NCBI GenBank assembly: GCA_016214845.1
Contig: JACRMS010000016.1
Location: forward strand, 146,488-210,487
From: Nitrospirota bacterium
GTDB taxonomy: Bacteria > Nitrospirota > Thermodesulfovibrionia > UBA6902
Reading direction: 5' to 3'
DNA length: 64,000 bases
The first letter of the stretch is position 1. Each line of letters starts with the position of its first letter. The notes beneath the pieces are model-generated. The model worked only from the letters and a program-made list of their open reading frames with translations, was not told the DNA's origin and did not search any database. Shown here in pieces: positions 1 through 64,000 of this stretch. The position numbers and the translations under genes were made by a program.

Positions 1-1
1 C

Positions 2-682
2 TTACACGCGCTGGACGCCGTAAAGCAGAAGCAGAAACAGGTAATAACAATTGTGTCCGCAATCTTAGCTGTAGCCATATTATTTGTGGCCTTTAAGTTC
101 TACTCATCATCGCAAAATGAAAAGGCCTATGCGCTTGAGAAAGAAGCGTACAACATTTATTACAACACCAAGTCTGATAAAACCACCCCTGAAATGGAAA
201 GGTGGAAAAAGGCTGTGGACCTTTTCAAAAAATCCGTTGATGTGAAGGTGACCCCGACCGCGTTATATTACCTCGGCAACTGTTACTACAATCTTAATGA
301 TAATGAAAACGCGATAAAGCAGTACAGTTTATTTATCAATAAATTCGGAGGCAATTACGAAATAGTGCCCCTTGTTTATCAGAAACTTGCGTCCGCTTAT
401 TTTAAAACCGGCAAGAGCGACAAGGCCCTTGAGGCCCTCGGCAATCTTGCAAAAGTTAACGGCGGAATATTCAAGGATACAGCCCTGATGGCGGAAGCCA
501 GATATTATGAAAGCACCGGGAATGCTGAAAAGGCAAAAGAAAGATACAAAACCGTAGCCGCTGAATTCCCGAATTCACCGTGGGGCGCTGAGGCCAATTC
601 AAAGATCGCGGTAAATACGCAGGCCGCTCCGAAAGTTGAAACACAGCAGCAACCGCCCGCTGCCGGACCGGTCAAAAAATAA
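2..682 (+). CDS. Membrane-anchored TPR protein (5' partial)
   Basis: The reading frame is open from the window edge, so the true start lies upstream. A run of K/Q residues precedes one membrane helix (VSAILAVAILFVAFKFY), and the rest is predicted outside the membrane. It carries about three TPR-like helical repeats (for example ALYYLGNCYYNLNDNENAI, LAEARYYESTGNAEKAKE-type segments) and ends in a Gln/Pro-rich tail. Size and layout resemble YfgM- or YbgF/BamD-like scaffold proteins of the cell envelope. The partner is unknown. GTG at 53 is only an internal codon within the helix and should not be taken as the start. Confidence 0.75.
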   Translation, partial: LHALDAVKQKQKQVITIVSAILAVAILFVAFKFYSSSQNEKAYALEKEAYNIYYNTKSDKTTPEMERWKKAVDLFKKSVDVKVTPTALYYLGNCYYNLNDNENAIKQYSLFINKFGGNYEIVPLVYQKLASAYFKTGKSDKALEALGNLAKVNGGIFKDTALMAEARYYESTGNAEKAKERYKTVAAEFPNSPWGAEANSKIAVNTQAAPKVETQQQPPAAGPVKK

Positions 683-693
683 CAGGCTGAAAA

Positions 694-1488
694 TTATTTG
701 ATTACTTCATGCAGCTTTTCAGCCATTTGGGGATCAAGGGTTTTCAATATCTCATACTCCTTTGCGGCGGCGTCCTTCTGTTGCAAATTAAAATAAGAAA
801 CCCCGAGATTGAAATGTACATCCGCCGCGTCAGGATTAATTGCCAAGGCCTTCTTGTAGGCATCAATTGCGTATTTATGCATCGCCAGTTTCCCGTAAGA
901 TACGCCCATATTATAATATGCGTCGGCATTACGGGGTTTTATTATCAATGAGCTTTTATAAGACGATATTGCCTCTTTATACATTCCTGATTCGCTGTAG
1001 GAAATACCCAGATTATAATACGCGTCTGCGCTTTCCGGGTTAATTTTGATTACATTTTTATAAGCTTCCCGTTCCTCTTCGTTCATTCGTAATTTATTGT
1101 AGGTAATAGCGAGATTATTATACGCATTCACATAATCCGGTTTTATTTTTACTGCCTGCTTGAACGCCTCAACCGCCTCTTTATACATGCCCAATTCTAC
1201 ATATGCAGCTCCAATATCATTATGCGCATATGGGAAATCCGGTTTTAGCGCAATAACTTTTTTATAAGCTTCAATCGCCTCCTGATGTTTTCCTGATTTG
1301 CTTAATTCGTTGCCGCGATTGTAGAACATCACAGCCTTTTCAGCGTCACCGCCCTCAAGCGGTCCGATCTCCCGGCTGCTTGCGTGAGAGCTCCTTTCAA
1401 TGCCGGAATATGCAATGCCCGGGGAAAGGACCATCATAACTGCGAGAGTAAAAAAAGCAGGTATCTGTTTGATTGAATTTAAAATCAT
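694..1488 (-). CDS. Secreted TPR-repeat protein
   Basis: A 264-residue protein with an N-terminal signal peptide (hydrophobic stretch to about residue 28, AYS-like cleavage region) followed by six or more 34-residue TPR units. They repeat the pattern AYKKxIxxxPxxAxAYxNxGxxYxxxGMYKEAI, and several are near copies, which suggests internal duplication. Likely a periplasmic or envelope protein-protein interaction scaffold. An AGGAGG-like site precedes the ATG by 5 nt. It converges on the upstream TPR gene with an 11-nt gap. Specific function is not recognisable. Confidence 0.8.
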   Translation of the reverse strand: MILNSIKQIPAFFTLAVMMVLSPGIAYSGIERSSHASSREIGPLEGGDAEKAVMFYNRGNELSKSGKHQEAIEAYKKVIALKPDFPYAHNDIGAAYVELGMYKEAVEAFKQAVKIKPDYVNAYNNLAITYNKLRMNEEEREAYKNVIKINPESADAYYNLGISYSESGMYKEAISSYKSSLIIKPRNADAYYNMGVSYGKLAMHKYAIDAYKKALAINPDAADVHFNLGVSYFNLQQKDAAAKEYEILKTLDPQMAEKLHEVIK

Positions 1489-1580
1489 GTCTGCCTCCTT
1501 ATGCGGGCGAGTGTTTGCAGTTTGTAAGTTTAATTATTAAAGTATAGCAGAGCCGGGGTTTTAATTCCGTCAGCCAGTTG

Positions 1581-2927
1581 CTAAACGCTGTTGTACTGCT
1601 TCACATCAAGCTTTAATTTATCAAGCGCGTCAGGGTCGTAGTCTGAAAAAAGATGAGTGAAGACAGTGTTGTTTGTAAGAAGCGGATCTATGCCGTCATT
1701 AATTATTCCCATGCTCTTCAGTTCTTCCCAGCAGGATGTATGGGGAATCGGTGAGAATTCCGTGAGGTGGGTCCTCACGCCGGTCCCTTTCAGAAAGTCC
1801 ACTCCCTCGATGACCTCTTTAAGGCGCTGCCCCGGCATTCCGTACATGAGATAAGCGCCGATGTTCTCTTTTGTGAAGCCGTGCTTTTTCAAAATCCTTA
1901 CTGCGGAGACGAAACTCTCTGACGTGACCTTCCCTCCCGTCGTCGCCTGCCTGCCCTCGTTTATCGTCTCAAGCCCGAGGCGCAGCGTGGTGAAGCCTGA
2001 CTGCTTCATCAGGTGCGCAAGTTCATCGTCAATAAACCGCGCGTGAATGCCGTTAGGACAATGAAACCTCAGTTTCAATCCGAACTTAATTGTCTCTTTC
2101 AGGATGACTTTTATATGCGAACCGGCATTTACCAGAAGAGCGTCATCGTAAAAAGCAAAATCCCTGACGCCTGTCTTGTGAAGTTCATTTATTTCCCTGA
2201 TAACATCAACTGGTTCTCTTTGAAGAAAGTTGTTGTTCAGCACAGCCGACGCACAGTAAGAGCATTTGAAAGGACAGCCGTAACTTGTAAGGACAGGCGC
2301 AAAAGGAAACTGCCGGTACAGTCCAAGCCGGTAGTATGGTTTTGCAGAATTTATTTCATGCAGCTTGCAGCCAAATTGTCCAATTACAGTTTCAATTGCA
2401 GGGGCAGGTTTTAAACCTGCCCCTACGGAGGACAGCGAGGATTCATTGTCCTCTATCCGCCCTTTATAAACATAATCCGCGCCTGAATTCTCTACAGTGT
2501 GTTCATGAAAAAGGGTTGCGTATATGCCTCCGAGAATTACTGGCGTACCGGGCGATAAGGCCCTGCACATTTTTATTGCCTCCTGTACGCCGGGATACCA
2601 GTACGACATTATGGAGGTTATCAGGATGATATCGCAGGGCAAACTGTTTCTCAGCGTCTCCTTGAATTCCTCAAGGCCTATTCCGTATCGAGCATAATGC
2701 CTCGGAACTGCTTTCAAACAATCCGGTTTACCGACAATCTGTCTTGGATAGCTGCCCCTTCCGAATTTCTTGATCGTAAATGAGTCCGTGCAGTCTATTA
2801 ATTTCAGCTCCAGATCAAAGCGGCCCAAATATTCGGCAACCCTGAGCAGGCCCAGCGGCCTGGACCAGAGGTTTGCAGCAGCAAAGTCATAGATCCACGG
2901 ATTGACGAGGATGATCTTCGGTTTCAT
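1581..2927 (-). CDS. Radical SAM protein with B12-binding-like N-terminus
   Basis: A 448-residue protein. The N-terminal ~150 residues look like a cobalamin-binding Rossmann domain (RPLGLLRVAEYLGRFDLELK, later PVILGGIYATLFHEHTVEN). The radical SAM domain follows with the [4Fe-4S]/SAM motif YGCPFKCSYC near residue 215 and typical downstream strands (FAFYDDALL, LRLGLETINEGR). Such B12-type radical SAM enzymes act as methyltransferases or ring-modifying enzymes; the substrate cannot be told. An in-frame palindromic repeat (2398-2426) encodes a VGAGLKPAPA segment between the two domains, apparently tolerated in the linker. Confidence 0.8.
   Translation of the reverse strand: MKPKIILVNPWIYDFAAANLWSRPLGLLRVAEYLGRFDLELKLIDCTDSFTIKKFGRGSYPRQIVGKPDCLKAVPRHYARYGIGLEEFKETLRNSLPCDIILITSIMSYWYPGVQEAIKMCRALSPGTPVILGGIYATLFHEHTVENSGADYVYKGRIEDNESSLSSVGAGLKPAPAIETVIGQFGCKLHEINSAKPYYRLGLYRQFPFAPVLTSYGCPFKCSYCASAVLNNNFLQREPVDVIREINELHKTGVRDFAFYDDALLVNAGSHIKVILKETIKFGLKLRFHCPNGIHARFIDDELAHLMKQSGFTTLRLGLETINEGRQATTGGKVTSESFVSAVRILKKHGFTKENIGAYLMYGMPGQRLKEVIEGVDFLKGTGVRTHLTEFSPIPHTSCWEELKSMGIINDGIDPLLTNNTVFTHLFSDYDPDALDKLKLDVKQYNSV
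2398..2426. repeat. Palindromic repeat inside radical SAM gene
   Basis: Two perfect 12-base arms (AGGGGCAGGTTT and its complement) are separated by one base. The same palindrome, with CGGG for CAGG, occurs at 50890-50918 and 52311-52339. Here it is translated, adding about ten residues in a linker. Confidence 0.85.
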
Positions 2928-2983
2928 GGTTTTTCTCTTACTAAATATAACAGAAAATCTCTAATCCTAAAAACGGCAGTTAT

Positions 2984-3127
2984 ATCCACAGATTCCACAG
3001 ATAAAAACAATGACATAAATAAAAATTTGTAAACAAATGTTCATCCGCCAAAAGGTGAAAGTCAAAAGTTGTAGAGACGACCCGGCGGACCGTCTCTACT
3101 CTGTGATAATCTGTGTAATCTGTGGAT
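2984..3127. repeat. CAGATT-type inverted repeat element with nested hairpin
   Basis: The left end reads ATCCACAGATTCCACAGAT and the right end is its near complement (ATCTGTGTAATCTGTGGAT at 3109-3127). Between them lies a second hairpin with arms GTAGAGACG (3071-3079) and CGTCTCTAC (3091-3099). The element fills the divergent gap between the radical SAM gene and smpB. Relatives lie at 16790, 23013 and 39958. Confidence 0.8.
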
Positions 3128-3158
3128 AAATTCTTTTTCAGGTGTTATCCTCATAATC

Positions 3159-3605
3159 ATGGAGACTGTAGCTACCAACAGGAAGGCGTATCACGATTAT
3201 TTCATCCAGCAGACTTACGAGGCAGGCATCTCCCTTCTCGGGACAGAGGTAAAATCCCTGCGCGAAGGCAAGGCCAACCTCAAGGACAGCTACGCCATTA
3301 TTAAGAACGGCGAGGCGTTTCTCTTCAATTGTCACATCAGCCCGTACAGTCACGGGAACCTTCAAAACCATGACCCGCTGCGGACAAGGAAGCTCCTCCT
3401 TCATAAAAAAGAAATAGACAAGCTGCACGGCAACATCAGCCAGAAAGGGCTTACCCTCGTCCCTTTAAAAATCTATTTCAAAGGCGGGAAGGCAAAGGTC
3501 GAGATAGGGCTTGCAAAGGGCAAGAAGCAATATGAAAAACGTGAAGCGATAAAAGAGAAAGAAGCGAAAAGGGAGATCGAGAGGCATATGAGAAAGAGGA
3601 GCTAA
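3159..3605 (+). CDS. smpB: SsrA-binding protein SmpB
   Basis: A 148-residue protein matching SmpB along its length: N-terminal [18 protein letters not shown], the core [18 protein letters not shown], and C-terminal [19 protein letters not shown]. SmpB binds tmRNA and brings it to stalled ribosomes for trans-translation; the basic C-terminal tail reads the empty mRNA channel. No tmRNA gene was recognised next to it. It starts at ATG 32 nt after the repeat element and converges on the hydrogenase protease gene. Confidence 0.96.
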
Positions 3606-3626
3606 TGATTTTACCCTGCCCTGATT

Positions 3627-3674
3627 CCCCTATCTTCAAATCTTCTTAACTTCTCAACCTCTATCTTTTTGAAT
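3627..3674. repeat. CTTCTCAAC-type repeat arm at hydrogenase protease 3' end
   Basis: A CT-rich word array (TCTTCTTAACTTCTCAACCT) related to the arms at 9537-9610 and inside bioA (26101-26172). The stop codon of the protease gene (3654-3656) lies within it, so the last residues of that protein come from the repeat. Confidence 0.55.
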
Positions 3675-4142
3675 TACTTCCACTCCCCACTCTTTTAATT
3701 TCAGGACAACTTTATTCACAAGGGCGCCCAACTGTTGCTGGATATCATCCGACAATTCGACGCTTGTCTCCATTGACTTCGGCTGTATCCCGATGAGGCA
3801 CATCTCAGGCGGCGTGATTCCCATCAGCCTCGCTGCAAAGAGTGTATCGGGCAGACCGATCTGGTGCACTGAGAGCTTATTTGAGATCAGAAACGCGGGG
3901 ATCTTGTCGCCCTCAACAGTATCTATTGTCCCCGGTTCTTTTTTGAAATTCGCCGCGTCAATTATCAGGACCTTGTCCCTGCCTTCAAACAATGGCAGGA
4001 GATCAAGCCCCTTTGTCCCCCCGTCTATCAACTCAACGGACTCCGGGAAGACGTAATCGTTCTTTAATTTATTCACCGCATGAACGCCCACGCCGTCGTC
4101 AGACAAAAGTATGTTGCCGATACCAAAGATTGCTATGTTCAA
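3654..4142 (-). CDS. [NiFe] hydrogenase maturation protease (HyaD/HybD family)
   Basis: A 162-residue protein with the family signature GIGNILLSDDGVGVHAV at the N-terminus (nickel-binding acidic residue in the DDG motif), the IIDAA aspartate region and the SVHQIGL histidine region expected of the HybD fold. The family removes the short C-terminal extension after the last His of the large subunit once Ni and Fe are inserted. The large subunit here has a 15-residue tail after H554, which would be its substrate. It lies downstream of hydrogenase small, large and cytochrome b genes but behind a strong terminator, so its expression may be reduced or come from its own promoter. It ends in TGA. Confidence 0.92.
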   Translation of the reverse strand: MNIAIFGIGNILLSDDGVGVHAVNKLKNDYVFPESVELIDGGTKGLDLLPLFEGRDKVLIIDAANFKKEPGTIDTVEGDKIPAFLISNKLSVHQIGLPDTLFAARLMGITPPEMCLIGIQPKSMETSVELSDDIQQQLGALVNKVVLKLKEWGVEVIQKDRG

Positions 4143-4188
4143 AAGGTGCCTCCGCTTATCATGCAGCTATTATACATGAATCAAGATT

Positions 4189-4260
4189 AGCAAAGAGCAA
4201 AAGTGCAATAGTACCAAGTCAAAAGTGCAGAAGCAGAGAACAACTGAACTCAAAAAACAA
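4189..4260. repeat. AGCAAAAGTGCAG-type word repeat
   Basis: Short tandem words (GCAAAGAGCAAAAGTGCA, CAAAAGTGCAGAAGCAGAG) in the gap between cytochrome b and protease genes. Related words fill 38972-39058 and 31114-31155. Confidence 0.6.
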
Positions 4261-4292
4261 AAGCCCCGGAAGACTTGGCGTCTTCCGGGGCT
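4245..4292 (-). terminator. Strong Rho-independent terminator after the hydrogenase structural genes
   Basis: A perfect 13-bp stem, AGCCCCGGAAGAC (4262-4274) with GTCTTCCGGGGCT (4280-4292), and a 5-base loop. In minus-strand RNA it is followed by a U-rich run (TTTTGTTTTTTG). It separates the three structural genes from the protease gene. Confidence 0.88.
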
Positions 4293-4322
4293 GATAATTT
4301 AACTCTTGACTGCTTGCTGTTT

Positions 4323-4982
4323 TTACTTCAAGTCTTTTTCAGATATAAACTTGTATCCGGTGAAGATAGAGCCCATCAGGCCGCTCTTCTCTCTGCTGTC
4401 AGAGAACCACGAGATGTAGACATGTATCATCGCGAAGGCGAGTATCACGTACATGAAGATGTGATGATACAGCCGGATGGTCGGCAGAAGCATTATGCCA
4501 GTAAGCCATCCTCCAAGGAGCGTCCAGATAGCGCCTGAATGGTTTACCGAATACATCGCGAAACCTGAAACGATCTCGAAGATAAATATTATAAACAGCA
4601 GGAGGTATGTCAACCCTCCAAGGGCTGAATGTCCGACATGGCAGCTTTTTTTGCTGATCAGCAGGTAGCACTTCAGGTCATCGATCATCCTGCCGATCTT
4701 CTCGCCTGTAAATGGAAGCCATTCGCTGATGCAGGCATACTTGTTCCCGGCAAGTGACCAGTAGAGCCTGATGATCACGCTCATCATGAAGGTGTAGGCT
4801 GCTATGAAGTGAATGAGCCTCATCCAGCCCATTATCCACTGTTTTGAAGAATAGGCGTGAATAAAGGGACTCCCGATGTAAAACCCTGTAACGGACAGGG
4901 TAAGGATGCAGAGAAAGTTGATCCAGTGGGTAAATCTTACGGGAAATTCCCATGCGTAGGTTTTCAATCTCGTATCGTTCAT
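4323..4982 (-). CDS. Hydrogenase b-type cytochrome subunit (HyaC-like)
   Basis: A 219-residue membrane protein with four predicted helices and histidines placed for two b hemes (RFTHWINFL, MRLIHFIAAYTF, LYHHIFMYVILAFAMIHVYISW). The family anchors group 1 hydrogenases to the outer face of the cytoplasmic membrane and passes electrons from H2 to the quinone pool. It starts 13 nt after the large-subunit stop, with a GGGGG ribosome site, and clearly belongs to the same transcript. A terminator follows at once. Confidence 0.93.
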   Translation of the reverse strand: MNDTRLKTYAWEFPVRFTHWINFLCILTLSVTGFYIGSPFIHAYSSKQWIMGWMRLIHFIAAYTFMMSVIIRLYWSLAGNKYACISEWLPFTGEKIGRMIDDLKCYLLISKKSCHVGHSALGGLTYLLLFIIFIFEIVSGFAMYSVNHSGAIWTLLGGWLTGIMLLPTIRLYHHIFMYVILAFAMIHVYISWFSDSREKSGLMGSIFTGYKFISEKDLK

Positions 4983-4995
4983 ATTTACCCCCTTT

Positions 4996-6705
4996 CTATT
5001 TTATCCTTATCCTTGTTACCTCTTTACCGTCAGGGTCCACCACGTGAACAGCGCACGCCATGCAGGGATCGAACGAGTGGATCGTCCTTAAAATTTCCAC
5101 AGGCTGTTCGATGTTGGCTACAGGAGTTCCTATCAGCGCTTCTTCGTAAGGGCCTCTCTGGTTGTTGGCGTCTCTTGGAGAGCCGTTCCATGTGCCGGGG
5201 ACTACGCACTGGTAGTTTGCGATCTTGCCGTCCTTGATGTTTATCCAGTGGCCGAGCGCGCCTCTCGGCGCTTCGTGCAGGCCGTATCCTCTTGCCTCTT
5301 TGGGCCATTCAGAGGGGTCCCACTTTTCACCGGCGTGGATCTTGTAGTCGCCCTTCTTCATGTTCGCTGCAAGCTGATCGAGCCATACGGGAATCTGCTC
5401 GGCAGTGACAAGCGTTTCAATCGCGCGTGCCGCAATGCGTCCGAGTGTTGAGAACAAAGCCGCAGGCCCGACTCCCAGTGTCTTCAGGACGAGGTTTACC
5501 ACTTCCTGCACCCTCTTGTGCCCTGACCCGTACGCAACAAGCATTCTTGAAAGAGGTCCGACCTCCATCGCCTTGTTGTCATAGCGGGGGGCTTTCAGCC
5601 ATGTGTATTTCGCGTCCGTATCAAGGTATTCATACGGAGGCTTCGGACCTGTGTATTTGTAGTTTGTCTCGCCTTCCCAGGGATGCTTTGACGTGCTGTC
5701 GCCGCCGGAATATTCATACCATGAATGAGTTACATATTCAGCAACCTTGGTATGGTCCACGGGATGCACCTTTGATATGTCCTTGTTGAGAATGATGCCG
5801 CGCGGCAGCCAGAGGTTGTCGGTATTACTTACCGTGTCATTCGGGAATTCACCATACGCGAGGAAATTGCCGACGCCTGCTCCGTGGCCTGCCCAATCTT
5901 TATAGAATGGGGCCACCGCAAGGACGTCAGGGATATACACCTTCTCGACAAAGTCCTTTGCGACCTTTGCAAGCCCTGAGATAAAGGCTATGCTTCCAGC
6001 GTTCAGGGCGTTCTGGCTGTTCGGGTCAACAGGGATGGACATGCCGCCGACAATGTATGTCTGCGCGTGAGGGTTCTTTGCGCCGAGCAGGGCCTGTATT
6101 TTTATTACATCACGCTGCCAGTCAAGCGCTTCAAGATAGTGGGCGACTGCCATGAGATTCGCTTCAGCAGGAAGTTTGTACGCCGGATGCCCCCAGTAAG
6201 CATTCGCAAAGGGGCCGAGCTGCCCGTTCTCTACAAAGGCCTTGAGTTTGTCCTGGATGCCCTTGAAATAATCCGCGCTTGATTTCGGCCAGTCCGAGAT
6301 TGCCTGCGCAAGCGCTGATGTCTTTGCTGGGTCGGCCTTTAATGCGCTTACAATATCCACCCAGTCAAGCGCGTGGAGATGATAAAAATGGATTACATGG
6401 TCCTGAACGTACTGAATGCCGGTTATAAGGTTCCTTATAAGACGCGCGTTGTCAGGGATTGTGATGCCTAATGCGTTTTCGACCGCTCTCACCGAGGCGG
6501 TTGCGTGAACCGTTGTTCAGACGCCTCATATGCGCTGGGTAAAGGCCCACGCGTCTCTGGGGTCTCTGCCTCTGAGAATGATCTCAATGCCCCTGAACAT
6601 GGTGCTTGAGCTCCACGCGTCAACAACCTTGCCGCCTTCAACCTTTGCCTCGATCCTGAGATGTCCTTCAATTCTTGTAATCGGGTCAATAACTAACTTT
6701 GCCAA
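4996..6705 (-). CDS. [NiFe] hydrogenase large subunit with two in-frame UGA (predicted Sec60, Sec63)
   Basis: Reading through two UGA codons gives 569 residues homologous throughout to group 1 hydrogenase large subunits. The N-terminus has DPITRIEGHLRIEAKVEGG and FTQRI-U-GV-U-TTVHATASVRAVENALG; UGA occupies both positions of the CxxC that should bind nickel. The C-terminus keeps DPCMACAVH (C548, C551, H554) plus a 15-residue tail for the maturation protease. The start chosen is TTG at 6705-6703 with GAGGTG 7 nt upstream; a TGA three codons further up closes the frame. The frame has no other stop or frameshift. A hairpin fitting a bacterial SECIS follows the second UGA. Taking the GTG at 6492 as start would lose 71 conserved residues. 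Role: H2 oxidation at the outer membrane face together with the small subunit. Selenocysteine at these two places is inference; the alternative is a double nonsense pseudogene. Confidence 0.88.
6482..6501 (-). promoter_or_regulatory. Candidate SECIS hairpin for the two UGA codons
   Basis: In mRNA sense ACCGC-CUC pairs with GAG-A-GCGGU: eight base pairs with one bulged A and a GGU apical loop. The loop begins 23 nt after the second UGA and 32 nt after the first. Published bacterial SECIS models expect a loop roughly 16-37 nt downstream with G in the first two loop positions, so one hairpin could serve both codons. An alternative stem CGGTT/AACCG (6498-6512) overlaps it and would compete. Confidence 0.6.
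6517..6528 (-). other. Two in-frame UGA codons in the RxCGxC motif (UGVU)
   Basis: UGA at 6528-6526 (codon 60) and at 6519-6517 (codon 63), separated by codons for Gly-Val. Flanking codons give Gln-Arg-Ile before and Thr-Thr-Val-His after, matching the family at every conserved position, so only the two cysteines are replaced. Confidence 0.9.
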
Positions 6706-6731
6706 TGTAAATCACCTCACTTTCCGCTAAT

Positions 6732-7823
6732 CTATTTATCTTCTTTTTTGGGCGAGATTGCCCGTCCTATTCCGTGTATCACAAGGCCCGCCGCTGTTGC
6801 CGCGGCAAGTCCGGCGCCGACTTTATCAGCCGTGCTTTCGATGCTAACTCCGGGAACCTTCGGCAGTCTCCTGTAGAAGGGTGTCATGGTGTCCCAGAAG
6901 TTAGGCTCGGCGCAGCCGATGCAGCCGTGTCCTGCCTGAACAGGCCAGCTTGTGCCTTCATTGTATTTGATGGTGGGGCAGTTCTTAAATGTCTCAGGGC
7001 CCTTGCATCCCATTTCATATAAACACCAGCCCTGTCTGTGGCCCTCGTCTCCCCATTGCCTTACGAACTGCCCGGCGTCAAAGTGCGCCCTTCTCTCGCA
7101 ATTGTCGTGGATCCTTTTTCCGTAAGCGAAATAAGGCCTGCCGAGTTTATCAGTATTTGGGAGTGATCCGAACGTCAGGTAATGGACGATGCAGGCGGTA
7201 ATATTTTCAGCGTTTACCGGACAGCCCGGCAGGTTGATCACTGTCGCGCCCGGCACAGCCTCTTTTACACTTACCGCTCCTGTGGGATTCGGCAGCGCGG
7301 CAGGAATTCCTCCGTAAGCGGCGCATGTGCCTACTGCAATCGTTGCAAGCGCGTTGCCGCAAACCTCCCTTGCAATGTCAACAGCTGACCGGCCGCCTAT
7401 GCAGCAATAAACACCGCCGTCTTTCATGGGGATGGAGCCTTCCACAACAACAAGGTATTTGCCCTTCTGGTTTTTCACCACATCCATCAGCGACTTCTCC
7501 GCCTGCTTTCCCGCCGGCGCCATTATCGTCTCATGATAATCTACTGAGAGAATATCAAGGACAATGTCTCCGACTGTCGGCTTTGACGCCCTCAAAAGGG
7601 CCTCGGTATTGCCGCAGCAGTCCTGAAACTCAAGCCATACAAGATACGGCTTCTTGCCGCCCAGTGCTTCGGCGATCTTCGGGATGAACGAAGCGGGCAG
7701 TGCCAGTAATGCAGCCATCCCGGTGCAGAACTTCATGAAGTCTCTGCGGGACAAATCCTTATCGCCGAGAGCCCCCATTGATTCCGCTGCTTCCTGCAAT
7801 GGATCATCTGGAAACAACTTCAT
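6732..7823 (-). CDS. [NiFe] hydrogenase small subunit, Tat-exported
   Basis: A 363-residue protein starting at the ATG preceded by AGGAGGTGG; 40 further in-frame upstream codons lack a ribosome site. It has a twin-arginine signal (SRRDFMKF, residues 25-32), the iron-sulfur core and a C-terminal membrane helix (about 330-350). Cluster ligands seen: GTCAAYGG and LPGCPVN (proximal), HDNCERR with CLYEMGCKG (distal), NCPTIKYN with QAGHGCIGC (medial). The first proximal motif is DCCGNTEALL (C69, C70, N72) where CTGC is typical, so one proximal ligand is Asn and an extra Cys is adjacent. It is first in the operon, 26 nt from the large subunit. It carries electrons from the active site to cytochrome b. 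Confidence 0.95.
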   Translation of the reverse strand: MKLFPDDPLQEAAESMGALGDKDLSRRDFMKFCTGMAALLALPASFIPKIAEALGGKKPYLVWLEFQDCCGNTEALLRASKPTVGDIVLDILSVDYHETIMAPAGKQAEKSLMDVVKNQKGKYLVVVEGSIPMKDGGVYCCIGGRSAVDIAREVCGNALATIAVGTCAAYGGIPAALPNPTGAVSVKEAVPGATVINLPGCPVNAENITACIVHYLTFGSLPNTDKLGRPYFAYGKRIHDNCERRAHFDAGQFVRQWGDEGHRQGWCLYEMGCKGPETFKNCPTIKYNEGTSWPVQAGHGCIGCAEPNFWDTMTPFYRRLPKVPGVSIESTADKVGAGLAAATAAGLVIHGIGRAISPKKEDK

Positions 7824-7880
7824 AGAGCCACCTCCTTTTTGAAAATTAAGAGATTTGTTAAGCGTGTCCGTTATCGAAAA

Positions 7881-7907
7881 ATTATCATAAAACCCAATAC
7901 TTGTCAA
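7881..7907 (-). promoter_or_regulatory. Putative sigma-70 promoter of hydrogenase operon
   Basis: Minus-strand TTGACA (7907-7902) and GATAAT (7886-7881) with a 15-base spacer (16 if ATAATT is used), about 55 bases upstream of the small-subunit start. The spacer is short, but both boxes are close to consensus. Confidence 0.5.
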
Positions 7908-7977
7908 TAAAATAATTGCATTTGTAATACTGGACGTCAGCAAGGCCGGAAATGTCCCGTCTCCGGAGGAGTGTTTA

Positions 7978-8691
7978 TTATTTCAGACGGGGGTTTGTGC
8001 CAAGGTGTTTCAATGCTGTATTTATCAGGGAGGCGCTTTGGGCCAATTGATTGTAAGCCTCTTCCTTTGTCATGGCCCTGTTTTCTTTTTTGAGCTTATG
8101 GCCCAGATGCCTTGCCTTATTGGCAATCACCGCGATCTCTTTTGCAAGGTCATCTTCGAAATGGTCGTGCCTGAGATCAACCTGGTACATGAGTCTTTTA
8201 AGCCTGTTAATATTATCCAAAACTTCTCCCCCGATTACGCCGTCATTTTCAGCATGGCGTGTTTTGTTGAAATCATCATAGATGACATTGTGAAGCGGGG
8301 CCGACAGGTCAGTAATATAATGAACGCAAAAATCAATGTGATATTCAGCGTCCTTCTGATGTTTGTTGTATTCCCTCAGAGATGCCAGAATAGCTCCGTA
8401 GAGATGCCCTTCCATATCTTCGGGATTGTTGTACCTTTCTACCTGCTCAAAAACCATCTTCGGCGTCACTTCAACATTCCTGTCATTGTCGAAAAAATGG
8501 TTGTACATCTCAATCTTGCCTGCCTTTACTTTGGTAATATCAGGCCCGACCACAGCATACCACCTGTAATAATCCGCGGCCTTTGCAGCGGCAAGATGAG
8601 TGTTATCATCCCATCCGAATGCAGGATGGATATTGAAAACGATAAGCAAGGAGACGTAAAAAAAGAATAATGTTGTCTTGTTTTTTTTCAT
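7978..8691 (-). CDS. Secreted zinc-dependent phospholipase C / P1-nuclease-like protein
   Basis: About 237 residues from the ATG that begins MKKNKTTLFFF; a GTG seven codons upstream is also possible and neither has a clear ribosome site. A signal peptide ends at PAFG, so the mature protein would start with Trp, as in zinc phospholipase C and S1/P1 nucleases, where the N-terminal residue binds zinc. Further candidate ligands are H in DDNTHLAAAK, DFCVHYITDLSAPLHN and the final NKTRHAEND region. The family is a helical trinuclear-zinc hydrolase; phospholipase versus nuclease cannot be decided. It follows the PilZ gene closely. Confidence 0.7.
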   Translation of the reverse strand: MKKNKTTLFFFYVSLLIVFNIHPAFGWDDNTHLAAAKAADYYRWYAVVGPDITKVKAGKIEMYNHFFDNDRNVEVTPKMVFEQVERYNNPEDMEGHLYGAILASLREYNKHQKDAEYHIDFCVHYITDLSAPLHNVIYDDFNKTRHAENDGVIGGEVLDNINRLKRLMYQVDLRHDHFEDDLAKEIAVIANKARHLGHKLKKENRAMTKEEAYNQLAQSASLINTALKHLGTNPRLK

Positions 8692-8723
8692 TGTAATATT
8701 AAAAAGAGACACGCAGGCACAGG

Positions 8724-9026
8724 CTATTTGTATTCCAGTATCTTGCCTGCAACCACATATTTATTATTTTTAAACTCCGAACGGACGATCTCCGCCCCTG
8801 CCTTCATCGGCTTGAACCTGCTGCTTTTTGTATCAAATAAAATTTCTATCAGCGTTCCCTTTTCCAAATTACGTTCCGTCAGGAATTTGATCCCCGTGTG
8901 GCTCAGATCTTTACAAAATCCGGCATGAGCCTTTCTTTCCCCGGATACGGTATAAGTAAACTCCGTGTTCATTATCATGCGGAAGAAATCGCGCTTCTCA
9001 TTATATTCAGGGCCTAATTTTAAAAT
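8724..9026 (-). CDS. PilZ-domain protein, probable ATT start
   Basis: A small single-domain PilZ protein (c-di-GMP receptor). The RxxxR motif (EKRDFFR) and the DLSHTG motif are both in one frame, but EKRDFFR lies upstream of the first ATG (8978). The frame is closed by TAA two codons before an ATT at 9026-9024, and GGGAGGAG stands 6 nt upstream of that ATT, so ATT is the best start (100 residues). From the ATG the protein would lack the c-di-GMP-binding arginines. It stands between yjbQ and the phospholipase-like gene on the same strand. Confidence 0.75.
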   Translation of the reverse strand: MLKLGPEYNEKRDFFRMIMNTEFTYTVSGERKAHAGFCKDLSHTGIKFLTERNLEKGTLIEILFDTKSSRFKPMKAGAEIVRSEFKNNKYVVAGKILEYK

Positions 9027-9093
9027 GGCTTACTCCTCCCTTCATTCCCCTAAAAATACGATTCGTTATTTTAGCACATCACGTTGAGCAAGC

Positions 9094-9513
9094 TCACTCG
9101 CCGATTATCTTCACCAGCACACGCTTATTTCTCATCCCGTCAAACTCACCGTAAAAGATCTGCTCCCACGGGCCGAAGTCCAGCTTTCCCTTTGTCACGG
9201 CGGCGACAACCTCCCTGCCCATTACCTGGCGTTTCAGGTGCGCATCGCCGTTGTCCTCTCCGGTGTTGTTGTGGCGGTATTGTGAAACAGGTTCATGCGG
9301 AGCGAGCTTTTCAAGCCATACATCATAGTCGAAATGCAGGCCTGATTCATCGTCATTAATAAAGACTGACGCCGTGATGTGCATGGCATTAACCAGCGCC
9401 AATCCCTCTTTGATTCCGCTTTCCTTCAGGCACTCCTCAACCTGCGGGGTAATGTTGATGAACGCGCGCCTTGACGGCACATTGAACCAGAGTTCTTTAC
9501 GATAAGATTTCAT
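9094..9513 (-). CDS. YjbQ/UPF0047 family protein
   Basis: A 139-residue protein; ATG 9513 is chosen because GGGAGGA precedes it and the family N-terminus begins there ([20 protein letters not shown]). It contains the family hallmarks [24 protein letters not shown] and [14 protein letters not shown]. coli YjbQ shows thiamine-phosphate-synthase side activity in vitro, but the physiological role is unsettled. A second member lies at 55157-55555 and differs markedly in the middle (extra residues around [12 protein letters not shown]). Confidence 0.9.
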
Positions 9514-9536
9514 GAGTCCTCCCTGTTTTATAAAAA

Positions 9537-9610
9537 TGAAGTTGAGAAGATAAGAAGTTATGAAGTTTAGAAAAGGCGGGGATTCTTTTTCTCCCATCTT
9601 CTCAACTTCA
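9537..9610. repeat. GAAGTTGAGAAGAT inverted repeat
   Basis: Perfect 15-base arms TGAAGTTGAGAAGAT (9537-9551) and its complement (9596-9610), with further related words out to 9626. It sits between cysC-like and yjbQ genes, and the cysC-like stop codon (9625-9627) is at its edge. Confidence 0.85.
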
Positions 9611-9624
9611 CATCTTCGCATCTT

Positions 9625-10140
9625 CTATTCCCCCGTCAGCCTGACGATCCTCTCTGCCGCCTCTTCCGCGGACTCCTTTTCAGCATCGATTATCAATTCA
9701 GGGTCTTCAGGCTCTTCATAGGGGACATTCACGCCCGGCACAGGCGCGCCTGCCTTTCCTTTTTCATATATCTTCTTTGGGGCGCCATGCGTATCGGCCC
9801 TCGTTTTCTCGCGCTCAATGCATAGCTCGACCGGACATTTCAGGTACACTTCAAAAAAATCAGGGATTAATTTCCGGGCAAGCTTACGCCAGAATTTCCT
9901 GCTGCCGGTTGCGTCGATTATCACATTATGGCCGAGGTCGTAAATGGTCTTTGCCGTATAGACAAGCGCCTTGTAAACATACTCCCGTTCTTTGCCGGAA
10001 TATGTGGGCGCAGGCGTTACGATCTTCCTGAGATCGTCAATTCTGAGAATTACCGCGTCTGGAATTTTCTTTTTCAATTCCAGTGCAACCGTGCTCTTCC
10101 CGCTCCCCGGCAACCCGGTAATCCAGATGACCTTTGGCAT
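9625..10140 (-). CDS. Adenylylsulfate kinase-like protein (CysC family)
   Basis: A 171-residue P-loop kinase with Walker A GLPGSGKST (residues 9-17) and a C-terminal part very like APS kinase (YEKGKAGAPVPGVN, PYEEPEDPELIIDAE). APS kinase phosphorylates adenylylsulfate to PAPS. The middle (DDLRKIVTPAPTYSGKERE, DATGSRKFWRKLAR) differs from textbook CysC, so a related nucleotide or adenylyl-group kinase is possible. No ATP sulfurylase or sulfate transporter is nearby. It is the first gene of a minus-strand run leading to yjbQ. Confidence 0.75.
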   Translation of the reverse strand: MPKVIWITGLPGSGKSTVALELKKKIPDAVILRIDDLRKIVTPAPTYSGKEREYVYKALVYTAKTIYDLGHNVIIDATGSRKFWRKLARKLIPDFFEVYLKCPVELCIEREKTRADTHGAPKKIYEKGKAGAPVPGVNVPYEEPEDPELIIDAEKESAEEAAERIVRLTGE

Positions 10141-10264
10141 GTCTTAATTATACAGGATATTCATCAGGGGGCACAGATAACGGGGGCCGTTTCCCTTTCA
10201 CCGCTTTTTTTTGGTGGGGCAATTCGCTATCTATACAAGTTGAAATTTTCGTGATACCATTTTT

Positions 10265-11650
10265 ATGGGCAAGAAAAAAATGGAAGACCGGCACAAGACA
10301 AAGGAGCAACTCATTGAAGAGCTGAACGGACTGCGCCGTCGAATTGCAGCGCTTGAAAACGATGGTGTCATGAGAACAGCTGATGCATTGCGAAAGAACG
10401 AAAAGGACCTGCGCAATATCACATCGAATCTTGCTGAAGGGATCTATGTCCTCAATGAGGAAGGGCGTATTGTTTTCATGAACCCCGAGGCCGAACGGCT
10501 CCTGGGATGGACCATTGATGAATTAAACGAGAAGGGCCCTCATGAGCTTGTCCACTGCTGGAAAGAGGACGGCACGCCCCTGTCCTTTGAAGAATGCAGT
10601 ATGCATAATGTTCTCTCAACAGGCAAGCGATATTCCTCAACCGATGAGGTTTTCCTGCGGAAGGACGGAACGGTTTTCCCGATATCCGTAATTACCAGCC
10701 CGGTTATCGAGGACGGTAAAATTGTCGCTTCGGTAACCGCGTTTCGCGATATCACCGAGCTCAAGAAGATGGAGGAGCAGCTTAAGGCCATCTCCGTGAC
10801 TGACGAATTGACCGGCCTTTTCAACAGGCGCGGTTTCTTCACACTGGCTGAAAAGGAATTCAAACTGGCAAACAGGAACAGGAGGAGGATGTCGCTCCTC
10901 TACCTCGACCTGGACGGCATGAAGAAGATAAACGATGAGCTGGGGCACACGTCCGGGGACCAGGCCTTGACAGACGCCGCAAATATCCTCAGGAAAAGTT
11001 TTCGCGATTCCGATATCATCGGCCGTATTGGCGGAGATGAGTTTGCCGTACTTATCACTGAGGCGTCCGAGTCTGATATTGAGAATGTAATAATAAAAAA
11101 TATCAGGAAAAATCTAATGGCACATAATGAGCATGACAAACGCGGCTACAAACTCCTGCTCAGCATGGGAATGGCGCACTATGACCCGGAAGCCCCGTGC
11201 CCGATGTATGAGTTAATGACACGGGCTGACACGCGGATGTATGAAGATAAAAAGCGCAAAGTGCAGCAGAAAGGAGTCTCGGTGACGTCAAAGCCCGCGC
11301 GAACGGAAAGGCGGGCGTATACTCGTTACCAAAACGGCGATGATTGCCTGGCGCAGCTTGATGATCTGGGGAAGTTTGGAATAAAAGACATAAGCGCCGG
11401 CGGGATATGCCTGAGACCATTCTGCCATTTGCCTGTTAACAGCATCCATGAAATAATAATTTCTTCACCTGCCAATGGCGCAATAACGACAACCGGCGCA
11501 GTGGTCTGGGCCTCATTGAGGGAAGCTGCAAATGACCCGCCCCAGTATGAGGTCGGCCTGAAATTCATCGGCATAAATAGCGCTACAGAAAGATCGGTCA
11601 ACAGTTTCATCAACAAGTTTGCTTCTGAAAAAACCCCGGAAACTAAATAG
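10265..11650 (+). CDS. PAS-GGDEF-PilZ diguanylate cyclase
   Basis: A 461-residue soluble protein. A short coiled coil (about 8-45) is followed by a PAS domain (about 55-175), a GGDEF domain with an intact GGDEF motif at 256-260 and an RDSD inhibitory site five residues before it, then a C-terminal PilZ domain (RRAYTRYQ and DISAGGICL). It should make c-di-GMP and can also bind it at two sites, giving feedback or output control. The 83-bp gap to the following ATPase gene and shared direction suggest a functional link. No membrane segment is seen, so the PAS probably senses a cytoplasmic cue. Confidence 0.92.
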   Translation: MGKKKMEDRHKTKEQLIEELNGLRRRIAALENDGVMRTADALRKNEKDLRNITSNLAEGIYVLNEEGRIVFMNPEAERLLGWTIDELNEKGPHELVHCWKEDGTPLSFEECSMHNVLSTGKRYSSTDEVFLRKDGTVFPISVITSPVIEDGKIVASVTAFRDITELKKMEEQLKAISVTDELTGLFNRRGFFTLAEKEFKLANRNRRRMSLLYLDLDGMKKINDELGHTSGDQALTDAANILRKSFRDSDIIGRIGGDEFAVLITEASESDIENVIIKNIRKNLMAHNEHDKRGYKLLLSMGMAHYDPEAPCPMYELMTRADTRMYEDKKRKVQQKGVSVTSKPARTERRAYTRYQNGDDCLAQLDDLGKFGIKDISAGGICLRPFCHLPVNSIHEIIISSPANGAITTTGAVVWASLREAANDPPQYEVGLKFIGINSATERSVNSFINKFASEKTPETK

Positions 11651-11733
11651 TCCCGGCCCCGGCCCTGTTCCTATATTTAAGTAAAACCGCCTTTTAACCG
11701 ATTATATACGCAGGAGGCGAGGCGCTTTTAAAC

Positions 11734-13461
11734 ATGAAAAGAAGAAAACTTGGAGAGATCCTTGTAGAAGAAGGGTTGATCTCAGACGAACAGCTTGATA
11801 CCGCCCTTATTATTCAGAAGGGGAAGAACAAGAAACTCGGCAAGGTCCTTATTGAGCTTGGCTACATAAATGAGCTGCAGGTAGCTGAAACGCTTACGAA
11901 ACAGCTTTCCCTGCAGATGGTGGACTGCAACGATTACACCCCGACACAAGAGATCTTGTCCCTTGTCCCGAAAGAAATTGCTGAAGCCAAGATAGTGCTG
12001 CCGCTTGAATTGAAGAACAAGAACCTCTTGCTCGCAATGGCCAATCCGCTTGACTGGGAGACCATAGAGGACATTTCTTTTGAGACCGGGCTGAAATTGT
12101 CTGTTGCTATCTCGTCAGAAAACAATATATTGACTGCGATTGAGCGTTTCTACGGCGCTTCGGCTGACACATGGAATTTTCTCAAGGAGCTGCCATCGTA
12201 TGACGAGGTTGAATTTCTTAAACAGGAAGATGCGGAGTCCGATGCCAGGCAGGGAATCAGCTATCAGGACAGCGAGGCCCCCCCTATCGTCAGACTCGTG
12301 TCCATGATTATAGCCGATGCCGTAAATTCCGGTTCAAGCGATATCCATATCGAGCCGCGTGAAACATACGTGCAGGTGCGCTTCAGGATAGACGGCAATC
12401 TGAAAAATATCCATCAATTTGCAAAAAACATCCATGATTCTGTTGTCTCAAGGATAAAGATCATCTCGAACCTCGATATTACAAACAGACGGTTCCCGCA
12501 GGACGGCAGAAGCGCAATGCGCCTCAAGGAAAAAGCCGTTGAGCTCAGGATATCGACATTGCCTTCTGTTCACGGTGAGAAAGTCGTTATCCGGCTGCTT
12601 GACCCGACTACGGGACTGATCCCGCTCAGCAATCTTGGCATTCCTGCTAATATCATCAGACCCGTTATTGACATTGTCAGCCAGCCGCAGGGCATGCTGC
12701 TTGTTACCGGGCCCACCGGCAGCGGGAAGACAACAACACTATATTCCATCCTGCAGCAACTGCGTAACGAGACAAAAAACATAATTACGCTTGAAGACCC
12801 GGTTGAATATAAACTTGCTGATATAACACAGGTCGGAATAAACGACGGTATAGGTTTTTCGTTTGCCAACGCTCTCCGTTCAGTGTTAAGACAAGACCCG
12901 GATATCGTCATGGTCGGAGAGATCAGAGACCTGGATACTGCCGAGATTGGGTCAAGGGCCGCGCTGACAGGCCACCTGGTATTAAGCACCTTACATACCA
13001 ATGACACTATTTCCACAATTACACGGTTGATAGATATAGGACTCAAGCCTTTTCTGGTGACAGCCGCTGTTACGGGCGTTATTGCCCAGAGGCTCATCAG
13101 AAGGATCTGCAGCAACTGCAAAGTCGAGACCCCGGCGCCGGAAGAGCTGACGAGGTTTGAAGTCAAGCATTTAAAGACATATTACAAGGGGGCCGGTTGT
13201 GACAAATGTAATAACACCGGATATAAAGGCCGGGTCGGCGTTTATGAAATGCTGAGAATGGACACAAAACTGAAACGTCTTATCTCAAAGAGTTACACAG
13301 TGGATGAACTGTGGGACGCGGCAAGAAGTTCGGGGACCAAATCACTCTTTGAAGACGCCTGGTCGAAAGTGGAAGAAGGGTTAACGACGGTTGAAGAGGT
13401 AATAGCCAAGATCCCTTATCCCCTCTTTTTAAGTGAAGCGAAAAAAGAGAAGGTAGGATAA
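11734..13461 (+). CDS. Type IV pilus / type II secretion assembly ATPase (PilB/GspE family) with MshEN domain
   Basis: A 575-residue protein. The N-terminal ~130 residues form an MshEN-type domain (KLGEILVEEGLISDEQL, then KLGKVLIELGYINELQV), a fold known to bind c-di-GMP in MshE. The ATPase core has Walker A GPTGSGKTTT at 326-335, the Asp-box (TLEDPVEY), Walker B (DPDIVMVGEIRD), the His box (LVLSTLHTND) and the zinc tetracysteine (CSNC and CDKCNNTG). Such enzymes power pilin polymerisation or pseudopilus assembly. It follows a PAS-GGDEF-PilZ gene. The pilin genes lie 21 kb away. Confidence 0.94.
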   Translation: MKRRKLGEILVEEGLISDEQLDTALIIQKGKNKKLGKVLIELGYINELQVAETLTKQLSLQMVDCNDYTPTQEILSLVPKEIAEAKIVLPLELKNKNLLLAMANPLDWETIEDISFETGLKLSVAISSENNILTAIERFYGASADTWNFLKELPSYDEVEFLKQEDAESDARQGISYQDSEAPPIVRLVSMIIADAVNSGSSDIHIEPRETYVQVRFRIDGNLKNIHQFAKNIHDSVVSRIKIISNLDITNRRFPQDGRSAMRLKEKAVELRISTLPSVHGEKVVIRLLDPTTGLIPLSNLGIPANIIRPVIDIVSQPQGMLLVTGPTGSGKTTTLYSILQQLRNETKNIITLEDPVEYKLADITQVGINDGIGFSFANALRSVLRQDPDIVMVGEIRDLDTAEIGSRAALTGHLVLSTLHTNDTISTITRLIDIGLKPFLVTAAVTGVIAQRLIRRICSNCKVETPAPEELTRFEVKHLKTYYKGAGCDKCNNTGYKGRVGVYEMLRMDTKLKRLISKSYTVDELWDAARSSGTKSLFEDAWSKVEEGLTTVEEVIAKIPYPLFLSEAKKEKVG

Positions 13462-13467
13462 ATAAAA

Positions 13468-15261
13468 TTACATCGTCACCTTTGTAATAACTCCGTGAAG
13501 TTTTTCTGTCGGGAACTCGTAAAATCTTATGAATGTCGGCATCACCCTCTTGATCAGTGAGAAAAATTTCCAGACGGGGTTTTTGGCTGAAATATCTTCG
13601 AGGCCGTAATAGACCGCTCTTTCATCAATACCCGCTTCCCTTAGAATGTCCTCCGCTGAAATAAGCTCCATGTAACCCACCTGGATCTCAAACGACCTTA
13701 TCCCGTTTGCGATGTCTTCCCTGTAAAAGCCGATAACCCCGTAGGGGTCGCTCCTGCTCATGATGGAGATAAAAATATTGTCTTCGTAAACAATGCCGTG
13801 AGAAAACATGGTCTGCGTAATGTAGGGGGGAATGCTTTGGATGTCCCTGATGAGAAAAAGCGCTGTGCCTCTTATCTTCGGGGCCGTCGTATAAGCGTTG
13901 TTGAATTTTTTTATGAACTCTTCAAAAGGCATGAAGTTCATCATCCGGTAAAGCTGCTTCTGCCCCTGCGTGTAAATCAATATCATGGTAAGCGGGACAG
14001 AGCCGATGATCAGGGACCAGTAGCCGCCGTGCGGGATCTTGTAGAAATTGGAAGACAGGTACAGTATGTCCACCCCTGTGATAAACAAAGCCAGAAGCGA
14101 ATACATAGGCATTTTCTTGAGATAGAAGATCCACATCATCATGATCCCGGTGATCGTCATTGTTCCGGTGACGGCGAGGCCGTATGCCGCCGCGAGACGG
14201 CTTGATTGCCCGAACTCCATCATTATGAACAGGACGGCGGCGAGCAAAAACCAGTTCACGGACGCAATGTATATCTGCGATTTTCTCTCGACGGAAGTAT
14301 AGCCGACTTTCAAGGGAGGCATGATGCGTATCGTTATTGCCTGATAAATTATCGAGAACATGCCGCTTATCATTGCCTGCGAAGCGATCACAGTGGCGCT
14401 GATGCTGAGCAGGAGAAACGGGACATAGAAAGTTTCTGAAAAGTGAAACACCATTTCAAAAAGTATGTTTTTGGCTTCGGGATGTTTCAGTAAAAACGCG
14501 CCCTGCCCGAAGTAGTTCAATGCCAGGGCAATAAAAACCCCGCCCCAGGCCTGCCTTATGGGCTTTGCGCCCAGATGTCCCATGTCCGCATAAAGCGCCT
14601 CGCCTCCGGTTGCGCAAAGGATGATCTCTCCAAGCGCGATATATCCCTTCCATCCGTTTTCAATAAGAAAATTGATCCCGTAATAAGGGTTAAGGGCCTT
14701 CAGTATTTCAGGGGCCTCTGACAATGATATTATTCCGGTGGTAAAAAGGGACAAAAACCACACGACCATAACAGGCCCGAATGCGCCTGAGACCTTCTCA
14801 GTCCCTTTGCTCTGTACAACAAAAAGGACTATGGCTATCAGTATTGAAACAAATACTATCGTCCCCTGTGAAGTGTTTTCAAAACCCGGTATCAAAACGG
14901 AGCCTTCCACCGCGCTGAGGATACTGATGGCAGGGGTAATGACCCCGTCGCCTATGAGCAGCGATATTCCCACAAAAGACAGGATGGTTATAAAGACCGC
15001 CTTCTTCTTGTCCTTAATAAGTGGGGCCAGGATCTCCCTGAGCACTATGGTCCCGCCCTCACCCCTGATGCTTAATCCCATAGCGAGCCAGTCGTACTGA
15101 ATGAAGACCAGGATTATCATGGTCCAGAAGATCAGCGACATGACGCCCATAATATTTTCAGCGGTGGGCTGAAGGAGGAGGAAGACTACCGTAACAGTAT
15201 ATATAGGGCTTGTGCCGATATCGCCGAATACAAGCCCCATCGCTTTAATAATACCTGTCAT
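13468..15261 (-). CDS. kup: Potassium uptake protein Kup
   Basis: A 597-residue protein of the KUP/HAK family: the N-terminus MGLVFGDIGTSPIYTV, about twelve membrane helices (GGEALYADMGHLG, LNYFGQGA and other family stretches visible) and a C-terminal cytoplasmic domain. It imports K+ with H+. Length is slightly below the 620-630 usual, mostly at the N-terminus. It converges on the pilB-like gene with a 6-nt gap. Confidence 0.95.
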   Translation of the reverse strand: MTGIIKAMGLVFGDIGTSPIYTVTVVFLLLQPTAENIMGVMSLIFWTMIILVFIQYDWLAMGLSIRGEGGTIVLREILAPLIKDKKKAVFITILSFVGISLLIGDGVITPAISILSAVEGSVLIPGFENTSQGTIVFVSILIAIVLFVVQSKGTEKVSGAFGPVMVVWFLSLFTTGIISLSEAPEILKALNPYYGINFLIENGWKGYIALGEIILCATGGEALYADMGHLGAKPIRQAWGGVFIALALNYFGQGAFLLKHPEAKNILFEMVFHFSETFYVPFLLLSISATVIASQAMISGMFSIIYQAITIRIMPPLKVGYTSVERKSQIYIASVNWFLLAAVLFIMMEFGQSSRLAAAYGLAVTGTMTITGIMMMWIFYLKKMPMYSLLALFITGVDILYLSSNFYKIPHGGYWSLIIGSVPLTMILIYTQGQKQLYRMMNFMPFEEFIKKFNNAYTTAPKIRGTALFLIRDIQSIPPYITQTMFSHGIVYEDNIFISIMSRSDPYGVIGFYREDIANGIRSFEIQVGYMELISAEDILREAGIDERAVYYGLEDISAKNPVWKFFSLIKRVMPTFIRFYEFPTEKLHGVITKVTM

Positions 15262-15351
15262 CGCGAAAACCCTATTAAGATCCTACTCATATTTTTAAAA
15301 TTTGAAAACTATATATCATACGTCAGGTTTGTTGATGAAAGCAACGAAATG

Positions 15352-15879
15352 TTACCGCGGATTTTTCTTGAAAAGCTCCCTCGCCTTTTTAAATATATCA
15401 TGGTACTCTTCTGTCCTGAAATCGGGGTAAGTATACGGCAGGACCTGGTATGATTTGCCTGAGTAGATCAGGGTGACTTCCCCGTATATTCCATTGCCGA
15501 GGTATAACCGGTGGGAATAGTCTTTTGTGGAAACCAGGACGATCTTTGCCGAATCCAAATAGCCCGGGTCAAGGTTTATTCCCCTCCCGCCGCTCTCATT
15601 GAGGCACTGCTTTTCAAGCTCAATTGTCTTTAATTTTATCCCGGAGATGGTCTGCGGGTTTATTAATTTCTCAAAGAAGACAAACTTCCTTTTCAGGTCA
15701 GCGCCCATCTCTTTTTCATAATAAGCGGAGTGCTGCCACTGCCATACGGAGCTTTCGATATCCGAAGGCCCGAAGAGTTCGCGGAGTTTCTCTAAAAGCT
15801 GATCAAAGAGGGAAGCATCCTGTGAAAGCATCCCGACGAATAACTTTACCGGATGCGGGTCCCGAAGTATTTTGCTCAT
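15352..15879 (-). CDS. DUF4416 family protein
   Basis: A 175-residue protein. ATG 15879 is chosen since the family begins with a K-P-V-K-L-F-VG segment (here HPVKLFVGMLSQD) right after it; codons further upstream include repeat sequence and have no family likeness. Conserved stretches include SAYYEKEMGADLKRKFVFFE, NLDPGYL and YPDFRTEEY. Function unknown; the family is common in anaerobic bacteria. It is followed by kup in the same direction after 90 nt. Confidence 0.8.
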   Translation of the reverse strand: MSKILRDPHPVKLFVGMLSQDASLFDQLLEKLRELFGPSDIESSVWQWQHSAYYEKEMGADLKRKFVFFEKLINPQTISGIKLKTIELEKQCLNESGGRGINLDPGYLDSAKIVLVSTKDYSHRLYLGNGIYGEVTLIYSGKSYQVLPYTYPDFRTEEYHDIFKKARELFKKNPR

Positions 15880-15969
15880 ACAGTTGTAATTATAGCAAAC
15901 ATTGCCGATATGATTTTTGGTATGATATGGCAAGGCAATTTGCCTTTCCAATAATTTTATATTTAACAA

Positions 15970-16014
15970 CCACCCCATCCCCTCCTTGCCAGGGAGGGGA
16001 AATAAGGTGAGGTG
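15970..16014. repeat. TCCCCTCC inverted repeat
   Basis: Arms TCCCCTCC (15978-15985) and GGAGGGGA (15993-16000) lie within a longer imperfect CACC/GGTG palindrome. It sits between divergent DUF4416 and terC genes. A related unit with different arms is at 62953-62973. Confidence 0.65.
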
Positions 16015-16053
16015 AAAATCTCCGTAACTCCGCGGTAATCTGCGGCTAAAAAA

Positions 16054-16782
16054 ATGGACTTGGGTTCTTTCGGCAGCATAACATTCGATATCAATTTTCT
16101 TTCCAGTCTCATGAGTATCGTGATAATAGACCTGATACTGGCGGGAGACAATGCCGTGGTGATCGCCATGGCTGTCAGGTCTCTTCCCCACGACCAGAGG
16201 AAGAAAGGGATCCTTTTCGGTTCAGGCGCTGCCGTCCTGCTCAGAGTGATACTGACCTTCTTCGTGGCCCAGCTCCTCCAGGTAAATTACATAAAGCTTA
16301 TGGGCGGCATACTGATCTTATGGATAGCGGTAAAGCTTTTCATGGAAGGCGTGCCTGAGGACAAATCAGGTAAAGAAGCTGCTACTATAACTCAGGCAAT
16401 CAGGATAATCGTCGTTGCCGACATTACAATGGCTACAGACAATATGCTGGCAGTGGGCGGGGCCTCGCACGGCAACCTGTTCCTGCTCCTGTTCGGTCTT
16501 GGTTTAAGTATCCCGTTTATTGTTTTCACGAGCAACCTCCTCTCAAAGCTGATGGACAGGTACCCGGCTATTATCTACATCGGCGCCGCCATTCTCGGGA
16601 AGGTTGGCGGTGAGATGATCATTACGGACCCTGTTATTGTAACCATGCTTAGCCCCGGCAAGGTGATACAATATGCTGTAGAGATCACCTTTGCTGCCGG
16701 AGTCATCGTGGCTGGAAAGCTCTGGATGAAGTGGAAGGTTTCAAGGGAAGAGAAAAGGGACCATGTTCATGAAGACGCTTAA
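16054..16782 (+). CDS. TerC family integral membrane protein (YjbE-like)
   Basis: A 242-residue membrane protein with the two TerC acidic motifs DLILAGDNAVVIAM (about 28-41) and DITMATDNMLAVGG (about 127-140), and seven or so helices. TerC proteins are linked to manganese efflux and metal homeostasis, or to loading metal on exported enzymes. A charged Lys/Glu/His tail ends the protein. The gene stands alone; the next gene starts after a repeat element. Confidence 0.9.
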   Translation: MDLGSFGSITFDINFLSSLMSIVIIDLILAGDNAVVIAMAVRSLPHDQRKKGILFGSGAAVLLRVILTFFVAQLLQVNYIKLMGGILILWIAVKLFMEGVPEDKSGKEAATITQAIRIIVVADITMATDNMLAVGGASHGNLFLLLFGLGLSIPFIVFTSNLLSKLMDRYPAIIYIGAAILGKVGGEMIITDPVIVTMLSPGKVIQYAVEITFAAGVIVAGKLWMKWKVSREEKRDHVHEDA

Positions 16783-16789
16783 CAAATTT

Positions 16790-16859
16790 AATCCGCAGAT
16801 TTCGCAGATTGCACAGATAATAAAAATAAAAATCTGTGTAATCTGTGTAATCTGTGGAT
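16790..16859. repeat. CAGATT-type inverted repeat
   Basis: The left arm ATCCGCAGATTTCGCAGATT is continued by GCACAGAT, and the right arm is built of three ATCTGTG(T/G)-type words (16832-16859). It lies between terC and the cytidylate-kinase-like gene and creates a spurious upstream ATG for the latter. Confidence 0.85.
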
Positions 16860-16877
16860 GGTAATCCAGGAGAAATC

Positions 16878-17687
16878 ATGGCGATACTGACTATATCAAG
16901 GGAATTTGGAAGCGGCGGCAGGGAAATAGGGCAGGCCGTAGCGAAGCTTTTAAATTATGAATATGTAGAAAAGCAGAATATTTTAGCCGACCTGAAGGCC
17001 GCAGGCGGGAAGTGGGAAAAATGGGGGAAAGACCTTGATGAGCACTGTCCGACCCTGTGGGAAAAACATGACTGGTCATTCAGGGGGTTTTCAGCCCTTG
17101 TTCAAAGTTTCATCCTTGATCACGCGCTAAAAGGCAGAGTGGTAATTATGGGAAGGGGCGGAAATTTCCTTCTCAGGGGTATTCCTCCGGCGTTCAGTGT
17201 CCGTATCGTTGCGCCAGTTGAAAAAAGGCTCGAAAGGACCATGCTTCGTGAGTCAGTTGACAGGGAAACGGCAAAGTGGCTTATAGAGAGAACTGATAGT
17301 GAAAGAGAGTGTTTTATCCGCTCCGTCTATAGTAAAAAGTGGGACGATCCAACTGAGTACGACATGGTTGCGGATACCGGCGTTAATTCTGAAGACGAGA
17401 TTGTAAAAACCCTGCACGCGATACTTTTGGAAAAGCAGCGGTTCGATTCGGAAATTGAAACCCTCCGCATACGCGCTGATGCGGCAAGGGTCAAAGCCGG
17501 GCTGCTTACAAACCCCAGGATCTTTGTCCCTACTCTGGATGTTTTTTACGATAAGCACGGGCTTGTCTTGCGGGGGATCGTGCACAACCCCGGAGAACAT
17601 AAGGCCGTTGAAGAAGAGGCAAAAAAATTGGCCGGAGACCTGCCGCTGAAGTGCGAACTCCACTACAGGGGAAAGCATCAGCCATAA
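16878..17687 (+). CDS. Cytidylate kinase-like family protein
   Basis: A 269-residue protein starting MAILTISREFGSGGREIG, the signature of the cytidylate-kinase-like family (variant P-loop with REFGSGG). Start 16878 has CCAGGAG 6 nt upstream; the ATG at 16854 is inside the repeat. Conserved parts include GRGGNFLL, RIVAPVEKRLERTM and SVYSKKWDDPTEYD-like text (nucleotide-binding lid). The last ~80 residues form an extra domain. The phosphoryl acceptor is unknown. Confidence 0.82.
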   Translation: MAILTISREFGSGGREIGQAVAKLLNYEYVEKQNILADLKAAGGKWEKWGKDLDEHCPTLWEKHDWSFRGFSALVQSFILDHALKGRVVIMGRGGNFLLRGIPPAFSVRIVAPVEKRLERTMLRESVDRETAKWLIERTDSERECFIRSVYSKKWDDPTEYDMVADTGVNSEDEIVKTLHAILLEKQRFDSEIETLRIRADAARVKAGLLTNPRIFVPTLDVFYDKHGLVLRGIVHNPGEHKAVEEEAKKLAGDLPLKCELHYRGKHQP

Positions 17688-17691
17688 AACT

Positions 17692-17764
17692 AAACGAGTA
17701 ACGAGTGACGGGAAAGTTGAAGATTCTAACTCTTTACTTGTTACTCGTTACCCGTTACTTGTTT
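17692..17764. repeat. GAGTAACGAGTGACGG inverted repeat
   Basis: The left arm AACGAGTAACGAGTGACGGG and right arm (17736-17764, ACTTGTTACTCGTTACCCGT and on) are near complements. The histidine-kinase stop codon (17748-17750) and its last few codons are inside the right arm. Related words are translated inside purL. Confidence 0.85.
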
Positions 17765-19373
17765 GTATCCCGGCTTGGGGCAGGGTGATAATGACCTTTG
17801 TAAACTTATCCTGCTCGCTCTCGATCCTGAGACTGCCGCTGTGGTCTTTTATAATGCCGTAACTTATGCTCAAACCAAGACCGGTCCCGCTGCCTGAAGG
17901 TTTTGTAGTAAAAAAAGGGTTCATTACTTTATTCAGGATGCCGGAAGGAATGCCGGTGCCATAGTCAAGAAGACCGACCTGCACATACTTATTATCTTGC
18001 GACAAAACCGTTTCCACCTTTATTTCGATTTTTTTGTATTCGTGCGCGCCGGGATACTTCTGGTTCAGGGCGTATCTTGCGTTATTAAGAACATTCAAAA
18101 AAACCTGCTGCAATTGCTGGGGGTTTGCCATGACAGAAGGCAGATGTTCGGGGATGTCTATAGTTACATGAATATTGTCCTTCTGGATCTGCGCCATTGT
18201 CAAAGTAAATGACTCGGACAAGACGTCTTTGATACGGACTGGTATCTTTTCGTCCTTTTTCGCCCGCGCAAAAGACAGGAGGCTGCGAACGATCTCCGCT
18301 ACACGGCTTCCTTCTTTGATGATCCGGCTTGCCATATCTTCTTCCCTTGTCCCGGCCGGCATTTTATCCGCCAATAACTGCGCATAATTGATTACCCCAT
18401 TGATAGGGTTGTTGATCTCATGGGCAATGCCGGCGGCAAGCTCCCCTAATGACGCAAGATGTCCTGCGCGAAGCATCTCAGCCTGCAGATTGGTCTTTTC
18501 GGTTATGTCGGTAGCCAGGACAACGACACTTTTTACCCCGCCGTTTTCATCCTTTACGGGGAAAACTCTTTCATCAAACAATCTGCCGTCAGGAGTTGAG
18601 ATTTGGGCCCCCTCAGCAGTCCCTTTCTCAAAACTCCTTGTCGAAGGGCATATTTCACAAGGAATTGAACGGCCGTGCCATAACTCATAACAATATTTTC
18701 CTGTTACAGCCGGGCTCTCTTTATTAAGAACGGCAGAGGCGCCTTTATTGGCCCATAGTATCATCAGTTCGTTGTTTAACTGGAATAACGGATCACGGAT
18801 GCAGTCAAGAACGGTCTGAAACTCAAGTGAAAGCTCCCTGAACCTCTCCTCGCTTTCACGAAGTGTCTTTTCAGTGCGATAGATTGTCCTGATTGGCAGC
18901 AGCCACACAATCAGAAACACTCCCAAACCAAGAGGCAGCATCAATAATACCGCCACCCCCGTTTGTTTTATGATCGGCCGCATGGAACGGGATATCTCGA
19001 CCCTGCCTGCAACGACCCCTGAATCATGGATATTTTCCGACCGCGTGATGATCGGAGGCTCTAATATGTCCGCATTCTCGGCAACGAGCTTATTGCTTAA
19101 ATTCAGGATGCGCCTTATTTCAGCGTCCCCCCTGATCGGACGGCGTGAAAGGTACTCCTGAAGTCTCAGTTGCTGGAACTCCCACATTTCCGGGTTCGCG
19201 CTGATCATGGTTGTAATGTTTCTTGCGTTGATCTCCGCTTCAGCCTCAAGCGCGCCTGTCATATTTTGATAAGAAACAAAGAAGTATCCAAGCGGGAAGA
19301 CGACCATAACTATGAATATAACTATCCCTGTAAGGACAGTTATTATACGGCTTATGTTTTTAGAGACCTTCAC
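17748..19373 (-). CDS. Membrane sensor histidine kinase with Cys-rich PAS domain
   Basis: A 541-residue protein with two membrane helices (about 12-34 and 135-160) around a ~100-residue periplasmic domain, then a PAS domain, a HisKA domain (AGIAHEINNP, His318) and an HATPase domain (NVLNNARYAL, DYGTGIP, GTGLGLSIS). The PAS carries CYELWHGRSIPCEICP, also found in the hybrid kinase at 52518. Start is GTG 19373-19371, overlapping the TAG of the PstS-like gene by one base, so the two are coupled. No response regulator lies next to it. The last codons come from a repeat. Confidence 0.9.
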   Translation of the reverse strand: MKVSKNISRIITVLTGIVIFIVMVVFPLGYFFVSYQNMTGALEAEAEINARNITTMISANPEMWEFQQLRLQEYLSRRPIRGDAEIRRILNLSNKLVAENADILEPPIITRSENIHDSGVVAGRVEISRSMRPIIKQTGVAVLLMLPLGLGVFLIVWLLPIRTIYRTEKTLRESEERFRELSLEFQTVLDCIRDPLFQLNNELMILWANKGASAVLNKESPAVTGKYCYELWHGRSIPCEICPSTRSFEKGTAEGAQISTPDGRLFDERVFPVKDENGGVKSVVVLATDITEKTNLQAEMLRAGHLASLGELAAGIAHEINNPINGVINYAQLLADKMPAGTREEDMASRIIKEGSRVAEIVRSLLSFARAKKDEKIPVRIKDVLSESFTLTMAQIQKDNIHVTIDIPEHLPSVMANPQQLQQVFLNVLNNARYALNQKYPGAHEYKKIEIKVETVLSQDNKYVQVGLLDYGTGIPSGILNKVMNPFFTTKPSGSGTGLGLSISYGIIKDHSGSLRIESEQDKFTKVIITLPQAGIQTSNG

Positions 19374-20236
19374 TATTTATTTTCCGGTTTATCTGCAACG
19401 AACAGGCTCCCGTACTCTTCCAATATTTTTCTGCCTTCCGGGGACTTAATAAAATCAAGAAATTTATTGACCTTGTCAGACCGTTGATGTTTCGTTACAA
19501 TGAAGAGCGATTTAAAGATAGGATAATGTCCGCTCGCAAAATTATTAACACCCGGCGACATGCCATTGTAAGTGAGTATTTGCAGCCGCCGTTCTTCGGA
19601 TACAATCTGGGACAAAGTCGAAAATCCCACAGCCCCGGGGGTTTTTTCTATTATGTCGGCGTTCTCCTGGTCTGTCGCTGCTGCCAGCATCCCCTCCCGT
19701 GACAACGCGGCTTCAACGGCCCTGCCCATTTCAGGCGTTATTTTCCTGATAACCAATGTATCGCTGTCGTGAGAAGGCCGGAGGATCAGGCGGATTCGCT
19801 GCCCGTCCGGCCACGCCAGTTTCTCCCCTTTATAAATTTCTACAATTTCCCGCGTGGTCAGTCCCGACGCTCTCACGCTTTTATTTGCGACGAGGACCAG
19901 CGGTGTTTTTGAATATTCCGTTATTGACAATTCAAGGCTGACTTCTGTACCCTGCAATCCTCTCCCGCTCAGCCCTATATCTATTGAACCTTCTGCGGCA
20001 GCTTTTATCCCGCCTGTGCTGCCCAGACTCGGGAATATCTTGACCCTGATACCTGGATGTGCTTTTTCAAATGCCAGTCCGAGCACTTTCATGGTGCCCA
20101 GCGCGCTTCCGACGCCGCCTATCTTCAATTCATTTTCTGCTGAATATGCATATGGAGCGGAAAAAAGACTCAGAGTTATCGAGAGTGCAGACAGTACTAC
20201 GATATAAAAGCTGTTAGATTTGTAATTCATTTCCAT
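19373..20236 (-). CDS. PstS-like periplasmic phosphate/anion-binding protein
   Basis: A 287-residue protein with a signal peptide (to about residue 31, AYSA) and a PBP-like domain: GVGSALGTMKVLGLAFEK, SLGSTGGIKAAAEGSIDIG, and AVGFSTLSQIV. It resembles PstS-family binding proteins, but no permease or ATPase genes are near. Its stop overlaps the start of a sensor kinase by one base, so it probably feeds a periplasmic signal to that kinase rather than to a transporter. That role is inference. Confidence 0.85.
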   Translation of the reverse strand: MEMNYKSNSFYIVVLSALSITLSLFSAPYAYSAENELKIGGVGSALGTMKVLGLAFEKAHPGIRVKIFPSLGSTGGIKAAAEGSIDIGLSGRGLQGTEVSLELSITEYSKTPLVLVANKSVRASGLTTREIVEIYKGEKLAWPDGQRIRLILRPSHDSDTLVIRKITPEMGRAVEAALSREGMLAAATDQENADIIEKTPGAVGFSTLSQIVSEERRLQILTYNGMSPGVNNFASGHYPIFKSLFIVTKHQRSDKVNKFLDFIKSPEGRKILEEYGSLFVADKPENK

Positions 20237-20384
20237 CGCCCCGTTTTACTATATATAGTTTATCTTATTTTTAACAATTCCGGTAATGAAGGTAACAGAA
20301 TGAGGCGGAAATCCGCGTCCTGATCTTATTCGGGATAATTCGCGGAACTTCGCGGCCGAAAAGTTTTTTTGGACTAATAAGGTG

Positions 20385-21038
20385 TTACGGCTTGCAGACT
20401 TTGACGCAGAGGCCGCAGATGTATTGCCCTACGTTGTATTCTTTGGCGAAGTATTTCAATTTTTCGAGGCAGGCTGCTTTGTCCCAGTCCCTGTAGGAAT
20501 CCCTGATCGCGGACACGGGGCATACCTCGATACACTTTCTGCATCCGCCGCAGTCTCTTTCAAGAAGCGTATCTGTTTGCAAAGGCATGTCGGTCAGGAC
20601 AGTAGCAATCCTTATCCTGGAGCCTGCTTCAGGATGCACCAGCAGGTTGTTCCTTCCTATCCATCCGAGCCCCGCGCGCAGAGCCACCATCTTGTGCGAG
20701 AGGTGGGCCGTCTGCTTTACCCAGTCTACGATCTGGCTTGCAGGAACAGGGAGAGCATTATATCCCTTGTCCTGTATGGCAAGAGATATTTTCAGGGCGG
20801 TTTGATCGAGCAGGAGGTTGACCATCTTGTAATGGTGAAGATAGTGACGGGTGGGACCGGTCACGCAGCTCTTGAGGACCGAAGCGGAGACCCTCGCCCC
20901 TATGGAAATCCCAAATGACAAACCCTCTGTCTGGTCCAGTGGGAGAGCGTCAAAGTGAGATCTCAGGTCCGCAACATCGGCGACCCCGAACGCGGTCAGT
21001 CCAGAGGAAAAAGCGATGTCTTTAAGTTTGTTATACAT
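20385..21038 (-). CDS. QueG-like 4Fe-4S double-cluster protein
   Basis: A 217-residue protein with the dicluster ferredoxin motifs CGGCRKCIEVCP and CGLCVKVC near the C-terminus and an upstream region like epoxyqueuosine reductase relatives (GLGWIGRNNLLVHPEAGSR). It is much shorter than QueG (about 300-380) and lacks the C-terminal HEAT-type part, so it is probably not the queuosine enzyme but one of the small relatives common in anaerobes. Substrate unknown. Confidence 0.8.
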   Translation of the reverse strand: MYNKLKDIAFSSGLTAFGVADVADLRSHFDALPLDQTEGLSFGISIGARVSASVLKSCVTGPTRHYLHHYKMVNLLLDQTALKISLAIQDKGYNALPVPASQIVDWVKQTAHLSHKMVALRAGLGWIGRNNLLVHPEAGSRIRIATVLTDMPLQTDTLLERDCGGCRKCIEVCPVSAIRDSYRDWDKAACLEKLKYFAKEYNVGQYICGLCVKVCKP

Positions 21039-21071
21039 ATTTAAAAGTAAGATTCAAAGACCCACAAAATT

Positions 21072-21164
21072 ACCACAGAGACACAGAGGTACGGAGAAGA
21101 GCCCAGGAGTAGAGAACAGAAAGTTTTTTATTTAGTTTTCTCTGTGTCTCAGTGACTCAGTGGT
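21072..21164. repeat. CACAGAGACACAGAGG inverted repeat
   Basis: The left arm ACCACAGAGACACAGAGG (21072-21089) and right arm TCTGTGTCTCAGTGACTCAG with TGGT after it (21141-21164) are near complements. It fills the gap between the TlpA-like and QueG-like genes. Relatives lie at 27472, 50059 and 61837. Confidence 0.85.
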
Positions 21165-21171
21165 TTTATTC

Positions 21172-21687
21172 TTACAAATACTTCTCAAGCATTTTGATAT
21201 TCTCAGGATTGGTCCATTCTCTTGGCCCCACTAACTTTTCCCTGACGATGCCGTCCTTATCAATAATAAAGGTTTCGGGAACGCCTGTTATCCCGTATAG
21301 TTTCGCCATCTCATTTTCAGGGCTTAAGAGTGTCGGAGGGCTGACAGGCTGCGTCCTGTAATATTCAGAAAGATTGGACGGGTCGTCCCTGAACAGAACT
21401 CCTAACATCTGGAAGGACTTGCCCTGCATCTTCTGAAAGAGGGCTTCCTTGTAAGGGGCTTCAGATTTACATGTAGTGCACCAGGTGGCCCAGAAATTCA
21501 AAAATACAACTTTGCCCTTGAGATCAGCGAGCTTCCATGTGTTGCCGTTTGCGTCCCTTAATTCAAACGCAGGCGCAGGCTTGCCGACCGACGCGATCTC
21601 CGTGTATTTCTTTTCCTTTGGAAGGAGCAGTAATGCAGCAAGACAAACTGCAATGATGATTACAAGAATAAGACCTTTATGTTTCAC
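21172..21687 (-). CDS. TlpA/ResA-type membrane-anchored thioredoxin
   Basis: A 171-residue protein with an N-terminal signal anchor (LVIIIAVCLAALLLL) and a thioredoxin fold with active site WATWCTTCK, the PAPAFEL opening strand and the cis-Pro strand GVPETFIID. Such proteins reduce disulfides in the periplasm, often for cytochrome c maturation. Start is GTG with AGGAGG 6 nt upstream. No cytochrome maturation genes are nearby. Confidence 0.92.
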   Translation of the reverse strand: MKHKGLILVIIIAVCLAALLLLPKEKKYTEIASVGKPAPAFELRDANGNTWKLADLKGKVVFLNFWATWCTTCKSEAPYKEALFQKMQGKSFQMLGVLFRDDPSNLSEYYRTQPVSPPTLLSPENEMAKLYGITGVPETFIIDKDGIVREKLVGPREWTNPENIKMLEKYL

Positions 21688-21743
21688 AACTACCTCCTGA
21701 ATAATGAATTGAAATTATTATACCCTAAAACTTATGTGCTGTG

Positions 21744-21810
21744 CATTCCGTGAAAACGGGAATCCAGAAAAGACAAATTAGATTCCGGCTTAAGGACTGC
21801 CGGAATGACA
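21744..21810. repeat. CATTCCGTGAAAACGGGAAT / CCGGAATGACA repeat
   Basis: Hairpins of the CATTCC...GGAATCC and GATTCCGG...CCGGAATG type lie between ispF and the TlpA-like gene. Similar REP-like sequences are common in many genomes; only one copy is seen here. Confidence 0.65.
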
Positions 21811-21823
21811 AGAAGAGCAGCAT

Positions 21824-22294
21824 CTATTTTACTTTCAACAGGCACACTGCCTGCGCGGCGATCCCTTCGCCTCTGCCAATAAAACCTATGCCTTCGTTGG
21901 ACTTGGCTTTAATGTTGATCGAATTTAAAGGGATGCCCGCCTTTGAGATGTTCTCTTTCATTTTTTCAATATACGGCTGAAGCTTTGGTTTTTCTGCAAT
22001 GACAGTTGAATCAATGTTGACGATATCAAAGCCTTTCTGTTTCATCATCTCAACAGTCTTTGCGAGCAGGTCAATGCTTGACGCGCCTTTCCATTTCGCG
22101 TCAGTATCGGGGAAGCGCCTGCCGATGTCTCCTTCTCCCAGCGCCCCGATGATCGCATCGATTATCGCATGACAAAGCACATCCGCATCGGAATGTCCGA
22201 GCAGACCCTTTTCAAAAGGTATCTCCACCCCGCCGAGGATGAGCTTCCTTTCCTCAACCAATCTGTGCGAGTCATATCCGGTCCCTATTCTCAT
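21824..22294 (-). CDS. ispF: 2-C-methyl-D-erythritol 2,4-cyclodiphosphate synthase
   Basis: A 156-residue protein. The start is the ATG beginning [12 protein letters not shown], which overlaps the ispD stop by one base (TAATG). Zinc-site motif [22 protein letters not shown] and the ERPKLQPY-like segment ([12 protein letters not shown]) are all present. IspF cyclises CDP-ME 2-phosphate to MEcPP in the non-mevalonate isoprenoid pathway. Its operon partner ispD makes CDP-ME two steps earlier. Confidence 0.96.
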
Positions 22295-23001
22295 TATAAA
22301 TTCACCTTTGCCATCAGCCACTCCGCCATCTCCATGTCCTCCGGCGTTGTGACCTTAATATTATAAGGACTGCCCGTGACAATTTTGACCCTGCCGCCGA
22401 TCTTTTCTACGAGCGCGGCGTCATCCGTGGCGTATGATCCTTCAGCATATGCCGCGTCATATGCCTTTTTAATTACGCCGAAAGTAAAAGCCTGCGGGGT
22501 CTGGATTGCGCGGATGTTCTCCCGGTTCATGGTAGTGACCACAACATTGTCAGAAGAAACCTCTTTCAGCGTGTCTTTTACAGGTATGCCTGGAATGACC
22601 CCGTCAAAGTTTTCTAAATCGCTGATGAGATTTTCAATTAAGCCTTTGGGAATGAACGGCCGCACACCGTCGTGGATCAACACAATACTGCCTGGATCAA
22701 TTCCTGCCCGTTCAAGAAGTTTCAGCGCGTTGTAAATGGAGTCCTGTCTTTCCTTCCCCCCCGGAGCAATTCGTTTTATCTTTGAGAGATTATGCGCCTT
22801 GACCATTTCATGCCCGTTCTCAATGTCCTCGGCACTGAGCGCAGGCACCACTTCGGAGATCAATTTTTCACTGTTGAGCCTTTTCAAAGTGTGGACCAGG
22901 AGGGGGACGCCGTTAAGGTCCGCAAAGGTTTTCTTTATTGATGCGTTGAACCTTTTACCCAGGCCGGCTGCCGGAACTATAGCGATCACTTTTTTTATCA
23001 T
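22294..23001 (-). CDS. ispD: 2-C-methyl-D-erythritol 4-phosphate cytidylyltransferase
   Basis: About 235 residues from the ATG at 23001 (a TTG four codons upstream is possible). The nucleotide motif [30 protein letters not shown] and [10 protein letters not shown] match IspD. It transfers CMP from CTP to MEP. It is translationally coupled to ispF. The start lies just after a CAGATT-type repeat and lacks a strong ribosome site. Confidence 0.95.
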
Positions 23002-23012
23002 TGAATGGAACA

Positions 23013-23076
23013 ATCCGCAGATTACGCAGATTTCACAGATGTTATTTTATCTGTGTAATCTGCGTAATCTGTGGAT
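23013..23076. repeat. CAGATT-type inverted repeat
   Basis: The left arm starts ATCCGCAGATTACGCAGATT (23013-23032) and runs to 23040; the right arm 23049-23076 is almost its exact complement. The loop is 8 bases. It sits between the PIN/TRAM gene and ispD. Confidence 0.88.
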
Positions 23077-23082
23077 AATACT

Positions 23083-24087
23083 TTAATGCCGGGCCGCCTT
23101 TGCCTCTTCTCTGTCAGCATCTTCCTTTAATCGCGCGAATATCATACGGCCAGCGGTTGTTTGCAGCACGCTTGTAACGACAACATCGAGCTGCTGGTTT
23201 ATCAGTTTTCTCGCGTTGTCAACCACCACCATCGTGCCGTCATCGAGGTAGCCCACGCCCTGGTTATATTCTTTGCCCTCTTTGACTATAAAGATGTTCA
23301 TCGTCTCACCAGGCAGGACAACGGGCTTTAAGGCATTTGCAAGCTCATTGAGATTCAGCACTGTGACTCCCTGAAGCTCAGCAACTTTATTCAGGTTGAA
23401 GTCATTGGTGATTATCTTTGCGCCAAGCAGTCTGGCTAACGCGACAAGTTTTGAGTCTACCTCTTTTATCTTCGGGAAATCTTCATCGATTATTTTCACC
23501 GTGACATTAGACAGTTTCTGCACCCTGTGAAGGATGTCAAGACCTCTCCTGCCGCGCGCCCTCCTGAGGGAATCAGTAGAGTCAGCGATATGCTGAAGCT
23601 CCTGCAGGATAAACTGCGGGATGATAAATGTCCCTTCGATGAAACCTGCCTCGCATACATCAACGATCCTGCCGTCTATGATTACGCTGGTGTCAATGAT
23701 CTTGGCGTGTTCTTCCTCGACCCTGGTTTTAAAGGCCTTCACTATGTTCTGAAGGGTAAAGTCTTTCCCCGCCCTTAGCCCAAGAAGCAGCCCGCTGTAG
23801 CCGAACAGCGCGTTAATGACAACTCCGATATAGGTCCCGTCGACGTTGGTGAAAACGGTTTTAATGGGAAGATAAATAAGCTTTGCAAACAAAAGCCCGA
23901 CCGAGAGGCCTATCAGTCCGCCGACTATCGTGCCGAAACCGATCATGGTGAGCACATACTCTAAGATGAGGGCGATTACGCCGACCCCGGCGCCCCAGAA
24001 AACACCCTGATAAGACGCGCCCGTACTCATCCCGATAATAAATCCGCCTGCTGTAAAGATTAAGAAAAAAATGACCCTGTAAAGCAT
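23083..24087 (-). CDS. PIN-TRAM membrane protein (YacL family)
   Basis: About 334 residues: four N-terminal membrane helices (to about 110), a PIN nuclease-like domain with acidic residues (IIDTSVIIDGRIVDVCE, SLRRARGRRGLDIL, AKIITNDFNLNKVAE), and a C-terminal TRAM-like RNA-binding domain (EYNQGVGYLDDGTMVVVD). Start ATG 24087 has GGA 8 nt upstream; a GTG two codons up is the alternative. A placement next to ispDF is common for this family. Predicted RNase activity is unproven. Confidence 0.9.
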   Translation of the reverse strand: MLYRVIFFLIFTAGGFIIGMSTGASYQGVFWGAGVGVIALILEYVLTMIGFGTIVGGLIGLSVGLLFAKLIYLPIKTVFTNVDGTYIGVVINALFGYSGLLLGLRAGKDFTLQNIVKAFKTRVEEEHAKIIDTSVIIDGRIVDVCEAGFIEGTFIIPQFILQELQHIADSTDSLRRARGRRGLDILHRVQKLSNVTVKIIDEDFPKIKEVDSKLVALARLLGAKIITNDFNLNKVAELQGVTVLNLNELANALKPVVLPGETMNIFIVKEGKEYNQGVGYLDDGTMVVVDNARKLINQQLDVVVTSVLQTTAGRMIFARLKEDADREEAKAARH

Positions 24088-24103
24088 AACCACATCCTTT
24101 TTT

Positions 24104-25579
24104 TTAAGAATAAATTTTTAAGGTGATATAAAATTTATTGCTGCCCCTGTTAATAAAAAGGAGCAGGGTATCTCCCTTCCTGACGTTAGCGACCGTGCTG
24201 TTAAAATCACGTATGTTTTTAATGCTCCTTTTATTGATCTCCTGAATGACGTCTCCTTTTTTCAGGCCTGCGTCTTCAGCGGCGCTGTACGGTTCCACCT
24301 TGACGATTACAACGCCCTTCTCGTCCTTCGGCAGGTCCAGTTGTTTTGCTATCTCCTGTGTCATGTTCATCACGCTGAAGCCTGCGAGGGTATGCTCCTC
24401 AGGAGATTTTCTTTCTTCCTGCTCCTGCGGGGCCGCCTGCGCCATTTCCTGCGGGAATTCCGTTACGTTTGCAATAAGGGTCAGCGTCTTGCCGTCCCTC
24501 ATTACTTTCAATTTTATCCTGCTCCCCACATTACTTTGAGCGATTATGTTGCGGAGAGACTCCACATTTTTAACTTCCTTATCGTCTACTTCAATAATTA
24601 TATCACCTCTTCTTAACCCCGCCTTTTCAGCAGGGCTTCCTTTAAGTATCTCCGTGATAAGAGCGCCAGCGGATTTGTTCATTCCGAACTCTTTCGCAAG
24701 TTCAGGGGTGAAGTTCTGTATCGTTATCCCCAGCCATCCTCGTGTGACCCTGCCATGCGTTATGAGCTGGGTCATTACCGACTTGGCCATGTTGCACGGA
24801 ACTGCAAAACCTATCCCCTGATATCCGCCCGTTCTTGAGAAGATGGCGGTGTTGATGCCGATCAGCTCTCCCTTTATGTTTACGAGGGGGCCGCCTGAAT
24901 TGCCGGGGTTTATGGCCGCGTCGGTCTGGATAAAATCTTCATAATCCGCTATGCCTACATTTGCCCTGCCGATCGCGCTGACAATCCCCATTGTAACGGT
25001 ATTGCTCAGGCTGTAAGGATTGCCGAAGGCAAGCACAAATTCGCCGACCTGGATTTTGTCCGAATCCCCCCATTTAATTGCGGGGAATTTCTCAACCGGG
25101 ATTTTTATGACCGCGATGTCCGTCTTCGGATCAGACCCGATGATCTTGCCTTTAAAATTTTGCTGGTCATATACGGTAACTTGTATCTCATCGGCCTTTT
25201 CAACTACATGAGCATTTGTGAGAATGTATCCGTCGGGAGATACCAGCACCCCTGACCCTAAACTCTGTTCTTTCCATTTCTTCGGCATCTTATGATAGGG
25301 TTCGAATAAATCGGGAAACTGATCGTCGAAGAGGTCCGAGAAAGGTTTGGCGTCTCTTTCCACGATCTTTGAAGTGGAGATATTTACTACAACCGGACTT
25401 ATGACTTTTACGACCTCTGAAAAGGCGTTGCTTTCCCCGGAGAGCTCTTTCGGTATCTGGAAGTTGTAAACATATGGCGGGCTGGTAGACTTAGCGGGGA
25501 ATATATTTATGCGATTTCCAATAAAATAACCGGCGATCAAAGCAACGAACACAAAAATCAGTAATGTCGTCTTTTTCAT
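24104..25579 (-). CDS. HtrA/DegP-like periplasmic serine protease
   Basis: A 491-residue protein starting MKKTTLLIFVFVALIAG (signal anchor). A trypsin-like domain has His in TNAHVVEKAD, Asp in DPKTDIAVIKI and Ser in NPGNSGGPL, followed by two PDZ domains (about 270-370 and 400-490; GLRRGDIIIEV and GLKKGDVIQEI). It degrades or refolds damaged envelope proteins. In-frame codons upstream of 25579 are not family-like. Length is typical of Do-type proteases. Confidence 0.94.
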   Translation of the reverse strand: MKKTTLLIFVFVALIAGYFIGNRINIFPAKSTSPPYVYNFQIPKELSGESNAFSEVVKVISPVVVNISTSKIVERDAKPFSDLFDDQFPDLFEPYHKMPKKWKEQSLGSGVLVSPDGYILTNAHVVEKADEIQVTVYDQQNFKGKIIGSDPKTDIAVIKIPVEKFPAIKWGDSDKIQVGEFVLAFGNPYSLSNTVTMGIVSAIGRANVGIADYEDFIQTDAAINPGNSGGPLVNIKGELIGINTAIFSRTGGYQGIGFAVPCNMAKSVMTQLITHGRVTRGWLGITIQNFTPELAKEFGMNKSAGALITEILKGSPAEKAGLRRGDIIIEVDDKEVKNVESLRNIIAQSNVGSRIKLKVMRDGKTLTLIANVTEFPQEMAQAAPQEQEERKSPEEHTLAGFSVMNMTQEIAKQLDLPKDEKGVVIVKVEPYSAAEDAGLKKGDVIQEINKRSIKNIRDFNSTVANVRKGDTLLLFINRGSNKFYITLKIYS

Positions 25580-25767
25580 TAAACAAATTATACATCCGAT
25601 AGTTTGACCTTGTAAACCCTTTCTACTTAATCGAATTTTACATTGCTCCACAATTTGTATGTTATGGTATTCTACATGGCAGCCTGTTTTGCTAATTGCT
25701 GCAAAATGCAAAATGAAGAAATCCTGCGGCAAGCAACAGGGAATTGCATGTTAAAGCGAAGTTCGCA

Positions 25768-27216
25768 ATGAACATCCAATCATATATCAAACATATTGAG
25801 CAACTGGATAAACAGTACCTCTGGCATCCTTTTACCCAGATGAAGGAATGGACTGAAGGGCCGCCCGTAATTATTGCGGAGGGACGCGGGTCTTTTCTGA
25901 AGGACATTTCCGGCAAATGGTATATTGACGGCGTGTCGTCTCTCTGGGTTACAGTCCATGGCCACCGGAAGAAAGAGATAGACGACGCGATAAAAAAACA
26001 GGTTGATAAGATCAGCCACTCCACCTTGTTAGGGCTCACACATCCCCCGGCAGTTTTATTGGCAGAGAAACTGGTGAGGATAGTGCAGAATTTCGAAGGT
26101 AAGAAGTTGAGAAGATGGGAGGATAAGAAGTTTTCAACCTCTCAACCTCTTAATCTCTCAACTTCTCAGCTTCCTGACTCCAAACTTCGCCGCGTCTTTT
26201 ACTCCGACAACGGCTCAACCGCGGTGGAGATAGCATTGAAAATGGCCTTCCAGTACTGGAGGCATAAAGGGGTCAAAGGCAAAAAAACATTTCTCACACT
26301 TAATAACGCATATCACGGCGATACAGTGGGCGCGGTAAGTGTCGGCGGGATCGACCTGTTTCACTCCATATTTTCTCCGCTCCTGTTTAAAACCTTTAAA
26401 GCGCCGTCGCCGTATTGCTACAGGTGCGGGCCTGGTAAAAAATATCCGTCGTGCAGGCTTTTCTGTCTCCACGAGATGGAAAAAATAATGAAGGAGCATC
26501 TAAAGGAAATAGCCGCTTTGATCATCGAGCCGCTTGTTCAGGGGGCCGGAGGCATGATCGTGTCGCCGCCAGGATATTTAAAAGGAGTCAGGAAACTGTG
26601 CAGCAAATACGGCATCCTTATGATCGCCGATGAGGTTGCAACGGGCTTTGGAAGGACCGGCAGAATGTTCGCCTGTGAACATGAAGACGTAAGCCCCGAC
26701 ATCCTTTGCCTTGCAAAAGGCATAACAGGAGGCTGCCTGCCGCTTGCGGCTACAGTTACAAGCGAAGAAGTTTACAGTGCGTTTCTTGGTGAATACAAAG
26801 ACTTGAAGACCTTTTTCCACGGGCACACATACACGGGCAATCAGTTAGCTTGTGCCGCCGCCCTCGCCAATCTTGATCTGTTCAAAAAAGAAAAGACCTT
26901 AAACAGGATGCAAAAGAAGATCGATTTACTGAAGAAAGAATTGGAGAAGATGAATTCATTTTCTCATGTCGGCGAAATAAGGCAGAGAGGGTTTATGGTT
27001 GGTATAGAGCTTGTGAAAAACAAGAAGACAAAGGAGCCTTATCCGCTCGAAGAAAAAACAGGCTGGAAGGTTTGCTGCCGTGCAAAGGAAAAAGGTTTGC
27101 TAATACGGCCCCTCGGCAGTGTTGTAGTGCTGATGCCGCCCCTCAGCATATCCCACCAGGAATTAAAAAACCTCGTACGGTTGACCGCCGAGGCCGTAAA
27201 AGAAGTCACAGGATAA
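25768..27216 (+). CDS. bioA: Adenosylmethionine-8-amino-7-oxononanoate aminotransferase
   Basis: About 482 residues. Family motifs: LWHPFTQMKEW near the N-terminus, SDNGSTAVEIALKMA, AYHGDTVGA, and the PLP-site region DEVATGFGRTG then CLAKGITGG (Lys binds PLP), HGHTYTGN. It converts KAPA to DAPA in biotin synthesis using SAM. An in-frame repeat (26101-26172) adds about 25 Lys/Arg/Ser/Leu-rich residues just before the SDNGSTAVE motif, so the protein is longer than the usual 430-450. No other bio gene is adjacent. Confidence 0.94.
   Translation: MNIQSYIKHIEQLDKQYLWHPFTQMKEWTEGPPVIIAEGRGSFLKDISGKWYIDGVSSLWVTVHGHRKKEIDDAIKKQVDKISHSTLLGLTHPPAVLLAEKLVRIVQNFEGKKLRRWEDKKFSTSQPLNLSTSQLPDSKLRRVFYSDNGSTAVEIALKMAFQYWRHKGVKGKKTFLTLNNAYHGDTVGAVSVGGIDLFHSIFSPLLFKTFKAPSPYCYRCGPGKKYPSCRLFCLHEMEKIMKEHLKEIAALIIEPLVQGAGGMIVSPPGYLKGVRKLCSKYGILMIADEVATGFGRTGRMFACEHEDVSPDILCLAKGITGGCLPLAATVTSEEVYSAFLGEYKDLKTFFHGHTYTGNQLACAAALANLDLFKKEKTLNRMQKKIDLLKKELEKMNSFSHVGEIRQRGFMVGIELVKNKKTKEPYPLEEKTGWKVCCRAKEKGLLIRPLGSVVVLMPPLSISHQELKNLVRLTAEAVKEVTG
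26101..26172. repeat. GAAGTTGAGAAG repeat translated in bioA
   Basis: An AAGAAGTTGAGAAGATGGG-type left arm is followed by CTCTCAACCTCTTAATCTC-type words as a right arm, forming an imperfect hairpin. It is in frame and open, and the same words form the intergenic element at 9537-9610. Confidence 0.8.
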
Positions 27217-27223
27217 GCCTGCC

Positions 27224-27385
27224 TCAGTTCAATCTTCTATCCAGGAACTCTTCGAGATACTGGAGCAGCTTCGGGTTATTGACCGAAACGATATAGTAAT
27301 CATCTTCCGGGTCGCATTTGTAATAGGCAAGAAAATCCCTGTATAACTTTTTCCGGTCAGTGTTGAAAACCATGTAGTTGTACAT
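27224..27385 (-). CDS. Small protein of unknown function (53 residues)
   Basis: An open frame with a strong purine-rich ribosome site (GAGAGAGGAGAGAGC) just upstream of ATG 27385 and a TGA stop 7 nt from the bioA stop. The product is rich in Tyr, Asp and Leu (MYNYMVFNTDRKKLYRDF... ending LEEFLDRRLN), predicted helical and soluble, with no signal peptide. No family recognised. Codon use and ribosome site support a real gene; homologue search would decide. Confidence 0.6.
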   Translation of the reverse strand: MYNYMVFNTDRKKLYRDFLAYYKCDPEDDYYIVSVNNPKLLQYLEEFLDRRLN

Positions 27386-27471
27386 GCTCTCTCCTCTCTC
27401 TGATATTCCCGTTTTTCCTGATATTCTTATCGGAATATTGAGGGGAGAGCTTTAGTGTTTTTAGCAAAAAA

Positions 27472-27526
27472 AACCACTGAGACACAGAGGTGATTTTGTT
27501 CTCTGTGTCTCAGTGCCTCTGTGGTT
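27472..27526. repeat. CACTGAGACACAGAGG inverted repeat
   Basis: The left arm AACCACTGAGACACAGAGG and right arm CTCTGTGTCTCAGTGCCTCT with GTGGTT after it are near complements with a short loop. It sits between the small ORF and the DUF2892 gene. Confidence 0.88.
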
Positions 27527-27546
27527 GACCTGGTTATTATTAATAA

Positions 27547-27768
27547 CTACTTATGCGTTTCACAGGCTGCTGAACCGCAGCAGGATGAGGTCCCGCAGCT
27601 TGTAAATCCAAAGACACTATAAAGCGGGCACCAGCCTATAAAAGATGTAATGAGAGGCACAAGCCCTATCACACCCAGCCAGCTCTTAAAGTAAACACCC
27701 AGTCCGATGGCTGCAAGTCCTGCGACAATCCTTATTGTCCTGTCTGCACTTCCTATATTTGCTTTCAT
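27547..27768 (-). CDS. DUF2892 (YgaP-type) small membrane protein
   Basis: A 73-residue protein with the DUF2892 pattern: N-terminal NIGSADRTIRIVAG, two helices, and GWCPLYSVFGFTSC, followed by a Cys-rich tail (GTSSCCGSAACETHK) that could bind metal or sulfur. Related domains occur fused to rhodanese in YgaP. It lies downstream of a Crp/Fnr regulator on the same strand, and a strong AGGAG-type site precedes it. Confidence 0.88.
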   Translation of the reverse strand: MKANIGSADRTIRIVAGLAAIGLGVYFKSWLGVIGLVPLITSFIGWCPLYSVFGFTSCGTSSCCGSAACETHK

Positions 27769-27863
27769 GGTTCTTACTCCTTTCAGGTTTAATTATTATC
27801 TGCTTTAACTTTAACAGGTGGGAATCAGATTGTCTGTGACAATGTTACAGAAGTCATGATTAA

Positions 27864-28550
27864 TTAATTTACCTGTTCCGCTTTTTTTGATAAGCCGTTG
27901 AGGTCGGTGATTGAGATCGTCCCTCTGCCCAGAGAGATGATGTTGTCGGATTCAAAATGCTTCAGGATCCTGCTGACAACTTCCCTTGATGTCCCTAATT
28001 CCATCGCAATATCCTGATGGGTGATATTGATCCCGTCTTTATGCGTGTGAGCAAGTTTAAGAAGATACTCCGCGATACGCATGTCCATTCTGCGGAATGT
28101 GACTTCTTCAACCGTGGCAAGGATGTCAGAGAGGCGTCTGGAGAGGAGATTGAAAATATAGTCCCTCCAGATTTCATAACGGTTGATCCAGTTGCGGAAA
28201 ATGGCTGCTGGGACCAGCGCCGCTTCCACATCTTCTTCAATTATCGCGATAGCCGGAAATTGACCATTATTGAAAATGCATGAAGCAGTCAGGATGCAGC
28301 TTTCCCCTTTTCCCAGCCTGTAAAGCGTTATCTCCCTGCCGCTCTCAGCGGGCTTATAGACCCTGACAGTGCCGGAGAGGACCAGGGCCAGTTGTTTGCA
28401 TTCATCTCCTTCCAGAAAGACGAATTTGCCCTTTGGGATCCGCACAACTAAGGCATGTTCCGTGATTTGTTTTTTAATTTCCGCATCCGCGTCCCTTAAA
28501 AAAGGGAAGGCCCCGGATATTCTTTCCAGTACCGAAATGCTATCATCCAT
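27864..28550 (-). CDS. Crp/Fnr family transcriptional regulator
   Basis: A 228-residue protein: cyclic-nucleotide-binding-like beta barrel (about 20-130; LSGTVRVYKP, ITLYRLGKGESCIL) and a C-terminal winged helix (ITHQDIAMELGTSREVVSRILK, about 170-195). It lacks the N-terminal Cys cluster of oxygen-sensing Fnr. The GESCILTASC text is found in a subgroup that often controls small YgaP/DUF2892 genes, and the DUF2892 gene does follow it. Confidence 0.9.
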   Translation of the reverse strand: MDDSISVLERISGAFPFLRDADAEIKKQITEHALVVRIPKGKFVFLEGDECKQLALVLSGTVRVYKPAESGREITLYRLGKGESCILTASCIFNNGQFPAIAIIEEDVEAALVPAAIFRNWINRYEIWRDYIFNLLSRRLSDILATVEEVTFRRMDMRIAEYLLKLAHTHKDGINITHQDIAMELGTSREVVSRILKHFESDNIISLGRGTISITDLNGLSKKAEQVN

Positions 28551-28649
28551 TAAAGCGCTCCATAAAGAGTAATATACTACAAAGAACTGATGAAAATGCT
28601 AAAATAGCTGCGCTGATATTCACCTCGGCTAACAAAAAAAGGAAGCACA

Positions 28650-31600
28650 ATGATGAGCTTAATCCGCTTTTACAGAACACCGGCCCTTTCAGGATCAAAA
28701 GAGAAGGCGCTTTTGTCTCTTATTCAGCAAAAGATATCTTCTGATATCATAGAGCTGAAAACCGAAAATTGTTTCTATATAGAAGCTGCGGAGCCTCTGA
28801 CTTCCGATGAAATGAAAGTCCTTAAATGGCTGCTGTCAGAAACATTTGAGCAGGAGAATTTTTCCGACAGAAGTTTTTTAACCCCCAACCCCCAACCCCC
28901 AACCCCTGCCGTTGTTTTCGAGGTTGGCCCCCGCATGAATTTTACAACCGCCTGGTCCACCAACGCCGTGTCTGTCTGCCGCGCCTGCGGTCTAACAAAG
29001 ATCAGGCGGATTGAGCGATCAAGAAGATACCTGTTAATATTTAATCAGAATACAGAACACAGAACACAGAACACAGACAATTTTCAGTTTGACCCGGACT
29101 TTCTCTCGTCACTCGTCACCCGTCACTCGTCACTCTTTTACGACCGGATGACAGAGTGCCCTTATCCGAAACCTTTGGAGACATTTGAGACGGGGGTGAA
29201 ACCAGAACCTGTCTTTGTCCTGCCTTTAATTGAAAAAGGGCCGGATGTACTGAGGGAAATTAACAGGGAGATGGGGCTTGGTTTTGATGACTGGGACATT
29301 GATTATTACTATAACCTGTTCGTCAAAGATATCGGCAGGAACCCAACCAATGTGGAGTGCTTTGACCTGAGCCAGTCCAACAGCGAACATTCCCGGCACT
29401 GGTTTTTCAAAGGCAAGATCGTTATAGATGACGTAGAAATGCCGCTTAATCTTATCGAGCTTGTCAAGCATCCTCTCGACCTGAACCGCAGAAACAGCGT
29501 GATTGCATTCAGGGACAATTCAAGTTCGATCAGGGGATATGAGATCCAGACGATAACGCCTGAAAATCCTCTTGCCCCTTCGCGCTTTCAAAAGAAACGC
29601 GTTGTCTATGACGTTATTTTTACAGCAGAGACCCACAACTTCCCAAGCGGGGTCGCGCCTTTCCCCGGGGCTGAAACAGGAACGGGCGGAAGGCTCCGTG
29701 ACGTTGAAGCTACCGGCAAAGGCGGACTGGTCATCGCGGGGACTGCGGCATATTGTGTCGGCAATCTTCTGATCCCCGGCTATGAGCTGCCGTGGGAAGA
29801 CCAATCATTTCCATACCCCGGCAATCTTGCGTTACCGCTTGAGATTGAGATCCAGGCAAGTAACGGGGCCTCTGATTACGGGAACAAATTCGGCGAGCCA
29901 GTGATACAGGGATTTACCCGGTCGTTTGGAATGAGACTGCCAAACGGCGAGCGTTATGAATGGCTCAAGCCGATAATGTTTACCGGCGGCATCGGGCAGA
30001 TGGATGCCCGGCACATTGAAAAAGACAAACCGCAAAAAGGGATGCTGGTGGTAAAGATCGGGGGCCCGGCTTACAGGATCGGCATCGGCGGAGGCGCCGC
30101 GTCAAGCATGATACAGGGAGAGAATATCGCGGAGCTTGATTTTAACGCGGTGCAGCGCGGCGATGCTGAGATGGAACAGAAGATGAACAGGGTCATGCGC
30201 GCCTGTGTCGAAATGGGGGATGCCAATCCTATTGTCAGCATCCACGATCAGGGCGCGGGAGGAAACTGCAATGTCGTAAAAGAAATTATCTATCCTGCGG
30301 GCGCAAAGATCGAGGTGAGAAAAATTCAGTTAGGCGACAACACCCTTTCTGTACTTGAGATATGGGGCGCTGAATATCAGGAACAGAACGCGCTTCTTCT
30401 AAAACCTGAGAGTGTCGCGCTGTTCGAGAAAATGTGCGCGAGAGAGAAAGTCCCGTATGCCGTAATCGGTGAAATCACGGGTGACGGATTTATCGTCCTG
30501 TATGATGAAAATGACAAAACCACTCCGGTCAATCTCGATCTGGAGAAGATCCTCGGCGACATGCCGCAAAAGACATTTCAGCTTGAACGTTTGCCTATGC
30601 AAGCGCAACCTCTTACCTTCCCCTGGGATTCAGCTTCAAAGAATGACTTGGCCCTCGTCACCCGTCAATGCCTTGAGCGCGTGCTTCGTTTGCTTTCAGT
30701 CGGTTCAAAGAGGTTCCTAACGAACAAGGTTGACCGCAGCGTTACCGGACTCATTGCGCGTCAGCAGTGCGTCGGGCCTCTTCAGCTTCCATTATCAAAT
30801 GTCGCTGTAATTGCCCAGAGCCATTTCGGGCTGACCGGGGCCGCGATTTCAATAGGAGAACAGCCGGTAAAAACTCTTCTGGACCCCGCTGCAATGGCGC
30901 GCATGAGCGTGGGCGAGGCCTTAACGAATATTGTGTGGGCAAAGATAAGCGCGCTTGAAGATATTAAATGCTCAGGTAACTGGATGTGGGCAGCAAAACT
31001 GCCGGGAGAGGGGGCAAAGCTCTATGACGCCGCTGTCGCGCTGAGTGATATTTTAGTGAAGCTCGGGATCGCAATTGACGGCGGAAAAGACAGCCTCTCA
31101 ATGGCAGCGCAGGTGCAAAAAAAGAGCATAGAGCAAAGAGCAAAGAGCTTAGAAGAAAAAGAACAGACAACTGAGATTGTGAAATCTCCCGGAACGCTCG
31201 TCATCTCTGCATACGCAACATGCCCTGATATTACAAAAGTGATCACGCCTGACATTAAACGGCCCGGGCAGAGCAAACTTATATTCATTGATTTGGGAAA
31301 AGGCAAAAACCGCCTTGGCGGAAGCGCGCTGGCCCAGGTTTATAATCAGATCGGAAATGAGTCCCCTGACGTAGATGACATAAAATTATTAAGTCTGGCA
31401 TTTAACGCAATACAAGCTCTTATTGAAAAAGGATTGGTCCTGTCCGGCCACGACAGAAGCGACGGCGGGTTGATCACAACATTGCTTGAAATGGCCTTTG
31501 CGGGAAACTGCGGAATTGAAATACAGGGGTTGGGGATTGGGGATCGGGGGTCGGTAAACGGAAGCATAGCGATATTATTTTCGGAAGAACTTGGTCTGGT

Positions 31601-32750
31601 AATTGAATATCTGCCCGAAAGGGAAAACGAAATAATTTCTATTCTCAAAGACGTTGCCGTTCCACATCAAATCATCGGCAGAACGTTAACTGATAAGAGA
31701 ATTCAAGTTGGTCTCGTCACCCGTCACCCGTCACCCGTCACTGTTTTAAACGAGGACATGAGAATCCTCCGGGGCATCTGGGAGGAGACGAGTTATCAGC
31801 TTGAGCGCCTTCAGGTCAACCCGTCCTGTGCTGATGAAGAAAAGGAAAATATTTATGACCGGAAGGGGCCGCAATATGTATTACAAGAAGGGATTAGGGA
31901 TTGGGGATTGGGGATTGGTAAAAGCGCAAGTTACCAATCCCCGACCCCTAACCCCCAATCCCCCAGAATTGCAATCGTCCGCGAGGAGGGCAGCAACAGC
32001 GACCGGGAGATGACCTCCGCGTTTTATCAGGCGGGATTTGAGCCGTGGGATGTGACGATGACGGATTTTCTTGAGGGAAGAATTTCTCTATCCGGTTTCA
32101 GGGGAGTGGCATTTGTCGGCGGCTTCAGTTATGCGGACGTTCTGGATTCCGCAAAAGGCTGGGCAGGGGCGATCCGTTTTAATAAAAAAATATGGGAAGA
32201 GTTTCAGAACTTTTATCACAGAAAAGATACGTTCAGCCTCGGCGTGTGCAACGGCTGCCAGCTCATGGCCCTTCTTGGATGGGTCCCGTGGCAGGAGATC
32301 GATGGTTCAAAACAGCCGAGATTCATTCACAATGTTTCCGGGCGGTTTGAATCCCGTTTTTCAACTGTTAAAATTCTGCCGAGCCCCGCAATCATGCTGA
32401 AAGGAATGGAAGGCTCCTCTCTCGGCATCTGGGTTGCGCATGGCGAAGGAAGGGCTTACTTCCCGGATGAGGCAATTCTTAAGCGAATAGAAAAAGACGA
32501 TCTCGCGCCTGTGCGGTATGTAGATGATGACAATGAAGTTACCATGAAATATCCGTTTAACCCCAACGGCTCTGCCAATGGAATAGCAAGCCTTTGTTCA
32601 CCGGATGGAAGACACCTTGCGATCATGCCTCATCCTGAAAGGACTTTTCTGAAAAGGAATTGGCCCTGGATGCCTGAGGACTGGAAGCAGGATTTGAAGG
32701 CATCGCCGTGGCTGAGGCTGTTTCAGAATGCCAGAGAATGGTGCGGGTGA
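28650..32750 (+). CDS. purL: Phosphoribosylformylglycinamidine synthase (single-chain), repeat-laden
   Basis: A 1366-residue large-type PurL (about 1300 in enterobacteria). The FGAM synthase domain has TAETHNFPSGVAPFPGAETG, GGAASSMIQGEN and IHDQGAGGNCNVVKE; the C-terminal glutaminase has the Cys nucleophile in GVCNGCQLMALLGW and His/Glu in MPHPERTFL. It converts FGAR to FGAM with glutamine and ATP. At least six tandem-word repeats are translated inside it (for example TPNPQPPTP, EHRTQNTEHRTQNTD, SLVTRHSSL, GIRDWGLGIG), in loops and at the synthase-glutaminase linker. Start is ATG 28650 or 28653 after AAGGAAG. purF follows. It ends in TGA. Confidence 0.95.
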   Translation: MMSLIRFYRTPALSGSKEKALLSLIQQKISSDIIELKTENCFYIEAAEPLTSDEMKVLKWLLSETFEQENFSDRSFLTPNPQPPTPAVVFEVGPRMNFTTAWSTNAVSVCRACGLTKIRRIERSRRYLLIFNQNTEHRTQNTDNFQFDPDFLSSLVTRHSSLFYDRMTECPYPKPLETFETGVKPEPVFVLPLIEKGPDVLREINREMGLGFDDWDIDYYYNLFVKDIGRNPTNVECFDLSQSNSEHSRHWFFKGKIVIDDVEMPLNLIELVKHPLDLNRRNSVIAFRDNSSSIRGYEIQTITPENPLAPSRFQKKRVVYDVIFTAETHNFPSGVAPFPGAETGTGGRLRDVEATGKGGLVIAGTAAYCVGNLLIPGYELPWEDQSFPYPGNLALPLEIEIQASNGASDYGNKFGEPVIQGFTRSFGMRLPNGERYEWLKPIMFTGGIGQMDARHIEKDKPQKGMLVVKIGGPAYRIGIGGGAASSMIQGENIAELDFNAVQRGDAEMEQKMNRVMRACVEMGDANPIVSIHDQGAGGNCNVVKEIIYPAGAKIEVRKIQLGDNTLSVLEIWGAEYQEQNALLLKPESVALFEKMCAREKVPYAVIGEITGDGFIVLYDENDKTTPVNLDLEKILGDMPQKTFQLERLPMQAQPLTFPWDSASKNDLALVTRQCLERVLRLLSVGSKRFLTNKVDRSVTGLIARQQCVGPLQLPLSNVAVIAQSHFGLTGAAISIGEQPVKTLLDPAAMARMSVGEALTNIVWAKISALEDIKCSGNWMWAAKLPGEGAKLYDAAVALSDILVKLGIAIDGGKDSLSMAAQVQKKSIEQRAKSLEEKEQTTEIVKSPGTLVISAYATCPDITKVITPDIKRPGQSKLIFIDLGKGKNRLGGSALAQVYNQIGNESPDVDDIKLLSLAFNAIQALIEKGLVLSGHDRSDGGLITTLLEMAFAGNCGIEIQGLGIGDRGSVNGSIAILFSEELGLVIEYLPERENEIISILKDVAVPHQIIGRTLTDKRIQVGLVTRHPSPVTVLNEDMRILRGIWEETSYQLERLQVNPSCADEEKENIYDRKGPQYVLQEGIRDWGLGIGKSASYQSPTPNPQSPRIAIVREEGSNSDREMTSAFYQAGFEPWDVTMTDFLEGRISLSGFRGVAFVGGFSYADVLDSAKGWAGAIRFNKKIWEEFQNFYHRKDTFSLGVCNGCQLMALLGWVPWQEIDGSKQPRFIHNVSGRFESRFSTVKILPSPAIMLKGMEGSSLGIWVAHGEGRAYFPDEAILKRIEKDDLAPVRYVDDDNEVTMKYPFNPNGSANGIASLCSPDGRHLAIMPHPERTFLKRNWPWMPEDWKQDLKASPWLRLFQNAREWCG
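28880..28908. repeat. CCCCAAC heptamer run in purL
   Basis: Tandem seven-base units (ACCCCCA type) are translated as Pro/Asn/Gln-rich text TPNPQPPTP. The same word is seen in opposite orientation at 31526-31552 and 31891-31964. Confidence 0.85.
29048..29135. repeat. CAGAACA and CGTCACT word arrays in purL
   Basis: AACACAGAACACAGAACACAG-type units occupy 29048-29080 and CGTCACTCGTCACCCGTCAC-type units 29107-29135. Both are translated in frame. The first word recurs in lpxK and waaA, the second at 17692-17764 and 31713-31742. Confidence 0.85.
31114..31155. repeat. AGAGCAA word array in purL
   Basis: Units of the GAGCAAAGAGCAAAGAGC type are translated as a Lys/Gln/Glu-rich loop (KKSIEQRAKSLEEKEQ). 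Related words lie at 4189-4260 and 38972-39058. Confidence 0.75.
31526..31552. repeat. GGGGATT heptamer run in purL
   Basis: GGTTGGGGATTGGGGATCGG-type units are translated as Gly/Leu/Ile-rich text (GLGIGDRGS). Confidence 0.8.
31713..31742. repeat. CGTCACC word array in purL
   Basis: Three to four CGTCACC units are translated as LVTRHPSPVTV, near the end of the synthase part. Confidence 0.8.
31891..31964. repeat. Inverted repeat of GGGGATT words at the purL domain linker
   Basis: The left arm (31891-31920, GGGATTGGGGATTGG units) is complemented by a right arm of CCAATCCCC-type units (31932-31964). It encodes the stretch just before RIAIVREEGSNSDREM, the first strand of the glutaminase domain. 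Confidence 0.85.
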
Positions 32751-32818
32751 TTGGATTTTTAGGTAGCTGAAAATGTTATACTAATTTACTTTTCCAGAAA
32801 GAGTATTCAGGAATATCA

Positions 32819-34285
32819 GTGAACAGCATTAAAAGATTAATTCACAACCACCAATTATTCTGCAAACCCTACTTGTCACTTTCCGCTGACAAATTCCACG
32901 ATGAGTGCGGGGTTTTCGGAGTTTACGGCCACCGCGAAGCCTCAAACCTTACTTACCTTGGTCTTCACGCCCTGCAGCACAGGGGACAGGAGGGTGCGGG
33001 CATATGTTCTTCAGACGGAAGACAAGTCTACATTGAAAAATCCATGGGGCTTGTTACGGACATTTTTTCTGAAAAACGCCTGAAGCGCCTCCCGGGCGAA
33101 ATCGCCATCGGACACAACCGTTATTCAACTGCCGGATCAAGTTCCCTGAAAAACGTACAGCCGCTCATGGTCAACTTTTCTCTTGGCTCTCTTGCAATCG
33201 CACATAACGGAAACCTTGTTAATGCCCTTGAGTTAAGGACCGCGCTTGAGTCAAAGGGCGCGATCTTTCAGTCGTCGTCTGACAGCGAGGTGTTTGTGCA
33301 TCTGATCGCAAGCTCAAAGGCAGGCGGATTGTATGAACGCATTATAGATGCGGCAAGGACAGTATCAGGGGCTTTCAGCCTGCTCATCATGACCGAAAAT
33401 GAGCTTATTGCGGTAAGGGACACATACGGGTTCAGGCCGTTGAGCATCGGCAGATACGACGGGGCCTATATTGTCGCATCCGAGACATGCGCCCTGGACC
33501 TTATAGGGGCGAAATACGTGAGAGACGTTGAGCCCGGTGAAATGGTTATTATCAATGAAAACGGAATAACTTCCATGAAGCCAATGCTCGCCACCAGACA
33601 GGCTTCCTGCATTTTTGAGTTTATATATTTTTCAAGACCCGACAGCAATATATTCGGCAATATCAATGTGGACGCTGTGAGAAAAGAATTCGGCCGCCAA
33701 TTGGCGCGAGAATATCCTGTTGAAGCGGATGTGGTCATCCCGGTGCCTGATTCAGGAGTGCCTGCCGCTCTTGGATACGCGCAGGAAAGCGGGATCCCTT
33801 TTGATTTCGGTTTGATAAGAAACCACTATGTCGGCAGGACGTTCATTGAGCCGCAGCAGTCCATACGGCATTTCGGCGTGAAGATAAAACTGAATCCAGT
33901 CCGGCAGCTTCTCGAAGGCAAAAGGGTGCTGGTTGTTGATGACTCAATAGTAAGAGGGACCACAAGCAAAAAGATCGTAAAAATGATCAGGGAAGGCGGA
34001 GGCGCCAAAGAAGTGCACCTGAGAATAAGTTCGCCGCCGACTATCGGCCCGTGTTTTTACGGCATTGACACGCCTTCAAGAAAAGAGCTTATAGCGTCAA
34101 CTCACAGTGTTGATGAAATCAGAAAGTATATAACCGCGGACACCCTGCAGTATTTAAGTATTGAGGGATTGTTGAAAGTAGTTCCTGATTCCGATAGATT
34201 CTGCACGGCGTGTTTTGATGATAATTATCCGGTGCTGAATCATCAGGAAAAGATAGAGCAGATGGAGCTTTTTACAATTCTCTGA
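32819..34285 (+). CDS. purF: Amidophosphoribosyltransferase
   Basis: A 488-residue enzyme starting at GTG with AGGA about 7 nt upstream. A propeptide of 29 residues precedes the nucleophile Cys30 ([10 protein letters not shown]). Conserved parts: [18 protein letters not shown], the PRPP loop [11 protein letters not shown], and the cysteines of the iron-sulfur type enzyme ([20 protein letters not shown]). It makes phosphoribosylamine from PRPP and glutamine. It follows purL by 68 nt as a purine unit. The TGA stop abuts the convergent pilin-like gene. Confidence 0.96.
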
Positions 34286-34720
34286 TCAGAAGTTCTTGTT
34301 GTTATTGCAGTCTATCGCAAAACTGTCTCCGGCAACTCTTGTACCATCTACCCCTGTAGCTATTGCGCAAAAACACGGATTTTGAGCAGCTCCGTTTATG
34401 TCCTGATTTGCCACTATTCTGTAACTGTAAGTAGTTCCGTTGCCGGGCTGAAACCCCGTGAGAATTCCCCTAATTGCTGCGATATTTGCATCGCGCACAG
34501 CCATTGTAGAACCGACGGCCCCGATAGTCGCGGTATATGCCGCATTTTCCGCAAAGCGCTGTTCCTCAAGAAGCCTCAAGGCCTCAAGATTCTGATACGC
34601 CTCACTTCTTGTTGCATTCCTTTGTTGTCCTATATAGCTTGGAATTGCAATCATTGCAAGAATGCCGATGATTGTAACGACTATGATTAGTTCTACCAAT
34701 GTGAAACCCTTGTTATTCAT
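34286..34720 (-). CDS. Type IV pilin-like protein (144 residues)
   Basis: The prepilin signal is very short: cleavage G|F in MNNKGFTLVELIIVV, with Glu at +5 and a long hydrophobic helix. The globular part holds three cysteines in its last ~35 residues (PCFCAI, FAIDC). It resembles minor pilins or pseudopilins (PilE/GspG-like; SYIGQQRNATRSEAYQNLEALR). An AAGGAGG site precedes the ATG. It is the last of three pilin-like genes in a row and its stop touches that of purF. Confidence 0.88.
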   Translation of the reverse strand: MNNKGFTLVELIIVVTIIGILAMIAIPSYIGQQRNATRSEAYQNLEALRLLEEQRFAENAAYTATIGAVGSTMAVRDANIAAIRGILTGFQPGNGTTYSYRIVANQDINGAAQNPCFCAIATGVDGTRVAGDSFAIDCNNNKNF

Positions 34721-34739
34721 AATATAAGACCTCCTTTAT

Positions 34740-35312
34740 CTAATCGGCGGTGACTGCTTTTGAATAAATCGGTACACCGCTCCCGCTGTTATCCATAGCT
34801 GAAACAAATACAACTTGGACAGTCTGGTCTGGTGCAGGTGTATAACACAAGGTTATTTGACCAAGGTTTACCGCGGCTGCCGCATCACAGGCTATCTGAT
34901 TAGCCGCTACCCCACCATCAATCCATAAAGGAACTGCAACATCCCATGGTGAGACTTGGTTCAGGGCTGCTTTTGCAGTTATAAACTTAGCTACAACTCC
35001 GGCTATTGCAAGTTGATCATTGCTGCAATCTGAAGCAGCGTTGCATCCAGGCCCGGCAACAGAGCCGTCGCCATTTGTGTCAACCTCAACAAGACTTCCT
35101 AAACTTGTAAGGCCTTTTCTAACCGCATTTATCCACCCCTGCAATTCCGGCGTGTTTGAACTCGCTGTTCTTATGACAGCGCCTTTCCTGGACCGTTCCT
35201 GCATACCGACATAGGAAGGAATTGCAATGGCAGCAAGGATTCCAATAATAGCGACAACTATAAGTAGTTCGATCAGTGTAAATCCGCCTGTCTTTTTCAT
35301 AATTGATTTCAT
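34740..35312 (-). CDS. Type IV pilin paralogue with Cys insert
   Basis: A 190-residue prepilin ([15 protein letters not shown]). It is clearly a paralogue of the next gene upstream: the helix, [14 protein letters not shown] and the C-terminal [20 protein letters not shown] region are near-identical. The loop [13 protein letters not shown] loses the last acidic residue of the EF-hand-like loop kept in the other copy and gains two Cys (GCNAASDC). Its start may be the first ATG or the one four codons later. A terminator separates it from the upstream copy. Confidence 0.9.
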
Positions 35313-35321
35313 ATTCGGTTC

Positions 35322-35357
35322 TAAAAAAAAGGGGGAGTATGCATACTCCCCCTTTTA
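35322..35357 (-). terminator. Rho-independent terminator between pilin paralogues
   Basis: A perfect palindrome, AAAAGGGGGAGTATGC and its complement, with an eight-base T run on the minus strand. It directly follows the first pilin gene, so most transcripts should stop there and the two downstream pilins be expressed less. Confidence 0.9.
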
Positions 35358-35370
35358 ATACCTCACTTTC

Positions 35371-35937
35371 TTAATCAGCAGTTACAGCTTTTGAATAAAT
35401 TGGGGTACCACTACCGGAATTGTCCATAGCTGAAACAAATACAACCTGGATAGTTTGATCTTGCGCAGGTGTATAGCATAAGGTTATTTGACCATCAAAA
35501 GCCGCTGCTGCCGCGTCACAGGCGGCCTGATTAACCGCTACTCCACCATCTACCCATAAAGGGTTTGCCGCATTCCACGGGGAAACCTGGCTCAGAGCCA
35601 CTGTTGCTGCCACAAATTTAGTTATCATGCCGGCTGCAAGTTGCTGGTTAGTATCATCTGCTGCTGTTATAGCGCCGTCACCGTTAGTATCAACTTCTCT
35701 AAGCTGGGATCCCGGATGGGCAACGTCTCCCTTTTTTACTGCGGTTATCCAGCCCTGTAATTCTGAAGCTGCTGATTCAGCGCCTCTGGTTACTGCGCCT
35801 TTTCTTCCTCTCTCCTGCATACCGATATATCCCGGTATTGCGATTGCTGCGAGGATACCGATGATGGCGACAACTATCAAGAGTTCAATAAGGGTAAAAC
35901 CTTTTTGCTCTTTCAGATTGTTAATTGATTTGTACAT
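35371..35937 (-). CDS. Type IV pilin with EF-hand-like loop
   Basis: A 188-residue prepilin with cleavage at G13|F14 ([16 protein letters not shown]). The globular domain contains DTNGDGAITAAD (83-94), an exact 12-residue EF-hand loop pattern, which suggests bound Ca2+. The C-terminus is [24 protein letters not shown]. It is likely the main pilin: first gene, AGGAGG ribosome site, own terminator, and a sigma-54-type promoter about 140 bases upstream. Confidence 0.9.
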   Translation of the reverse strand: MYKSINNLKEQKGFTLIELLIVVAIIGILAAIAIPGYIGMQERGRKGAVTRGAESAASELQGWITAVKKGDVAHPGSQLREVDTNGDGAITAADDTNQQLAAGMITKFVAATVALSQVSPWNAANPLWVDGGVAVNQAACDAAAAAFDGQITLCYTPAQDQTIQVVFVSAMDNSGSGTPIYSKAVTAD

Positions 35938-36076
35938 TACGTCCTCCTATTAAGTTTATTCCGGTTTAAGTAACCGGGTTATGGTTATTAAGGGAAGTTT
36001 TAGAGAACTTTCCCGCGTACTCTTTACTCACCACCTCCTTCAGAAAAGTTTTAACAGCCAATCTGGTTTGGTATAG

Positions 36077-36092
36077 AGCATTTCCTGTGCCA
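36077..36092 (-). promoter_or_regulatory. Sigma-54-type promoter of the pilin gene
   Basis: The minus strand reads TGGCACAGGAAATGCT, with GG and GC exactly 10 bases apart as in the -24/-12 consensus. It lies in the 314-base gap 35938-36251 between the pilin gene and the divergent transporter gene; I see no other gene in that gap. Pilin genes are often RpoN/PilR dependent, which fits. Confidence 0.72.
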
Positions 36093-36251
36093 GTCGCCAG
36101 CTTCATCGAAAATGCAGTAGTTACAATAAGTTTTTGTTCTTGAGCAATGTCGGTTTGATGAAATTCAATTCAATAATTTGTCGCACGTGACGTTTTTTGT
36201 CAGTTAACTTATTGACAATAACCGCATTTTCAATTAACTTAATTTACCCAT

Positions 36252-37871
36252 ATGAAACATTTGCACCTGATGTTTTTATCAATAGCGGTTGTCCTCTTTA
36301 TAACATCCCTTCAGCCTGTTCTTAGCTCTGAGATATCCGATCAACCTGCTTATGGAGATGCCCTGATAACAGGTTCCATTGGAGAGCCGAGCGTCCTCAT
36401 TCCTATGCTTGCCGGAGACAGCGCCTCACACGACGTGGCCGGACTGGTTTTCAACGGGCTTGTCAAATACGACACGGACCTCAGCATTATCGGAGACCTT
36501 GCCGAATCATGGGACATCTCGCAGGACGGGCTGGTCATTACATTTTATTTAAGAAAGGGTGTGAAATGGACTGACGGTGTTGAATTTACGGCAGAGGACG
36601 TGATGTTCGGCTATAAGACAATCATTAATGAAAAGACCCCGACGCCGTACAAGGAAGATTATCTCCAAGTGAAAAAAGCAGAGGTCCTTGACCGCTACAC
36701 ATTCCGAGTGGGCTATGAAAAACCCTTTGCCCCGGCACTTTCTTCATGGGGGAATTTAGTAGTGCTGCCAAAGCATCTGCTTGAAGGCAAAGATATAACG
36801 AAAAGCGATCTTGTAAGAAACCCTATCGGCATGGGCCCGTACATTTTAAAAAAATGGACTTCAGGCCAAGACGTGACCCTCGGCTCCAATAAAAATTATT
36901 TTGAAGGAAGGCCTTGCATCGATGAATATGTTTATAAAATAATTCCTGACCCTGCCACAATGTTCCTGGAATTGCAGGCAGGCGGTATTGACATGATGGG
37001 GCTTACGCCGATTCAATACACGAGGCAGACGAATACAAAATATTTCATGGAGAATTTCCAGAAGTTCCGCTACCCGGTGTTTTCATACACTTACATGGGA
37101 TTCAATCTGAAGCATCCGTGGTTTAAAGACAAGCGCGTGAGGCAGGCAATAGCGTATGCGATCGATAAAGGTGAGCTTGTAGATGTAGTCCTGTTCGGAC
37201 TTGGAAGCCCGGCAACAGGCCCGTATGTTCCTAATACATGGGCGTATAATCCGAATGCAAAAAAATACGATTATGACTTGACCAGGGCAAAGCAGCTTCT
37301 CAAAGAGGCCGGATGGGAAGACACGGACGGCGACGGTTGGCTTGAGAAGGACGGGAAAAAATTTGAATTCAGCGTGCTTACTAACATGGGCAACCGTTCG
37401 AGGGAACAAACAGCAACCATTGTCCAATACAGGCTTAAAAAGATCGGGATAAAGATGAACATTAGGGTGCTGGAATGGAGCACGTTCATAAATGAGTTTA
37501 TTGACAAGAGACGCTTTGAGACAGTGATTTTAGGCTGGAGCATCGGGATCGACCCTGACCAGTACGCCATCTGGCATTCAAGCAAGACGAGGGAAAAGGA
37601 ATTTAATTTCGTCAGTTTCAATAACGCGGAAGTGGATGCGCTTCTTGAAACAGGCAGACGGACCTTTGATGTTGAAAAAAGGAAGAAGGCATACTACAGA
37701 ATTCAGGAGATACTTGCCGATGAAGTGCCGTATATTTTTCTATACGTGCCTGACGCAACACCTATTGTAAGTTCAAGGTTCAAAGGCATAAAACCGGCGA
37801 CGATCGGAATAAGTTATAATCTCCCCAAATGGTACGTGCCAAAGAATTTGCAGAAACACAGGATGGAATAA
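36252..37871 (+). CDS. Peptide ABC transporter substrate-binding protein (DppA/OppA family)
   Basis: A 539-residue protein with a signal peptide (no lipobox Cys) and an SBP family 5 fold: ITGSIGEPSVLIPMLAGDSA, FYLRKGVKWTDGVEFTAEDV, GMGPYILKKW, YAIDKGELV, AYNPNAKKYDYDLTRAKQLL. It binds peptides or similar solutes in the periplasm and delivers them to the permeases encoded next. No ATPase genes (dppD/F) follow, so ATPases must be encoded elsewhere. Confidence 0.92.
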   Translation: MKHLHLMFLSIAVVLFITSLQPVLSSEISDQPAYGDALITGSIGEPSVLIPMLAGDSASHDVAGLVFNGLVKYDTDLSIIGDLAESWDISQDGLVITFYLRKGVKWTDGVEFTAEDVMFGYKTIINEKTPTPYKEDYLQVKKAEVLDRYTFRVGYEKPFAPALSSWGNLVVLPKHLLEGKDITKSDLVRNPIGMGPYILKKWTSGQDVTLGSNKNYFEGRPCIDEYVYKIIPDPATMFLELQAGGIDMMGLTPIQYTRQTNTKYFMENFQKFRYPVFSYTYMGFNLKHPWFKDKRVRQAIAYAIDKGELVDVVLFGLGSPATGPYVPNTWAYNPNAKKYDYDLTRAKQLLKEAGWEDTDGDGWLEKDGKKFEFSVLTNMGNRSREQTATIVQYRLKKIGIKMNIRVLEWSTFINEFIDKRRFETVILGWSIGIDPDQYAIWHSSKTREKEFNFVSFNNAEVDALLETGRRTFDVEKRKKAYYRIQEILADEVPYIFLYVPDATPIVSSRFKGIKPATIGISYNLPKWYVPKNLQKHRME

Positions 37872-37892
37872 TAATGTAAAGTGTAAGTGAAT

Positions 37893-37945
37893 AGTGACAG
37901 TGCCAGTCAAGAAAAAAACTGACACCATCAACTGACACTGACACG
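37893..37945. repeat. ACTGACAC-type word repeat
   Basis: GTGACAGTGCCAGTC faces ACTGACACTGACAC-type text, an imperfect hairpin between binding-protein and permease genes. Confidence 0.55.
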
Positions 37946-37974
37946 GGATTGAATCCTCGAATCATGTTTAACTT

Positions 37975-38973
37975 ATGATTACGTATCTTGCCAAAAGATT
38001 CTTTGAAATGATCCCGACTTTGTTCGGGATTACCCTCGTTTCATTTCTCATCCTACAGCTTGCCCCCGGCAAGCCCACTGACGTCCTCACGGAGATGAAC
38101 CCGAAGATCACACCTGAGGCAAGGGAGCGGCTTGAAAAACTATACGGGCTGGACAAGCCGATGATGGTCCAATACGGGATGTGGTTGAAACGCGTTGTCA
38201 AACTTGATTTCGGCAATTCCTTTTCAACCGACAGGCGGCCTGTACTGGAAAAGATATGGGACACAAAACAGGCACTGATTGACAGGAGGCTGTTCATCAC
38301 CTTTTTTATTAATCTGCTCTCACTGATCTTGATCTTTATTGTTGCTATCCCCATCGGCATTTCCTCGGCGACACACCAGCATTCACTCTTCGATAAAATA
38401 ACAACCGTATTCGTATTCTTAGGATTTGCCATGCCTACTTTCTGGTTTGCCCTGCTCTTGATGATGCTTTTCGGGATACATCTTGACTGGCTTCCGATCT
38501 CGGGGTTCAAGTCAATGAATTATGAATCGCTGACTCTTTCAGGGCAGATATGGGACAGGACGTGGCATCTCATACTGCCTGTGTTCATTTCTGCTTTTGG
38601 AGGACTTGCCGGGATCTCGCGGTACATGAGAGGCAGTATGCTTGAGGTCATCAGACAGGATTACATAACCACCGCAAGGGCGAAGGGCTTGTCCGAGACA
38701 ACGGTGATATACAAACATGCGTTAAGAAACGCTCTGCTTACGATCATTACGCTGCTTGGACTTTCCGTACCAGGGTTAATTGGCGGAAGCGTAATCTTTG
38801 AAAACATCTTCGGCATCCCCGGAATGGGGCAGTTGTTTTATATGGGCGTAATGACAAGAGACTATCCCCTCGTGATGGGGATCCTGACAATAGGCGCGAT
38901 GCTGACATTGGTCGGCAATCTGCTGGCAGATATCGGGTATATGATTGCAGACCCGAGGATAAGGGCAAAATAG
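37975..38973 (+). CDS. Peptide ABC transporter permease (DppB-like)
   Basis: A 332-residue protein with six helices. The family N-terminus [24 protein letters not shown] begins it; it has the EAA loop [27 protein letters not shown] and ends in [12 protein letters not shown]. It forms the channel with the DppC-like protein. It is the second gene of the set. Confidence 0.94.
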
Positions 38974-39058
38974 TGCAGAAGTGCAAAAGAGCAAAAGTAC
39001 AGAAGTACAAAGGACGGAAGAGCAAAAGCTCCGCGCCTTTCTCTTTGCTTTTGCACTA
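38972..39058. repeat. GTGCAAAAGAGCAAAAG inverted word repeat within the permease operon
   Basis: AGTGCAGAAGTGCAAAAGAG-type units on the left and CTTTGCTTTTGCACT on the right. It fills the whole gap between the two permease genes, starting at the stop codon of the first. Confidence 0.75.
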
Positions 39059-39066
39059 AAGAAAAT

Positions 39067-39918
39067 ATGAGTCACTCACGAACGATATTCTGGAAGCGGT
39101 TTAAAAGAAACAGGCTTGCGATAACTGGTGGCGTTGTTGTGTTCGTGCTTTTCTTTATCGCAAGCTTTGCCAATCTTGTTTCTCCGTATGATCCAAGCGA
39201 TATTGACAGAAAGCATATTCTTGAAGCCCCGAGCGTAAGTCATCCCCTCGGGACCGATGACCTCGGCAGGGACGTGCTTTCAAGAATGATCTTCGGCAGC
39301 AGGATATCCCTCTCAGTAGGTTTTGTGGCAGTTGGTATCGCAACGATCATCGGAATGATCGTCGGCGCGATATCAGGATACTACGGAGGCTGGACAGACA
39401 GGGTGATTATGAGGATTATTGATATCATGCTTTCTATACCGACCTTCTTTCTCATACTCGCCGTGATTGCGTTCATCGGCCCCGGCATCTGGAATATTAT
39501 GATTGTCATTGGGCTCACATCGTGGATGGGAGTTGCGCGGCTGGTGAGGGCTGAGTTTTTATCGCTGAAAGAAAGGGAATTCGTACTTGCTGCAAGGGCG
39601 CTCGGCGCGAGCGACATGCGGATAATCTTCAGACATATCATGGTCAACAGTATGTCGCCGGTCTTCGTCTCCGCCGTCCTCGGAGTCGCAAGCGCGATTC
39701 TCGTGGAATCCGCACTGAGCTTTCTTGGCATAGGCATTCAGCCGCCGGTGCCAAGCTGGGGCAACATCCTGACATTAGGTAAAGACAATATTGAAATAGC
39801 ATGGTGGCTTTCGGTATTCCCCGGCCTCGCAATCCTGATTACAGTATTGAGTTACAACCTCGTAGGAGAAGGACTACAGGACGCGCTTGATCCGAGATTG
39901 TGGGGCAGCGGTAAGTAA
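39067..39918 (+). CDS. Peptide ABC transporter permease (DppC-like)
   Basis: A 283-residue permease: N-terminal helix after WKRFKRNRLAITGG, HPLGTDDLGRDVLSRMIFGSR, EAA loop LAARALGASDMRIIFRHI, and the ending GLQDALDPR. It pairs with the DppB-like protein. A repeat fills the upstream gap, so a ribosome site is only weak (AAGAAAAT). Confidence 0.94.
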   Translation: MSHSRTIFWKRFKRNRLAITGGVVVFVLFFIASFANLVSPYDPSDIDRKHILEAPSVSHPLGTDDLGRDVLSRMIFGSRISLSVGFVAVGIATIIGMIVGAISGYYGGWTDRVIMRIIDIMLSIPTFFLILAVIAFIGPGIWNIMIVIGLTSWMGVARLVRAEFLSLKEREFVLAARALGASDMRIIFRHIMVNSMSPVFVSAVLGVASAILVESALSFLGIGIQPPVPSWGNILTLGKDNIEIAWWLSVFPGLAILITVLSYNLVGEGLQDALDPRLWGSGK

Positions 39919-39957
39919 AATTCAATCAACGGATGAAACGGAGAACTATAAACTTCA

Positions 39958-40037
39958 ATCCACAGATTTCGCAGATTGCACAGATTAATAAAAAAAGCCT
40001 ACGAAAAAATCTGCGTAAATCTGAGTAATCTGTGGAT
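39958..40037. repeat. CAGATT-type inverted repeat
   Basis: The left arm ATCCACAGATTTCGCAGATT and right arm (40009-40037) are near complements. It lies in the 297-base gap between the dppC-like gene and rpsB. Confidence 0.85.
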
Positions 40038-40140
40038 GACTTTGTTTTTAAGAATTTATTGCAATAATCCCGTTGCTTATGATAGTCTTATAATACTTTA
40101 GAGAAGATTTTATCTTCTAAATACACACGTCCAGCCAATC

Positions 40141-40182
40141 TTCTCTCTGGCAGTGTTCCGGCTAAGCGGAATTCAGAGAGAA
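40141..40182 (+). promoter_or_regulatory. Structured 5' leader of rpsB
   Basis: The outer stem TTCTCTCTG (40141-40149) pairs perfectly with CAGAGAGAA (40174-40182). The inner stem TTCCG (40156-40160) pairs with CGGAA (40167-40171), loop GCTAAG. There is no T run, so it is not a terminator. The place, just upstream of the ribosome site of rpsB, suggests an S2-type autoregulatory leader; a TATAAT at 40089-40094 may be the -10 box. Confidence 0.6.
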
Positions 40183-40215
40183 AGGACGGAGGAAAAAAAC
40201 TGAGGAGGTACACAC

Positions 40216-40989
40216 ATGGTAGTAACAATGAAAGAGCTTCTGGAGGCCGGTGTTCATTTCGGACATCAGGTAAAGCGCTGGAACCCCAAGATGAAAAAAT
40301 ACATCTTCGGGCAGAGAAACGGCATCTACATCGTAGATCTCCAGAAAACAGTCAAGATGTTCGAGGAGGCTTATAATTTTGTCAAAAATATCTCCGTCCG
40401 GGGAGAGTCCGTCCTGTTTGTCGGCACCAAGAAACAGGCGCAGGATGTGATAATCGAGGAGGCGCAGAGGGCTGGATCGTATTTCGTCAACCAGCGCTGG
40501 TTAGGCGGAATGCTGACTAATTTCAGCACGGTCAAACAGGGTATTGAGAAATTAAAGAAGATAGAGAAGATGAAAGAAGACGGCACTTACGAACTCCTGA
40601 CCAAGAAAGAAGTTTCTAAATATGAAATGGAAAGGATACGTCTCGACAAAAATCTGAGCGGCGTAAAAAATCTGACCGGCCTGCCCGGGGCTATTTTTAT
40701 CGTAGACCCCAAGAAAGAGTCCATTGCTATTGCCGAAGCAAAGAGGCTGTCTATCCCGATAGTCGCACTTGTTGACACCAATTGCGATCCTGACGACATT
40801 GATTATGTTATCCCCGGCAATGATGACGCGATAAGGTCCATTAAATTGATCTCGTCAAAAATAGCCGAGGCAGTGCTTGAAGGGAAAAATATTCTGAACA
40901 AAGCAGCGCAGGAGTCTTCCGAGAAAGAGGCCATTGCGGAAAAGGTAGCGGAAGAAGAGAAGCAGGCGAAGGAGGAAGTTGCAGGATGA
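40216..40989 (+). CDS. rpsB: 30S ribosomal protein S2
   Basis: A 257-residue protein: [56 protein letters not shown] and a Lys/Glu/Ala-rich acidic tail. GAGGAGG lies 7 nt before the ATG. It ends in TGA overlapping the tsf start (ATGA), showing that UGA is a stop codon in this genome. It is the first gene of the rpsB-tsf-pyrH-frr cluster. Confidence 0.98.
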
Positions 40990-41846
40990 TTACAGCAGAT
41001 GCAGTAAAAAAACTTAGAGAGCAGACCGGCGCGGGTATGATGGAGTGCAAGAAGGCGCTCACCGAGAGCGGCGGCGATTTTGACAAGGCCGTTGACCTGC
41101 TGCGTCAGAAGGGGCTCGCGGCTGCCGCAAAGAAGGCCGGACGTATCGCTGCCGAAGGAGTCATTGCCCTGCGTATCTCCGGTACAACAGGTGTACTTGT
41201 AGAGGTCAACAGCGAGACTGATTTTGTTGCCAAGAATGAGGAGTTCCAGAAGTTTGCAGGAGACATTGCTGAACTTGTCTCGCACCAGAATCCGGCTGAC
41301 ATTCAAATACTTTCAAACCTGACACTTGGAAACGCCACTGTCGAAGCAAAACGGCAGGAGCTTATACAGAAGATCGGCGAGAACCTGTCTGTCCGCAGGT
41401 TTGTCCGTTTTGAAACCAGCGGGAAGATCGCCTCGTATCTGCACGGTACGCGTATTGGAGTCATTGTGGACTATGAGGGAGGAGACGAACAGCTTGGCAA
41501 GGACCTCGCAATGCAGGTCGCGGCCTCCACCCCTCTTTATTTGAACCGTGAGACTGTGCCTGCCGAAGACCTTGACAGGGAGCGCGCTATTTTCGAGGCG
41601 CAGGCGAAGGAATCCGGCAAGCCAGCCAACGTTGTCGGCAAGATAGTTGAAGGCAAGCTTGAAAAATTTTTCGGAGATACCTGCCTTGTTGACCAACTCT
41701 TCATTAAAGATCCGGACGGCAAGCAAAAGGTCAAAGATATTCTTAAAGGCGCCGTCATCCGCAGGTTTGCCAGGTTCCAGGTCGGCGAGGGTATCGAGAA
41801 GAAGAAGGAAAATTTTTGCGAGGAGGTTGCCTCTCAGCTCAAGTAA
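40986..41846 (+). CDS. tsf: Elongation factor Ts
   Basis: A 286-residue protein: UBA-like N-terminus ([19 protein letters not shown]), the [10 protein letters not shown] motif, and dimerisation core with [12 protein letters not shown]. It exchanges GDP for GTP on EF-Tu. The start overlaps the rpsB stop by four bases. Confidence 0.98.
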
Positions 41847-41860
41847 GGCTGTGAATACCT

Positions 41861-42601
41861 ATGGCACGAGCACGGTTCAAACGCGTATTACTTAAGTTAA
41901 GCGGCGAGGCCCTGATGGGCAGTAAGAATTTTGGAATTGACCAGAAGGTAGTACAATATATATCAAAAGAGCTTAAAGGCATTTCAAGGATGGGCGTTCA
42001 GATTGCAATCGTCATAGGCGGGGGGAACATATTCCGCGGGCTTGAAGCAAGCGCGGAGGGCATGGAGAGGACCTCGGCCGATTACATGGGTATGCTGGCG
42101 ACAGCGTTAAACGCCCTTGCCCTGCAGAATGCATTAGAGGTGAACGGGATGCCGACAAGGGTATTGTCGGCTATAGAGATGCGCGAGCTTGCGGAGCCTT
42201 ACATCAGGAGGAGGGCTGTCAGGCATCTTGAAAAAGGAAGGTTCATAATATTCGCATGCGGCACCGGCAATCCCTATTTCACAACAGACACGGCAGCGGC
42301 ACTGAGGGCCATGGAGATAGGAGCTGATATTATATTGAAGGCAACAAAAGTCGACGGGGTATACACCAGCGATCCGATGAAAGATCCTTCAGCAAAAAGA
42401 TTTTCGGAGATTACTTATATAGATGTCCTTAAGAAAGGTTTGAAGGTTATGGACTCAACCGCCATATCACTTTGTATGGACAATAACCTGCCGATAATGG
42501 TTTTCAGCCTTATGAAACGTGGCAATATCAAGAAAGTTTTAGAAGGCAAGAAGATCGGCACTGTGGTGAAAGGGGGAATTCCTCATGCAAAAAGAGGTTA
42601 A
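41861..42601 (+). CDS. pyrH: UMP kinase
   Basis: A 246-residue amino-acid-kinase-fold enzyme: [41 protein letters not shown] and [12 protein letters not shown]. It phosphorylates UMP to UDP. It lies 14 nt after tsf in the usual order and overlaps frr by 17 bases. Confidence 0.97.
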
Positions 42602-43142
42602 GAAACGGCTGTTGGACAAAATGGAAAAAGCCATAGAGGCTTTGAAAAAAGATCTCGGGGCCATAAGGACCGGCAGGGCTTCATTGTCTGTCTTTGACGG
42701 CATCACCATGGATTATTTCGGGACGCCGACTCCAATTAATCACGTTGCGACTTTAAGCGTTCCTGAAAGCAGGCTGATCACCATACAGCCGTGGGACCCT
42801 AAGATTATAGCCGACATTGAAAGGGCCATTCAGAAATCAGACCTCGGTTTAAACCCAAGCAATGACGGCAAGATCATCAGGATCGCCATTCCTCCGCTTA
42901 CGGAAGAGCGCAGAAAAGATATTGTAAAGCATGTTCATAAAAGAGGCGAGGAGGCAAAGGTCGCCATCAGGAATATCCGCCGCGACGCCAATGAAGAAAT
43001 AAAGAAACTCGAAAAAGATAAACACATAAGCGAAGACGATACCAAACGCTCGACAGAGGAAATACAAAAAACCACGGATATTTATATCAAGAAAGTAGAC
43101 GATGTGATTTATCATAAAGAGACAGAAGTGATGGAAGTCTGA
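42585..43142 (+). CDS. frr: Ribosome recycling factor
   Basis: A 185-residue protein with [45 protein letters not shown] and [15 protein letters not shown]. It splits post-termination ribosomes with EF-G. The ATG lies inside the pyrH end with GGGGG upstream. Confidence 0.97.
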
Positions 43143-43145
43143 AAC

Positions 43146-43224
43146 AAGCTGATAGCAATTAGCTGTCAGCAGGCAGCTTTAAGATTCGTTTACTGACTGC
43201 TGATCGCTAACTGCTAACCGCTAT
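43146..43224. repeat. AGCTGATAGC/GCTAACTGCT inverted word repeat
   Basis: CTGATAGCAATTAGCTGTC on the left and GACTGCTGATCGCTAACTGC on the right are imperfect complements. It lies between frr and gap and could also act as a weak terminator. Confidence 0.7.
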
Positions 43225-43244
43225 TTATAACTAAAGGAGGACTT

Positions 43245-44249
43245 ATGGCTTTACGTGTAGGCATTAACGGTTTTGGAAGGATCGGCAGAAATTTTTTCAG
43301 GATATGCTCTAAAGAGCCCGCGATCGAAATTGTGGGGTTAAACGACCTCACAGACGCAAAAACACTCGCTCACATATTGCGCTATGATTCCGTTCACGGT
43401 ACCTTTGACGCTGATATAAAGGTCAAGGAAAACAGCCTCGTGGTAAATGGCAGGGAAATAAAGGTCACTGCTTTGACAGACCCTGCTCAACTGCCCTGGA
43501 AGGACTTGAAGGTTGACGTAGTGCTTGAATCAACAGGCCGCTTTGTTGACAAGGCCGGGGCCTCAAAGCACCTCGACGCCGGCGCGGGCTGGGCCATTAT
43601 ATCCGCTCCCGCAAAAGAGCCTGACGCCACGATCTGCATGGGCGTAAATGAAGAAACCCTCGACGTATCAAAACACAAAATTATATCTAATGCTTCATGC
43701 ACAACAAACTGCCTCGCTCCGATCGCAAAGGTCATTGACCAGAAGTTCACGATAAAGCGCGGCCTTATGACTACAATACATTCATATACAAATGACCAGC
43801 GCATACTCGACCTCCCTCACAAGGATTTGAGAAGGACGCGCGCGGCAGCCCTTTCGATGATACCGACAACAACAGGCGCCGCAAAGGCAGTCAGTTTGGT
43901 CCTGCCCCATTTAAAAGGCAAGCTGGACGGTTTTGCAATGAGAGTGCCCACCCCGAATGTATCCGTAGTGGACCTCGTAGCAGACGTTGAAAAAGAGGTG
44001 ACCGCGGAATCAGTTAATGCGGCGCTCAAAGAAGCGGCTGAAGGCCAGCTCAAGGGTATATTGCAATACTGTGACGAGCCGCTTGTATCAATAGATTTCA
44101 ACGGTAATCCGCATTCATCCATTGTTGACGCAGAGCTTACCAAAGTAATGCAGGGCAACATGGTAAAGGTGCTGTCCTGGTATGACAACGAATGGGGATA
44201 CAGCACACGGTTAAAAGACCTTATGCTTTACATCGAAAAAAAGAGGTAA
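43245..44249 (+). CDS. gap: Glyceraldehyde-3-phosphate dehydrogenase
   Basis: A 334-residue protein with the NAD fold (RVGINGFGRIGRNFFR), active-site Cys in SNASCTTNCLAP, and HSYTNDQRILDLPHKDLRR. GGAGG lies 5 nt before ATG. It works in glycolysis/gluconeogenesis and forms an operon with pgk 9 nt downstream. Confidence 0.98.
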   Translation: MALRVGINGFGRIGRNFFRICSKEPAIEIVGLNDLTDAKTLAHILRYDSVHGTFDADIKVKENSLVVNGREIKVTALTDPAQLPWKDLKVDVVLESTGRFVDKAGASKHLDAGAGWAIISAPAKEPDATICMGVNEETLDVSKHKIISNASCTTNCLAPIAKVIDQKFTIKRGLMTTIHSYTNDQRILDLPHKDLRRTRAAALSMIPTTTGAAKAVSLVLPHLKGKLDGFAMRVPTPNVSVVDLVADVEKEVTAESVNAALKEAAEGQLKGILQYCDEPLVSIDFNGNPHSSIVDAELTKVMQGNMVKVLSWYDNEWGYSTRLKDLMLYIEKKR

Positions 44250-44258
44250 CTAACAGTC

Positions 44259-45479
44259 ATGGAAAACGGTCATTCTGTTCCAATAAAAGGGGTATTAAAT
44301 AAACTTTCCATCAGGGACCTGGACATTAAGGACAAAAGGGTCTTCATACGCGTGGATTTCAATGTTCCGTTGGATGAAAATCTCAACATCACTGACGACA
44401 GAAGGATCCGTTCAGCGCTCCCGACGATAAATTACGCTATTGATGAAGGCGCTAAAATAATATTAGCGTCACACCTTGGAAGGCCCAAGGGCAAGCCTGA
44501 CAAAAGATACAGCCTTATATCAGTTGCAAGAAGGCTCCAGCGTCTTATAAAGAAGGAGGTAAAATTCCTTCCCGACTGCATCGGGCCCGAAACAGAAGCG
44601 GCGGTCGGCAAGATGTCCGGCGGCGATATAATGCTCATTGAAAATCTGCGGTTTCACCCCGAGGAAGAAAAGAACGACGAAGAGTTCAGCAAAAAGCTGG
44701 CATCGATTGCCGATTACTATGTCAACGATGCCTTTGGCGCGGCCCACAGGAGCCATGCCTCAATAACCGGGATAACAAAATTTCTTCCGGCAGCGGCAGG
44801 CTTTCTCCTTCAAAAAGAGATCGAATACCTGCAGGGCGTCACCACACATCCGGTCAGGCCTTTTGTCGCGATCCTCGGAGGCGCCAAGGTTTCAGGAAAA
44901 ATTGACGTTATCAAGAACCTCGAGAAGAAGGTCGATAAAGTCATCGTCGGCGGAGGTATGGCGTTCACCTTTTTGAAGGCCATGGGATACAATGTCGGAG
45001 ACTCCCTTGTGGAAAATGAAATGTTAGGCCTTGCCAATGAAATAATCAAAAGCGTAACTTCCAAGGGGATAAAATTCTATCTCCCCGTAGACTGCGTCAT
45101 CGCCCAGAGCATCGAGCCCGGCGCGGAAACAAAGCTCGTAACCGCCCAGGAAATACCAAACGGCTGGAAGGCTGTCGACATAGGCCCTGCGTCAGTAAAA
45201 CTCTTTTCAGAGGCGCTGGAAAGCGCAAAGACCATTTTATGGAACGGCCCGATGGGTGTTTTTGAAGTGGACGCCTTTTCGCGCGGGACCTTTGCAATCG
45301 CGCACGCCGTTGCCGACGCATACGCGCTTACAATCGTAGGCGGCGGAGACACTGACCTCGCGGTAAGCAGGGCCGGCGTCGCTGAAAGCATCTCGTTTAT
45401 CTCAACCGGCGGCGGAGCAGCGCTTGAGCTTCTTGAGGGCAGAGAACTTCCCGGCCTCATGGCATTGACTGAAAAATAA
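44259..45479 (+). CDS. pgk: Phosphoglycerate kinase
   Basis: A 406-residue protein with RVDFNVPLDE, HLGRPKG, LENLRFHPEEEKND, LGGAKVSGKIDVI and WNGPMGVFE. It transfers phosphate between 1,3-bisphosphoglycerate and ADP. It has about ten extra N-terminal residues (MENGHSVPIKGV), so the true start could be slightly later. A long perfect hairpin follows. Confidence 0.98.
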   Translation: MENGHSVPIKGVLNKLSIRDLDIKDKRVFIRVDFNVPLDENLNITDDRRIRSALPTINYAIDEGAKIILASHLGRPKGKPDKRYSLISVARRLQRLIKKEVKFLPDCIGPETEAAVGKMSGGDIMLIENLRFHPEEEKNDEEFSKKLASIADYYVNDAFGAAHRSHASITGITKFLPAAAGFLLQKEIEYLQGVTTHPVRPFVAILGGAKVSGKIDVIKNLEKKVDKVIVGGGMAFTFLKAMGYNVGDSLVENEMLGLANEIIKSVTSKGIKFYLPVDCVIAQSIEPGAETKLVTAQEIPNGWKAVDIGPASVKLFSEALESAKTILWNGPMGVFEVDAFSRGTFAIAHAVADAYALTIVGGGDTDLAVSRAGVAESISFISTGGGAALELLEGRELPGLMALTEK

Positions 45480-45525
45480 TCACAGCCTGCCAATAAGGCA
45501 GGTATCCCTACGAATAGACACGTAC

Positions 45526-45563
45526 GAGCACTAATAACTTGAACCATTAAGTTATTAGTGCTC
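45526..45563. terminator. Long hairpin after pgk, likely terminator
   Basis: Perfect 15-bp arms GAGCACTAATAACTT and complement with an 8-base loop. It lies between convergent pgk and phosphoesterase genes. The T run is weak (CTTCTGCTTT), so termination efficiency is uncertain; it may instead be another repeat. Confidence 0.6.
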
Positions 45564-45634
45564 CTTCTGCTTTAAGACGATGAGCTATTTTATTATTCGT
45601 GCCAATTCGTGAAATTCGTGGCTGATTCTATCTG

Positions 45635-46759
45635 TCATTCCCGCTCCAGTTCAATCAACGTCACTTCAGGATGGGAAAGAAAACGGACCGGAGGTCCCCA
45701 CGTGCCGGTGCCGCGGCTTACGTAAAGATAAGAATTGGCAAGAGGGTTTGAAAGTCCTGAGTCAGACGGATAATAAAATTTCGTAAGCAGGCTGAAGGGG
45801 AAGATCTGCCCCTTGTGCGTGTGGCCTGAGAGTTGTAGATCAAAAAGGCCTGCCGAGTCTTTGTCCGCAAAAGGCCTGTGTTTGAGCAGAAGGGTAAACT
45901 TTCCATGGTCCAGCCCGGACAGTAATTCTTTCTCTGAAATATTTTTATAAAGTCCAAAAGCTTCTCCGGCAGGATCGTCAACGCCGGCGATATTTATTCC
46001 CGCCGCATTGACTGTTTCCCCTCTTAGAATTTTAAATCCTCCCTTCGTTGTGAAATCCAGCGCCTGCTTAAGCCCGGCGTAATACTCGTGATTGCCGGTT
46101 ATAGCGAATTTCCCGTACCTTGGATTGACCTCATTTAAAAGTTTCTCCAGCCCCTCAAGCCTGTTGATCTGCCCGTCCACGAGGTCGCCTGTGGACACAA
46201 GAATGTCGGGATTTGCCGCTTTCACTTTGCCCAAGATCCTCTTCAATCTTTCCTCTCTTATAATCAGCCCGATGTGCACATCCGAGATCTGTGCTATTTT
46301 TAAACTGCTGATATTAGCCGGGAGCTTTGCGGTCTTGAACGTAACGTGTTCAACGCGAATATCCTTTGCATCAAAATAGCCGTAAGCGCTTATCGTGATT
46401 GAGAGCAGAAGCGGCACAAAAAAAGAAATTTTTGGTGAGGTAAACGCTGTCGATAAATTTCTTTTAACTATAAAACCAATGGACCGGCAAAGCTCAAATA
46501 CTACAGAGGCGGAAACGAACAGGAACAAGGCCCCCATCCACAGATAACCGATATATGACATCACCCTTGCAATGAATTCAAATCCATGCCTTTCCGATGA
46601 ATAAATTATGAACGGCGAGAAGATCATGACAGCCATAAAGGCGATAAGCGGGACAGCTTTTTTGATTTTAAACTTGAAAGCCGATCTTGCCTTAAAAAAG
46701 GCATACACATGCAGCAGGCCGTATATCAAAAAAAAGAATGCTAAAAATTTACTCAACAC
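45635..46759 (-). CDS. Membrane metallophosphoesterase (YkuE/YaeI-like)
   Basis: A 374-residue protein with four or so N-terminal membrane helices (to about 135) and a C-terminal calcineurin-like domain: SDVHIGLIIREERLKRI, STGDLVDGQ, ITGNHEYYAG, LLKHRP and LSGHTHKGQIFP (all metal ligands present). Family members dephosphorylate lipids such as UDP-diacylglucosamine or have unknown targets. Start GTG 46759 or TTG 46756 after GGGAG. Confidence 0.88.
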   Translation of the reverse strand: MLSKFLAFFFLIYGLLHVYAFFKARSAFKFKIKKAVPLIAFMAVMIFSPFIIYSSERHGFEFIARVMSYIGYLWMGALFLFVSASVVFELCRSIGFIVKRNLSTAFTSPKISFFVPLLLSITISAYGYFDAKDIRVEHVTFKTAKLPANISSLKIAQISDVHIGLIIREERLKRILGKVKAANPDILVSTGDLVDGQINRLEGLEKLLNEVNPRYGKFAITGNHEYYAGLKQALDFTTKGGFKILRGETVNAAGINIAGVDDPAGEAFGLYKNISEKELLSGLDHGKFTLLLKHRPFADKDSAGLFDLQLSGHTHKGQIFPFSLLTKFYYPSDSGLSNPLANSYLYVSRGTGTWGPPVRFLSHPEVTLIELERE

Positions 46760-46851
46760 CGTCTCCCGATAACAAAAATACTGAGCAGAATGTTTTTTTA
46801 TTATAGAAGATTTACCATGGGATTATTACAAAAGTAACAGAAAGGCAGGTT

Positions 46852-47325
46852 TTAAATCATTTGGAGATAGAATTCATACGCGACAACGATGACATATATT
46901 TTTATTGCGACAGGCAGGCCTATCCTTGTAATATTTACATTTTTAAACAGGCATAAAACAATCAGTGATAATGCGGTCACAACAAATTTAATGATTGAAA
47001 AAGGCAGAAAACCATATTCCAGGAAATGCGCCATGATAGGATTGGCCTCAATAACCTTGCCTTTTTCTATCAATACAAGAGTCAGATATGCGTCTAAACA
47101 ACTGAGGCAAAGCAGGGACAAAATCACTATCAGGAGCCTTGTGCTGTACAAGTCCACAAAAAGGTAATTTTTTTTATCGGATTCTCTCCTGATGATCTTT
47201 CTTTTGCCGCCCCAAAAAGTGTATCTGCTGATAATAGGGGTAGGACATCTTCGTCTATCCGAAGAGTCTCTCATTTCCATCCCTATGCCGTAAGTGTCCA
47301 TGTTCATATTATAGCTATAGTTCAT
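46852..47325 (-). CDS. DUF5658 family small membrane protein
   Basis: A 157-residue protein: a 60-residue polar N-terminus (DSSDRRRCPTPIISRYT) and three helices with the family pattern CLDAYLTLVLIEKGKVIEANP. Function unknown; the family is frequent in Nitrospirota and Deltaproteobacteria. Its ATG (47325) lies early in an AT-rich region. Confidence 0.72.
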   Translation of the reverse strand: MNYSYNMNMDTYGIGMEMRDSSDRRRCPTPIISRYTFWGGKRKIIRRESDKKNYLFVDLYSTRLLIVILSLLCLSCLDAYLTLVLIEKGKVIEANPIMAHFLEYGFLPFSIIKFVVTALSLIVLCLFKNVNITRIGLPVAIKIYVIVVAYEFYLQMI

Positions 47326-47710
47326 CCCACAATATAATCATTTTCCACACGCAATATTCTATGGTAAATAACGAAGCAAGCCATATGCCATTGCGTAACA
47401 TATTGATATTTCAGGAACGGTTTTTTCTTGTTCAAAACTAACTGTAAGATATTTCGACACTTTCAGAAAAATTTTAACATAAAGGCCAACCCTATATTTC
47501 TTTATCCCGGTATCCGCCGTTGCCTTCCTACTTTCTTTTATCGTTGGCCTCATTTCCGCCTACTGCTTGGTTCTTTTGATAAGAGACTATCTAAACTTGT
47601 TTCGTTTCGATTTCTTATTTGAGGCAACGATTCCCTTCCATCGCGTTTTTGAGTGCGGCAATTCGAGAGATTGTGTTTTTAGACGAATTTTGTTACGATT
47701 TTACCTCGCC
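47326..47710. other. 385-base gap without a convincing gene
   Basis: AT-rich DNA between divergent DUF5658 and scpB genes. Short open frames exist on both strands, but none has a ribosome site or recognisable protein text, and no long inverted repeat is seen. It probably holds the two promoters. Confidence 0.5.
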
Positions 47711-48427
47711 ATGGAAGACAGAGAAGCAAAATCCATAATCGAGGCAATTCTTTTTATAGCCGCTGAACCGTTGACCGTTGATTCGCTCAAAAATATTTTA
47801 GAGATGGACAAGGTTGAGGTTGAGAGGCTTGTCAAAGAGCTTGTCTCTGATTACATGATCAACAACACTGGCCTTCTAATCGCTGAAGTAGCGGAAGGAG
47901 TGCAGATGGCCACAAACCCCGCGTGCGCCCCTTGGGTGAAGAAGCTCCTGTCAACCGCGGTCCCCACAAAACTTTCCCAGCCGTCTCTTGAAACACTCGC
48001 CATAATCGCCTACAAACAGCCGATCATCAAGGCGGAGATTGAAGCTATCAGGGGGGTCAATTCAGACGGCGTTGTGAAAACACTGCTGGAAAGAAAACTC
48101 ATAAAGTTGCTCGGCAGGAAGGAAGTCCCTGGCAGGCCTCTCATGTACGGCACGACAAAGGAGTTCCTCCAGTATTTCGGGCTGAAGGATTTAACAGAGC
48201 TGCCCACACTCAAAGAGTTTCAGGAGTTTGAAGTCCCTGAAGCGCCTGAATATCTTCCAGAGGGAGTTGAGACCCAGGAAACTTTCGCTGAAGAAGAATA
48301 CGATTCAATGGTGCCGGATGACCCCGCGCTGAGTGAAACTCAACCTGCTGAAGAAACGGAAGGCGGCGCGGAACAGTTCACTGAAGAACAGGCAGCAGAT
48401 GAGGCCGCGCCGCAAGAGGAAAAGTAA
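47711..48427 (+). CDS. scpB: Segregation and condensation protein B
   Basis: A 238-residue protein from the ATG at MEDREAKSIIEAILFIAAEPLTV. Two winged helices are seen (SQPSLETLAIIAYKQPIIKAEIE, GRKEVPGRPLMYGTT), then a long acidic Glu/Pro-rich tail. It works with ScpA and SMC in chromosome condensation. scpA is not adjacent here. Upstream in-frame codons carry no family likeness. Confidence 0.95.
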   Translation: MEDREAKSIIEAILFIAAEPLTVDSLKNILEMDKVEVERLVKELVSDYMINNTGLLIAEVAEGVQMATNPACAPWVKKLLSTAVPTKLSQPSLETLAIIAYKQPIIKAEIEAIRGVNSDGVVKTLLERKLIKLLGRKEVPGRPLMYGTTKEFLQYFGLKDLTELPTLKEFQEFEVPEAPEYLPEGVETQETFAEEEYDSMVPDDPALSETQPAEETEGGAEQFTEEQAADEAAPQEEK

Positions 48428-48429
48428 AA

Positions 48430-48594
48430 TTATTTTTTCTCAGCCTTCTTGTTTTCTTTGTCCTCTGTCTTTTCACCCTTTATGGTTAAATCCTTCACAT
48501 AATCAATACACCGTATGTCCTTGCCGCTTACCGAGAATTTTTTCTGGCAAGTCTCCCTCCAAGCGCAGATGGCGCAGTTGGTCTTTTCATGCAT
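48430..48594 (-). CDS. Small Cys-rich protein (54 residues)
   Basis: The frame starts at ATG 48594 after GAGGAGG, overlapping the stop of the nuclease-like gene by 8 bases (ATGCATGA), a classic coupling. The product has four Cys (CAICAWRETC, later IRC) in its first 30 residues, a likely metal site, and a Lys/Glu-rich tail. No family recognised with certainty. It ends three bases from the scpB stop. Confidence 0.65.
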   Translation of the reverse strand: MHEKTNCAICAWRETCQKKFSVSGKDIRCIDYVKDLTIKGEKTEDKENKKAEKK

Positions 48595-49447
48595 TGGCTC
48601 CTCCTCTATCGAGGGAATCTTTCAGACTTTTATTCCAAAAGAAGCTCAGCGCTGTCCCGATGTTCGCCTCGATGCTCTCTTTTGAGTTTATTATAAAGAT
48701 TTTTCCGCTTATATGAAACAGCTCTCTTTCGATCCTCTCAACCGGCGACGGGCCTTTATACCGCCTTTGCAGTTCCGCCCCGAACATGGGGACTATCTTG
48801 TCCTTCATCCTGAGTTCAGTGTCGTCAAGGAAGATCGATATGTCCGGCGACAGATCTTCCGCGCGGTCCAGAAATGCGGTGATCTCCCTGTCGTAGATCT
48901 GTTTCGGCGGAGAGGACTTGACCTCCATGTAAAGGACCGAGGATTCGATCTTTGCGACAATGTCATAGTCGCCTCCGACTTTGGGCCTTTTGAATTTCAC
49001 TCCCCACACGGCCTCAGCCTCAAACTCTCTTTGAATTAATCTTGCGACGAACCACTCAAGGGTTTCCCCGAAGCTCTTTACCGGGCGTTTTTTTACGCGA
49101 TACCCTCCACGCGTTAGCTCGACAACTCCCGTCTTCAGGAGGAAGTCGATATACTGCGCCGTCACTTCCTTTGTCGCGTATCTTGTTACTTTCTCCGGCG
49201 TGAAAAAGTCCTGGTGCTTTATGACATCACGGAGGAACAGCCTGAAGGAGTATCTTTTTAATTTTTCAAAGTAGGGATTCAGATATTTTTTCTGAGGCAG
49301 GAGCAGGTCTTCCGCAGGCTCTTTCTTATAGATCCTGAAACCCCGGAGCTTCAGCATGGCTTCAAGCGAAGGCGTAAGCCGGGCCACGGTTTTGCGGAGG
49401 CGCCTGATCTCCGCCTTCAGGGATTTGATGTTATCAGTTGTTGCCAC
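48587..49447 (-). CDS. PD-(D/E)XK nuclease-like protein with coiled coil
   Basis: A 286-residue protein. A short coiled coil (IKSLKAEIRRLRKTVARL) is followed by a winged-helix-like region (ATKEVTAQYIDFLLKTGVVEL, RGGYRVKK) and then GGDYDIVAKIESSVLYMEVK, which has the D...ExK spacing of PD-(D/E)XK enzymes. The end has no known domain. Possibly a DNA repair or defence-type nuclease; role unknown. It is coupled to the Cys-rich small gene. Confidence 0.7.
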   Translation of the reverse strand: MATTDNIKSLKAEIRRLRKTVARLTPSLEAMLKLRGFRIYKKEPAEDLLLPQKKYLNPYFEKLKRYSFRLFLRDVIKHQDFFTPEKVTRYATKEVTAQYIDFLLKTGVVELTRGGYRVKKRPVKSFGETLEWFVARLIQREFEAEAVWGVKFKRPKVGGDYDIVAKIESSVLYMEVKSSPPKQIYDREITAFLDRAEDLSPDISIFLDDTELRMKDKIVPMFGAELQRRYKGPSPVERIERELFHISGKIFIINSKESIEANIGTALSFFWNKSLKDSLDRGGANA

Positions 49448-49498
49448 TGATTCTATTTTAACGCAGAAACCTGTCTGTCACTGCGGGGAGCGATTAAG

Positions 49499-50014
49499 CT
49501 ACAGGAGTTTTTTTATCTTTTCCCAGTCGACGCTGTTTTTGACACAATCAAATAAGTCGAGATAAATGCCCTGTGTCTTTATGTCCCGGCTGTCTATTTT
49601 TACACCGTTGTTTGTGATCTTCTCGGAGTGGATGCCGCGTTCTATTTCATAATCACATGCAACGCCAATGACCCCTTTGAGTTTTTTTCTCCGGACCAGT
49701 CTTTTCGTGAAACCGACGCTTGGAGAAATGTAGAATTGATATCCTTTCTGCACCGCAAGATCATAAATCTCCCCGCATCCGCACAGTTTGCATTTGCTGC
49801 ACAGGACGCCGTCAAATTTTGAGAATTTCGCAGGGCATTTATCGTGGATCAGGCAGTGGGGAAGGATGACAGCGATGTCTTTTTTATCCAGCTTCAGGAA
49901 GTCTTCCCTGTAGTACGCATTGATCACCGGCATGATGTCGCATCTCTTAAGGCCGAGGAGACCTTGAGCTTTGTAGAGGAGCAGTTTGCTGACGAAGCCC
50001 AATTTTTTCAACAT
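49499..50014 (-). CDS. DUF116 family protein
   Basis: A 171-residue protein with a Cys cluster typical of DUF116 (LPHCLIHDKCPAKF, LCSKCKLCGCGEI) and GVIGVACDYEIERGI. It probably binds iron-sulfur or zinc. It is found mostly in anaerobes; function unproven. It is transcribed ahead of the nuclease-like gene with a 51-nt gap. Confidence 0.85.
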   Translation of the reverse strand: MLKKLGFVSKLLLYKAQGLLGLKRCDIMPVINAYYREDFLKLDKKDIAVILPHCLIHDKCPAKFSKFDGVLCSKCKLCGCGEIYDLAVQKGYQFYISPSVGFTKRLVRRKKLKGVIGVACDYEIERGIHSEKITNNGVKIDSRDIKTQGIYLDLFDCVKNSVDWEKIKKLL

Positions 50015-50058
50015 CTCAAAAGGATAACATAATTAAGCCGGATAAATTAACCCGGAAA

Positions 50059-50151
50059 AACCACGGAGGCACTGAGACACAGAGAAAAATAACCATAAAA
50101 CCGCAGAGATTACATTTTTGTCTTTCTTCGTGCCTCCGCGTCTCCGTGGTT
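50059..50151. repeat. CACGGAGGCACTGAGACACAGAG inverted repeat
   Basis: The left arm 50059-50084 begins AACCACGGAGGCACTGAGAC; the right arm 50129-50151 (GTGCCTCCGCGTCTCCGTGG) is its near complement. It sits between divergent DUF116 and secreted-protein genes. Confidence 0.85.
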
Positions 50152-50293
50152 ATTTATATGTAATTCAACCATTTTACAAATGAACCATTAATAAATTATG
50201 CGGATGCTTTTTTATGCTGTATAATTTGGTTTATATGAAGAGTACGGGAAAATTAGCTGAAGAGCGGGTGAGCAAAAGAAAGGAGGGATGCCT

Positions 50294-50752
50294 TTGAAAA
50301 AGCTTAACACCTTGATAACAATAATGTCTGTTTCAATCCTCATTTTTTCCGCTGAGTCGTTCGCGCAGATGGGAATGAAATGGAAAGGAAGCGGAGGCTG
50401 GGGGATGGGTTCCGCTTACGGCAAGATGTACAATCCCCAAACCGTTGAGACCTTAAGCGGCGAGGTGGTCAGCGTTGATAAGATCACCCCGGTTAAAGGG
50501 ATGTATTACGGAGTGCACCTGACAGTTAAAACCGACAAGGAGACGATCTCTGTCCACCTTGGTCCCGGATGGTTCATGGAGAACCAGGACATGAGGATTG
50601 AGCCTAAAGACAGGATCGATGTCAAAGGATCGAGGATTACCTTTCAGGAAAAGCCGGCTATTATTGCCGCTGAAGTGACTAAAGGCGATGAAACACTGAA
50701 ACTCAGAGATGAAAACGGCTTCCCCGTATGGAGCGGCTGGAGAAGAAGATAA
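50294..50752 (+). CDS. Small secreted protein, OB-fold-like
   Basis: 152 residues from TTG 50294, chosen because AGGAGG stands 7 nt before it; the ATG two codons upstream touches that site. A signal peptide (ITIMSVSILIFSAESFA) is followed by a Gly/Met-rich stretch and a beta-rich domain (LSGEVVSVDKI, YGVHLTVKTDKETISVHLGP). The end is LKLRDENGFPVWSGWRRR. It resembles small periplasmic proteins of unknown role in metal-using anaerobes. No enzyme motif seen. Confidence 0.65.
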   Translation: MKKLNTLITIMSVSILIFSAESFAQMGMKWKGSGGWGMGSAYGKMYNPQTVETLSGEVVSVDKITPVKGMYYGVHLTVKTDKETISVHLGPGWFMENQDMRIEPKDRIDVKGSRITFQEKPAIIAAEVTKGDETLKLRDENGFPVWSGWRRR

Positions 50753-50889
50753 AATGCAAGCCCACCCGTCTTCAGCTAAAATTTTCATCGAGAAAAAGTG
50801 TTTATCAGCCGCGAAGTTCCACGAATTGACCCGAATAAAATCAGGACGCCTCCGAATTTATTTCAATTTAATAATTTGATCTACACGTT

Positions 50890-50918
50890 GTAGGGGCGGG
50901 TTTCAAACCCGCCCCTAC
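50890..50918. repeat. GTAGGGGCGGGTTT palindrome upstream of MFS gene
   Basis: Perfect 14-base arms with a one-base centre. A partner copy lies just after the MFS gene (52311-52339), and a third inside the radical SAM gene. Confidence 0.9.
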
Positions 50919-50980
50919 AGTTCATTCATGATTTCATTCAAAACTTACTCTCCGTGTCTGTAGTATAATTAACCCTGATT

Positions 50981-52288
50981 ATGCAGACCGACAACAGGAA
51001 AGCAGTCCTTGCCTGGGCGATGTACGACTGGGCCAATTCGGCATTTGCCACTACGATCATGGCGGGTTTCTTCCCCATTTTCTTTAAACAATTCTGGAGC
51101 GCGGGCGTTGATACGACCGTGAGCACGGCAAGGCTGGGGCTGGCCAATTCCATAGCAGGAACGACCGTGGCATTGCTCGCCCCTCTGCTTGGCGCGATCG
51201 CGGACAAAGGGACCTCAAAGAAAAAATTCCTCATCTTCTTCGCTTACATGGGCGTTGTCATGACCTCGTCTTTATACATGGTTTCAAAAGGCGACTGGGC
51301 CATTGCGATGACGCTGTATATTCTCGCGATCATCGGGTTCTCCGGCGGGAATATTTTTTATGATTCTTTGATCACCGCTGTTGCGTCGGAGAAGAGGCTT
51401 GATTTTGTCTCGGCCCTCGGGTTTTCCATCGGGTATCTTGGCGGCGGGCTCCTTTTCGCATTGAATGTGTGGATGACGCTTAGCCCCGCGACCTTCGGAA
51501 TTGCCGACGCTTCAGAGGCGGTCAAGTTTTCATTCTTCTCCGTTGGCATATGGTGGGGGGTATTTTCAATCCCGCTGATCATCTTTGTAAAAGAGCCGGA
51601 GAATGCAAAGACCAAAGACGGCATGAACGTGGTCAGGGCAGGGCTTGTTCAATTAAAAAACACTTTCCATGAGATCCGTCACCTGAAAACCATCTTTCTC
51701 TTTCTCCTTGCGTACTGGCTTTATATAGACGGTGTGGACACCATCATTGTGATGGCGCTGGATTACGGCATCTCCATCGGCCTGCAGGTAAATGACCTGA
51801 TCGTCGCGCTCCTCATCACGCAGTTCGTCGGTTTTCCGTGCGCCATAGGATTTGGTTATCTCGGCGGAAAGATTGGCGCAAAGAAAGCCATCTTCATCGC
51901 GATTGCCGTTTATTTATTCGTCTCCATCTGGGGCGCCTTCATGCACAGTAAAAATGAATTCTACATCCTGGCTGTTATCGTTGGCATGGTCCAGGGCGGG
52001 GTCCAGTCTCTGAGCCGCTCGTTCTTTGCGCGGATAATCCCTGTTGAAAAGTCCGCGGAGTATTTCGGTTTTTACAACATGATCGGAAAATTCGCAACCG
52101 TGCTCGGTCCTGTTTTTATGGGCGGGACAGGGCTGATAGTAAGGGCGATGGGCTATAGCAGCGATATTGCCTCGCGAGCGAGCATCACGTCCATTTCGCT
52201 GTTCTTCATAACCGGCGGGATATTATTGTCTCTCGTGAATGAGGAAAAGGGAAAAGAAGAAGCAAAATACCTGTCGCAGAAGACGTGA
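50981..52288 (+). CDS. UMF1/Atg22-type MFS transporter
   Basis: A 435-residue membrane protein with twelve helices and the UMF1 family start RKAVLAWAMYDWANSAFATTI, then LLGAIADKGTSKKKFL and GGVQSLSRSFFARIIP. Relatives of yeast Atg22 may export amino acids; the bacterial substrate is unknown. The gene stands alone and is bounded by two copies of a palindromic repeat. Confidence 0.9.
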   Translation: MQTDNRKAVLAWAMYDWANSAFATTIMAGFFPIFFKQFWSAGVDTTVSTARLGLANSIAGTTVALLAPLLGAIADKGTSKKKFLIFFAYMGVVMTSSLYMVSKGDWAIAMTLYILAIIGFSGGNIFYDSLITAVASEKRLDFVSALGFSIGYLGGGLLFALNVWMTLSPATFGIADASEAVKFSFFSVGIWWGVFSIPLIIFVKEPENAKTKDGMNVVRAGLVQLKNTFHEIRHLKTIFLFLLAYWLYIDGVDTIIVMALDYGISIGLQVNDLIVALLITQFVGFPCAIGFGYLGGKIGAKKAIFIAIAVYLFVSIWGAFMHSKNEFYILAVIVGMVQGGVQSLSRSFFARIIPVEKSAEYFGFYNMIGKFATVLGPVFMGGTGLIVRAMGYSSDIASRASITSISLFFITGGILLSLVNEEKGKEEAKYLSQKT

Positions 52289-52310
52289 AGAATTTTCGTC
52301 TTTTCTTTTC

Positions 52311-52339
52311 GTAGGGGCGGGTTTGAAACCCGCCCCTGC
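52311..52339. repeat. GTAGGGGCGGGTTT palindrome downstream of MFS gene
   Basis: Arms AGGGGCGGGTTT and its complement around one base, 22 bases after the MFS stop codon. Confidence 0.88.
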
Positions 52340-52517
52340 AAGATGCTGATATAATGTGGGTATATGAACGTCAATTAGAATAAAGACATGTATTCAGGTC
52401 GACGAAATATTATTGGCCTGCTGAGAGTGGACATTATTTGCAGAGATAAGTTGTTCTGTACAAGTTACAACGGCTGATTTTGCAGGGCGGGCAGATGCAT
52501 AATTTGGAGGGCGGAAA

Positions 52518-55160
52518 ATCAGACTTCGAATAATCATATTGATCTTGGCGCTGTTGTCTTTCCTGTCAACTGCTATTGGAGGATATTTCTACTATTCTTC
52601 TTTAAAGGAAAATGCCTTCAGTGACACCTATCAAGACGCAGAAGGCCATACAAAAACAGCTGTAGACCGCGTATCATCGAAACTGACTGAATATCAGAAA
52701 GCTGCCAGGGCGGCAGCGGGCCTGAAGATACTGCAGATATATCTCGCAGACAAAAACAACAACAACCTCGCAGAGGCAAACACTGTCCTTGACCACTTCC
52801 AGAACTCACTTGACGTGGATGTATGCTATTTAATGGACCGGAGCGGCAATACCATCGCCTCATCCAACCGGGATGCCCCGGACAGTTTTGTCGGCAAAAA
52901 TTACGCATTCCGTCCCTACTTCCGACAGGCAATGTCAGGCGCTGCCGCAGTTTATATGGCACTCGGGGTAACGTCACAAAAGCGTGGAATCTACTTCAGC
53001 CATCCGGTTTACAGGACTGGAGTTGAAGGTCCGTCAGGGGTCTTTGTCATCAAGGCATCTATCGAGCCTATTGAAAAGGTATTCAGTAAAATATCCGACG
53101 GGATATTTCTTATGACCGACCCGCACGGTGTAATTTTCGCATCCAACCGCAATGAATGGCTTTACCGCGTCTTATGGAAGATCCCTCCTGAAGAGGCATC
53201 AGAGATTGCAAAGACGCAGCAATTCGGCGAAGGGCCATGGGAATGGACAGGTATAACTATGAAGGATGTCAATCATGCCGTTGACAGGTCGGGTGTGACG
53301 TACATGGTCCATCAGATGGAAATTACAAAGAGTCCGGGTTGGAAGATTATCTACCTTTGGGACATAAGGGCAGTTTCTGAAAAGCTTATCAATCCGCTGG
53401 TAAGGACCGCCGGTTACATCATTATGGCGCTGTGCGTGGTTATCGGCTTGTCGGTTTTTTTTCTTTATAAAAAGGCAAGCGGCGACATTATCGCCCGCAG
53501 GCTTGCAGAAGAGAAGCTGTCAACAGCGTATGAGGAGCTTGAAAACCGTGTGACGGAAAGGACCACAGACCTGAATCAGGCAAATACGCAATTAAAGGCG
53601 GAGATACTTGAACGCAGCCGGATGGAGGATGCCCTGGCCGAAGGCGAAGCAAAATTCAGAAAACTCTCGCAGGAATTCCAGGCGCTCCTGGACGCTATCC
53701 CTGACAATATCATTTTACAGGCGAAGGACTTCAGGGTGACCTGGGCAAACCGTTCAGCCGTTATGAGTTTAAAAATGGACGCGTCCTCTCTTCAGGGCCA
53801 TTACTGCTATGCATTGTGGCATGAACGAACAGCTCCATGTGAAAACTGTCCGGTAGAAAAAACGTTCCTAACGGGAAATCCGGAAAGTGCGGAGATAAAA
53901 ACACCGGACGGCAGCGCGTGGGAAATGAGGACAGTGCCGGTAATGAACGACGATGGGGACGTAATTAATGTCATTAAAGTTGTCAGGAACATCACGGAGC
54001 ACCGCAAGCTTGAGGAACAGCTCAGGCATGCCCAGAAGATGGAAGCTGTCGGAACGCTGACAGGGGGAGTCGCGCATGATTTCAACAACATACTCACTGC
54101 GATCATAAACTATGCAAATCTGTTAAAAATGAAAATAAAAATGGATGATCCGCTGCTGCACTACATTGATCAGATACTTTCAATAACACAACGGGGGGCC
54201 AATATTACTCAAAGCCTCCTTGCATTCAGCAGAAAACAGGTAATGACCTTAAGAGAGACCGACATTAACAGACTCATCGCGGATACAGCAAAGTTCTTGC
54301 AAAAACTCATCGGCGAAACTATCGAATTGCAAATAAAATTTGGGGATGAAAACCTTACAGTGCTGGCAGATGCATATCAGATCGAACAGGTGTTGTTCAA
54401 TCTTGCTACAAATGCGCGCGATGCCATGCCCCAGGGCGGAATACTTGCTATCGAAACAGGGTCCGTGAAGATAGAAAAAGAATTTATAGAAAGCAATGGC
54501 TTTGGTTTGCTTGGGACATATGCACTGATCTCGGTGGCCGACACCGGCGAGGGCATGAACGAAGATATGATTGAAAGGATATTTGAACCTTTTTACACGA
54601 CCAAGGAAATGGGTAAAGGCACGGGTCTCGGACTTGCGATAAGTTACGGGATCGTCAAGCAGCATAACGGCTATATAAAAGTCTACACTGGGCCCGGTAA
54701 GGGAACAGCATTCAAGATATACTTGCCGCTCATTAACAGGAAGGCTGAAGACCTGAAGCATCAGGAGACGGTATCTCTTCCCGTGGGCACTGAGACCGTA
54801 CTTTTAGCAGAAGACGAGGCGGAAGTAAGGGAAGCCCTGGGAGGAATACTCCGGGAGTACGGTTATACGGTCATAGAGGCGGTGGACGGGCAGGACGCCG
54901 TTGAAAAATTCATGGAGAACAGGGACAGGATACATGTCCTTTTATTTGATGTGGTCATGCCGGGGAAAAACGGGAGGGAGGCTTATGATGAAATAAAATT
55001 AAATTGTCCCGATGTGAAGGCGGTCTTCATGAGCGGTTATGCATCGGATATCATTACTACCAGGGGCATTGTATTCGATGACAGGCTTAACTTCCTCGCA
55101 AAACCGGTTTCTCCCGACGTCCTCCTGAAAACCCTCCGGCAAGTCCTTGAGGGTAATTAA
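52518..55160 (+). CDS. Hybrid sensor histidine kinase (dCache-PAS-HK-REC), probable ATC start
   Basis: 880 residues if started at ATC 52518, which lies 7 nt after GGAGG and supplies a basic N-terminus (RLRII) before the first helix. The next standard start, TTG 52539, is 28 nt from that site and loses those residues. A periplasmic double-Cache-like domain lies between two helices (YLMDRSGNTIASSNRDAPDS, YFSHPVYR), then a PAS domain with CYALWHERTAPCENCP, HisKA (AHDFNNI, His520), HATPase (LFNLATNARDAM, GKGTGLGLAI) and a receiver with Asp811 (LLFDVVMPGKNG). It probably detects a small organic ligand outside and passes phosphate on to an unlinked partner. Confidence 0.9.
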   Translation: MRLRIIILILALLSFLSTAIGGYFYYSSLKENAFSDTYQDAEGHTKTAVDRVSSKLTEYQKAARAAAGLKILQIYLADKNNNNLAEANTVLDHFQNSLDVDVCYLMDRSGNTIASSNRDAPDSFVGKNYAFRPYFRQAMSGAAAVYMALGVTSQKRGIYFSHPVYRTGVEGPSGVFVIKASIEPIEKVFSKISDGIFLMTDPHGVIFASNRNEWLYRVLWKIPPEEASEIAKTQQFGEGPWEWTGITMKDVNHAVDRSGVTYMVHQMEITKSPGWKIIYLWDIRAVSEKLINPLVRTAGYIIMALCVVIGLSVFFLYKKASGDIIARRLAEEKLSTAYEELENRVTERTTDLNQANTQLKAEILERSRMEDALAEGEAKFRKLSQEFQALLDAIPDNIILQAKDFRVTWANRSAVMSLKMDASSLQGHYCYALWHERTAPCENCPVEKTFLTGNPESAEIKTPDGSAWEMRTVPVMNDDGDVINVIKVVRNITEHRKLEEQLRHAQKMEAVGTLTGGVAHDFNNILTAIINYANLLKMKIKMDDPLLHYIDQILSITQRGANITQSLLAFSRKQVMTLRETDINRLIADTAKFLQKLIGETIELQIKFGDENLTVLADAYQIEQVLFNLATNARDAMPQGGILAIETGSVKIEKEFIESNGFGLLGTYALISVADTGEGMNEDMIERIFEPFYTTKEMGKGTGLGLAISYGIVKQHNGYIKVYTGPGKGTAFKIYLPLINRKAEDLKHQETVSLPVGTETVLLAEDEAEVREALGGILREYGYTVIEAVDGQDAVEKFMENRDRIHVLLFDVVMPGKNGREAYDEIKLNCPDVKAVFMSGYASDIITTRGIVFDDRLNFLAKPVSPDVLLKTLRQVLEGN

Positions 55161-55555
55161 TCACTCACGATCTTCACTGTTACTCTTCTGTGACGCGGGC
55201 CGTCGAATTCGCAGAAGAACACGGACTGCCACGTGCCGAGGAGGAGCTTGCCCCCGTCGATAATAACGGTCTGTGAAGAACCGGCGAGGGTGGATTTGAT
55301 GTGAGCGTCGGAATTGCCTTCGGTATGCAGATAATTGGCGCTGTGGGGGACCAATTTACTGAGAGATGCCTGAATGTCTTTCACCACAGAAGGGTCCGCG
55401 CCTTCGTTTATTGTCACACCCGCTGTTGTGTGGGGCACATAGACACAGCACACGCCGCTTTTTATCCCGGCCTCATCTATGAGCGCCTGCAACTCAGAGG
55501 TAATGTCCACGAACTCGTTCCGGGACCTTGTCTTGATGTTGATGTTTTTTAGCAT
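55157..55555 (-). CDS. YjbQ/UPF0047 family protein (second copy)
   Basis: A 132-residue protein of canonical YjbQ form: VYVPHTTAGVTINEGADPSV, NYLHTEGNSDAHIKS, LLGTWQSVFFCEFDGPRHR. ATG 55555 is preceded by GGAGGAG and overlaps the lpxK stop by 7 bases, so it is the last gene of the lpxB-waaA-lpxK unit. Its stop overlaps that of the hybrid kinase. Confidence 0.93.
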   Translation of the reverse strand: MLKNINIKTRSRNEFVDITSELQALIDEAGIKSGVCCVYVPHTTAGVTINEGADPSVVKDIQASLSKLVPHSANYLHTEGNSDAHIKSTLAGSSQTVIIDGGKLLLGTWQSVFFCEFDGPRHRRVTVKIVSD

Positions 55556-56595
55556 TTGTCTCCTCCAAATACAGAATTATAAAAATCATCCTCAACGGTA
55601 AATTCGATCCTGAGGGCGAATATATTGTCAGGCAGTTGCAGGTCCCTGAGCTTCACTAAATCTTTCTCGGTTATAATGATGTCCAGCCCGGCTGCCACGG
55701 ATTTTATTTTATCAATATCACGCTGTTTAAAAATATAATGGTCTCTGAAGGACTTGAAATCAGCGATACTTGCGCCGTTTGAAATTAACGTATCTTTAAA
55801 ATACTGTGGATTGGCAATGCCGGCAAACGCGTAGACGTTTCTGTTCTTCAAGACATCGAGGCCCAGAGTTTTCCCTGACGCGTTAACAACGGCCGTGGGT
55901 TTATGCGAAGCTGTGTACACCGGAGCTTGCTGATTATATCGTTTAATTTTCTGAACAAGTTTTAAGAGAGACTCCCTGCTGACCATATCAGCTTTTGTGA
56001 TGACTATGATACTCGCCCGCTTCAGAGATCCAAGAGGTTCTCTCAGCCGGCCTTCAGGGAAGAGTTTTTCATTCCCGAAGGGATTGACCGCGTCAATAAG
56101 GACTATGTCAATATCCCTGTGAAGCGCCCAGTGCTGAAAGCCGTCGTCGAGGATGAAAGTTAAAGGCTGAAGGCTGAAGGCTGAGGGCTGAGAGCTTATT
56201 GCAAACATGCCGCCTTTGTATCTGTCCGCGCATTTTACGATCGGGACATCTTTTAATCTCTCAGTCATTAACACCGGCTCATCCCCGGCGTCTTCTCCAA
56301 AACAAACGGGGATGTCTGTTTTTTGTGTTCTGTGCTCTGTCTTCTGTCTTCTGTCTTCTGCGCTTTGCACAAAACACGGCCCTTTCACTTTGCCCTTATA
56401 TCCTCTTGTTAAAATGCACGGCATAAGCCCCCGTCTCTTTGCCTCCTCTGCAATTGCGATCACGGCAGGAGTCTTGCCTGTGCCGCCGAGGGTTATATTG
56501 CCGACACTGATGACTTTAGAAGGCAGTCTTTTCGGTTTAACAAATGACTTTTTGCATCTCAGGCCGAAACCATATATTTCGCTAAGTAGTCCCAA
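55549..56595 (-). CDS. lpxK: Tetraacyldisaccharide 4'-kinase
   Basis: About 348 residues if started at TTG 56595 (after GAGG, overlapping the waaA stop by 14 bases). The P-loop VISVGNITLGGTGKTPAV, LTRGYKGK, FILDDGFQHWALHRD and the ending DITEKDLVKL-like text identify LpxK, which phosphorylates the lipid A precursor. Two repeat word arrays are translated inside it: AEDRRQKTEHRTQKTD after the LTRGYKG region, and SSQPSAFSLQPL right before the ILDDGFQH motif. Confidence 0.92.
   Translation of the reverse strand: MGLLSEIYGFGLRCKKSFVKPKRLPSKVISVGNITLGGTGKTPAVIAIAEEAKRRGLMPCILTRGYKGKVKGPCFVQSAEDRRQKTEHRTQKTDIPVCFGEDAGDEPVLMTERLKDVPIVKCADRYKGGMFAISSQPSAFSLQPLTFILDDGFQHWALHRDIDIVLIDAVNPFGNEKLFPEGRLREPLGSLKRASIIVITKADMVSRESLLKLVQKIKRYNQQAPVYTASHKPTAVVNASGKTLGLDVLKNRNVYAFAGIANPQYFKDTLISNGASIADFKSFRDHYIFKQRDIDKIKSVAAGLDIIITEKDLVKLRDLQLPDNIFALRIEFTVEDDFYNSVFGGDKC
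56162..56195. repeat. GGCTGAA word array in lpxK
   Basis: AAGGCTGAAGGCTGAAGGCT and further units are translated on the minus strand as Ser/Gln/Pro/Phe-rich text. Confidence 0.75.
56316..56363. repeat. TTCTGTC/GTGTTCTGT word array in lpxK
   Basis: GTCTTCTGTCTTCTGTCTTC-type units, the complement of the CAGAACA words in purL, are translated as Arg/Gln/Lys/Thr-rich text. Confidence 0.78.
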
Positions 56596-57832
56596 TGAAA
56601 CCTCGAACCAGTTCGATGGCCCTTTTGACCGCGCCGGAATTCTTTTCAACGAGCGCTTTTGCGATCTGCCCCATGCGCGCGGCCTTTTCATTATTGTTTA
56701 ACAGATCGTTGACCGTTATAGAAATATCATTTGCGTCTTTGACCATGACAGCGGCTTCCTTTTCAATAAACTCTCCTGCCATCGGGAAATTATCCATGTA
56801 GGGGCCGAAGATAACCGGCTTGGCCCAGTAAGCAGGCTCTAAAATATTGTGTCCGCCCTTTGGCACGAGGCTTCCTCCAATGAATGCTATTGAGGCCTTT
56901 GAAAAAACATGCGACAACTCACCGATGGTATCGAGCAGGATGATGTCCGTGCTCTGTGCTCTGTGCTCTATGTTCTGCATGTCCGTCCGCCTGATGAAAT
57001 TCAGGTTTCTCTTTCTGATGATCTCCGCAACTTCCTCAAACCTCTCAGGGTGCCTCGGTGCGATGATGAGTTTTAAGTCAGGATGCTTTTGTTTTATTAA
57101 TTCATATGCATCAAAGATTATTTCTTCTTCGCCTTTGTGTGTGCTTGCGGCGAGAAGTATTCTGCTGCCTTCGACTTCATCCATCCAGTCTAAATGTCCC
57201 GATTTGCCTAAGTCGATATCAAACTTGAAGTTCCCCATGACGCCGACCTTGTGTTTATGGGCGCCGATCGCGATGATCCTTTCAGCGTCACCTTTGCCCT
57301 GCATGTAGAAAAAATCAATGGTTGACAGGAACTTCTCCATTAAAAAACCAAGGCGCTTGTAGCCCTTGAATGATTTGTGCGATATCCTGCCGTTTAAGAT
57401 AACGGCTCTGGCGCCGGATTTTTTTAATTCATGGAAGAGGGCAGGCCAAAGCTCCGTTTCTATTGTTATGAAGATCTGCGGCGTTAATAAGCTGACAACC
57501 CGTTTAACGCAGACCCCCGTGTCCAGCGGCATATACATTATCCTGTCAGCCTCAGGGAATTTATCACGCGCGACCTTTTGTCCCGTATACGTGGTTGTGG
57601 AGAGCGTGATCCGCTTGCCGGGGAATTCTTTCTTCAGCATTTTTAAAAAAGGCACGCACGCGATAACTTCTCCAACCGAGACGGCATGGACCCATATGTC
57701 CGTTCTTTCATAAGTGGAGAGGCCGAGGCGTTCACTTATAAATGCGCGCCTGTTTTCAGGCCCTCTTTTAAACAGGAGTTTCGGAAGATAAAGAAGGACG
57801 GCTATTGCGGAAATGAAATTATACAGCAGCAT
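56582..57832 (-). CDS. waaA: 3-deoxy-D-manno-octulosonic acid transferase
   Basis: A 416-residue protein of the GT30 family: ISERLGL, VHAVSVGEV (catalytic Glu), KRITLSTTTYTGQKVA, IILDTIGELSHVF, FIGGSLVPKGGHNILEPA. It adds Kdo to lipid IVA at the inner membrane. A CTCTGTG word array (56945-56981) is translated as NIEHRAQST. It starts 3 nt after the lpxB stop. Confidence 0.94.
   Translation of the reverse strand: MLLYNFISAIAVLLYLPKLLFKRGPENRRAFISERLGLSTYERTDIWVHAVSVGEVIACVPFLKMLKKEFPGKRITLSTTTYTGQKVARDKFPEADRIMYMPLDTGVCVKRVVSLLTPQIFITIETELWPALFHELKKSGARAVILNGRISHKSFKGYKRLGFLMEKFLSTIDFFYMQGKGDAERIIAIGAHKHKVGVMGNFKFDIDLGKSGHLDWMDEVEGSRILLAASTHKGEEEIIFDAYELIKQKHPDLKLIIAPRHPERFEEVAEIIRKRNLNFIRRTDMQNIEHRAQSTDIILLDTIGELSHVFSKASIAFIGGSLVPKGGHNILEPAYWAKPVIFGPYMDNFPMAGEFIEKEAAVMVKDANDISITVNDLLNNNEKAARMGQIAKALVEKNSGAVKRAIELVRGFIGTT
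56945..56981. repeat. GTGCTCTGT word array in waaA
   Basis: GTGCTCTGTGCTCTGTGCTC-type units lie in frame just before the DTIGELS motif region. Confidence 0.72.
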
Positions 57833-57835
57833 TAT

Positions 57836-58963
57836 CTACCATCCCGCCATTTCCCCGACAATCGTGGCCACCCTTTGAGTAGGCTTCTTGCCCTGCATCA
57901 TCTCCCGGATCTTTTTCAGAGAGGCGATCATTTCATTTCTGTACTGCTGGTCTTTCAGTATCTTCTTCAGCTCTAAAAATACCTTGTCAGGATTTGCATT
58001 CTTTTGCAGCAATTCTTCAACAACCTGTCTGCCGGACAGGATATTGACCAGCGAGATGAATTTGACCGTCACGATCAATTTAATAAGATGAAAAGTGACC
58101 GGGGACACTTTATAAAAAACCACCATCGGCGTGCCTAAAAGCGCGGTCTCAAGCGTTGCAGTTCCTGAAGCCACTGCGGATGCCTCTGAGCAGGCAATGG
58201 CCTCAGAGGTGCGTCCCCGAATTATTTTTACATAGTCCGGCAGTCCTTCAGGGAGACCGGATTCGGAAGTGAGAGGAACGGCTATTTGTACTTCGGGAAA
58301 CGCATGATGTATCTTTCCGGCCACTTCTTTGATGATCGCCTGATGTCGTTTGATCTCACCGGGCCTGCTTCCCGGAAGCAGGGTGACCACATCTCTGCCC
58401 GGGTCAAGCCCGAGATTTTTTTTTATCTCTTCCTTTGTCATGGAAATATTGATTGTCTCCGCGACAGGATGCCCGACAAATTCGCAGGGCAGTCCGGTAT
58501 CTTTGTAATAGTCCACTTCAAACGGAAACAGCACCGCCATCCTGTTTACAAGCGCGGCGATCTTCTTCACCCTTCCGGCACGCCACGCCCACACCTGCGG
58601 GCTGACGTAATAAAGTATGGGAATGCCCGCTGCCTTCGCCCTTCTGGCAAGCGCGATATTGAAGTCGGGATAATCTATGAGGACGAGTACATCGGGCCTT
58701 CTCTGAAGCAGAGCCTCTGTCGCTGTCTTGAGGGTGTTTTTGATCTCCCCTAAATGCCTGACAGCTTCCACAATGCCGACTACGTGTGAGACAGGGGCGA
58801 TTAGCGAAACGCCTTCATTTTTCATGCGTGAGCCGCCGATGCCGAAGATGTCAGCATCAGGCCAGCGCCGTTTGATCTCCCTGCTCAGCATTGCTCCGTA
58901 TAGTTCCCCGGACGTCTCCCCCGCGCTTATCATCAGCTTTCTTGACACCCCATAAAATATCAT
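57836..58963 (-). CDS. lpxB: Lipid-A-disaccharide synthase
   Basis: A 375-residue protein: ISAGETSGELYGAML, IDYPDFNIALARRAK, YYVSPQVWAWRAGRVKKI, LLPGSRPGEIKRH and ASGTATLETALLGTPMVVFYK. It joins UDP-diacylglucosamine and lipid X. Starts at ATG 58963, or at a GTG five codons later. It is first of the lpxB-waaA-lpxK-yjbQ run. Confidence 0.95.
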   Translation of the reverse strand: MIFYGVSRKLMISAGETSGELYGAMLSREIKRRWPDADIFGIGGSRMKNEGVSLIAPVSHVVGIVEAVRHLGEIKNTLKTATEALLQRRPDVLVLIDYPDFNIALARRAKAAGIPILYYVSPQVWAWRAGRVKKIAALVNRMAVLFPFEVDYYKDTGLPCEFVGHPVAETINISMTKEEIKKNLGLDPGRDVVTLLPGSRPGEIKRHQAIIKEVAGKIHHAFPEVQIAVPLTSESGLPEGLPDYVKIIRGRTSEAIACSEASAVASGTATLETALLGTPMVVFYKVSPVTFHLIKLIVTVKFISLVNILSGRQVVEELLQKNANPDKVFLELKKILKDQQYRNEMIASLKKIREMMQGKKPTQRVATIVGEMAGW

Positions 58964-59057
58964 TAATCAGAGTGTTAGTTCAATGCAGGTTTGAAATTAC
59001 ATGTAGATAACATGATATGCCGGGCGTATAAATTCTAACAATTCAGGGATAAGTGTA

Positions 59058-59086
59058 TTTACCGCTTACGGAATTGGATATATAAT
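59058..59086 (+). promoter_or_regulatory. Sigma-70 promoter for PhnD-like/diguanylate cyclase pair
   Basis: TTTACC (59058-59063), a 17-base spacer and a perfect TATAAT (59081-59086), about 60 bases upstream of the coding start. A small hairpin, GTGTT/AACAC, follows before the ribosome site. Confidence 0.65.
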
Positions 59087-59147
59087 TAAATTAAAAATGG
59101 GGTATAAGATTAAGGTGTTTCGCTGAACACACCAAATTAAGGGGGTC

Positions 59148-60083
59148 GTGGTGGTTAAGAAAATATTTAGTCTGTTGCTCATCTCTCTGGTTCTCGCAGT
59201 TATTGCCAACTGCAAAAAAGCTGAATCCCAAAAAGTTGACATCGAGAATAAAGAAATCACAACACCAGTTGAAAAACCGTCAAACGGAAAACCTGTAAGG
59301 ATCGCGGTCGGCGGGATGATCACGCCCAGGGAAGGTTTTGCTTATTACCGCAGGCTCCTCGATTACATCGGTGAGAAATTGGGCCGGCATGTGGAATTTG
59401 TGGACAGGGACAATTATGCAGAGATAAATGAGCTATTGAAGAATGGAGAAATAGAAGCTGCTTTTGTATGCGGCGGCCCTTACGTTGACGGGCATAAGGA
59501 ATTCGGCATGGAACTTTTGGCTGTACCAGTAGCTTACGGCGAACCAGTGTATTATTCCTATATCATCGTAAATAAGGACAGTCCCATTCATATGTTTCAG
59601 CAGTTGCGCGGGAAAAAGTTTGCCTTTACCGACCCGATGTCCAACAGCGGGAAACTGGTCCCCACTTACATGCTTGCCAGGATGAATGAAACGCCTGACA
59701 CATTTTTTAAATCATATATATTCACTCAGTCGCATGATAAGGCGATCAAGGCAGTCGCGCAGGGGATTGTTGACGGCGCGGCCGTGGACAGCCTTATCTG
59801 GGAATACGCCAGCCGCACAAATCCCGTATTTACCTCAAAAACAAGAATCATAAAAAAGTCGCCTCCTTATGGAATTCCGCCTGTGGTAGTCCGCCCGGGA
59901 ATGGAACAGGGCATGAAGGAAAAACTGAGACAGATATTCCTGGATGCGCATAATGACAAAAAAGGCAAGGAGATCCTCAATCATATGATGATAGACAGGT
60001 TCATCCCCATAGACGACAGGGCGTATGATTCTATCAGGGAGATGAAGGCCTGGGTTGACAAACAGGGAGCTAAGAAGAAGTAA
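59148..60083 (+). CDS. PhnD-like phosphate/phosphonate-binding protein
   Basis: A 311-residue protein with a signal sequence and a Cys at residue 23 (AVIANCKKAE), which may be a lipoprotein site although Asn before Cys is unusual. The PBP2 PhnD-type domain shows GMITPREGFAYYRRLLDYIGEKLGR, AFVCGGPYVDG, GKKFAFTDPMSNSGKLVP and AVDSLIWEY. No transporter genes accompany it; 13 nt after it comes a membrane diguanylate cyclase, so it is probably a sensor partner. GTG 59148 or 59151 is the start. Confidence 0.9.
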   Translation: MVVKKIFSLLLISLVLAVIANCKKAESQKVDIENKEITTPVEKPSNGKPVRIAVGGMITPREGFAYYRRLLDYIGEKLGRHVEFVDRDNYAEINELLKNGEIEAAFVCGGPYVDGHKEFGMELLAVPVAYGEPVYYSYIIVNKDSPIHMFQQLRGKKFAFTDPMSNSGKLVPTYMLARMNETPDTFFKSYIFTQSHDKAIKAVAQGIVDGAAVDSLIWEYASRTNPVFTSKTRIIKKSPPYGIPPVVVRPGMEQGMKEKLRQIFLDAHNDKKGKEILNHMMIDRFIPIDDRAYDSIREMKAWVDKQGAKKK

Positions 60084-60096
60084 GAGCAGATAAGCT

Positions 60097-61797
60097 ATGA
60101 AGATTATAAGCCTGAGGACCAAGATCCTTACTATCATGATAGGTTTGGTAATGCTGTCGAGCATTGCGATAATGGTTTTCATAAAGACAACGCTCTATCA
60201 AAAACTTTTTATCAAACTCCAAAAAAGAGGAATAACCATAGCCAGATATATCTCTGAGAACAGCGTAAATCCCATATTGACGGAAAAATTCTTTCAACTT
60301 GAGATGATGGCAAAGGATGTTAAAAGCACTGAGGAAGACGTTGAATATATATTTATTCTTGATGAGCACAGTAATGTTCTGGCGCATACCTTTGACAAAG
60401 GCTTTCCTGCTGACCTGAAAATGGTCAATGTTATAGAAGCGGGAAAGGTATTCAGCGTTAAGTCAGTCAGGGCCGGCAAAGAAGATGTCCTTGACATCGC
60501 CGTCCCGGTCCTGATGGGCGACATAGGGACCGTTCATCTCGGTATTTCTCATGCCTCCATAAAAAAAGATACTAATGAGATCATCGGGTTCCTGATCTTG
60601 ATAATAACCGTGATCATGTTTGTGGGGATCACGGCGGCAATTGTCCTTTCCAGGAAAATAACCAAGCCTGTCTCCGAGCTTACGAAGGCGGTCAAAGTAG
60701 TGGGCGGCGGCGATTTAAATTATACGGTCAATATAGGCTCAAATGATGAGATAGGGCAGCTCTCAGAATCATTTAATAGAATGACAAAGGACCTGAAAGA
60801 AAGGACATACGAGCTTGAGAGAATAAATTCGGAATTGTCAATGCTTCAGTCTATCTCAATGGCCGCAGCCAGCACCATGCAACTGCAGGACCTCTTTACC
60901 GCAGTGCTGTACACCTTCGCGAGTTTCAAGTTATTCAAGCTCGATCATAAGGGCGTGATATTCACTATTGACGGCGACAGGCTGAAGCTTGCTTACCAGG
61001 CGGGGTTTCCTGATGCATTTATAAAGGCCCACAAAGATATAAAGATCGGGGAATGCCTGTGCGGACTCGCAGCGGAGACCGGGAAGATCATTGTGTCCCC
61101 GGATTGCGCGGCAGACAACAGACACACAATTAAATATTCTGGAGAGACCCCTCACGGGCATATAGTTATACCCCTTGAGGCGAGAAACAGGATGTTAGGG
61201 ATATTGTGCCTTTATCCGCCGGTCGGGGTTGAATTAAGCGAGCGCGAATTGGCGCTGTTCTACACCATAGGCAGCAGGATAGGGGCGACAATCGACAACA
61301 TACTGCTCTATGAAGAGACAAAAGAGCTTTCGCTGCACGACCCTCTCACGAAACTTGCCAACAGGCGGTTGATGGACTATGTGCTCGGGACAGCGTTTGC
61401 CCGGGCACGGAGGGGCGAAAGCCAGTTTTCAGCGATCATGATCGACATTGATTATTTCAAGAAATACAATGACACCTACGGACATACCTTTGGAGATAGT
61501 TTGCTCGTGGAGGTCGCAAAGATACTTTCAAAGGAGATAAGGCAGATAGACCTCGGCGTCAGATACGGCGGTGAGGAATTCCTTGTCCTGCTTCCCGAAA
61601 CAGGATTGCCGGAAGCCTGTGAGGTGGCTGAGAGGATAAGAAAGGAAGTGGAGACAAAAACAGGGGTTACCGTCAGCCTCGGGGTCTCCTGCTATAACTT
61701 CAAGATGCAGGAAAAGGAAGAGATAATCATGAGGGCCGATGAGGCCCTGCTGCAGGCAAAGCGGAACGGAAGAAACCGGACAGAGGTCAGCGCGTAG
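60097..61797 (+). CDS. Membrane HAMP-GAF-GGDEF diguanylate cyclase
   Basis: A 566-residue protein: helix 1 (about 12-30), a ~130-residue periplasmic domain, helix 2 (about 165-188), HAMP (SRKITKPVSELTKAVKVVGG), a GAF domain (about 250-400) and GGDEF with GGEEF at 491-495 and the inhibitory RQID five residues before. It should make c-di-GMP. It is co-transcribed with the PhnD-like binding protein, whose ligand state it may read. Confidence 0.93.
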   Translation: MKIISLRTKILTIMIGLVMLSSIAIMVFIKTTLYQKLFIKLQKRGITIARYISENSVNPILTEKFFQLEMMAKDVKSTEEDVEYIFILDEHSNVLAHTFDKGFPADLKMVNVIEAGKVFSVKSVRAGKEDVLDIAVPVLMGDIGTVHLGISHASIKKDTNEIIGFLILIITVIMFVGITAAIVLSRKITKPVSELTKAVKVVGGGDLNYTVNIGSNDEIGQLSESFNRMTKDLKERTYELERINSELSMLQSISMAAASTMQLQDLFTAVLYTFASFKLFKLDHKGVIFTIDGDRLKLAYQAGFPDAFIKAHKDIKIGECLCGLAAETGKIIVSPDCAADNRHTIKYSGETPHGHIVIPLEARNRMLGILCLYPPVGVELSERELALFYTIGSRIGATIDNILLYEETKELSLHDPLTKLANRRLMDYVLGTAFARARRGESQFSAIMIDIDYFKKYNDTYGHTFGDSLLVEVAKILSKEIRQIDLGVRYGGEEFLVLLPETGLPEACEVAERIRKEVETKTGVTVSLGVSCYNFKMQEKEEIIMRADEALLQAKRNGRNRTEVSA

Positions 61798-61836
61798 AGA
61801 TATTGTCTTTATAAACCTGAAAACGGTAGTTCATTT

Positions 61837-61957
61837 ACCACGGAGGCACAGAGACACGGAGAAGACAAGGGGATTCCGGAAAGTTTTGTTTCACCACATG
61901 GGTGAAGAAGGAGTTCTGGTCTTTACTATTATTTTTCAACTCTGTGTCTCCGTGGTT
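61837..61957. repeat. CACGGAGGCACAGAGACACGGAG inverted repeat
   Basis: The left arm 61837-61861 begins ACCACGGAGGCACAGAGACA; the right arm 61940-61957 (CTCTGTGTCTCCGTGGTT) is complementary. It sits between convergent cyclase and acyltransferase genes, so both transcripts run into it. Confidence 0.85.
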
Positions 61958-61984
61958 AACCGTGCAGTTGGAATTATTGAAAAC

Positions 61985-62932
61985 TCAAGACATCAGCTCT
62001 TTTTTTCCCTTGTACGTCTTCCAGCGGTTATGGATCCAGAGGTATTGTTCAGGATACTTTCTGATAATGGATTCCATCCTGCGCGTCATCTCTCCGGTTA
62101 TCCGGATGATCTCCTCTTTCTCGCTTGTATATTCTCCGGGATAAACCGGGTCGCTGACAAAACCTTCATACCGGTTGTTTTCCGGCCTCCGGCAAACCGC
62201 AACAACAACAACCGGCCTCTTAAAATTTATGGCAAGTATCGCGGGGACAGGCGTGGTGGTAGCCTTGCGCCCGAAGAAATCAACCAGGACGCCTTTCATC
62301 GTGCTTTGGTCCGGCAGCATTCCTATGGACTTGCCGGATTGCAGGGTTTTCTGAAGGACGAATAACGCGTTCTTTTTAGGTATGATGACCTGGCCTTTTG
62401 AAGCCCGGCTCTCAAAAATGAGTTTTTCAAGATATTCGTTGTCCAGTGGCCTCGCTACAATGGCGAGGGGAATGCCTACAAAAGCGCTGACGCGCGGGAG
62501 GATCTCCCAATTACCCATATGCGGTGTAACGAAGATGCAGCCATTGGATTTGTCGTGTATATTTTTTGCCTTGCTGAAGAGCTCGTCAAGGTTTCCAGCG
62601 TAATCGTTAAGCCTTTCCATTGCATCGGGAGAGGAAAAGAGATAGCGGAGCTTTACAATTTCCATGAAGGTCAGAAAAAATGAGGCGCAGCTCTGACGCG
62701 CGATGCGTTTGATCTCGTCCTCTGTTTTTTCACCTTTGAACGCGTGGCGCAAATTCTCAATTGCTATGTTCCGGCGCTTTTCGCTGAGGTGGTAAAGCAG
62801 TCCGCCGAGAAGGCCGCTGAACGCCCTTATTATCCCTAAAGGAACCGCGCGGCAGATCTGAATAATTAAATATACAGCAGTGTATTCGAGGACCTTTGTG
62901 AATTTATTTTTTTTGCGTTTCTTTTGGGCCAA
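61985..62932 (-). CDS. LpxL/HtrB-like lipid A acyltransferase
   Basis: A 315-residue protein with one N-terminal hydrophobic segment (LEYTAVYLIIQICRAVPLG) and the HxxxxE motif in VTPHMGNWEI, with RPLDNEYLEKLI and LPDQSTMKGVLVDFFGR downstream. It adds a secondary acyl chain to Kdo-lipid A, or a related lipid. It follows the ketosynthase-like gene on the same strand, so a role in a special lipid pathway is also possible. Confidence 0.88.
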   Translation of the reverse strand: MAQKKRKKNKFTKVLEYTAVYLIIQICRAVPLGIIRAFSGLLGGLLYHLSEKRRNIAIENLRHAFKGEKTEDEIKRIARQSCASFFLTFMEIVKLRYLFSSPDAMERLNDYAGNLDELFSKAKNIHDKSNGCIFVTPHMGNWEILPRVSAFVGIPLAIVARPLDNEYLEKLIFESRASKGQVIIPKKNALFVLQKTLQSGKSIGMLPDQSTMKGVLVDFFGRKATTTPVPAILAINFKRPVVVVAVCRRPENNRYEGFVSDPVYPGEYTSEKEEIIRITGEMTRRMESIIRKYPEQYLWIHNRWKTYKGKKELMS

Positions 62933-62952
62933 TGATTTAATAACTCCCCTAA

Positions 62953-62973
62953 CCCCTCTTTGTCAAAGAGGGG
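62953..62973. repeat. CCCCTCTTT inverted repeat
   Basis: Perfect 9-base arms with a 3-base centre lie between the acyltransferase and ketosynthase-like genes. Confidence 0.75.
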
Positions 62974-62975
62974 GA

Positions 62976-64000
62976 TTAGCTCACTTCCACAATTACGGAT
63001 GAGGATTGCCCCCCTACGCCGTAGCTGATCGAGAGGAAGCTGTTCTTGCTGCAGGGCTGTGGTGAACTCGAAATCCGCAATTCGGAGAATTCCTTTTCTG
63101 TTTCATGAAAGTTCAAAGTCGCTGGGACGGTATTGCTTTTCACAGCGTGAATTCCAAAGATTACTTCGGCTATATCGCTTGCCGCTCCGATATGGCCTGT
63201 GTACGGCTTGAGCCCGCAGATGGGTACGTCCGATCTTTTATCTCCCAAAGCGTCCATGATGGAGCGCAGCTCCGATTTGTCGCCTTTAGAGGTGCCGCTT
63301 CCGTGAGGGATGATGCATGCGAGATCGTCTATGCCGCAACCGGTTTCATTCATTATTAGCTCGATATTGCGTTTGATGACCTTCTCAGGCACGCCGAGGC
63401 GCTGGTTTGCGGGGAATTCAATACAGTTTTCAACTCCTGTTATCTTTCCGAAAATTTTCGCTCCCCACTGTTTTGCAACATCGGCGGACGCCAGGAGTAT
63501 TGCAGCTCCGCCCTCGCCGGGAATAAACCCGTCCCTGTTCTTGTCAAAGGGTTTGTATGAATTAACGCCTGATCTGCATTTTGAAAGTATCCCCAGCCCC
63601 TCAAGTTCATATAGCGGGACCTCTGTGATCCAGTTGCCGTAGCCTACTGCCAGTGCGATGTCCGCCTTGTTTTGTTTAATGCTCCTGTATGCCAGTTCCA
63701 GTGCATTCCCTCCGTAAGGCGAGAGGCTCGCAAGGCTGGTGTTAGGCCCCATGAATTCCACATACGCCGAGAGGAAGCTGAACAGGTTATTTGAAAGCGA
63801 TTCCAGCAAGAAAAACGGATTGACCTTGTTCAATGCCGCGTTGTTAAGCTTTGCCTGGTCAACTGATTGCCACGTTGAGTCAGCGCTGTCTTTAAGCGCG
63901 GGGTACATGAAGTCGTAACCGACCTTTGTGAAATTTCCCGATGCGACATATATAGCCCTTCTGCCAGGGGGAACTTCTGAGATTTTTTCACGCAGCGAAG
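62976..64000 (-). CDS. Beta-ketoacyl synthase-like protein, Cys to Ser (N-terminus outside window)
   Basis: The frame is open to the window end, so the N-terminal part is missing. The KAS fold is clear: NPFFLLESLSNNLF, PFDKNRDGFIPGEGGAAILL, both catalytic histidine motifs (IPHGSGTSKGDKSEL and GLKPYTGHIGAASD), and SISYGVGGQSSSVIVE at the end. Where the nucleophile Cys should be, the text is GPNTSLASLSPYGGNA, so Ser (or no nucleophile) replaces it. It may be a chain-length-factor-like or decarboxylase-type partner of another ketosynthase. Confidence 0.85.
   Translation of the reverse strand, partial: SLREKISEVPPGRRAIYVASGNFTKVGYDFMYPALKDSADSTWQSVDQAKLNNAALNKVNPFFLLESLSNNLFSFLSAYVEFMGPNTSLASLSPYGGNALELAYRSIKQNKADIALAVGYGNWITEVPLYELEGLGILSKCRSGVNSYKPFDKNRDGFIPGEGGAAILLASADVAKQWGAKIFGKITGVENCIEFPANQRLGVPEKVIKRNIELIMNETGCGIDDLACIIPHGSGTSKGDKSELRSIMDALGDKRSDVPICGLKPYTGHIGAASDIAEVIFGIHAVKSNTVPATLNFHETEKEFSELRISSSPQPCSKNSFLSISYGVGGQSSSVIVEVS

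Follow-up and report, generated by a model that had tools for sequence, protein, structure and literature searches.

Aspartate or asparagine in place of the fourth proximal-cluster cysteine in a clade of apparent group 1f-like [NiFe] hydrogenases

Judging from aligned sequences, the fourth cysteine ligand of the proximal iron-sulfur cluster is missing throughout a clade of [NiFe] hydrogenase small subunits from Nitrospirota, Desulfuromonadia (Geobacter relatives) and Chloroflexota. The proximal cluster of [NiFe] hydrogenases controls electron flow and the response to oxygen, and four cysteines (or six) at this cluster are the textbook rule for group 1. The member of the clade described here lies in the window, by which we mean the whole analyzed stretch of 64,000 nucleotides from a Nitrospirota bacterium. 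The best explanation overall, which we hold to be fairly probable, is that this enzyme is a group 1f-like uptake hydrogenase in which Asp or Asn took the place of Cys72 in a single event, that three cysteines bind its proximal [4Fe-4S] cluster, and that the selenocysteine (Sec) of the large subunit is an independent trait. The relevant features of the window are the following.

6732..7823, minus strand: NiFe hydrogenase small subunit, 363 aa (translation; TIGR00391, E=6e-134)
7608..7622, minus strand: proximal-cluster motif D68-C69-C70-G71-N72, reading CCGN where the canonical form is CTGC (read from the sequence)
7614..7616, minus strand: C70 (TGC), aligned with the usual Thr18 (phmmer)
7608..7610, minus strand: N72 (AAT), aligned with the fourth proximal-cluster Cys, which is Cys20 in Desulfovibrio numbering (phmmer)
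4996..6705, minus strand: NiFe hydrogenase large subunit, TTG start, two in-frame TGA, 569 aa if TGA is Sec (PF00374, E=9.3e-241)
6517..6528, minus strand: UGVU, the N-terminal Ni-binding motif RxCGxC, with TGA at 6526-6528 and 6517-6519 (translation, relatives)
4323..4982, minus strand: cytochrome b subunit (PF01292, Ni_hydr_CYTB)
3654..4142, minus strand: hydrogenase maturation protease (PF01750, HycI)

By its profile match, its Tat signal and its medial and distal ligands, all of which fit, the small subunit is assigned to [NiFe] hydrogenase group 1. It scored 446.8 bits against TIGR00391 (HydA; cut-off 179.5), carries a Tat signal (S25-R26-R27-D-F; Tat model TIGR01409, E=1.5e-4) and has a hydrophobic C-terminal helix at about residues 329-356, as placed by a low-confidence AlphaFold model. 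The motif, in its wider context WLEF-Q67-D68-C69-C70-G71-N72-T73-E74, was paired by phmmer without gaps with ECTGCSE of Desulfovibrio vulgaris 1h2a and with ECTGCTE of E. coli Hyd-2 6ehq. In Desulfovibrio numbering, C69 (codon 7617-7619) is equivalent to Cys17, the first ligand, C70 to Thr18, G71 (7611-7613) to Gly19 and N72 to Cys20. The initial annotation had read an Asn at the fourth proximal Cys and an extra neighboring Cys; translation and alignment both bear this out, and its coordinates for the motif (7610-7630) were correct to within two bases. The proximal ligands C69, C167 and C201 are retained and the fourth is N72, so the four-Cys set is incomplete. The remaining cluster ligands are intact (H239, C242, C267, C273; C282, C301, C304).

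The occurrence of this change was surveyed in 169 pairs of small and large subunits, both motifs of a pair being taken from the same locus. The pairs came from Nitrospirota loci, from the best 80 of at least 577 relatives found when 84,980 species were scanned with the small-subunit alignment, and from genomes around the Trichlorobacter and Chloroflexota loci. Within this set UGVU large subunits were paired with CAGD (44), CAGN (19), CCGN (10), CTGD (2), CAGC (2) and CTGC (1). Large subunits with CGVC accompanied CAGN (23), CTGD (20), CAGD (7) and CCGD (3), and those with CGVU accompanied CTGD (5), CCGD (1) and CAGC (1); the remaining pairs were canonical CxGC or showed minor variants. With the motif columns removed, a quick maximum-likelihood tree (LG+G4), whose fine branching is uncertain, placed all Asp/Asn72 sequences in one clade of 137 (SH-aLRT 98), which corresponds to a single change on the tree. 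The sister of this clade is a small CAGC set with UGVU or CGVU, made up of one Anaerolineae locus and two loci from the Chloroflexota-centered search, outside which lie CxGC sequences with CGVC from other Nitrospirota. Position 72 is Asp or Asn throughout the clade and Cys in none of the 137 sequences, and the other proximal, medial and distal Cys ligands are invariant in 137/137. Asp or Asn occupies position 72 in many genera and the other ligands are intact, so CCGN does not stem from a sequencing error or a shifted frame. Another departure at this cluster was seen in five Nitrospirota relatives (L107, L109-L112), which have Asp at the first proximal position (D-[TS]-G-C) and all-Cys large subunits.

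The order small subunit, large subunit, cytochrome b, protease runs in the window from 7823 down to 3654 and recurs in many of the D/N-type relatives. It is the order HyoS-L-E-protease described for group 1f (Hya/Hyo) (PMC6896113), a poorly studied and polyphyletic group for which a role in oxidative stress defence was proposed in Geobacter sulfurreducens (PMC6896113). Our best reading of the enzyme is therefore a respiratory uptake hydrogenase that appears group-1f-like, an assignment that rests on gene order and on clade partners in Geobacteraceae rather than on HydDB references. With its small and large subunits, cytochrome b and protease it would be a membrane-bound, periplasmic and probably quinone-linked uptake enzyme.

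The cluster type, its ligation, its potential and its physiological role are given here as we infer them. The proximal [4Fe-4S] cluster would be held by C69, C167 and C201, and its fourth iron would have as ligand either a side-chain oxygen from Asp72/Asn72 or solvent that this residue holds in place. Such an altered fourth ligand would shift the potential of the cluster and make the fourth iron exchangeable. Within the D/N72 clade we counted about 15 swaps between Asp and Asn (16 D/N/C changes on the tree, one of them to or from Cys). Because the residue is always Asp or Asn in spite of these swaps, an oxygen-bearing side chain seems to be kept at position 72 and not to drift freely; because the two interchange freely, a carboxylate is not obligatory there. 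The free exchange also means that the fourth iron site may be open or that the cluster may be [3Fe-4S]. A precedent for Asp replacing one proximal-cluster Cys is Asp60 of FrhG (PMC3591093); the group 1h enzyme HofK is a further candidate for such a precedent.

The main rival, unlikely in our estimate yet a serious contender, is a three-Cys [3Fe-4S] proximal cluster in which Asp/Asn72 would be a hydrogen-bonding partner and not a ligand. The roughly 15 Asp/Asn changes suggest that a charged ligand is not needed, and the medial cluster is already of the three-Cys type, with C282, C301 and C304 conserved. However, site-open [4Fe-4S] clusters with three cysteines are also common in biology, and sequence does not separate the two.

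The exact CCGN spelling has a narrower distribution than the loss of Cys72. The pattern DCCG[ND] was searched in 396 genomes from Nitrospirota and 244 from the class that contains Trichlorobacter. CCGN was found in 10 of the former, with UGVU in 10/10, and in none of the latter, which instead gave three CCGD motifs with all-Cys large subunits. The initial annotation had suggested checking whether CCGN co-occurs with UGA in the large subunit; this held for CCGN itself, but CCGD occurs with CGVC (L212/L172, L227, L228). The opposite combination that it had considered, CCGN being common beside ordinary Cys large subunits, was not seen in the 396 and 244 genomes. The tree shows 10 changes of Cys70, and the spelling is young and labile, because the near relatives of the window's small subunit (83-88% identical) read CAGD or CAGN. 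We regard C70 as a replacement of Thr18 that arises occasionally and is probably not a ligand. In Desulfovibrio hydrogenases the Thr18 site lies beside the glutamate through which the large subunit's proton path runs, and the window's large subunit has this Glu (RIEGH).

A ligand swap, in which C70 would stand in for the lost Cys72 as fourth thiolate and leave a four-Cys [4Fe-4S] cluster, is quite improbable. It draws on the UGVU set, where Cys70 occurs only with Asn72 (10 CCGN, no CCGD) and Ala70 with both residues (44 CAGD, 19 CAGN). However, the paired test of Cys70 against Asn72 was not significant, with too few contrasts (8 pairs; 1.6 the same way and 0.8 the other way), and CCGD exists elsewhere (L172/L212, L227, L228, L174), which means that Cys70 does not depend on Asn. 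CAGN, with no thiol at position 70 or 72, is common (42 sequences: 19 with UGVU and 23 with CGVC), and a swap is therefore not needed. Two adjacent cysteines would also be unlikely to span two corners of one cubane in this loop.

Cys155 (7359-7361, minus strand) could likewise be read as a compensating proximal ligand, being present in 93% of the D/N72 clade and 7% of the Cys72 type, a pattern shared by Thr161. This association amounts to essentially one independent contrast on the tree. In the low-confidence AlphaFold model of the small subunit (mean pLDDT 51.9; residues 68-72 below 50), which has a helix at 147-156 and a strand at 160-164, Cys155 is placed at the distant end of the C167-bearing strand. 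We rejected it as a replacement ligand, as it precedes C167 by 12 residues and a whole beta-strand and depends on that one contrast.

In the large subunit the N-terminal motif reads RI-U-GV-U-T and the C-terminal motif DPCMAC. The UxxU active site that had been proposed for it was confirmed, both TGA codons falling in the N-terminal motif. Exactly two TGA codons in an otherwise open large-subunit frame were found in dozens of relatives among the 396 Nitrospirota genomes searched, and UGVU aligns to C-G-V-C in other relatives. The window's genome encodes selA, selB and tRNA-Sec on one contig, at most 12 kb apart (G000:C14 22587-34314). With UGA kept across relatives, Cys aligned to it elsewhere and the Sec machinery encoded, the selenoprotein assignment looks real. 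By homology, one Sec of UGVU would be a terminal and the other a bridging ligand of the Ni-Fe site. A hairpin with the loop [C/G]GUGA lies about 20-35 nt past the second UGA in many sequences, its pair counts being not clearly above those of shuffles and subject to coding constraint; an Rfam scan of the window at the gathering threshold gave no matches. In the open-access literature we found UxxU reported for no [NiFe] large subunit, and a 2026 review gives the Sec of hydrogenase alpha subunits as UxxC only (PMC13188914).

UGVU is widespread in Thermodesulfovibrionia-type Nitrospirota. In a separate Hyb-type lineage (L091, L093, L096-L106), with large subunits that share about 50-54% identity with the window's, UGA stands at the second position alone (CGVU) and the small subunits read CTGC; another of its members, L095, combines UGVU with a canonical CTGC small subunit. 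As this lineage also bears UGA, N-terminal Sec is not confined to a single lineage. In one locus (L019, genome G122) the small and large subunits share one frame with no TAA or TAG between them; the small subunit thus appears to stop at a TGA, the triplet that also forms the large subunit's Sec codons in this frame.

The initial annotation had implied a coupling of the altered cluster to the UxxU site, and pairing by itself favors such a link: CCGN occurs with UGVU in every case, and Asp/Asn72 is found in 75 of the 78 UGVU sequences of the final set. That the two form one co-evolved adaptation is nonetheless very improbable, since shared ancestry accounts for the pairing. UGVU status changes 9 times on the tree and Asp/Asn72 arose once, residue 72 being the constant side in 9/9 independent contrasts, so that no co-change was observed. 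Asp/Asn72 also accompanies an all-Cys CGVC partner in 56 sequences, commonly in Desulfuromonadia (Geobacteraceae) and Chloroflexota (CAGD with CGVC in Oryzomonas japonica, for instance, and CAGN with CGVC in Pelotalea chapellei), and UGVU accompanies CxGC in three (L095, L164, L230). Two Nitrospirota loci (L058 and L060) have no UGA in the large subunit and retain Asp72. The traits are therefore nested by ancestry and not coupled, and linkage of either CCGN or Asp/Asn72 with UGA was rejected by the tree contrasts. Sec in the large subunit would then be independent of the cluster change, with many gains or losses against the D/N72 background. More speculatively, and in our judgment rather unlikely, this may be a lineage that joins a Ni-Fe site with two N-terminal Sec residues, one terminal and one bridging, to a three-Cys proximal cluster, with Cys70 in the CCGN members acting as a switchable extra thiol.

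An oxygen-tolerant variant of the [4Fe-3S] type that uses the extra Cys is hardly credible: the first motif does contain an extra Cys, but the supernumerary positions Cys19 and Cys120 are Gly71 and Gly172 in the window's small subunit, loci of the true type (L088-L090) read CTCC plus GSCASWGC, and three residues ahead of the first active-site residue the large subunit carries Gln in place of Glu (FTQRI; position assigned in the present analysis), which is the oxygen-sensitive pattern (PMC4747160). The likeness to oxygen-tolerant enzymes that had been drawn earlier does not hold, their extra cysteines being at 19 and 120 and the one here at 18.

The clade provides a natural series (CTGD, CAGD, CAGN, CCGN and CCGD, with the sister CxGC) for learning how potential and reversibility depend on the fourth ligand. 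Because one cluster motif can occur both with and without Sec, the two effects can be measured separately. In the open-access literature we found no account of these enzymes lacking a proximal Cys. The clade-wide loss is a real and apparently undescribed variation, a search of mainly open-access papers being weak evidence of novelty.

Among known systems, group 1f (Hya of Geobacter sulfurreducens, HyoSLE) shares the gene order and anaerobic respiratory hosts. Geobacteraceae relatives fall inside the D/N72 clade, G. sulfurreducens Hya itself being outside the sampled set; in the Geobacteraceae members found, the large subunits are all-Cys (CGVC), unlike the window's UGVU. FrhG, the F420-reducing enzyme of group 3a, resembles the clade in having Asp for one proximal Cys, which may be at another of the four positions; its small-subunit family is distant, and it has Asp60 whereas the window has Asn. 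HysA [NiFeSe] hydrogenases of Desulfovibrio and Desulfomicrobium also use Sec as a Ni ligand in the large subunit. However, their Sec is in the C-terminal motif (UxxC), while the window's enzyme has UGA at both N-terminal residues and DPCMAC, not DPUxxC, at the C-terminus. Their small subunits gave only distant matches to the window's, and by its sequence this enzyme is not a classical NiFeSe hydrogenase. MBH and Hyd-1 (group 1d, Cys6[4Fe-3S]) share the group 1 architecture and an extra Cys in the first motif, but in the window's enzyme that Cys is elsewhere, the second extra Cys is absent and the fourth canonical Cys is missing.
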